Assembly (NCBI GenBank): GCA_003670475.1
Contig: QWRJ01000006.1
Span: 11,430-44,750 of the forward strand
DNA: 33,321 nt
Origin: Candidatus Limnocylindrus primus
Lineage (GTDB): Bacteria; Chloroflexota; Limnocylindria; Limnocylindrales; Limnocylindraceae
Direction of reading: 5' to 3'
The position numbers and the translations under genes are program-made. The notes beneath the pieces are model-generated. The model was not told the DNA's origin. It did not search any database and saw nothing but the letters and a program-made list of their open reading frames with translations. Below, in pieces: positions 1 to 33,321 of the stretch (within the stretch, counting starts at the first letter, position 1; each line of letters opens with the position of its first letter).

Positions 1-396
1 ACGCAGGGGGCGCTCAGACTCTACGGCGACCTGGTTGAGGCGGGGATTCCGGCAGAAGATGCGCGCTTCGTCTTCCCGAACGCCACGCGTACCAACCTGA
101 TCATGACGGTGAACCTGCGCGCCCTCATCCACATGTCGGGCCTCCGCCTCTGCACCATGGCGCAGTGGGAGATTCGTCGACTCTTCCAACTCATCCGCCA
201 TGAGGTCTTTGCGGTGAGCCCCTTCCTTGGCAGCTTCCTCGCCCCCAAGTGCATCCCGCTCGGCTACTGCGATGAGTCTGGCAACAAGGATGGCCACTGC
301 CCAATCCGACCGCACAAGGATCAGGTGCTCGGCGCGTGGGCAGAACGAGCCGCCGCAGCAAAGGCGAACGGCCGCGCCCTCCCGATCGCGGAGTAG
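1..396 (+). CDS. thyX: Flavin-dependent thymidylate synthase ThyX, C-terminal part (5' truncated by window edge)
   Basis: Frame 1 is open from base 1: TQGALRLYGDLVEAGIPAEDARFVFPNATRTNLIMTVNLRALIHMSGLRLCTMAQWEIRRL..., typical ThyX C-terminal half; Cys-containing tail KCIPLGYC...CPIRPHK; stop TAG at 394-396. Confidence 0.9.
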   Translation, partial: TQGALRLYGDLVEAGIPAEDARFVFPNATRTNLIMTVNLRALIHMSGLRLCTMAQWEIRRLFQLIRHEVFAVSPFLGSFLAPKCIPLGYCDESGNKDGHCPIRPHKDQVLGAWAERAAAAKANGRALPIAE

Positions 397-839
397 CACG
401 CGCGGCGTTTCGGCGCGCCAAGGGGTTGAAAAGGATCAAGAAAGAGTTGCACCCGAAGTGCCGATCCGATGTCAGGGGCGACGCTTGCACGCCGGTTCCC
501 CTCCGCTGTGGGATCGGATCGAGTCACTCAAGCCGAATGGCCGAGTTCCCTGGCGACCCTCCGCTCCAACTGCACAAGTAGCCTTATGCGTTGGTGGTCC
601 TTCACCAGCTCTGATCGTTGCCGATCAGTTCGATCCCGTCATCACCGCAGTCCGTTCCGCCTGACCGATTGCTCGGTCGGCAGTTTCACCGCTGGCCTCT
701 TCGGGCTACGCCAAGCATCCCAGCCGCACGTGTACGAGTGAAGGGAGTTATCCACGAACTTACCGCTCTGTTACGAGGACTTCTCCACGCGGGCGGCAGT
801 GTGGCGCGTAGATTGTGGAAAACTCGCCGTTCGCGCTGA
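397..839. other. Long intergenic region between convergent thyX and moaA with several inverted repeats; no convincing ORF
   Basis: No ORF here has a recognisable domain. Inverted repeats: CGATCCGAT(462-470)/ATCGGATCG(513-521) enclosing AGGGG(474-478)/CCCCT(498-502); CTGATCG-TTGC-CGATCAG (611-628); CTGACCGA-TTGC-TCGGTCGG (661-680). Confidence 0.5.
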
Positions 840-1931
840 TCAGCCGCCGACGCGGAACATCTCCACCTTCGGCAGGCGGTTCGCCGTCTCCGCGTCGCGG
901 ATCTCGGAATATCGATCATCACGCGCCGACCAACGGGCGTGGAGCGCATCGCGGAGCGCCGCCGCGTCTGGGACTGGTCGCAGATAGCGCTTCAGATCGC
1001 TCCCTTCAGAAGCGAAGAGGCAGGTGTAGAGCTGCCCATCGGCGCTCACCCGCGCCCGTGTGCAGTCGCCGCAGAAGGGGGCGCTGACCGACGCGATCAG
1101 GCCGATCTCCCCTCTCCTGTCCAGATAGCGATAGCGGTTCGCCACCTCGCCCGGGCGCGACGGCGCGAGCGCCTCCAGCGGGTAGCGCGCGTGGAGCTGC
1201 GCCAGGATCTCACTCGCCGGCACCACCTCATCCAGGCGCCAGCCGTTGCTACTCCCCACATCCATGTACTCGATCAGGCGAAGGGTGTGGCCCCCTTCGC
1301 GAGCGAACGTCGCAAGCGCCGGGACATCCGCATCATTGACGCCGCGGCGAATCACCGCATTCAACTTGATGCCGCTGAAGCCCGCTGCGGTTGCCGCAGC
1401 AATCCCCTCCAGGACGCTCTCAAGGGGGAGTGCGCTCCCTGACATGCGCGTAAACGTTGCGGGGCTCAGCGAGTCAAGTGAGACAGTGATCCGGTTCAGC
1501 CCCGCGGCACGGAGCGGTGCGGCGAGCTTGGCGAGGAGCGAACCATTCGTTGTCAGCGCAATGTCAAGTGGCTCTCCACTGAGCGCTTCGCTCGCATCCA
1601 GCGCGCGTAGCAGCGCAACAAGTTGTTCCAGATCACGGCGAACAAGCGGCTCGCCCCCCGTGATGCGCAGCGTCCGCGCGCCGAGCGCCACAAGCTCGCG
1701 CGCCACCAGGGCAAGCTCTTCAAAGGTGAGCAGTTCGGCGCGTGGAAGGAAGGCGAAGTCGGGACCGAAGATCTCCGCCGGCATGCAGTAGCTGCAGCGG
1801 AAGTTGCAGCGGTCGGTGACGGAGAGGCGAACGTCGCGCAGCGGGCGTTGCAGTGTGTCAACGGGGGCACCGCTGTAGATGGGGAGGGAGCGAGCGGTTC
1901 GTGGCATCTGACTAGTGTAGGCGGCGTGCAC
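840..1931 (-). CDS. moaA: GTP 3',8-cyclase MoaA (radical SAM, molybdenum cofactor biosynthesis)
   Basis: LSVTDRCNFRCSYCMP (CxxxCxxC), LRITGGEPLVRRDL, C-terminal PFCGDCTRARVSADGQLYTCLF and terminal GG. The start could be the internal MPRTARSL. Confidence 0.93.
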   Translation of the reverse strand: MHAAYTSQMPRTARSLPIYSGAPVDTLQRPLRDVRLSVTDRCNFRCSYCMPAEIFGPDFAFLPRAELLTFEELALVARELVALGARTLRITGGEPLVRRDLEQLVALLRALDASEALSGEPLDIALTTNGSLLAKLAAPLRAAGLNRITVSLDSLSPATFTRMSGSALPLESVLEGIAAATAAGFSGIKLNAVIRRGVNDADVPALATFAREGGHTLRLIEYMDVGSSNGWRLDEVVPASEILAQLHARYPLEALAPSRPGEVANRYRYLDRRGEIGLIASVSAPFCGDCTRARVSADGQLYTCLFASEGSDLKRYLRPVPDAAALRDALHARWSARDDRYSEIRDAETANRLPKVEMFRVGG

Positions 1932-1963
1932 GTTAGTGCAGAAAGCTCAAGACGAGCGCGCGG

Positions 1964-3943
1964 CTACTCCTCGGCGGCGCCAGTGTTGCTGCGGATCGTC
2001 TCCACCACGTTGCCGTCGGCGAGGGTGGTGACGTCGCCGAGGGTGCGCCCTTCGGCGATGTCGCGGAGGAGGCGGCGCATGATCTTCCCTGAACGCGTCT
2101 TTGGGAGATCAGGGACGAAGAGGAGGAACTTCGGTCGAGCAATGGCGCCGATCTGCTTCGCCACATGGGAGCGGAGCTCGGAGGCGAAGGCCTCGGAGGC
2201 CTCAACCCCCTTCTTCAGGATGACGAAGGCGAAGATCGCCTGGCCGGTCAGTGGATCGCTCTTCCCTACGACCGCCGCCTCGGCAACGTCGTGATGGTCA
2301 ACAAGCGCCGACTCTACCTCAATGGTGCTGATGCGATGCGCGGAGACGTTCATCACGTCATCCACGCGACCGAGTAACCAGTAGTAGCCCTCTTCGTCGC
2401 GGCGTGCACCGTCGCCGGCAAAGTATGAACCTGGGAATCGGCTCCAGTAGGTCTCCTTGTATCGAGCAGGATCGCCCCAGATGCCGCGCAGCATGGAGGG
2501 CCACGGCTGCGTCAGTGTGAGGAAGCCGCCCGAGCCGAGTGGGACGCTTGCGCCGCTGGCATCCACCACATCGGCGCCAACGCCTGGCATCGCAAAGGTT
2601 GCTGAGCCTGGCTTGGTAGTGGTGACGCCAGGGAGCGGGCTGATCATGATCGAGCCGGTCTCCGTCTGCCACCAGGTGTCCACCACCGGCGTGCGGCCGC
2701 CGCCGATCACGTTGCGGTACCAGATCCACGCCTCTGGATTGATCGGCTCACCAACGGAGCCGAGGAGTCGGAGTGAGCTGAGGTCGTGCTTTGCTGGGTG
2801 CTCTTCGCCTTGACGCATGAAGGCGCGGATCGCCGTTGGCGCGCAGTACAGAATGTTCACCTTCAACTCCTCGATGATCTCCCACCAGCGATCCCATGCT
2901 GGCGTGTCTGGCGTCCCTTCGTACATCACCTGTGTTGCGCCGTTCGCGAGCGGGCCGTAGACGATGTAGGTGTGCCCGGTGATCCAGCCAACATCCGCCG
3001 CGCACCAGTAGACATCGTCGGGCTTGATGTCGAAGACGGCGCGATGCGTGAACGATGCGCCGAGCAGATATCCAGCACTCGTGTGCATGATCCCCTTCGG
3101 CTTCGCCGTGGTGCCGCTCGTGTAGAGCAGGAAGAGGAGCTGTTCGGCGGGCATCGGATCGGCGGGGCAGTCGGCCGACTGCGCAGGGACGAGATCCTGC
3201 CACCAGTGGTCGCGGCCAGCCTTCATCGCCGTCTCGCCCGGCGTTCCTGGCTGGCGACGGCGATAGACGAGCGAGGCGGTGATCGTTGGCGACTTCTCCA
3301 TCGCCTCGTCGGCGATCGTCTTCAGCTCGAAGAAGCTCCCCTTCCGGTAGCCACCGTCGGCGGTGATCAGCACCTTCGCCTCGGCGTCGTTGATGCGGTC
3401 GGCGAGTGCCGTGGCAGGAAAGCCGGAGAAGACCACGCTGTGCGCCGCACCGAGGCGCGCGCAGGCGAGCATGGCGATTGCCACCTCAGGGACCATCGGC
3501 ATGTAGATCGCCACGCGATCGCCCTGGCCAACGCCGAGCGACTTCAGCGCATTCGCGGCCTGCTGCACCTCGCGGTGCAGGTCGTTGTAGGTGAGGGTGC
3601 GCCGATCACCCGGCTCGCCGACCCAGTGAATGGCGATCTTCTCGCCAAGCCCCGCCGCCACATGGCGGTCAACGCAGTTCTCTGCAACGTTCAGCGTGCC
3701 GTCGGCGAACCACTCGGCGAACGGGAGGTTCCACTCCAGCGTCTTGGTGAAGGGGGTGCGCCAGGTGAGGCGCTCACGCGCCTGCTTCGCCCAGAAGGCA
3801 ACGGGGTCGACGGCCGCTTCGGCGTAGATCGCGGCGCTGACGTTGGCTCTGGCGGCCGTGGCGGCGTGAGGTGGGAAGGAGAGGCCCGCCGCCTGGAATG
3901 TTTCAATCGCGTCCTGTTGCGCGTCGTGCTGATCGTCAGCCAT
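1964..3943 (-). CDS. acsA: Acetyl-CoA synthetase (AMP-forming)
   Basis: LLYTSGTTAKPKGIMHTSAGYL AMP-binding motif, WWQTETGSIMISPLPG, C-terminal TRSGKIMRRLLRDIAEG lysine motif. Confidence 0.93.
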   Translation of the reverse strand: MADDQHDAQQDAIETFQAAGLSFPPHAATAARANVSAAIYAEAAVDPVAFWAKQARERLTWRTPFTKTLEWNLPFAEWFADGTLNVAENCVDRHVAAGLGEKIAIHWVGEPGDRRTLTYNDLHREVQQAANALKSLGVGQGDRVAIYMPMVPEVAIAMLACARLGAAHSVVFSGFPATALADRINDAEAKVLITADGGYRKGSFFELKTIADEAMEKSPTITASLVYRRRQPGTPGETAMKAGRDHWWQDLVPAQSADCPADPMPAEQLLFLLYTSGTTAKPKGIMHTSAGYLLGASFTHRAVFDIKPDDVYWCAADVGWITGHTYIVYGPLANGATQVMYEGTPDTPAWDRWWEIIEELKVNILYCAPTAIRAFMRQGEEHPAKHDLSSLRLLGSVGEPINPEAWIWYRNVIGGGRTPVVDTWWQTETGSIMISPLPGVTTTKPGSATFAMPGVGADVVDASGASVPLGSGGFLTLTQPWPSMLRGIWGDPARYKETYWSRFPGSYFAGDGARRDEEGYYWLLGRVDDVMNVSAHRISTIEVESALVDHHDVAEAAVVGKSDPLTGQAIFAFVILKKGVEASEAFASELRSHVAKQIGAIARPKFLLFVPDLPKTRSGKIMRRLLRDIAEGRTLGDVTTLADGNVVETIRSNTGAAEE

Positions 3944-3954
3944 GCGCCACCCAG

Positions 3955-4926
3955 CTAGCTGACGAACTCGTCGTCGCTAACCTCGTGCTCCTGCTCGTCT
4001 TCATCCTCATCCTTTAGGACGGGGACGATCCCCGTGCGTCGCTGTGCGGCACCGCTCCAGCCGAGCTTGTGGCTGATGCCACGCGCCGCATCGCGCGCTG
4101 CGGTGATCAGGTCGGGAAGTTGTGTTGCGTTGACGCGTGCCGATGCGCCCCAGACAACTACAGTGGCGATCACCGAGCCGCGCGCGTCACAGACCGGGAC
4201 AGCGGCGGCGGAGAGTCGCTCATCCCACTCGCCGATCGCTACGGCATAACCGCGACGGCGCACAAGTGCCAACTCTTCAAGAAGTGCGCGTGGGTCGGTG
4301 ATAGTGCGCGACGTGTACTGCACCAGACCGCGGCGGGCAATAGCGAGCACGGTGCGCTCTGGGAGCGACGCGAGCAGCACCTTGCCGGCGGCGATCGCAT
4401 GCATTGCAACTGGTCGGCCAGTGATGTCTGGCATCGGTGTCAGGTTTGGTCCATCAATCTGGCAGATGGCAACAGATGCGCCAACGCCGTCAAAGACTTC
4501 AAGGCTGACCGTCTCGTGTGATCGCTTGGCAAGCTGCTCAAGCTCTGACTGCGCAATGGTGCGCAGGTCAAGGGTGCGCTCCGCCGATTGCGCGAGGCGG
4601 ATGATGCCGACGCCGAGTCGGAAGTGTCCCGTCTCGCGATCCTGTTCGACTAGGCCGCGTCGCTCCAACGTAGAGAGGAGTCGGCTCACGGTGGACTTGT
4701 GCAGGTCAAGGGCGTGGGAGAGGTCGGTGACGGAGGCGGCACCATCGGCGTCACCGAGGCTGACAAGGAGGGCGGCGGCACGGTCCACGGATCGGACGGC
4801 GGCATCATCACCACCAGGGACGAGCATGGCGCTATCGCGGAAGGCGCGATCCGAAGCGGTGCCCGGGTCGAACTCGACATCAGGGCCGCTCGTGATGATC
4901 TCCTCAGCCTTCACGTTCACCTCCAT
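3955..4926 (-). CDS. IclR-family transcriptional regulator
   Basis: N-terminal wHTH (SVDRAAALLVSLGDADGAASVTDLSHALDLHKSTVSRLLSTLERRGLVEQD) plus IclR effector domain; acidic C-terminal tail. Confidence 0.9.
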   Translation of the reverse strand: MEVNVKAEEIITSGPDVEFDPGTASDRAFRDSAMLVPGGDDAAVRSVDRAAALLVSLGDADGAASVTDLSHALDLHKSTVSRLLSTLERRGLVEQDRETGHFRLGVGIIRLAQSAERTLDLRTIAQSELEQLAKRSHETVSLEVFDGVGASVAICQIDGPNLTPMPDITGRPVAMHAIAAGKVLLASLPERTVLAIARRGLVQYTSRTITDPRALLEELALVRRRGYAVAIGEWDERLSAAAVPVCDARGSVIATVVVWGASARVNATQLPDLITAARDAARGISHKLGWSGAAQRRTGIVPVLKDEDEDEQEHEVSDDEFVS

Positions 4927-4945
4927 CTGGAGCCGCTTAGGGCCC

Positions 4946-5052
4946 GTATCTAGGGTCGGTATCTGGATGCTTACCGCGGAGGGGGATCATCATCCCGCCA
5001 GGGGGGATCCGTCAACATAGACCCCCTAGTAGACCCCCTGATAGACCCTCAC
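4946..5052. promoter_or_regulatory. Candidate operator array in the divergent iclR/crtI intergenic region
   Basis: Three direct repeats TAGACCCCCT (5018), TAGACCCCCT (5030), TAGACCCTCA (5042) with exact 12-bp period; roughly inverted boxes AGGGGGATC (4980), AGGGGGGATC (5000) and TAGGGTC (4951). Confidence 0.5.
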
Positions 5053-5141
5053 AACGACCGATTTCCGCAGTGGGACCTACGATGGGGCGGAGCGGCGCCC
5101 AGGAGCTGGCGCACGAGGCGGAGGCAGACCGAGGAGGGCGC

Positions 5142-6677
5142 ATGGGGGTTCCACAGGGACGACGGGCGCTCATCGTGGGGAGCGGCTTCGGCGGCCTCTC
5201 CACGGCAATTCGCCTCCTCTCCGACGGCTGGCAGGTGAGCATCCTGGAGGCCCGCGGCGAGATCGGCGGACGCGCCTCGCGCATCCGTGAGGGGGGCTAC
5301 ACCTTCGACACTGGCCCATCACTGATCACCATGCCCTGGCTCTTTGAGGAGGTCTTCGCCGCCGCTGGCGAGAAGATGTCTGATCACGTCACGCTACGCC
5401 AGCTGCAGCCGGGCTACCGCATCTTCTGGACCGGCGAGGATCGTCACTTTGATTTTGGTAGCGACCAAGAGGCGCTCCGTGACGAGATGCGCAAGTTCTC
5501 AGCGGCAGACGCCGCGCAACTTGACGCCTTCATCGCAGCATCGGGCGATATTCATCGCAAGGGGATCCTGGTCTCTGGTCGGCAGAACTTCTTGAAGCTC
5601 GCCGACTTCGTCAAGCTCCTCCCCACCATGGCAAAGCTTGACGCGATCCGTTTCCTTGAAGGCTGGGTATCCAAGTTCTTCAAGGAGCCGCACGTGCAGC
5701 AGGCGTTCGGCTTCCACTCGCTCTTCATTGGCGGCGACCCTTCGCGCGTCCCTGCAATCTATTCGGCACTCGCCTATCTGCAGATTGCTGACGGCATCTG
5801 GTACGCCGAGGGTGGCGTCTACAGCATCATTGAGGCGTTCGGAAAGATCGTCAAGAAGATGGGCGGCAGCATTTCCCTCAACAGCAAAGTTGATCAGATC
5901 TTGCACCGTGGTGGACGCGCAGTTGGTGTCCGGACCGCTGATGGAACGATCCACGATGCGGATCTTGTGATCTACAACGGTGATGTGACGGCGCGCGATG
6001 CACTCCTTCCAGATCTTCCAGATCTCTTCCCGTGGCGCCTCCGACCACTGCGCACCACCATGTCAGCCCACATGATGTACCTCGGCACAAATAGAAAGTT
6101 CGAGAAGTTGCTGCATCACACCCTTGTGGTCGGTGACGATTACCACGGCTTCATCAAGGATGTGACGCGCGATCGGCGCATGCCACGCAGTAACGCCGTC
6201 TATATCCATGCACCGTCACGCACGGAGCCAGCCATGGCGCCAGAGGGAGGCGACTCGATCGCGATCCTCCTCCCCGTGCCGAACCTGCGCTCTGGCGACG
6301 ACTGGAGCGAAGCTGAACAGCGCATGCGTGATCGCACCCTTTCATGGCTTGAGGACTGGGGCCTCCCCGGGCTACGGGAGAGCATCGTGGTGGAGCGGAG
6401 CTGGACGCCACTCACCTTCCGTGACGAGCTCCTCGCCCCAGACGGGAACGCCTTCGCCGTGGAGCCGTCGCTGCAGCAGTCGGCCTACTTCCGTCATCCG
6501 AACCGTGATCGCGCGCTGAGCGGCCTCTACTACGTGGGCGGCGGCACACACCCAGGGGCTGGGATGCCTGGCGCCCTCCTCACGTCGCAGGTGACACAAG
6601 ACCTGATTCGAGATGACTACCGCGGGCCGTTCAGCTCTCGCGCCAGCGGACCAACAGGGAACCTCGTCGCGCCGTGA
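5142..6677 (+). CDS. crtI: Phytoene desaturase CrtI-like
   Basis: Rossmann motif RALIVGSGFGGLSTAIRLLSDGWQVSILEARGEIGGRAS, TFDTGPSLITMP, C-terminal GLYYVGGGTHPGAGMPGALLTSQ. Start at 5142 has an upstream GAGGAG; the ORF track opens at 5070 (GTG). Confidence 0.92.
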   Translation: MGVPQGRRALIVGSGFGGLSTAIRLLSDGWQVSILEARGEIGGRASRIREGGYTFDTGPSLITMPWLFEEVFAAAGEKMSDHVTLRQLQPGYRIFWTGEDRHFDFGSDQEALRDEMRKFSAADAAQLDAFIAASGDIHRKGILVSGRQNFLKLADFVKLLPTMAKLDAIRFLEGWVSKFFKEPHVQQAFGFHSLFIGGDPSRVPAIYSALAYLQIADGIWYAEGGVYSIIEAFGKIVKKMGGSISLNSKVDQILHRGGRAVGVRTADGTIHDADLVIYNGDVTARDALLPDLPDLFPWRLRPLRTTMSAHMMYLGTNRKFEKLLHHTLVVGDDYHGFIKDVTRDRRMPRSNAVYIHAPSRTEPAMAPEGGDSIAILLPVPNLRSGDDWSEAEQRMRDRTLSWLEDWGLPGLRESIVVERSWTPLTFRDELLAPDGNAFAVEPSLQQSAYFRHPNRDRALSGLYYVGGGTHPGAGMPGALLTSQVTQDLIRDDYRGPFSSRASGPTGNLVAP

Positions 6678-7582
6678 CCCTGCTCCGCCCAGAGATCCGC
6701 GCACTCCTCCCTGAGGCGCGGCAGACCATTAACCGCGTCGCGCGCAGCTTCTCCTTGGCGGCGCGACTCCTTCCCAACCAGATCCGCAACGACGTTGAAC
6801 TCCTCTACCTCGTCCTGCGCACACTTGACGATCTCGTAGACGTTGACGTGCGCGCTGGCGGAAGCACGCGCGACGCGGCGGAGCGACGCATCGCCGCTAT
6901 TGAAGCCTGGGCGAGCGGCAAAGGGATTGGGGCGACTGCAGCGAACGCGCCAGAGGTCAGCCGTGAGCTGCTCATCCTGGACGACCTTGCACGCCGACAC
7001 CCAGATCTTCCGCGCGACGCAGTGCACGACTTTCTCGCCGGCATGCGTGCCGACCTTGCTGGGCCCCAGATAGAGACTGATCAGGACGCAGCGCACTACT
7101 GCTATCAGGTTGCGGGGACGGTTGGTCGACTGATGGCCTCCATGCTCGGCGTGGCCCCCGGTCATGAGCGCGAAGCGGATCGTGCCGCTCGTGCGCTTGG
7201 ATCCGCCATGCAGCGAACCAACATCCTGCGCGACATTGATGAAGACCTTGCGAACGGGAGGGTCTACCTCTCCGCCGCATCACTCCGCGCGCACAACATC
7301 AACCCTGCCGCAGCAAGCGGATCAACATCACTGCGCGACGCAGATCGCGGCGAACTTCTTCGAGACGAGATCGCGCGCGCTGATACGGAATATGACGAAG
7401 GTCTCAACGGGATTCGCTACCTAACGCATGGCGGCCGCTCAATCCGCGCCGCAGCACTCCTCTACCGAGAGATCCTGCGACAGATTGAGCGCGAAGGCTA
7501 CGGCGCGCGACGTCCACACCGACCAGTGGTTGGACGTGCGCGTAAGGCAGCCCTTCTCGCGCGTGCGGCTATCGGCGGCTAA
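6674..7582 (+). CDS. crtB: Phytoene synthase CrtB-like
   Basis: LRTLDDLVDVD and QRTNILRDIDEDLANGRVYLS trans-isoprenyl synthase motifs; GTG start overlaps the crtI stop (GTGA). Confidence 0.92.
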   Translation: MTLLRPEIRALLPEARQTINRVARSFSLAARLLPNQIRNDVELLYLVLRTLDDLVDVDVRAGGSTRDAAERRIAAIEAWASGKGIGATAANAPEVSRELLILDDLARRHPDLPRDAVHDFLAGMRADLAGPQIETDQDAAHYCYQVAGTVGRLMASMLGVAPGHEREADRAARALGSAMQRTNILRDIDEDLANGRVYLSAASLRAHNINPAAASGSTSLRDADRGELLRDEIARADTEYDEGLNGIRYLTHGGRSIRAAALLYREILRQIEREGYGARRPHRPVVGRARKAALLARAAIGG

Positions 7583-8189
7583 GACTCCGGCCGCTGAGGC
7601 CGAGGCTGAGCACACCTTCACGGAGCACGATCAGCCCAACGGCGAGCGCCGCAACCGCATCCGCCCAACCAACGCCGAACTGCGCGATGGCGGCAAGCCC
7701 GACGAGGCTGAGGAGTGCAAGGAGTGCGCCGATCGCGGTGAGGAAGCTGTCGGCGCGGAGTGCGCCGCTGCGGAGACGGATCGCAACGCGTCGCTTCAGG
7801 AGTGCAAGCGGCGGCTGCACGACGAGTGAGGCACAGAGGAGCAGGACGCCAAGATCGCTCCCGTCTGGGTGCGCCCCTTCAGCGAGTGCCTGCACCGAAC
7901 CTGCGATCAGATAGATGCCAAGCGAACAGAGGGCGGCGCCAACGACACGCTCCGCCACCCGCTCCACTCGTTCGGCTCGTCGTGGTGCACGCACCTCAAC
8001 GGCGAAGCGCCAGACCAGCGCCACCGATGCTGACGCATCAATCAACGCGTTGACGCCGAATCCGAGCAGCGAGAGTGCGCCGCTCTGCAGCGCGGCGAAG
8101 ACGGCGACAGCGCCCACAAGGGAGCTCCAGACGATACTGACGACGGAGAGTCGGGTTGCAGTGGAGAGATCGTCAGCGCGACGTGGCAC
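7569..8189 (-). CDS. Small cation-diffusion-facilitator-like membrane protein (TM domain only)
   Basis: Multi-TM; RLSVVSIVWSSLVGAVAVFAALQSGALSLLGFGVNALIDASASVALVWRF and ALRADSFLTAIGALLAL...WADAVAALAVGLIVLREG resemble CDF TM segments; no cytoplasmic C-terminal domain. Confidence 0.65.
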   Translation of the reverse strand: MPRRADDLSTATRLSVVSIVWSSLVGAVAVFAALQSGALSLLGFGVNALIDASASVALVWRFAVEVRAPRRAERVERVAERVVGAALCSLGIYLIAGSVQALAEGAHPDGSDLGVLLLCASLVVQPPLALLKRRVAIRLRSGALRADSFLTAIGALLALLSLVGLAAIAQFGVGWADAVAALAVGLIVLREGVLSLGLSGRSLSRR

Positions 8190-9121
8190 TAGTGCGCTCG
8201 GGTATACCGCGCCAGTGCGGCGAGGGCGACAACAACGATCGCCGTGCCGAGCAACTGGAATCCGGACGGCTGATCACCGAGGAAGAGGACGCCACCAACG
8301 AGTGCGATCACAGGGACCAGTGTGCCGAACTGCGCGGTGGTGGTGGTTGGAATGCGCTTGGTGGCCTCAAGGAAAAGGATGAACGGCGCGGCGCCACCGA
8401 AGATGCCCGTGGCAACCGCTACGGCCCAAACAGAGAATTCGGTTGGGATGCCAGGGTCACCGCCGAGGATTCCAACACGAACGGCGAGGACCGCGGCGGA
8501 GGCGAGCGCTGCAACGAGAAGTTGTGACGCCACGAGCGGGAGCACGGGGACGGTGCGCACCAGCTTGGAAGAGACGAGCGAATAGGTCGCGCCACAGAGG
8601 AGTCCGAATACGGAGAAGAGGATGCCAAGCGGATTGAGCGATCCACCGAACGCATCACCGCCGATCACCAACCCAACGCCGCCAATGGAGACGACCATCA
8701 GCGCCGCCGCCGTGCCGCTCACCCGCTCACCCAAAAATGGGAGCGCCAGGAGCGCAACGAGCACTGGGTTGAGTGATGAGACGAGGGCGACAAAGGCGCC
8801 GCTGCTAAAGATGATGCCGATGTTGCCGAGCGTGTAGGCGCCCCACGGCTCGATCAGCCCCGTTGCTGCGGCACGCGTTAGGCCAGGGTGACGGAAGCCG
8901 CCAAGCTGACCGCGCAGCGCACCGATCACCATCAGCACCACGAAACCAACGCTCAGTTCAAGGACGAGGAACGTATCGTTCCCCATCCCTGATGAGAGGA
9001 CGTAGTCCGACGTTGTTGCGCCAAGCCCCCAGGCCGTCGCCGCACCGATTGCGGCAAGGATCCCGATCGTGCGCTGGGAGGCACCGCGCAGTGCGCCTGC
9101 GGCGCCGCCCCGCCTGCTCAC
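8189..9121 (-). CDS. EamA/DMT-superfamily transporter
   Basis: Ten-TM pattern with two internally similar halves (AAIGAATAWGLGATTSDYVLS...; ILFSVFGLLCGATYSLVSSKLV...). Confidence 0.85.
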   Translation of the reverse strand: MSRRGGAAGALRGASQRTIGILAAIGAATAWGLGATTSDYVLSSGMGNDTFLVLELSVGFVVLMVIGALRGQLGGFRHPGLTRAAATGLIEPWGAYTLGNIGIIFSSGAFVALVSSLNPVLVALLALPFLGERVSGTAAALMVVSIGGVGLVIGGDAFGGSLNPLGILFSVFGLLCGATYSLVSSKLVRTVPVLPLVASQLLVAALASAAVLAVRVGILGGDPGIPTEFSVWAVAVATGIFGGAAPFILFLEATKRIPTTTTAQFGTLVPVIALVGGVLFLGDQPSGFQLLGTAIVVVALAALARYTRAH

Positions 9122-10806
9122 GCGGTTGGCTTAACCCAGTTCGGCATCTCGGCCTCAAAGACCGGAAGCGGAATCTGGCCGTGCCCAATCGCGTGATCGT
9201 GGAACGACTTGATGTCGAACTTCGCGCCGTCGCGCTGCTCGATCGCCTTGCGTGTGCGCTGGATGGCGCGCTGCCCAACCTTGTAGCAGAGCGCCTGTGC
9301 TGGCCAGGCGATGTAGCGATCGGTCTCGATCTCTGCATCTGTGCGCGGGAGGCCGACCGACTCCATGAACTCGACTCCCTTGTCGCGCGTCCAGCCGAAT
9401 GCATGGATGCCCGTGTCAACGACGAGTCGTGCGGCGCGGTGCGCCTGACCCTGCAACATGCCGAAGCGTTCCATCTCGCTGCGATAGAGACCGAGCTCAT
9501 CGGCGAGTCGCTCGGAGTAGAGGCCCCACCCTTCAACGTAGGCGTTCCCCGCAAGGTGCGAGGCGTGCTTGCGCAGATCAGGGAGGAACTCGAGCTCCAT
9601 CTCCAGTGCGATCTGGAAGTGGTGGCCCGGGATCGCTTCGTGATACGTGGTTGGCGCGAGGGCGTGCAAGAAGCGCGACGGCAGGTCGTAGCCATTCACG
9701 TAGTACGTCCCTGGGCGCGAACCGTCAGCCGCTGGGCTGAAGTAGTACGCCGCAGGTGCATCCTTCTCCTTGAAGTCCTCAACCGCCTTGACGTCGCAGC
9801 CGGCCTTAGGGAATCGTCCGAAGACCTTCCCCGCCGCCGCGTAGCCACGATCGATGTCTTCCTTGATACGTACGATGAGCGCCTCCTTCGAGACGGCAAC
9901 GTTCGCTGGGTCGGACTCCGCCGCATCGCGCAGCTTCTCAATGGAGCCACCGTGTCCCAACTTGGTGGAGATGACCTTCATCTCTTCCTGGATGTCGGCC
10001 CACTCCTGGAGACCGATCTCGTGCAGCTCCTTCGGATCAAGGGTGAGCCCTGTCCAGCTGCGGATCGCCACCTTGTAGAGTTCGGCGCCGTTCGGCGCAG
10101 AGCAGAGGCCTGGCACTTCGCGCGCCTTGGTGCGGTAACTGCCGGAGACCGCGTCGTAGTAGCGCTTGATCTGCGGATCCACGTACTCCGCCACAATCTT
10201 GGTGAGCTCGGCGCGCTCGGCGTCACCCGCAACGTTTGCGGCGGTGACGATCGGCGACTCGCTCGCTGGGATCGCCATCAAGCCATCAAGCTGCGCAATG
10301 AGACGCTCCGTTGAGATCTTGGAGGCGACAAGGCCACGCTTCTCCGCCTCCGTGACTCGCTCGATATAGCCGTCCATGAACTTTGGGAAGGCCTTGAGGC
10401 GGCTGACCAGCTTTGCAAACTTCTCTGGCGTCTTCGCATCCTGGAAGGTGGCGATCTGCGGAAGCATCGTCTGCACGCCATCCATATGGTCGACGGACGA
10501 GAGGAGGTCCATACGGTGATCGTCCTTCTCAATGGCGATCTCCGCGCCAACGCGCATCAGGTCGCGTGTGATCTTCCACTCAATGTCGAGTCCATCGTCG
10601 CCGATCGCAGCGGCCGCCTTGCCATACTTCTCCCACATGGCGCGGTCGCGCAGGCGCGCCGCGTCGGAGTTGTCATCCAGTGCGCCGTCATTCACCTCAA
10701 TGCCGAGGAAGGTCCCCCAGATTGGCGAAGCGGCGAGCATCTCCTTCCAGAGCTCATCGGCGAGCTTCTGAACGGCCTGATCGTTGGCGGAGAGTGGCTT
10801 GGACAC
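9118..10806 (-). CDS. DUF885 family protein (putative metallopeptidase-like)
   Basis: TTYHEAIPGHHFQIALEMELE and GNAYVEGWGLYSERLADELGLY signatures. GTG start at 10806 (MSKPLSANDQ) with AAGGAG upstream; the ORF-track N-terminal extension to 11088 is not supported. Confidence 0.85.
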   Translation of the reverse strand: MSKPLSANDQAVQKLADELWKEMLAASPIWGTFLGIEVNDGALDDNSDAARLRDRAMWEKYGKAAAAIGDDGLDIEWKITRDLMRVGAEIAIEKDDHRMDLLSSVDHMDGVQTMLPQIATFQDAKTPEKFAKLVSRLKAFPKFMDGYIERVTEAEKRGLVASKISTERLIAQLDGLMAIPASESPIVTAANVAGDAERAELTKIVAEYVDPQIKRYYDAVSGSYRTKAREVPGLCSAPNGAELYKVAIRSWTGLTLDPKELHEIGLQEWADIQEEMKVISTKLGHGGSIEKLRDAAESDPANVAVSKEALIVRIKEDIDRGYAAAGKVFGRFPKAGCDVKAVEDFKEKDAPAAYYFSPAADGSRPGTYYVNGYDLPSRFLHALAPTTYHEAIPGHHFQIALEMELEFLPDLRKHASHLAGNAYVEGWGLYSERLADELGLYRSEMERFGMLQGQAHRAARLVVDTGIHAFGWTRDKGVEFMESVGLPRTDAEIETDRYIAWPAQALCYKVGQRAIQRTRKAIEQRDGAKFDIKSFHDHAIGHGQIPLPVFEAEMPNWVKPTA

Positions 10807-10864
10807 GTGGGCTCCTTCCGGGGGTACCGGGGCTACTGCGATCCGTTCGTGGATCGTCGTAGCG

Positions 10865-13186
10865 TCAGGATACGGGGTCGGTGGAACCTTGTGGGGCGTC
10901 GCTCCAGCCCGCCGAGGCGAGGTCGAGCTGCGCGCCGAGCCCGCGCTCGGGCGGGGCATCCCCCAAGTAGCCCTCAAGATCGGCGAGGCGTGGTGAAGGG
11001 AGTCGCGCCAGGAGCGCCAACTGATCTGCGGCGAGCACGTGCCAGTTCTGCTCCTCCCACGCCGCGGCGAGCCGCTCATCGCGCGCAAGGCGCAACTTCA
11101 CCAGTGGAAGTAATGCGCGCTCGGTGACCAAGAGTCGCACCACCTCACGGTCGTTCGGGACTTTACTGTGGCGCGCGAGGAGAAGGGTCGCAAGTGGGAG
11201 CGGTCCCAGCGCAACTTCACACATGATCACGCTCCGGCCACGACGGAAGAGGAGTGCGTCGATCTGATCGAAGGCGGCGCGATCGGAGCGGAGGCGGAGT
11301 GGCGGTGATGAATCGATCGGATCGCGTGCAACACGCCGACCGAGCGGCAGCCCGTCGACCACGATCTCCGCAAGTGCAGGGGCGATCGCAGTGTGCAGAC
11401 CCATCGCCGCACCTACCGTGAGGAGCAGGGCAACCTGCGCCGCGCGATCGGCAGCGCGATCGGCCGCGTGGTTAGTAGCGGGCCAGCGCGGCATGCTCCC
11501 CTCCTCGCTCTCCACGAAGTACGCGTCGCGAAGTGCGGCGGTGAGGAGGCGATCCCTCTCCGGGACGCTCCCTGCGGCACGACCGGCGGCGGCTGCGGCG
11601 GCGATCGCCGCATCGTCGGCATCCCCGCCGGCGGCGCCGAGTCGCTCTCGCTCCGTGCGCCCGTCAACAAAGATGCGGTTGTCGGCGCACTGCACCAGTC
11701 GGTCGGCAGAGCCGAGAGGGCGGAGTTGATCGCGCAGCGTGAGGATCTCGTTGAACTCTTCAAGTAGATCGGCGCTCTCCAGCAGGCCGCCCCCCGATGA
11801 CCGATGGAGGGCATAGAGCGTGAGGAGTTGCGCTGGCGTGCACGGCTCGCCTCTCGCCACCACGAGATCGGCAAGGACGCGCTGCAGTGCATCACCGCGC
11901 AGCGGACCACGCTCGCCACTTCGCGGTGCGCCGGCTGAACGACTACGTGTTGGGGGTGTGGTGATGCTGATTGACCAAGAACTCACGCCATCTTCGCGTG
12001 TGAACCGTTCGATCTCGCTCACCCTCCCGCTCGCCATGCTCGCCGCGGTGAGGCAGCCCGCTAGCGACGGAAGTGACTCTGGAACTTCAACAACGAAGAG
12101 TGAGCCGTCTTTAATCAGCGGGTCGAGTGCAACGAGGAGTCGCGCGATAGCCGCAGCAACTGCGGCTGGGCTCTCTGGATCTGCGCTGGTCGCTGCATCT
12201 GTCACAAGATCCACGCCGCCCGCAAAGAGCGTTGCGCGTTGTCGGAAGATGCGAGAGGGGGCGCTATCGCCGAGTCGCAGTCGTACGAGTACGGCGCGCA
12301 TACCACTCGTTGTGCCAAGTGAGATCAGCGCACTGCGTGCCGCGGCGGAGGCACGCGACGCGATCACCGGTCGCCCCGGATAGCCGAGGTTGACCAGATC
12401 GCTACTCAGCGTCAGGTCCCGTGGCAGCTCCTCCGCGAGCAGGAGTTGGCGTCGCTGATCATCAACCGCTTCGGCGAGCGCCTGCCACGGTGCGATCTCC
12501 CACCACGGCCGCGCGCTCGCGCCTGGGTTGAGCGTTGGATCTGGTCGCGCGCTACGCAGTGCCGCCTGTGTCACCGCCACGCGAAGTGCCGTGAGTGAGG
12601 TTGCCACTTCGGTAGAGCGAGCGAGTCCACGCTGCAGTGCAACGAACACCTGGAGTTGTCGCGGCGTCCAGCGCGCCAGCGCATCGGGACCGAGCAGCGT
12701 CAGCAGCTCGCTGCGAAGTTCGCCACTGAGGGCGATCTGTGTTGCCGCCTCACCCGGCCGAATCGCTGAGGCGTCACCGCGCTTGCCGAGCCCCTTGCAC
12801 GCGGCGCAGACGGCGCGACGCGCCGTAGGGCGGCGATTCGGATCGGTATCGGCGGAGGTCTCCTCCCAACGCCAGGCGGCGATGCGGAGCGGCTGGCCGC
12901 AGGCGGTGCAACTGCCGCGCCAGCCGGAATCAAGTTCCGTGCCGACCTCTTCAAGGAGTTGCGCAACGGCGAGTTCAAAGCTGCGGACGCTCGGTGGTCT
13001 TAGCGCAACGCTGATCTCCCACTCCGCGAGTTGATCCGCCACATGCACCACGCTGCGGCAACCCTGGCGCGCACCAGCGGCAACGAGCGATGCTTCGTCG
13101 GCGTTGAGATCAAGAAGGAGCACGCCATCGCGTGCAACCGCGGCAACAGTGCGCGCCATCCGCGCGTCACGGAGATGCTCTACCAC
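10865..13186 (-). CDS. 773-aa protein with Zn-ribbon; possibly a degenerate COG1743/DUF1156-type DNA methylase
   Basis: Long single ORF, GTG start. Zn-ribbon CTACGQ...CAACKG. C-terminal SVIMCEVALGPLPLATLLLARHSKVPNDREVVRLLVTERALLPLVKLRLARDERLAAAWEEQNWHVLAADQLALLA...DLEGYLG recalls COG1743-like methylase C-termini. No (D/N)PPY motif seen. Confidence 0.5.
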   Translation of the reverse strand: MVEHLRDARMARTVAAVARDGVLLLDLNADEASLVAAGARQGCRSVVHVADQLAEWEISVALRPPSVRSFELAVAQLLEEVGTELDSGWRGSCTACGQPLRIAAWRWEETSADTDPNRRPTARRAVCAACKGLGKRGDASAIRPGEAATQIALSGELRSELLTLLGPDALARWTPRQLQVFVALQRGLARSTEVATSLTALRVAVTQAALRSARPDPTLNPGASARPWWEIAPWQALAEAVDDQRRQLLLAEELPRDLTLSSDLVNLGYPGRPVIASRASAAARSALISLGTTSGMRAVLVRLRLGDSAPSRIFRQRATLFAGGVDLVTDAATSADPESPAAVAAAIARLLVALDPLIKDGSLFVVEVPESLPSLAGCLTAASMASGRVSEIERFTREDGVSSWSISITTPPTRSRSAGAPRSGERGPLRGDALQRVLADLVVARGEPCTPAQLLTLYALHRSSGGGLLESADLLEEFNEILTLRDQLRPLGSADRLVQCADNRIFVDGRTERERLGAAGGDADDAAIAAAAAAGRAAGSVPERDRLLTAALRDAYFVESEEGSMPRWPATNHAADRAADRAAQVALLLTVGAAMGLHTAIAPALAEIVVDGLPLGRRVARDPIDSSPPLRLRSDRAAFDQIDALLFRRGRSVIMCEVALGPLPLATLLLARHSKVPNDREVVRLLVTERALLPLVKLRLARDERLAAAWEEQNWHVLAADQLALLARLPSPRLADLEGYLGDAPPERGLGAQLDLASAGWSDAPQGSTDPVS

Positions 13187-13222
13187 GCGCCCCTCACCAG
13201 ATCCAGCGGTTCGCGGGTGCTC

Positions 13223-14113
13223 TTACTCTTCGGAGGATCCGGCCTCTTCGCTCTCAGGAAGGAATGCGTCGTCCGCCGTCTTCTCTGGTGGCTCGGCGGT
13301 GACGCGATCCGCCACCGGCGCATCGTCTTCGTAGGTGTCGTCGTCATCATCATCGCTGAAGCCTTCGTCCTCACGGAAGAAGGAGCCCTTCGTGTATGGG
13401 CGCTCGTCGTTGGTGCGCGTTGCCGTTGGGAAGGAGACCTTCCCAAGGTTCTTTGCGCTGACGCTCTCTTCGCGAATGATGATGCGGATGTCGCCACCGC
13501 TGATGGAGGTGATCCCCGCGCTATAGACATTGCCGTCGGCGATCAACTTCAACAGTCGCGCAGCAATGCGCGGCTCAACGCGACCGATCTCGACCCCGTT
13601 CGCCTTAGCGATCAGCCGATTGCTGAGGGTGAGCAGCTCCACCGCATCGCCAGGGTTCACCTGCGCAAGGGTTGCAACATCGGCAACGTTGGTGAGATGG
13701 GCAAACCCAGTGGTCCCCGCCTCTTGAATGAAGATGCCGGCTGGCGTCGTTGCCCCTTCGGAGCTCGGCGTGGTCTTCTTGCCAACCTGCTTGATCAAGC
13801 CCTTCAGTCGCTCAAGGTTGCGCTCGGCAATTCGGTTGAGCGGGTCGAGCGTCAGTGTGACCTGATACTCCTTCTTGGAGCCGGCGAGATCGCCCAACTC
13901 CCAGAGGCACTTCGCCAAACGATTCTGCGCCTCAATGCGCTCCTCCACCTTGATCTCTGCGGCGAAGGCGAGCACGGCGCGATTCGCGTCGGCGGCCTCC
14001 TGCCAACGCCCTTCGGCGGCAGCCTTCAACGCAACGTCGGCATGGTCGCGCGCTGCACGCCCTGGCTTCTGGGTGGGGCTCTCGTTGACGAGGGTCACGT
14101 TCTCCTCCTTCAT
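13223..14113 (-). CDS. Tetratricopeptide-repeat protein with strongly acidic C-terminal tail
   Basis: TPR-like helices (HADVALKAAAEGRWQEAADANRAVLAFA; RLAKCLWELGDLAGSKKEYQVTLTLDPLNRIAERNLERL); tail EDEGFSDDDDDDTYEDDAP...ESEEAGSSEE. Confidence 0.75.
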   Translation of the reverse strand: MKEENVTLVNESPTQKPGRAARDHADVALKAAAEGRWQEAADANRAVLAFAAEIKVEERIEAQNRLAKCLWELGDLAGSKKEYQVTLTLDPLNRIAERNLERLKGLIKQVGKKTTPSSEGATTPAGIFIQEAGTTGFAHLTNVADVATLAQVNPGDAVELLTLSNRLIAKANGVEIGRVEPRIAARLLKLIADGNVYSAGITSISGGDIRIIIREESVSAKNLGKVSFPTATRTNDERPYTKGSFFREDEGFSDDDDDDTYEDDAPVADRVTAEPPEKTADDAFLPESEEAGSSEE

Positions 14114-14167
14114 TAAGGGCGCGCTGTGGATTCGGGCGCTGCGCCGTTCGGGAAGGATAGCCGATCG

Positions 14168-15052
14168 CTAGAGGGAGACCCCAATCCAGAGCACCGCTGC
14201 GGCGGTTGCGATCACGAGAACGGCAATCTCGAGGAGGAGGCGAGGGTCGCTGCGCTCCCCCTCTGGGGCGGCGGCCCAGAGCTCGCGGGCATAGAAGAGG
14301 ACGGCGAGGCCGGCGGGGCCGGCGAGTCGTGCTGCGCCAAACGCGGCGAATGCGACAGAGGCGAGGCCGTTGATTAGTGCCGCGCCGAGTGCGTCACGCA
14401 CGATGCCGCTCGTTCGCTCGCGTCGGAGGCTCGCCATACGCGCCGCAAGGAGCCCTGCGGCGATCGCGCTCCCAATCCCTGTTGCGATGACGGCGAATGG
14501 CCCCACAACATCGGGTCGCGCAGATGGCGTGCCGGGGACGCTGATGATCCCTGGAACGAGTGCCGCCACACCGATGGAGGCGGCGAAGAGGATCAGCGTG
14601 GAGACGGCGAGGGCGCCAACCCGGTCGCGCCGCGTTGCGCCGCTCGGCAGGCTGCGCAGGCGCAACTCCCAGATCACCACTGCACGCAAGAGGAGGGCGC
14701 CGATCACGATGACCAAGATCAGGCCAACACCCGTGGGGACAATGCGCGCCAGGCCCGCCGTTGCAAGGCCAACAAGTCCGGCGAGGACGATCTCAGATCC
14801 AGGCTGAAGATCGCTGTCGTCGGTTCGTCGCACCGCATTGACGCCAACAACGGCGAGGGCGGCTGCGGCGGCGCCAGCGAGGACGGTGGCGCCCCCTTCG
14901 CTGAAGTGAGCGATCACAGCGGCAACGCCAACGGCGATGAGGGTCTCAGCCCACGGCCGGGTGAGTTCCGTCTCGCCAAACTCCGCCGTTGTATCGGCGA
15001 AGGCGGCAAGCTGTTGCACCGTGAGGCGTCGTACGCCGCGTCGACTGCTCAT
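14168..15052 (-). CDS. Integral membrane protein of unknown function
   Basis: 294 aa with multiple hydrophobic Ala/Val/Leu/Ile stretches; no recognised family. Confidence 0.7.
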   Translation of the reverse strand: MSSRRGVRRLTVQQLAAFADTTAEFGETELTRPWAETLIAVGVAAVIAHFSEGGATVLAGAAAAALAVVGVNAVRRTDDSDLQPGSEIVLAGLVGLATAGLARIVPTGVGLILVIVIGALLLRAVVIWELRLRSLPSGATRRDRVGALAVSTLILFAASIGVAALVPGIISVPGTPSARPDVVGPFAVIATGIGSAIAAGLLAARMASLRRERTSGIVRDALGAALINGLASVAFAAFGAARLAGPAGLAVLFYARELWAAAPEGERSDPRLLLEIAVLVIATAAAVLWIGVSL

Positions 15053-15107
15053 CTATCCCTCCGTTCTCATGGCAGGGTAGCGCGCCGAGGGCTGCCCCGC
15101 GTAGACT

Positions 15108-15121
15108 GCAGGTGAACCTGC
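15108..15121. promoter_or_regulatory. Small inverted repeat GCAGGT-GA-ACCTGC upstream of the MgtE_N/CBS gene; candidate operator
   Basis: Perfect 6-bp arms with a 2-bp spacer in the ~100 bp divergent intergenic region. Confidence 0.3.
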
Positions 15122-15154
15122 TGACTTCGGCGGGACCAAGCATCGGAGGGCACG

Positions 15155-16474
15155 ATGCTCCATCTCTCGCGACTCATTGGACGACCCGTGCGCGACGGGA
15201 GCCCTGACGCGATCGGTTCGATTGACGACCTGATCGTTGCGGTCGGGACGAGCCACCCACCGGTGACCGGCCTTGTGGTGCGTACTGGACGACGACGCAT
15301 CTACCTCCCATGGAGTTCCGTGCAGCGACTCGATATGAGTGGGGCGCGACTTGCAACGGAGCGCATCGACATCACCGGCTTCCGCAAGCGGAAGGACGAG
15401 ATTCTTCTGAAGGGCGATCTGCTGGATAAGCAGATCGTTGACATTGATGGGCGCAAGGTGGTGCGCGCGAATGACGTGCTGCTCGACTTCGTTGATGGGG
15501 CGATGCGACTCGTTGCCGTAGATGTTGGCGCGGCGGGACTCCTGCGCCGACTCGGCCTCCCAGACAACTGGATCGAACGACTCTCTGGTGGCCGCTCGCG
15601 CGTTGCCTCATATATTGACTGGGAGGATGTGGATCCGCTCGGCTCCACCATTGCAAGCATGCGCCTGAAGGTGCCGCACGCCGGTCTCTCTGAGCTGCAC
15701 CCGGCCGACCTCGCCACGATCATTGACCAGCTAACGCCGCGCGACCGCGCCGACATCTTCAACTCGCTCGACGAAGAGGTTGCCGCCGAAGCGCTGGAAG
15801 AGTTGGAGCCAGAGACGCGCACCGATCTTCTTGAAGACCTTGAGCCCGAGCGTGCCGCCGATCTCCTTGAAGAGATGAGCCCAGATGAAGCGGCGGACGC
15901 CGTTGCCGATCTTTCGCCGATGAGCCGCAGCGCGATCTTGCGCCTGATGGCAAAAGAGGAGCGCGAAGATGTGAAGGAGCTGCTCGCGCATCCAGAGATG
16001 AGCGCCGGCGGCATCATGACCACCGAACATGTTGCGCTACGACCAACCGCAACCGTGTCGCAGGCGCTCGCCTCCATTCGCCGCCTACAACCAGATGCCG
16101 ACGTTGCCTTTGCCGTCTACGTGGTGGATGCAAAGCGCCATCTGCTTGGCGAGGTGACGCTGCGCGACCTGATCCTTGCCAGCCCAAGCGCCAAGGTAAT
16201 CGACCTGATGGAAGACGAGCCGGTTGCGGTGGAGCTGCTCGCCCACGCCGAAGAGGTGGCGCGCGTCGTCACACGCTACGGCCTTGTTGCCGTACCAGTC
16301 GTCGATGAAAACCGACGCCTGATGGGTGTGATCACCGCATCCGATGCGCTCTGGGATGTCCTGCCAGAGGAGTGGCGCCGCGAGATGCCACGCCGGCTTC
16401 ATAAGGGGAGCATCGCCGCTGTAGTCGCTAAGCGAAAGTCGAAGTCAGCGCCTCGAAGCAAGAACAATGGCTGA
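15155..16474 (+). CDS. PRC-barrel + MgtE N-terminal + paired CBS domain protein (soluble)
   Basis: PRC-like N-terminus (SRLIGRPVRDGSPDAIGSIDDLIV), MgtE_N repeats (LHPADLATIIDQLTPRDRADIFNSLDEEVAAEALEELEPETRTDLLEDLEPERAADLLEEMSPDEAADAVADLSP), two CBS motifs; no TM domain. Confidence 0.88.
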   Translation: MLHLSRLIGRPVRDGSPDAIGSIDDLIVAVGTSHPPVTGLVVRTGRRRIYLPWSSVQRLDMSGARLATERIDITGFRKRKDEILLKGDLLDKQIVDIDGRKVVRANDVLLDFVDGAMRLVAVDVGAAGLLRRLGLPDNWIERLSGGRSRVASYIDWEDVDPLGSTIASMRLKVPHAGLSELHPADLATIIDQLTPRDRADIFNSLDEEVAAEALEELEPETRTDLLEDLEPERAADLLEEMSPDEAADAVADLSPMSRSAILRLMAKEEREDVKELLAHPEMSAGGIMTTEHVALRPTATVSQALASIRRLQPDADVAFAVYVVDAKRHLLGEVTLRDLILASPSAKVIDLMEDEPVAVELLAHAEEVARVVTRYGLVAVPVVDENRRLMGVITASDALWDVLPEEWRREMPRRLHKGSIAAVVAKRKSKSAPRSKNNG

Positions 16475-17807
16475 TCGTCGCAGCGTTGCACCACTCGAAC
16501 TTGGGCGCGGTGCACCGCGACGCTTCGCCTCAATCGGGGCACTCCCGTTCTTGCGCCTTCGCGAAACCTTCCGCGGTCGACGTGGACCGCTCGCCTTCCT
16601 CGCCGTTGTTGGGCCGGGGCTGATCGCTGGCGTTGCCGGCAATGACGCGGGTGGCATCACCACCTACGCCACCCTCGGCTCGTCGACTGGGCTCCGCTTC
16701 CTCTGGATTCTCCCCTTCACGGCGCTCCTCCTGGCACTCGTTCAAGAGTCGGTCGCCCGCCTCGGCGTGGTGACAGGACAGGGGCTCACCGACCTGATCC
16801 GCGAGCGCTTCGGCGTGCGCTGGACCCTCTTCGCCATGGTCGTGCTCCTCATCGCTAACCTCGCCAACACGGTCGCCAATGTTGCTGGCGCATCGTCGGC
16901 ACTCGCAATCTTCGGCGTGCCGATCCTTGTGACGGCGCCGCTCGCCGCGCTCGCTGTCTGGCTGCTCGTGGTGATGGGGTCGTATCGCAGCGTGGAGCGC
17001 ATCTTCCTTTCACTCACCGCCGTCTTCTTGGCCTACATCGCCGCCGCACTGCTCTCAAATCCAAACTGGGCGGAGGTTGCTTCGTCACTCACCTCACCAG
17101 ATCTCGGCGGCATCTCTGGTGCAGAGGCGCTCCTCATCATCGCCGTGGTTGGTACCACCGTCACTCCGTACATGCAGTTCTACCTGCAGTCGGCGGTTGC
17201 GGAGAAGGAGATCGGCGTAGAGGAGCTCGGTGCGGCGCGCGCCGATGCGATCCTCGGTTCAATCTGGACCAACTTCATCGCGGTCTGCATCGTGATCGCC
17301 ACGGCGGTCGCACTCGCTGGAACCGGGAAGGCGATCGGCTCTGCCGCTGAGGCGGCGATTGCACTCGAGCCACTCGCCGGCTCCTTCGCCACCATCCTCT
17401 TCGGCGCCGGGCTCTTTGGTGCAAGCCTCTTAGCGATGGCGATCATGCCGCTCACCACCGCCTTCGCACTGAGCGAAGCGTTCGGCTTTGAGTCGGGTGT
17501 TGATCGCAAGCTACATGAGGCACCGATCTTCTACGGCATCTTCACCGCCATCTTGGTGGTGGGTGCTGGCGTGGTGATGATCCCCGGCCTCGACCCGATC
17601 GGCGCGATCGTGGGGAGCCAGTACCTGCAGGGTCTCTTCCTCCCCATCGTGCTCGCCTTCATCGTCAGCCTCGCCAGCAGCAAGGCGCTCCTCGGCGAGC
17701 ATGCGAGCCCACGATGGCTCCGCTTCGTCGGCTGGGGTGCGGTTGGAGTCTTGGGGGCGCTGAACGTACTGGTGCTCGTGGCGAACCTGCTCGGGCTCGC
17801 GAACTAA
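16467..17807 (+). CDS. Nramp/SLC11-related divalent cation transporter with atypical metal-site motifs
   Basis: GPGLIAGVAGNDAGGITTYA (TM1) and VVGTTVTPYMQFYLQSAV (TM6) align with Nramp TM1/TM6; 446 aa polytopic; overlaps the upstream CBS gene by 8 nt. Confidence 0.85.
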   Translation: MADRRSVAPLELGRGAPRRFASIGALPFLRLRETFRGRRGPLAFLAVVGPGLIAGVAGNDAGGITTYATLGSSTGLRFLWILPFTALLLALVQESVARLGVVTGQGLTDLIRERFGVRWTLFAMVVLLIANLANTVANVAGASSALAIFGVPILVTAPLAALAVWLLVVMGSYRSVERIFLSLTAVFLAYIAAALLSNPNWAEVASSLTSPDLGGISGAEALLIIAVVGTTVTPYMQFYLQSAVAEKEIGVEELGAARADAILGSIWTNFIAVCIVIATAVALAGTGKAIGSAAEAAIALEPLAGSFATILFGAGLFGASLLAMAIMPLTTAFALSEAFGFESGVDRKLHEAPIFYGIFTAILVVGAGVVMIPGLDPIGAIVGSQYLQGLFLPIVLAFIVSLASSKALLGEHASPRWLRFVGWGAVGVLGALNVLVLVANLLGLAN

Positions 17808-17817
17808 CGCGCGAAGG

Positions 17818-19338
17818 TTACTGGCCAACCGCTCCAAACTCTGTTGCAACCCAGGCGCGCGTGCAGGCTAGGCGACTGCTGAACGTGTCTGCCCCAAAGA
17901 GTGATGCGGTGGCAATGCGGCACTGCGTCCCACTCGGAAGCGTGACACGCTGACCGAGGAGGAGCATTGAGCGCCACCCCTCAGACGCATCAGGTCCTGC
18001 GGCAAGTTCGTCACGAGCCGCTGCTACGTAGGTAAAGATCGTTGACACATCTCCTGGTGCAATGCTGCCACGAACCAGCGCCGGCCCCAGATTCCAGTCC
18101 TTCACCAGGCCCGCCGCGTTGCGATCTGCCCGTGCATACCAGCGCATGGAGGCGAGCGCGGCGAGTGCGCTCGCGACCTCGCTTCCAGCATCAACTACAC
18201 GGAGCGTGATCGCTGAGAGGATGCGCTGCGCGCGACGGATGCGGTTCGTATCGCCGTCGTACTTTCGCGCGCGCGCGAAGCCGGTCCAGAGGCTGCTCGG
18301 CACATCAAAGATGCATCCGTCAGCAGAGGCGCCAACGACAGGGCAAGAGTCAGCGATGAAGTTCGGACTCGTGCTGCGCACCGTTGCAGTGGTCTCTGGC
18401 TCGCGGCAGTTGGCGTGATACCAGCCAGAGCGCCTCCCGAGCCGGTCAACGCTCCCTGGGCGCAGGAAGAGTAGGTCGCCGTACTTGGCGTTCGACGAGA
18501 TGTTGATGTCGTCGTAGCTCCTCTCGCCCCCCGTGCGAAGGCGGTTCGTCCGGCAGGAGGCGAAGCGGCTCTTGTCGTCTAGATGGACGAGCGTTGGACC
18601 AGGGGCGAGCGTGTCGAGTGTGGCGCCGAGGATATCGGCGGAACCGAAGGTGGTGAGCACCCAATCGTCAATCTCAATGTTGAACGCGTAGGCAAGGTTC
18701 TCGCGCACCTTTTCTGCGGCGAGCGAGGAGCGCTCCCATGCGCGCAGCTTCGGTGTTGCTTCCATGCAGAGCTGCGCGTAGACATAGAGTGCGTTCACTT
18801 TTCTGTTGAAGCGTGTCCGGCCGGGACGGCAGAAGTCACGTGAGAGTGAGGGCTTTAGGGGGAAGTTCACCATGTCGCGCGGGATGCTCAACGCCGCCGA
18901 CTCACCCGTTTCCGGGTTCACTGTGAGGAGGGTCATCACATCGGTCCGCTCGGTGCCAGCACGGTTGCGCGGCGCATCAAGCGTGGCATCGGCGGTAGGC
19001 GACCAGATGTACGGATAGAGGGCGCTCGCTGGCGAGCCATCAACGCTCGCCGCTGCCACCTTCGGCTCGAGGCTGCTGCAGCGTTCCGCGCCAAGTGGTG
19101 AGTACATCTTGCGACAGCGCTTGTCGCTCCCTAGGAAGAGGAGCGTGTAGCGGCCGTCGCTGCCGAGCAGTGATGCGTCAAGCGCTGCAACCTCAGCCGT
19201 AACCTCAGCGGCGCGCGCACCCTGCGTTGTGACGGCGAGCGGTCCAAGGCCAGACCAGGTGGCGGTGGAAAAAGTGATCCCGGCGAGAAGTGCGAGCGCT
19301 GCTGCATGCGGCGCGCCGCGGTGTCCCGCGGGCGTCAC
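17818..19338 (-). CDS. LytR-CpsA-Psr (LCP) family protein, Cys-rich, probably exported
   Basis: RYTLLFLGSDKR, RTDVMTLLTVNPETGESAALSIPRDM, ARARKYDGDTNRIRRAQRILSAI; N-terminal hydrophobic segment. Confidence 0.85.
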   Translation of the reverse strand: MTPAGHRGAPHAAALALLAGITFSTATWSGLGPLAVTTQGARAAEVTAEVAALDASLLGSDGRYTLLFLGSDKRCRKMYSPLGAERCSSLEPKVAAASVDGSPASALYPYIWSPTADATLDAPRNRAGTERTDVMTLLTVNPETGESAALSIPRDMVNFPLKPSLSRDFCRPGRTRFNRKVNALYVYAQLCMEATPKLRAWERSSLAAEKVRENLAYAFNIEIDDWVLTTFGSADILGATLDTLAPGPTLVHLDDKSRFASCRTNRLRTGGERSYDDINISSNAKYGDLLFLRPGSVDRLGRRSGWYHANCREPETTATVRSTSPNFIADSCPVVGASADGCIFDVPSSLWTGFARARKYDGDTNRIRRAQRILSAITLRVVDAGSEVASALAALASMRWYARADRNAAGLVKDWNLGPALVRGSIAPGDVSTIFTYVAAARDELAAGPDASEGWRSMLLLGQRVTLPSGTQCRIATASLFGADTFSSRLACTRAWVATEFGAVGQ

Positions 19339-20084
19339 ATCATCACCAGGCCGCCATCCACCCCCAGCACCTGGCCAGTGACATATGAAGCCTCACGCGA
19401 TGCGAGATAGATCACCGCAGCGGCGATCTCGTGCGGTTCGCCGAACCTGCCGAGTGGCGTCTGCGCCTTCACGCCATCTTTAATCGCATCCGGTAGGTCA
19501 GCGGTCAGTTCGGTCGTGATGAAGCCTGGCGCTACGGCGTTCACGGTGATGCCGCGGCTCGCAACCTCACGCGCGGTGGCCTTAGTGAGGCCGATCATCC
19601 CCGCCTTCGCCGAGCTGTAGTTTGCTTGGCCGGCATTCCCCGCCTGACCGGAGACGCTCGTGATGTTGATGATGCGACCACTCTTGGCGCGCAGCATCTC
19701 CTTCACCGCCGCCTTCGTCATATAGAAGGCGCCAGAGAGATTCGTGTCGATCACTTCACGCCACTGCTCTGGCGTCATGCGCAGGATCAGCGTGTCGCGG
19801 GTGATCCCCGCGTTATTCACGAGCAGGTCAACCTTGCCGAATGTCTCAATCGCCTTGGCGACCACCGCAACTGCGGCGTCTGGATCGGCGACGTCTGCCT
19901 GCAGAGCGATCCCCTTGCGCCCCTTCGCGGCGATCTCAGCGATCACGGCGTCGGCGGCGGCGGTGTTCCCCTTGTAGGTGATCAGCACGTCGGCGCCAGC
20001 ATCTGCAAGTGCGAGCGCAATGGCACGACCAATCCCGCGCGCGCCGCCCGTCACGATTGCCGAATAGCCCGTCAGTTCAAACAT
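19335..20084 (-). CDS. fabG: 3-oxoacyl-ACP reductase FabG
   Basis: GGARGIGRAIALALADAG, LVNNAGITRD, INITSVSGQAGNAGQANYSSAKAGMIGLTKA, C-terminal YVTGQVLGVDGGLVM. Confidence 0.95.
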   Translation of the reverse strand: MFELTGYSAIVTGGARGIGRAIALALADAGADVLITYKGNTAAADAVIAEIAAKGRKGIALQADVADPDAAVAVVAKAIETFGKVDLLVNNAGITRDTLILRMTPEQWREVIDTNLSGAFYMTKAAVKEMLRAKSGRIINITSVSGQAGNAGQANYSSAKAGMIGLTKATAREVASRGITVNAVAPGFITTELTADLPDAIKDGVKAQTPLGRFGEPHEIAAAVIYLASREASYVTGQVLGVDGGLVMM

Positions 20085-20138
20085 GCCGCCTCCTTCGTTG
20101 TGATGCTCATTCGCTTGCTCTTCCTCATCAGTTTGATC

Positions 20139-21314
20139 TTAGCGACGGCGTCCGTCCAGGTGCGCACGAAGCGCCGCAGGGACGGCGTCCGCCTTCGCCC
20201 CACCCTCAGGGCGAACCACGACGATCTTGCTCGCATCAACGCTCGCCGCACGCGCGCCGTGCGCCGGATCGGCATCCCAGCGCGTGACGAAGGCGCCCGA
20301 GGTGTAGCCACCACCAAACGCCACGGTGCAGAAGACATCTCCAGGCTTCAGGCGCCCTGCGGCCACCGCCTCAGAGAGGGCGATCGGGATGCTCGCCGCT
20401 GAGGTGTTCCCGTACTTATCAAGGTTCACGAAGATCTGGTCCATCGGATAGTTGATCGCCTTGGAGACGTGTTCAATGATGCGGATGTTCGCCTGATGCG
20501 GAATCACGAGATTCACCTGTGACGGGGTGAGGCCGGCGCGCTCAATTGCAGCGGTCGCCACCGCCGCCATGGTGCGTGTTGCGTAGACGTACGTTTTTGC
20601 GCCATCCATCTTGATCAGCGGATCGGCGTTGTCGCCCGCGCCGCCAGGAATCCAGAGCGCGTAGGCGCCGCTCGGATCAGCAGAGAGTTCAAAGCTGAGC
20701 GTCCCTGGACGTGTTGTCCCCTCCTGTCCGGCGGGAAGTTCAAGCGCCTCCAGAACAATGGCGCCGGCACCATCACCGAAGAGGACGCACGTTGAGCGAT
20801 CGCTCCAATCAACGGAGCGTGAGAGCGTCTCCGCGCCAATGACGAGTGCGCGTTGACCGAGCCCTGCAGTGATGAAGCCGTGCGCAACCGCGTAGGCGTA
20901 GGCGAAACCGGAGCAGGCGGCGGATAGGTCAAAGGCGGCGGCGCGCGTGCTGCCGATCGCCCCCTTCACTAACACTGCTGTGCTCGGCATCAAGTGATCT
21001 GGCGTCAGTGTTGCCACCACGATCAGGTCAACGTCGTCGGCGCTGATCCCAGCAACGGCGAGTGCGCGCGCCGCCGCAATGGATGCCATGGAGGCGGTCG
21101 TCTCACCCTCCGCCGCAATGCGGCGCTCACGAATCCCCGTGCGCGTGGTAATCCATTCGTCGCTCGTCTCCACGATCTTCTCCAGATCCGCATTCGTCAA
21201 AATCGTGGACGGCACCTCATGCCCCCAGCCGATGATATGCGTGGTGCGGTTCGGCAGCTGCGCGCGACCGGTCGTCCCGCCAATGCGCTGCTCGTTCATG
21301 GCGTCTCCGCTCAT
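20139..21314 (-). CDS. fabH: 3-oxoacyl-ACP synthase III FabH (with C-terminal extension)
   Basis: Catalytic Cys in FDLSAACSGFAYA, VIPHQANIRI, NLDKYGNTSAASIPIAL; ~45 aa beyond the usual C-terminus. Confidence 0.94.
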   Translation of the reverse strand: MSGDAMNEQRIGGTTGRAQLPNRTTHIIGWGHEVPSTILTNADLEKIVETSDEWITTRTGIRERRIAAEGETTASMASIAAARALAVAGISADDVDLIVVATLTPDHLMPSTAVLVKGAIGSTRAAAFDLSAACSGFAYAYAVAHGFITAGLGQRALVIGAETLSRSVDWSDRSTCVLFGDGAGAIVLEALELPAGQEGTTRPGTLSFELSADPSGAYALWIPGGAGDNADPLIKMDGAKTYVYATRTMAAVATAAIERAGLTPSQVNLVIPHQANIRIIEHVSKAINYPMDQIFVNLDKYGNTSAASIPIALSEAVAAGRLKPGDVFCTVAFGGGYTSGAFVTRWDADPAHGARAASVDASKIVVVRPEGGAKADAVPAALRAHLDGRRR

Positions 21315-22108
21315 GACTCAAGCTCGATGATCGGCGACTTTGACTTCACGAGGCGGCCGTTCTCGGCAACGATGCGCACCACGCGCCCCGCCTTATCCGA
21401 CTTGATCTCGTTGAAGAGCTTCATCGCCTCAATCAGGCCGATCGGCTGACCAACGCTGATCGTCTGGCCGACCGCAATCATCGGATCGGCGCCTGGGGTT
21501 GCTGCGGCGTAGAAGATGCCGGTGAGCGGCGCGTTGACGAACACGCCACTCGGTGCGGCGGCGCCAGCGGCGGCTGCTCCTGTGGGGGCAGCAGAAGAGG
21601 GCGGCGCGGCGGTTGACGCCGCAGAAGCGGTTGACGTAGGTGCACCAGCGGCGAGAACGATCTGTCCGCCAGCAACGGCGGCGCGGCTGCGCACCACCAC
21701 GCGGGTGCCGCCAGAGGAGAGTTCAATTTCGGCGAGGCCGCTCCCATCCGCAACGGCGGCGAGTCGGTCGATCAGTTCCACCAGATCCGCTTCGTCGCTG
21801 GTGAGCGGCGCCTGCTCTGCCGTCTGACGTGGGATGCGTAGCTCGGGTGGCTGCGCGTTCAGGCGCGGCTGACCGCGGCGCGGTCGCGGCGGCGTAGTCT
21901 GCATCACGGGGCGCGGTTCGATGCGCTCTGCTGTACGACGCTCAGTGGTGAATCGCTCCACTGGCGGCGTGGATGGCTTCGCTGGGCTAATGCCGCTACT
22001 CGGTTGCGGCGCCGCGGCACCACCGCGCGCGCGTCGCGCCGCCTCACGCGCCGCATCCAGCGCCCGTAGCGCACTCTTCTGCAGTCGCTCGCGACGCTTC
22101 TCTGCCAT
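21311..22108 (-). CDS. accB: Biotin carboxyl carrier protein AccB (canonical, with long N-terminal extension)
   Basis: VGQPIGLIEAMKLFNEIKSDKAGRVV biotinyl motif and thumb loop GIFYAAATPGADPMIAVGQ; start MAEKRRERL overlaps the fabF stop (TGATG). The ORF track opens at 22123. Confidence 0.93.
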   Translation of the reverse strand: MAEKRRERLQKSALRALDAAREAARRARGGAAAPQPSSGISPAKPSTPPVERFTTERRTAERIEPRPVMQTTPPRPRRGQPRLNAQPPELRIPRQTAEQAPLTSDEADLVELIDRLAAVADGSGLAEIELSSGGTRVVVRSRAAVAGGQIVLAAGAPTSTASAASTAAPPSSAAPTGAAAAGAAAPSGVFVNAPLTGIFYAAATPGADPMIAVGQTISVGQPIGLIEAMKLFNEIKSDKAGRVVRIVAENGRLVKSKSPIIELES

Positions 22109-23418
22109 CAGCGACCCGTCCATTTTGCAAGAAGCAACGCCGCGTTCTGCCCGCCGAATCCGAACGCATTCACGAGCGCAAGGGCAACCTCTTGGTCACG
22201 CGGCGCGCCTGTGACAATGTCGAGCGCGCCAACGAGTGGGTCGGGGGCGCTGAGGTTGAGCGTGGCGTGGACGCGGCTGTCGCGCATCGCGCAGATGGTG
22301 GCGGCGGCGCCGAGCGCACCGGCGGCACCGAGCGTGTGGCCGATGTTCCCCTTGGTTGCGGTGATGCTGGCGCGCAACTGTGCGCGATCCGCCGATGCGG
22401 CGCTTGCGGCATCTGCCGCGCCAGTGAGGATGGTGCGGATGGCGTCGAGCTCCGCCTTATCGCCCTCTGGTGTTGAGGTGGCGTGCGCGTTGACGTGGTC
22501 AATCTCGCTCCCCGCGCGTCCCGCCTTCTCCAGCGCGCGACGTGCGGCGCGCACGGCGCCGTACCCGCCAGGGGCAGGGAGGGTGATGTGCTGCGCGTCC
22601 GCCGATGCGCCGTAGCCAACGATCTCGGCGAGCGGCGTGGCGCCGCGTGCAAGGGCGAGGTCGAGTCGCTCAAGAAGCAAGATGCCAGCGCCTTCGGACA
22701 TCACGAAGCCGTCGCGCGCGCTGTCGAACGGTCGCGATGCGGCGGCAGGATCGCCGCCCGCAGCGCTACTCCCACTTCGTGAAAGTGCACGCATATTGTT
22801 GAATCCGGCAATCACCACAGGGTGCAGCGCCGCTTCGGCACCACCAGCGAGTGCGCGCTCAGCATCACCACGACGAATCGTCTCGTAGGCTTCGCCAATG
22901 GCGTGACCGGCGGTGGCGCAGGCGCTGACTGGCCCAAACGATGGGCCTTGCGCATTGACGTGGATCGCAACTTCGCCCGCCGCCATATTGCCGATCGCTC
23001 CTGGAATCAAGAATGGCGAGACGCGACCCGCCCCCTTCTCGCCGTAGTTCAGCGCCTGTTCAAAGAGTGTCGTTGCACCACCAAGGCCTGAGCCGATGAT
23101 CGTTGCGGTGCCAAGGGCGAGCTCGTCGCTCAGCCGCGCTGGGAGACCTGCGGAGATGAGTGCCTCAACAGAAGCGGCGATCGCAAGGTGTGAGAAGCGA
23201 TCGAGTCGCTTGATCTGTTTCGCCTCAAGGATGTCGGATGGATCAAAGTTCGGGACCTGTCCGCCGAAGTCCACCTCTTGTCCGGTCAGGTCGAGGCCTT
23301 CAAGCCGGCGAATGCCAGAGCGTCCCGCGAGGAGACCGCTCCAGAGCGCATCCACGCCGCGACCGAGTGGGGAGAGCGCCCCCATGCCGGTGACAACAAC
23401 GCGATGCGCCGTGTTCAT
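22108..23418 (-). CDS. fabF: 3-oxoacyl-ACP synthase II FabF
   Basis: Catalytic Cys in GPVSACATAGHAIGEA, NAHATSTPEGDKAE, TKGNIGHTLGAAGALG. Confidence 0.95.
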   Translation of the reverse strand: MNTAHRVVVTGMGALSPLGRGVDALWSGLLAGRSGIRRLEGLDLTGQEVDFGGQVPNFDPSDILEAKQIKRLDRFSHLAIAASVEALISAGLPARLSDELALGTATIIGSGLGGATTLFEQALNYGEKGAGRVSPFLIPGAIGNMAAGEVAIHVNAQGPSFGPVSACATAGHAIGEAYETIRRGDAERALAGGAEAALHPVVIAGFNNMRALSRSGSSAAGGDPAAASRPFDSARDGFVMSEGAGILLLERLDLALARGATPLAEIVGYGASADAQHITLPAPGGYGAVRAARRALEKAGRAGSEIDHVNAHATSTPEGDKAELDAIRTILTGAADAASAASADRAQLRASITATKGNIGHTLGAAGALGAAATICAMRDSRVHATLNLSAPDPLVGALDIVTGAPRDQEVALALVNAFGFGGQNAALLLAKWTGR

Positions 23419-24164
23419 CGCACCATCTTCCCTGTGCGTACGGTGGCAGCGCGATACGCGTCGCCTGCGAGTCCGCGCGCCGTGAGCGCATCGCTCACTG
23501 CGTCCGTGTCGTACGTTGCGCGATGAATCTCGGCGCTGATCGTGCCAGCGTCTGGATCAATGTCGATGACGGCGAATGCGGCGGAGGCCTCACCGTCATA
23601 TGGGAGCCCCGCAGATCCGGCGTCCACGATCACCTTCCACCCGTAATCCTTGACGCGTGCCTGATGGGTGAAGCCAACGCAGACAAGGCGCGCGTCGGTC
23701 TGGCCGATCAGCTCCAACGTGGTGGAAGGATCAAGGTCGGCGCTCAACGGAATGGTGCGCGAGCCTGGTGAGGCGTGGCAGAAGGTGACGCCGATCTCGC
23801 CGTAGCGGATGCGACGCTCGGTTGGGAGGGAGCGCAGCCACTCAATGCGATCGTCATCAAGTTCATCCGATGCCCACTCAACTGAAGCCTTCAGTGCTGG
23901 CGGGAGTCCGCCAGCGAGGCTTGGGAAGCTCGCCGCGTAATCAAGGTCGGCCACCGCAATGTCGCCAGTGCCAGCAGTGACAAGCGCACCGCTCGACTGC
24001 AACTTGCGGATCAGGTCAATCGTCTCGGTTGGCTTCGGCCCGAAGAGGGCGTGATCGCCAAGGATCGCCACCTGGTCCGGCTTCAGCGAAGGGAACTTCG
24101 CCACGATCGCCTCAAGTGCGGCGAGATTGCCGTGGATGTCGGAGATGACAAGGACGCGCTTCAT
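23415..24164 (-). CDS. Calcineurin-like metallophosphoesterase with altered metal-binding motifs
   Basis: MKRVLVISDIHGNLAALEAI, ILGDHALFGPKP, FCHASPGS; GNHD-equivalent is AGTGD and GHTH-equivalent is GFTH. Start at 24164 with GAGAGG upstream; the ORF-track start at 24293 would overlap fabZ. Confidence 0.85.
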   Translation of the reverse strand: MKRVLVISDIHGNLAALEAIVAKFPSLKPDQVAILGDHALFGPKPTETIDLIRKLQSSGALVTAGTGDIAVADLDYAASFPSLAGGLPPALKASVEWASDELDDDRIEWLRSLPTERRIRYGEIGVTFCHASPGSRTIPLSADLDPSTTLELIGQTDARLVCVGFTHQARVKDYGWKVIVDAGSAGLPYDGEASAAFAVIDIDPDAGTISAEIHRATYDTDAVSDALTARGLAGDAYRAATVRTGKMVR

Positions 24165-24180
24165 TGATGTACTTCCTCTC

Positions 24181-24666
24181 TTATGACGCGGTGGACCCGG
24201 ATGGGTGCGGGAGTGCGCTCTCTGGCGGAATGACAAACGTAATCGTTGCGCTGCAGGCCTTCTCGCCGTTGACGGAGGCGGTTCCAACGGCACTCCCCAT
24301 GCGTGAGCCGAGCTTCTGCATCACGATCTCCAGCTGCAACGTTTCGCCAGGGGTCACCATGCGCGTGAAGCGGCACTCTTCAATCTTGGCGAAGACGCCG
24401 AGTCGGTTGCCGAACCCTTCGGTACGCGCCACATAGACCGCCATCGCCTGCGCGAGTGCTTCAACTTGGAGGACGCCAGGCATGATCGGGCCGACTGGCT
24501 GTGGGAAGTGGCCGGGGACCCAGAAGGCGTCGGCGCGGACGTCTAACTCCGCCACAAGACGCTGCGCCGCGCGATCTTCAGAAACGACGCGGCTCAGCAG
24601 GAGGAAGGGGGCGCGATGCGGGATCAGCGCCTCAATCTGCTGCTGGTTCAGAAGCGGCTCACTCAT
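24181..24666 (-). CDS. fabZ: 3-hydroxyacyl-ACP dehydratase FabZ
   Basis: IPHRAPFLLLSRV, VPGHFPQPVGPIMPGVLQVEALAQ. Confidence 0.94.
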   Translation of the reverse strand: MSEPLLNQQQIEALIPHRAPFLLLSRVVSEDRAAQRLVAELDVRADAFWVPGHFPQPVGPIMPGVLQVEALAQAMAVYVARTEGFGNRLGVFAKIEECRFTRMVTPGETLQLEIVMQKLGSRMGSAVGTASVNGEKACSATITFVIPPESALPHPSGSTAS

Positions 24667-24678
24667 GCGACCTCCATG

Positions 24679-26070
24679 CTAAGCACCCGCCTGGTCGCCT
24701 GAACGACGCGGCGCGGCGGCGAGGATGGCTGCGGTGCCAACGTCATCGAGCATGCTGGTGGTGACGCCACCACTCAAGAAAGACGGGCTTTCGAGGAGGC
24801 CGAGGAAGAAGTCGCGCGTGGTCGCCACACCGTCAATCTCTAGTTCGCGGAGTGCGGCGCGGGAGCGTGCGATCGCCTCTTCCCGCGTTGCCCCCCAGAC
24901 AATCAGCTTGCCGAGGAGGCTGTCGTAGTACGGCGGCACTTCGTAGCCCGCGTAGAGGTGCGAGTCGAATCGCACCCATGGGCCGCTCGGCGAACGATAT
25001 GCGCTGATCTCCCCCGCCTGCGGCTGGAAGTTATTTGCCGGATCTTCTGCCGTGATGCGGAACTCAATGGCGTGGCCGCGCGGCTGAATCTCGCGCTGCG
25101 TCATTGGCATACGCGCGCCACTGGCGAGTGTGATCTGCAGCGCCACAAGGTCCACGCCAGTCACCACCTCGGTCACGGGATGCTCCACCTGGATGCGGCA
25201 GTTGATCTCAATAAAGTACGGCTTCCCGTCTGGGCCCACCAAGAATTCAAGCGTCCCCACGTTGCGATAGCCGGCGGCGCCGATCGCCTTTGCGGCGCGC
25301 GCAAGGAAATCTTCGCGGACGCGCGGCGTGAGCGCCGTGGACGGCGACTCTTCAACGAGCTTCTGGTGACGTCGCTGTAGCGAACAGTCGCGCTCGCCAA
25401 AGTGGAGCGCCGTCCCTTCACTATCAACCGCGATCTGCACCTCAACATGGTGCGTTGCGCTGAGATACTTCTCCAAATAAATGGATCCATCACCGAAGGC
25501 GGCCTGCGCCTCTTGCGCGCAGATGGAGAAGTTCTTGCTGAGCTCTGCGGCGTCCTGTGCCACGCGCATCCCACGGCCGCCACCACCTGCGGATGCCTTG
25601 AGGATCACCGGATAGCCAATCTTCTTCGCCGCATCTAGTGCGGCTGACTCATCTGCGACCACGCCGTCTGAACCAGGAATGGTGGGGAGGCCGTGCTTGG
25701 CGAGCAGCGCGCGTGTGGCCGCCTTGGAGTGGAACTTCTCAAGGATCGGCGCCGATGGCCCAATGAAGGTGAGCTTGTGCGCCGCAACCGCTTCGGCGAA
25801 TGCGGCGTTCTCGGAGAGGAAGCCGTAGCCCGGGTGGATGGCGTCGCAGCCGGTGGCGAGTGCCGCGGAGATGATCGCGGGGGCGGAGAGGTAACTCTGC
25901 TTCGCGTCGGCTGGCCCAATGCAGACCGCCTCGTCGGCAACCAAGACCGCGCGCGAGTCCGCATCCGCCTCGCTGTAGGCGACCACCGCCTCAAGGCCAA
26001 GCTGGCGGCAGGCGCGCAGGATGCGCAGCGCAATCTCGCCACGATTCGCAATCAGGACGCGCTTGATCAC
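24679..26070 (-). CDS. accC: Biotin carboxylase AccC
   Basis: IKRVLIANRGEIALRILRACRQLG, KASAGGGGRGMRVA, YFIEINCRIQVEHPVTEVVTGVDLV. Confidence 0.96.
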   Translation of the reverse strand: MIKRVLIANRGEIALRILRACRQLGLEAVVAYSEADADSRAVLVADEAVCIGPADAKQSYLSAPAIISAALATGCDAIHPGYGFLSENAAFAEAVAAHKLTFIGPSAPILEKFHSKAATRALLAKHGLPTIPGSDGVVADESAALDAAKKIGYPVILKASAGGGGRGMRVAQDAAELSKNFSICAQEAQAAFGDGSIYLEKYLSATHHVEVQIAVDSEGTALHFGERDCSLQRRHQKLVEESPSTALTPRVREDFLARAAKAIGAAGYRNVGTLEFLVGPDGKPYFIEINCRIQVEHPVTEVVTGVDLVALQITLASGARMPMTQREIQPRGHAIEFRITAEDPANNFQPQAGEISAYRSPSGPWVRFDSHLYAGYEVPPYYDSLLGKLIVWGATREEAIARSRAALRELEIDGVATTRDFFLGLLESPSFLSGGVTTSMLDDVGTAAILAAAPRRSGDQAGA

Positions 26071-26582
26071 TTGGACCCCTCGCCGATTGACTCAAGCAGG
26101 AAGATCTCCTGGCCGTACTCCACCGGATCGCCAGTGGCAGACTTCAGCGCCGCCACGATCCCGCCGTGCGTTGCACGGACTTCGCTCGGAATGCCGAGCA
26201 CCTCAACGGTGGCAACGAGCGCACCCTTCGCCACCTTGGCGCCAACGTGAATCTCCTTGGAGAGCGTCAGGAATCCCACCGCCGTTGCGCGCACCGCATG
26301 CTTGCGCGCAGCGCTAACGGAACTCGGCGCCGGCGCCGCCGCGGCAGCCTGCCCTGCAGCGCCTTGCGCTGGAGCACCAAACGAAGCGGCCTGCTGTACG
26401 CCGAGCGACTCAGACCGAACGCGCACCGTTGCGCCGTTTCGCTCAACCTCAATCTCGCCGAGGCCGGTCTCTGCAAGGCGATCAACGAGCACGGGGAGGA
26501 GTGCGTCAATGAGAGCGCCGAGCTCTTCGGCGTTCCCTTCGCCGCTCACGTTGGCGTTTGCAAGGTCACGAAACTTTGCCAT
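26067..26582 (-). CDS. BCCP-like biotinyl/lipoyl-domain protein lacking the biotinylated lysine (BADC-like candidate)
   Basis: Same layout as AccB (N-terminal LVDRLAETGLGEIEVERNGATVRVRS, Ala/Pro linker, C-terminal biotinyl-like fold VGAKVAKGALVATVEVLGIPSEVRATHGGIVAALKSATGDPVEYGQEIFLLES), but EAMKL is replaced by EVLGI. Confidence 0.85.
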   Translation of the reverse strand: MAKFRDLANANVSGEGNAEELGALIDALLPVLVDRLAETGLGEIEVERNGATVRVRSESLGVQQAASFGAPAQGAAGQAAAAAPAPSSVSAARKHAVRATAVGFLTLSKEIHVGAKVAKGALVATVEVLGIPSEVRATHGGIVAALKSATGDPVEYGQEIFLLESIGEGSK

Positions 26583-26584
26583 CG

Positions 26585-28564
26585 TTATGCCCCCGCACTA
26601 TCGCGCTCGATCTCGTCGATCCAGTCGTCGCCAACACCAGCGCCAACGAGGTCGCGATCGAGGCCGAAGAGTGAACGGATCGCGCCGGTGATCCCCTTCT
26701 TCTTGATCGGCGCTTCATCGAACGCGCCAAAGGCGCGGTAGCGCGCGTAGCGCGCGGTGAGAAGTTCGTTGAGGTCTTTCATTGATTCAAGTTCGTCAAA
26801 GGCGGCGCTCGCCGTCTCCCAGATGGCGCGCGCCAGCGTCACCGTGGACTCTGCGGAGAGCGTCTCAGGCTCCAGGATGATGCCGTCTACTACGCCGAGC
26901 GCCACCTGCTCTGGTGCTGTGATGCGCAGCGCGCGCGCCGCGGCGGGAGCCTTCTCGGAGGTACGGAAGAGGATGGCGGCGCACCCTTCTGGGCTGATCA
27001 CCGAGTAGTAGGCGTGCTCCAGCGCGTAGACGCGGTCGCCAGCGGCAATCGCGAGGGCGCCTCCTGAACCACCCTCGCCCGTGATCACGGTGACGATCGG
27101 GGTGCGGAGTTCGGTCATGCGGCTGATGGAGGCGGCGATCGCCTCGGCGATCCCGCGCTGCTCGGACTCGGGGCCTGGGTGCGCCCCTGGGGTGTCCACG
27201 AGCGTCAGGACGGGAAGGTGCAGTCTCTCGGCGAGCTCAAAGGCGCGCATCGCCTTCCGGTAACCCTCAGGGTGCGGCATGCCGAAGCCGCGACGGATGT
27301 TGCTCTCCGTGTCGCGACCCTTCTGCGTTCCCACCACCACGATGCGTCGTCCATCAATACGTGCAATGCCAGCAACAATCGCGCCGTCATCACCAGCGCG
27401 TCGATCGCCGCGCAGTTCAACAAAGTCGGCGTTCAACGCCTCAAGGAACTCTGCGGTGCGTGGTCGCTCGGGATCTCGTGCGCGGCGCACATGACTCCAC
27501 GCCTCCTCCTCTTCAAGGTGCGGCCCGAGTTCTGGTGCAAGGTGTCGATCACGCTGGTTCTCCAAGATCTGGTCGGCGCGATTCGCCACGCGCGTTGCGG
27601 CCGAAGCAACTGGCGCCAAGACGCTGCCAATCATTGTGCCCGCACCTTGCGCAACACCAGTCACCACGCCACCAATCAGTCCAACGCCTGGAATGTTGAT
27701 CTGCTGATAGAGCGGCACGGCAGGAGCTGGAAGTGGCTGCAACAGACTGAGTGCGCGAATGATCCATGGCCGCAGGTTGCCGCGCGCAACGATCGCATCA
27801 ATGAAGCCGGTCTCCAGCAAGAACTCTGAACGCTGGAATCCGGCGGGAAGTTCGTCGCCAATCGTTCCAGCGGAGACGCGCGCGCCGCTGAATCCAATCA
27901 GCGCGTTCGGCTCCGCAACATTCAGATCGCCGAGTGCGCCAAATGATGCAATGGTGCCGCCAGTCGTTGGATCGGTGAGGAGACTAATGAATGTGCCGCC
28001 GCTCGACTTCAGTCGCGCAATTGCGGCGAGTGTCTTCGGCAGCTGCATCAGCGCGTAGGTCCCCTCCTGCATGCGTGCGCCACCAGAGGCGGAGACAATG
28101 AGCAGCGGAAGGCGGCGTTCGGTGGCGAGTTCGGCGGCGCGCGCCACCTTCTCTCCAACCACGGAGCCCATCGAGCCGCCCATGAAGAAGAAGTCCATCA
28201 CCACAAGGGAGACTTCGATCCCGCCAATGGAGGCGGTGCCGCGGATCGCCGCGTCGCGTTCGCCGGTCAGCTTGCGGGCGGTGGCGGCACGCTCGGGGTA
28301 GGGCTTGGAGTCGGTGAAGACGATCGGGTCGAGGGAGACGAGGCTCGCGTCCAGTTCGGCGAACGAACCCTCGTCCACCAGCTGGGCGATCCGCTCCCGG
28401 GCTGGGACGCGGAAGTGGTGCCCGCAGGATGTGCAGACGCGGAGGCCCTTCTCGAGGCTCTTCTTAAAGAGGAGCTCGGAGCACCCGGGGCAGCGGAGCC
28501 AGAGATCGGGCTCGCCTCCAGGGGTCGCCTTGCGGCGCTTGAACGGGTTGCTAAAGCTCGGCAC
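26585..28564 (-). CDS. accDA: Fused acetyl-CoA carboxylase carboxyltransferase beta-alpha (AccD-AccA)
   Basis: N-terminal AccD Zn finger CPGC...CTSC, SGGARMQEGTYALMQ; C-terminal AccA LVDTPGAHPGPESEQRGIAEAIAASI, GEGGSGGALAIAAGDRVYALEHAYYSVISPEGCAAI; GTG start. Confidence 0.95.
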   Translation of the reverse strand: MPSFSNPFKRRKATPGGEPDLWLRCPGCSELLFKKSLEKGLRVCTSCGHHFRVPARERIAQLVDEGSFAELDASLVSLDPIVFTDSKPYPERAATARKLTGERDAAIRGTASIGGIEVSLVVMDFFFMGGSMGSVVGEKVARAAELATERRLPLLIVSASGGARMQEGTYALMQLPKTLAAIARLKSSGGTFISLLTDPTTGGTIASFGALGDLNVAEPNALIGFSGARVSAGTIGDELPAGFQRSEFLLETGFIDAIVARGNLRPWIIRALSLLQPLPAPAVPLYQQINIPGVGLIGGVVTGVAQGAGTMIGSVLAPVASAATRVANRADQILENQRDRHLAPELGPHLEEEEAWSHVRRARDPERPRTAEFLEALNADFVELRGDRRAGDDGAIVAGIARIDGRRIVVVGTQKGRDTESNIRRGFGMPHPEGYRKAMRAFELAERLHLPVLTLVDTPGAHPGPESEQRGIAEAIAASISRMTELRTPIVTVITGEGGSGGALAIAAGDRVYALEHAYYSVISPEGCAAILFRTSEKAPAAARALRITAPEQVALGVVDGIILEPETLSAESTVTLARAIWETASAAFDELESMKDLNELLTARYARYRAFGAFDEAPIKKKGITGAIRSLFGLDRDLVGAGVGDDWIDEIERDSAGA

Positions 28565-28596
28565 GGAACCTCCCCACTAGAGGGTGATGGTACCCG

Positions 28597-29391
28597 CTAC
28601 GGGGTGGCGGCTCGCACGACTCGGGCCACTTCCCCTGTGGAGATGGCACGCTCCGTGCCGTCCACGCTCAGAATGAGCGCCCCAGAGCTGCCGTCGAATC
28701 CCACCACGCGACCCTGCAGGTGCCCCTCGGCGCCAAGATCCAACTCCACCTCCCACCCATCCAGCAGCTGGCGTGCACGCCAACTCGAGACGTCAAAGCG
28801 ACCAGATCGAAGCGCCGCCAAGCGCCCTTCAAGGCGCGCCACTAAATCGTCAAAAATTGCCTCGCGATCCACGGGGCGACCAGAGGCGAGCTCCAGTGAC
28901 GTTGCCGTTGCGGCGAGGCTCGGGTCCAACCGCGACGGATCGCCACGCACATTGAGCCCAATGCCAACGATCAGTGTTGCGTTCGGACCACCAAGATCCG
29001 AAGCTTCCATCAACGCGCCGCCAACCTTGCGGAATCCGGTCGTCACGCCACCCTCTTCGTTGCGCAAGACCAGATCGTTCGGCCACTTCAGTGCAAGCCC
29101 GCCAATCAGGAGAGCCGCCGCATCTTCCGCCGCATCGGCAAGTGCGAGCGCGAACTCCGCACCAACGCGCCAGGCGCGTTCAGGCTCCGTGGGGAGTGAG
29201 TCGGCGCGGACGGCGAGGCTCATCAGCAGCGAACCACCAGGAGCATCAAGCCAGGTGCGACCGGAGCGCCCACGCCCCGCGCTCTGCGTCTCGGCGCGAA
29301 TCAGGAGCGGCGTTGCTGCACCTGCGGCGAGCCGCTCGCTTGCAATATCGTTGGTTGAGGTGACTGCGTCGAGTCGCTCGACGTGGATCAG
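28597..29391 (-). CDS. birA: Biotin--[acetyl-CoA-carboxylase] ligase BirA (catalytic type, no HTH), probable CTG start
   Basis: Extending the ORF track upstream in frame gives (L/M)IHVERLDAVTSTNDIASERLAAGAATPLLIRAETQSAGRGRSGRTWLDAPGGSLLMSLAV, the conserved biotin ligase N-terminus, then KWPNDLVL, VGIGLNV. Confidence 0.88.
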   Translation of the reverse strand: MIHVERLDAVTSTNDIASERLAAGAATPLLIRAETQSAGRGRSGRTWLDAPGGSLLMSLAVRADSLPTEPERAWRVGAEFALALADAAEDAAALLIGGLALKWPNDLVLRNEEGGVTTGFRKVGGALMEASDLGGPNATLIVGIGLNVRGDPSRLDPSLAATATSLELASGRPVDREAIFDDLVARLEGRLAALRSGRFDVSSWRARQLLDGWEVELDLGAEGHLQGRVVGFDGSSGALILSVDGTERAISTGEVARVVRAATP

Positions 29392-30644
29392 GCGCGAGAC
29401 TCCAAATCAATCGGATCTGGCGTTGCAAGATCAAAGGTGTCGTGCAGCGCCTTCAGTGCGCGATCCGCATCCGCCTGCGCAACGATGCAGGTGATCCTGA
29501 TTTCTGAAGTTGAAATCATCTGAATGTTCACCTTGGCATCAGCGAGCGTGCCGAACATGCGCGCCGCATACCCAGGTGCGTTCTGAATGCCAGCACCAAC
29601 AATGGAGATCTTCGCAACGGATTCGTCAATCTCCAGCGCGCGCGCGCCGATCTCCGCCTGAATCTTCTCAAGCACGGGACGCGCGGCGGCAAGGTCGCTG
29701 CGGCCACAGGTGAATGAGAGGTCGGTGGTGCCGTCGTGCGAGACGTTCTGCACGATCATGTCCACGTTGATGTTCGCCGCGGCGAGTGGATCAAAGATGG
29801 ACTTGGCAATGCCAGGACGGTCGGGGACGGCGACCATCGTCACCTTGGCAACCTTTGTATCTGCGGCGAGCCCGCGAACCTTATTGCGCTGTTCCACCTG
29901 CGTATCCTCCTTGATCTGGGTCCCTGGCTGATCCACAAACGAACTGAGTACCTCAATGGTGACACCGTTCACCCAGCCCAACTCTACGGCGCGGGTCTGC
30001 ATCACCTGCGCCCCCTGGTTGGCGAGCTCCAGCATCTCCTCATATCCGATCACCTGCAACTGGCGGGCGTCCGTGACCACGCGGGGGTCGGCGGTATAGA
30101 CGCCGGTCACATCGGTGAAGATCTGGCAGCGATCGGCACCGAGCGCCGCCGCGAGCGCCACGGCCGACGTATCTGAGCCACCGCGACCAAGCGTGGTGGT
30201 CTCCGTGCCGCTCACCCCCTGGAAACCGGCCACGATCACCACACGTCCTGCGGCAACCTCTTCGCGGACGCGCTTCGGCTCAATGGCGGCGATGCGCCCC
30301 TTCCCAAAGGTCCCGTCGGCGCTGATCCCCGCCTGTGCGCCGCTCAAGCTGACCGCCTCCACGCCGCGCGCCTGCCGCGCCATGGCGAGCAGGGCCGCCG
30401 ATTGAATCTCGCCCGTGGCAAGGAGCGCGTCTTGTTCGCGCGCGCTCGGCAGCACGCCGCCCGTCACCTGTGATGCGAGCGCGAGCAGATCATCGGTGGT
30501 GTCGCCCATGGCGGAGACCACAGCCACCACACTCTTCCCTGCGGCGCGATCCGCCGCAATGCGCGCCGCAACGGCGCCGATCCGCTCCACGTTGGCAACA
30601 GAGCTCCCACCGTACTTCTGGACGAGAAGGTCTGACGCGCTCAC
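29388..30644 (-). CDS. lysC: Aspartate kinase (ACT-domain containing)
   Basis: LLVQKYGGSSVANVERI, FQGVSGTETTTLGRGGSDTSAVALAAALGAD, ACT-like VPDRPGIAKSIFDPLAAANINVDMIVQNV. Confidence 0.95.
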   Translation of the reverse strand: MSASDLLVQKYGGSSVANVERIGAVAARIAADRAAGKSVVAVVSAMGDTTDDLLALASQVTGGVLPSAREQDALLATGEIQSAALLAMARQARGVEAVSLSGAQAGISADGTFGKGRIAAIEPKRVREEVAAGRVVIVAGFQGVSGTETTTLGRGGSDTSAVALAAALGADRCQIFTDVTGVYTADPRVVTDARQLQVIGYEEMLELANQGAQVMQTRAVELGWVNGVTIEVLSSFVDQPGTQIKEDTQVEQRNKVRGLAADTKVAKVTMVAVPDRPGIAKSIFDPLAAANINVDMIVQNVSHDGTTDLSFTCGRSDLAAARPVLEKIQAEIGARALEIDESVAKISIVGAGIQNAPGYAARMFGTLADAKVNIQMISTSEIRITCIVAQADADRALKALHDTFDLATPDPIDLESRA

Positions 30645-31675
30645 TTACCGAACCCCGAGAAGGCCTCAATGCGGACCCCGTCATGATCAACATCAAATCG
30701 CACGGCACCGCCGCCAATCTTCGCCGCAGTTGCAACGCCCTCCATGGAGGCGCTGATCGCATCGACGTGTGACACCTCATCCGTAATCGCAAGCACCGCA
30801 GATCCTGCGCCAGCAAGACAGGCGCTCACCGCACCTGCGCTAACTGCGGCGGCAATCAGATCTGGGAGCGCGGTGTAGCGCTTGGCGCGATACGGCTGAT
30901 GCAGACGATCGTCGGCAAGGAGCGCAAAGCCTGTGACGTCGCCAGACTCCAGCGCGGCAACGCCCGCCGCCATGCGACCAGCGTTATGAACTGCATCTTC
31001 AAGCGGAACCTTTGGTGGAAGCACGGCGCGCATCTCGCTGGTTGGGAGTCGCTGATCCGGAATCATCAGCACGGGGATGGTTGCATCGGGCACCGCAATG
31101 AGGCGCGCCGTCAGTACGCCATCAACGCGCGTGCTCGCCACCAAGCCGCCGAAGATCGCGGCGGCGGCATTGTCTGGGTGACCCTCTTCGTCATCCGCTG
31201 CGGCGAAGAGTCGATCGGTCAGATCGTCGGGGAAGAGATCGGCGCAGGAGCCGGGAAGTTCATCAACAGTTCCAGATGCGCCAGCGAGTGCGGCACCAGC
31301 GAAGAGTCCGCCCACGAAGGCGGCGGCGGATGAGCCGAGCCCGCGCGCCAGCGGGATGCGGTTCAGCGCCTTGATCTCCAGTGAGAGGCGATCGCCGTTC
31401 GGCACGCCTGCAGCGGCGAGGCCACGCACGATCGCCCCCACCGCCACGTTGCGCCGATCCGTTGGGAGCTCGCCGAGCCCTTCACCCTCAATCACGAGCG
31501 AGATATCCCCAGCGGCACCAGGCAGGGCGAAGCCTGATACGCGGACGGTAAGTTCGTTGCGGTAGTCGATCGCCATGCCGAGCACGTCGTAGCCCACGCC
31601 AAGATTCGCAATCGTTGCGGGGACGGAGATCGTCACCGATCGTGCAATCAGGCCCTTCAGCTGCTCGTCACTCAT
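30641..31675 (-). CDS. thrB: Homoserine kinase
   Basis: GHMP motif IPLARGLGSSAAAFVGGLFAGAAL; VPATIANLGVGYDVLGMAID. Confidence 0.93.
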   Translation of the reverse strand: MSDEQLKGLIARSVTISVPATIANLGVGYDVLGMAIDYRNELTVRVSGFALPGAAGDISLVIEGEGLGELPTDRRNVAVGAIVRGLAAAGVPNGDRLSLEIKALNRIPLARGLGSSAAAFVGGLFAGAALAGASGTVDELPGSCADLFPDDLTDRLFAAADDEEGHPDNAAAAIFGGLVASTRVDGVLTARLIAVPDATIPVLMIPDQRLPTSEMRAVLPPKVPLEDAVHNAGRMAAGVAALESGDVTGFALLADDRLHQPYRAKRYTALPDLIAAAVSAGAVSACLAGAGSAVLAITDEVSHVDAISASMEGVATAAKIGGGAVRFDVDHDGVRIEAFSGFGK

Positions 31676-31687
31676 CGCAACAGCTCC

Positions 31688-32758
31688 CTACCAGCCGAGT
31701 GCTGCGCGCACGCCAGCGAGCGTTGCATCCGCTTCGCGAATCTCACCGATCAGGCGCGACGCCGTCTCTGGATCCTTCAAACCGAATCCGGTCATCACCG
31801 CAACAATGCGGCCAGAGCCATCAACACGTCCGGACGCAATCAGGTTGCGCAGACCAGCGATTGGCGCGGCACAGGCCGGCTCCACAAAGATGCCGCCAAG
31901 GCGAATGATCTCTTCTTGCGCGCGCAAGATCTCTGCATCTGTAACTGAATCGATGAGTCCGCCCGATTCGTCGCGCGCGGCGATCGCTGCATCCCATGAG
32001 GCAGGCTTGCCGATGCGGATCGCGGTGGCGATCGTCTCTGGATTGGAAACTGGCACGCCACTCACCAGCGGTGCTGCGCCCGCAGCCTGCAGGCCGATCA
32101 TGCGCGGCCGACGCGTTGAGCTGCCAGCAGCAACCGCATCAGTAAAGCCGCGCCAGTAGGCGCTGATGTTTCCCGCATTCCCCACAGGGAGCGCGAGCAC
32201 GTCCGGCGCATCGCCAAGATCGGCAACGATCTCGTGTGCGGCGGTGGCCTGCCCTGCAATGCGGTGCGGATTAATCGAATTCACGATCTCCACGCCGCCG
32301 CCCCCAGCGCCGAGCTCACGGACGATCTCCAACGCGTCATCGAAGTTGCCGCGAATCGAGATCACTTTTGCCCCGGCGGCAAAGGCCTGCAGCAGTTTCC
32401 CTGCGGCGATCTTGCCAGCAGGAAGCAGCACAACCGCCTCAATCCCCGCGGCGGCGGCGTATGCGGCGGCGGATGCAGAGGTGTTGCCGGTGCTGGCGCA
32501 GACCACGGCGCGGGCGCCAGACTCCAGCGCCTTCGCTACCGCCACCACCATGCCGCGATCCTTGAACGACCCGGTCGGGTTCGCCCCCTCAACCTTCAGC
32601 CACAGATCAGATGCACCAATTGACGCACCCAAACGCGGCGCGCGCACGAGCGGCGTCGCCCCCTCTCCCAACGTGAGCATTGGCGTTGCAGCCGTAAGGG
32701 GCAGCACGGAGCGGAAGCGCTCCATCAGCACTGGGCGGGCGGATTGATCAACACTCAT
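31688..32758 (-). CDS. thrC: Threonine synthase
   Basis: LGEGATPLVRAPRLGA, EGANPTGSFKDRGMVVAVAKA PLP-lysine motif, CASTGNTSASAAAYAAAAGI. Confidence 0.95.
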   Translation of the reverse strand: MSVDQSARPVLMERFRSVLPLTAATPMLTLGEGATPLVRAPRLGASIGASDLWLKVEGANPTGSFKDRGMVVAVAKALESGARAVVCASTGNTSASAAAYAAAAGIEAVVLLPAGKIAAGKLLQAFAAGAKVISIRGNFDDALEIVRELGAGGGGVEIVNSINPHRIAGQATAAHEIVADLGDAPDVLALPVGNAGNISAYWRGFTDAVAAGSSTRRPRMIGLQAAGAAPLVSGVPVSNPETIATAIRIGKPASWDAAIAARDESGGLIDSVTDAEILRAQEEIIRLGGIFVEPACAAPIAGLRNLIASGRVDGSGRIVAVMTGFGLKDPETASRLIGEIREADATLAGVRAALGW

Positions 32759-33321
32759 GCATCACCACGCTTCTTCTTCGCCGCAAGGAACCATGCCGGA
32801 GCCGGCGCGTTATCCGCTGGTGGGAGCTCGCCCCACGACGAACCTTCGCCACCTGCAATCGCAAGGATGTCGCTGATCACGCCACTCGCCGTGGAGCCTG
32901 GTCCAGCACCAGCACCGGCGAGCGTCAGATCGCCAATCAGATCACCAGAAACAACAATCAGATTCCCACCACCAACCGTGGTGCCGAGTCGTGAGTCGGC
33001 AGGAACTTCGGTGACGCGAACGGACAAGACATCCTTTGATGCATCATCGCCGCCGTTCTCCCATGACGCCAACATGCGCAGACGCGCGCCGCGCGAAGCG
33101 GCCGCCGCAATATCGGACGCCTGAACGCCAGTGATCCCTGGTGCGTCATCAAACTGCACATGTGCGAGTGCGGGCCATGCGCCAGCCGCCATGCGCGCCA
33201 AGATCACGAGCTTCGCCGCGGCATCTTCGCCTTCAACGTCAGAGCGCGGATCCGCCTCGGCGTAGCCGATCTTCTGCGCTTCGCCGAGCGCCTGCTCGTA
33301 CGACCAGCCTTCACTCTCCAT
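32755..33321 (-). CDS. hom: Homoserine dehydrogenase, C-terminal part (truncated by window edge)
   Basis: WSYEQALGEAQKIGYAEADPRSDVEGEDAAAKLVILARMA, catalytic-domain signature of Hom; overlaps thrC by 4 nt. Confidence 0.92.
   Translation of the reverse strand: MESEGWSYEQALGEAQKIGYAEADPRSDVEGEDAAAKLVILARMAAGAWPALAHVQFDDAPGITGVQASDIAAAASRGARLRMLASWENGGDDASKDVLSVRVTEVPADSRLGTTVGGGNLIVVSGDLIGDLTLAGAGAGPGSTASGVISDILAIAGGEGSSWGELPPADNAPAPAWFLAAKKKRGDA

Follow-up and report, generated by a model that had tools for sequence, protein, structure and literature searches.

A Lys-less homologue of the biotin carrier AccB in the Chloroflexota as a putative non-catalytic subunit of ACC

The acc locus and its Lys-less BCCP paralogue

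We analyzed a stretch of 33,321 nucleotides (henceforth the window) of Candidatus Limnocylindrus (named in PMC6169038), taken from a source assembly of 0.98 Mb that is 70% complete. An open reading frame with an ATG start and a product of 171 residues is packed between accC and accDA (Table 1): its ATG begins 2 nt past the accDA stop (TAA, 26587-26585), and its TGA overlaps the GTG of accC by 4 nt (GTGA). The product (P0001) is a paralogue of the AccB coded for by the same window, with a biotinyl motif that reads EVLGIPSEV against EAMKLFNEI, such that Gly130 takes the place of Lys230. An earlier note, made from the sequence alone, had proposed an AccB paralogue between accC and accDA in which the biotin-accepting Lys has become Gly, and both the position and the substitution hold. 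As an identical copy is present in a second genome (G016), and the Gly form recurs in 12 genomes of the genus, Gly130 is not a sequencing error.

Table 1. Features of the acc–fab region of the window
Feature	Positions	Strand	Basis and remarks
fabH	20139..21314	-	translation; homologues co-located in relatives
Partner AccB, FNE type, 265 aa, EAMKLFNEI (Lys230 codon 21421-21419)	21311..22108	-	between fabF and fabH
fabF	22108..23418	-	translation; homologues co-located in relatives
fabZ	24181..24666	-	FabA-like domain
accC, biotin carboxylase	24679..26070	-	profile matches; sole one found in this genome
Lys-less BCCP paralogue (P0001)	26067..26582	-	open reading frame and translation, BCCP homology, AlphaFold2 model, PDB fold match
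VEYGQ motif of P0001	26109..26123	-	column-by-column comparison
Gly130 codon GGC at the biotinyl-Lys position	26193..26195	-	turn of the hairpin formed by strands 122-128 and 131-136
Shortened thumb loop FLTLSKEI	26250..26273	-	six residues shorter than in AccB; conserved Tyr and Pro absent
N-terminal BCCP-type segment (helix 18-39, hairpin 43-56)	26415..26531	-	TIGR00531 from profile position 9; structure model
accDA, carboxyltransferase beta-alpha fusion	26585..28564	-	profile matches
birA-like biotin ligase	28597..29391	-	motifs and relatives; probable CTG start

The Lys-less protein is recognized by the Pfam Biotin_lipoyl profile (3.7e-6, above the gathering score) and by the NCBIfam BCCP profile TIGR00531 (1.7e-10). 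The latter match spans positions 9-155 of 156 and covers the N-terminal segment, in keeping with the claim that this BCCP-like part is retained. Its score of 41.6 bits lies far below the curated cut-off of 115.2 bits, while all 46 of the 46 aligned Lys-less homologues match TIGR00531 at E <= 0.001, and a profile of the family finds E. coli BCCP (4hr7_B) in the PDB at 3.1e-20. An AlphaFold2 model from the 46-homologue alignment predicts a biotinyl beta-barrel at residues 94-164 (pLDDT about 97), whose biotinyl hairpin carries the Gly at its tip; an N-terminal helix and hairpin are modelled less surely. By fold, this model matches the E. coli biotinyl domain 1bdo best among PDB structures (rmsd 1.3, TM 0.81 by target), and Arabidopsis BCCP1 (9a87) likewise ranks among the leading matches. 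A prediction lacking the biotinyl fold had been named as telling against the earlier proposal, and the predicted fold is present. The protein shares with E. coli AccB/BCCP (4HR7, 1BDO; TIGR00531) the fold, the N-terminal segment, the linker and the VEYGQ region, but differs from bacterial AccB/BCCP in lacking the biotinyl Lys, the thumb Tyr and Pro, and a score that reaches the curated threshold of the family.

The thumb was said in the earlier note to be apparently missing. This is borne out in the class of the window, where the loop is shortened by six residues; elsewhere its length is often kept, and it is the Tyr and mostly the Pro that are gone. Both residues matter for the function of E. 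coli BCCP (Cronan 2001, as cited in PMC11926652).

In the model of the partner AccB, the parts of the Lys-less protein recur together with a long N-terminal helix. This extra helix (~28 residues, Arg/Ala-rich) has a high pLDDT; the long linker after it is modelled with low confidence. In the birA-like gene, which Pfam did not recognize, no ATG, GTG or TTG is present upstream of the biotin-binding motif; the likely start is a CTG overlapping the lysC stop (CTGA).

Spread and selection of the Lys-less gene in the Chloroflexota

We searched 400 Chloroflexota genomes, an uneven sample that includes incomplete MAGs, with profiles and then read the matches by sequence. Lys-less BCCPs were verified in this way in 110 genomes from 22 families. 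None of these 110 genomes has a Lys at the biotinyl position of the Lys-less homologue, so that relatives with a restored Lys, which would have spoken against the earlier proposal, are absent from the clade. Instead, the turn residue is Gly in most and Asn in all members read from f21, a Ktedonobacteria-like family, with Arg, Gln or Asp in the remainder; the homologues in the genus and order of the window read V[DEN][VL]LG or close variants, all with Gly. Since Gly, Asn and Asp fit a tight turn, this pattern suggests that the hairpin was kept and the carrier function lost.

The intact predicted biotinyl/lipoyl fold would also suit a protein that is still a swinging-arm carrier, with biotin, lipoyl or a different group borne by another residue. 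However, a lipoyl-accepting Lys at the hairpin turn is absent from the Lys-less proteins by both motif reading and column comparison, and no Lys is conserved near the hairpin. Columns with more than 25% Lys occur only before the linker, in the thumb and near residue 118, and in all of them the Lys is mixed with Arg or Glu. A lipoyl carrier, which the earlier note had listed as a competing identity, or a carrier using another Lys was rejected on this lack of a conserved Lys, and we regard a carrier working through any other residue as very improbable.

Between close relatives, the dN/dS of the Lys-less gene is 0.04-0.15, rising to at most 0.33 at near-saturated distances, and is comparable to that of AccB (0.14-0.37). 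Loss of a catalytic residue is a typical first step of decay, but the frame is open and the motif conserved across 110 genomes, dN/dS is low, and an identical copy occurs in another assembly, which leaves a decaying duplicate or assembly artefact with next to no probability. A pseudogene or frame error was ruled out on the same three grounds. Thus, the absence of decay, argued earlier from the intact frame and the 4-nt overlap with accC, extends well beyond the window, and judged from its distribution and substitutions the gene is evidently old and under selection.

The packed order accDA–Lys-less gene–accC is found throughout the family of the window and its sister family. In three more families of the same class, the Lys-less gene lies beside accD-accA, with accC next to it or nearby where the contig reaches that far. 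At least one gene separates the Lys-less gene from accC at loci L107-L113 (families f4 and f5), as opposed to the packed order of the window. Outside the class, the acc genes do not adjoin the Lys-less gene.

Two types of AccB and the origin of the Lys-less gene

The Lys-bearing AccBs of the phylum fall into a canonical MNE type (EAMK[IMV]MNE) and an FNE type (E[AT]MKxFNE). Typing by exact matches to DNA patterns, a method that overlooks variants, assigned 139 of the 400 genomes to the FNE type and 55 to the MNE type, with an overlap of 0. The biotin-bearing AccB of genomes with a Lys-less gene is of the FNE type (EAMKxFNEI) and adjoins fabF. The canonical MNE-type AccB of the Chloroflexota usually lies between pepP-efp and xseA, and flanking efp or xseA was seen again in 15 MNE genomes; a search of these 15 with the Lys-less profile found no Lys-less BCCP. 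Outside the class of the window, the Lys-less gene has the context pepP-efp–gene–xseA in nearly all families read, the exception being f13. Its occupation of the canonical accB site makes it the positional orthologue of AccB, with the Lys lost.

The distance from the acc genes outside the class of the window might be taken to mean that the protein has left ACC, with its BCCP fold binding another partner or ligand or serving some control input that has nothing to do with ACC assembly. We think this quite unlikely: the place of the gene away from acc is no more than the ancestral position of accB, within the class of the window five families have it in the acc operon, and both VEYGQ and the N-terminal segment have been retained.

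In a tree computed without the motif columns, the Chloroflexota Lys-less proteins fall on one side of a single branch (support 86/88) and the FNE-type AccBs form a clade (99/96). The alignment is short (163-165 columns), and the support for a single loss of the Lys is moderate. The simplest history would be a duplication of accB, after which the role of biotin carrier passed to the new copy, the one next to fabF within the fab cluster. The original would have lost its biotin-accepting Lys, apparently once in the Lys-less lineage of the phylum, and would have been kept along with its BCCP fold, N-terminal segment and VEYGQ face. In the class of the window it would then have moved to its place between accDA and accC.

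A column comparison of the three kinds of protein points to complementary losses. Canonical AccB has the Lys, the thumb Tyr and Pro, and VEYGQ (93-100%). The Lys-less proteins have lost the Lys and the thumb Tyr, and mostly the Pro, but retain VEYGQ at 94-99% (V98, E95, Y96, G99 and Q94 percent), bearing out the earlier observation that the GDPVEYGQ region is kept. Conversely, their FNE partners possess the Lys, Tyr and Pro at 100% and have lost the E and Y of VEYGQ. Judged by these columns, each copy on its own is an incomplete AccB, although the loss of E and Y in the FNE type could also be drift. The spread over 22 families, the identity of the Lys-less gene with the original AccB by position and the reciprocal loss in the partner go beyond what the earlier note had proposed.

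Lys-bearing AccBs with VEYGQ were seen at L166 (genome G134, family f34) and at L168 and L185, two copies in one genome (G181, family f49). As far as seen, these two families have Lys-bearing copies only and no Lys-less copy; these copies possibly represent the state before the loss of the Lys, or transferred genes. In one FNE genome (G306), a fragmented assembly, the Lys-less gene was not seen.

A putative non-catalytic subunit of ACC

Plant BADC1-3 are BCCP homologues without a biotinylation motif that stand beside the biotinylated BCCP of heteromeric ACC (PMC11926652). They have been described as both inhibitor and glue, badc2/3 mutants are embryo-lethal (PMC11926652; PMC12873504; PMC7712654), and BADC is regarded in one paper as a feature of plant heteromeric ACCase alone (PMC11926652). 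The Lys-less protein likewise has no biotinylation motif and coexists with a Lys-bearing BCCP and a single biotin carboxylase; one such domain was found in the 70% complete genome of the window, and a congener with 90% completeness also yielded one. Hence AccB and the Lys-less protein, if both are ACC subunits, would share one AccC. As far as sequence can tell, the Lys-less protein may work like BADC. The likeness drawn here is one of features: plant BADC is plastid-targeted, whereas the Lys-less gene is bacterial, lies inside a Chloroflexota clade and is located either within the acc operon or at the ancestral site of accB, the latter in common with canonical Chloroflexota AccB. The label "BADC-like" given earlier thus fits as a possible way of working but not as a statement of ancestry.

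We favor the Lys-less gene coding for an obligate, non-catalytic subunit of ACC descended from the original Chloroflexota AccB, probably a permanent one and a bacterial counterpart of plant BADC. The protein would assemble with biotinylated AccB on AccC, giving mixed BCCP oligomers, and would hold or orient the ACC complex, as proposed for the plant BADC "glue"; that it belongs to the complex, forms mixed oligomers and acts in assembly we infer from the comparisons above. In a broader form, to which we give even chances, BCCP function in many Chloroflexota with heteromeric ACC would be divided over two subunits, each obligate and dependent on the other, with the ancestral AccB structural and devoid of its Lys and a second AccB keeping the biotin but not the conserved face. 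Such a division would be an ancient invention of bacteria that parallels BADC and probably arose independently.

Alternatively, as first proposed for BADC, the Lys-less protein might be a negative regulator that lowers ACC by competing with biotinylated AccB for AccC. The same fold without the biotin site would make a dead competitor, plant BADC is reported to compete with BCCP for BC (PMC7712654), and the operon position adjoins accC. However, a gene retained across 22 families, a streamlined genome of ~1.1 Mb among them, is more readily seen as an obligate part than as an optional brake, and of the two proteins only the Lys-less one retains a motif that has been lost from the partner AccB; we therefore consider such a regulator unlikely. 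Non-catalytic subunits that are, to our knowledge, not BCCP homologues are the epsilon subunits of actinobacterial acyl-CoA carboxylases. Their likeness to the proposed obligate subunit lies in being a non-catalytic assembly subunit or "glue" (as cited in PMC11926652).

We found no report of a bacterial Lys-less AccB in the open-licence literature. One genome (G170), which we take to be that of Chloroflexus aurantiacus, has a canonical MNE AccB, and no Lys-less paralogue was found in it with the Lys-less profile. If this identification is right, its canonical type may explain why the pair of AccB and Lys-less protein has gone unnoticed. The ACC of Chloroflexus aurantiacus, from the same phylum, is also heteromeric but differs by a BC-BCCP fusion (PMC11077971).

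The role of a BCCP without biotin in heteromeric ACC, inhibitor or glue, is debated for plants, and the Chloroflexota offer a natural test in which lineages with a single complete AccB can be set against those with a split pair. The pair would also set the residues of catalysis apart from those of a retained structural face. For annotation, an accB-like gene at the efp locus or adjoining accC in genomes of the Lys-less kind should not be read as the biotin carrier, and reconstitution of ACC from Chloroflexota may fail without the second subunit.

A search of plasmids was empty. In a scan of genome contigs, the remaining matches were ordinary Lys-bearing BCCPs or multidomain carboxylases, except for a second, unrelated Lys-less BCCP in Psychrobacter aestuarii (L040:9863-10294). 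Here the motif reads IEELTRLLPVV, with Thr replacing the Lys, and VEYGQ is retained. The gene ends the run accB-accC-pxpB-pxpC-LamB/YcsF-Nramp, which suggests that Lys-less BCCPs also arose with 5-oxoprolinase-type operons.
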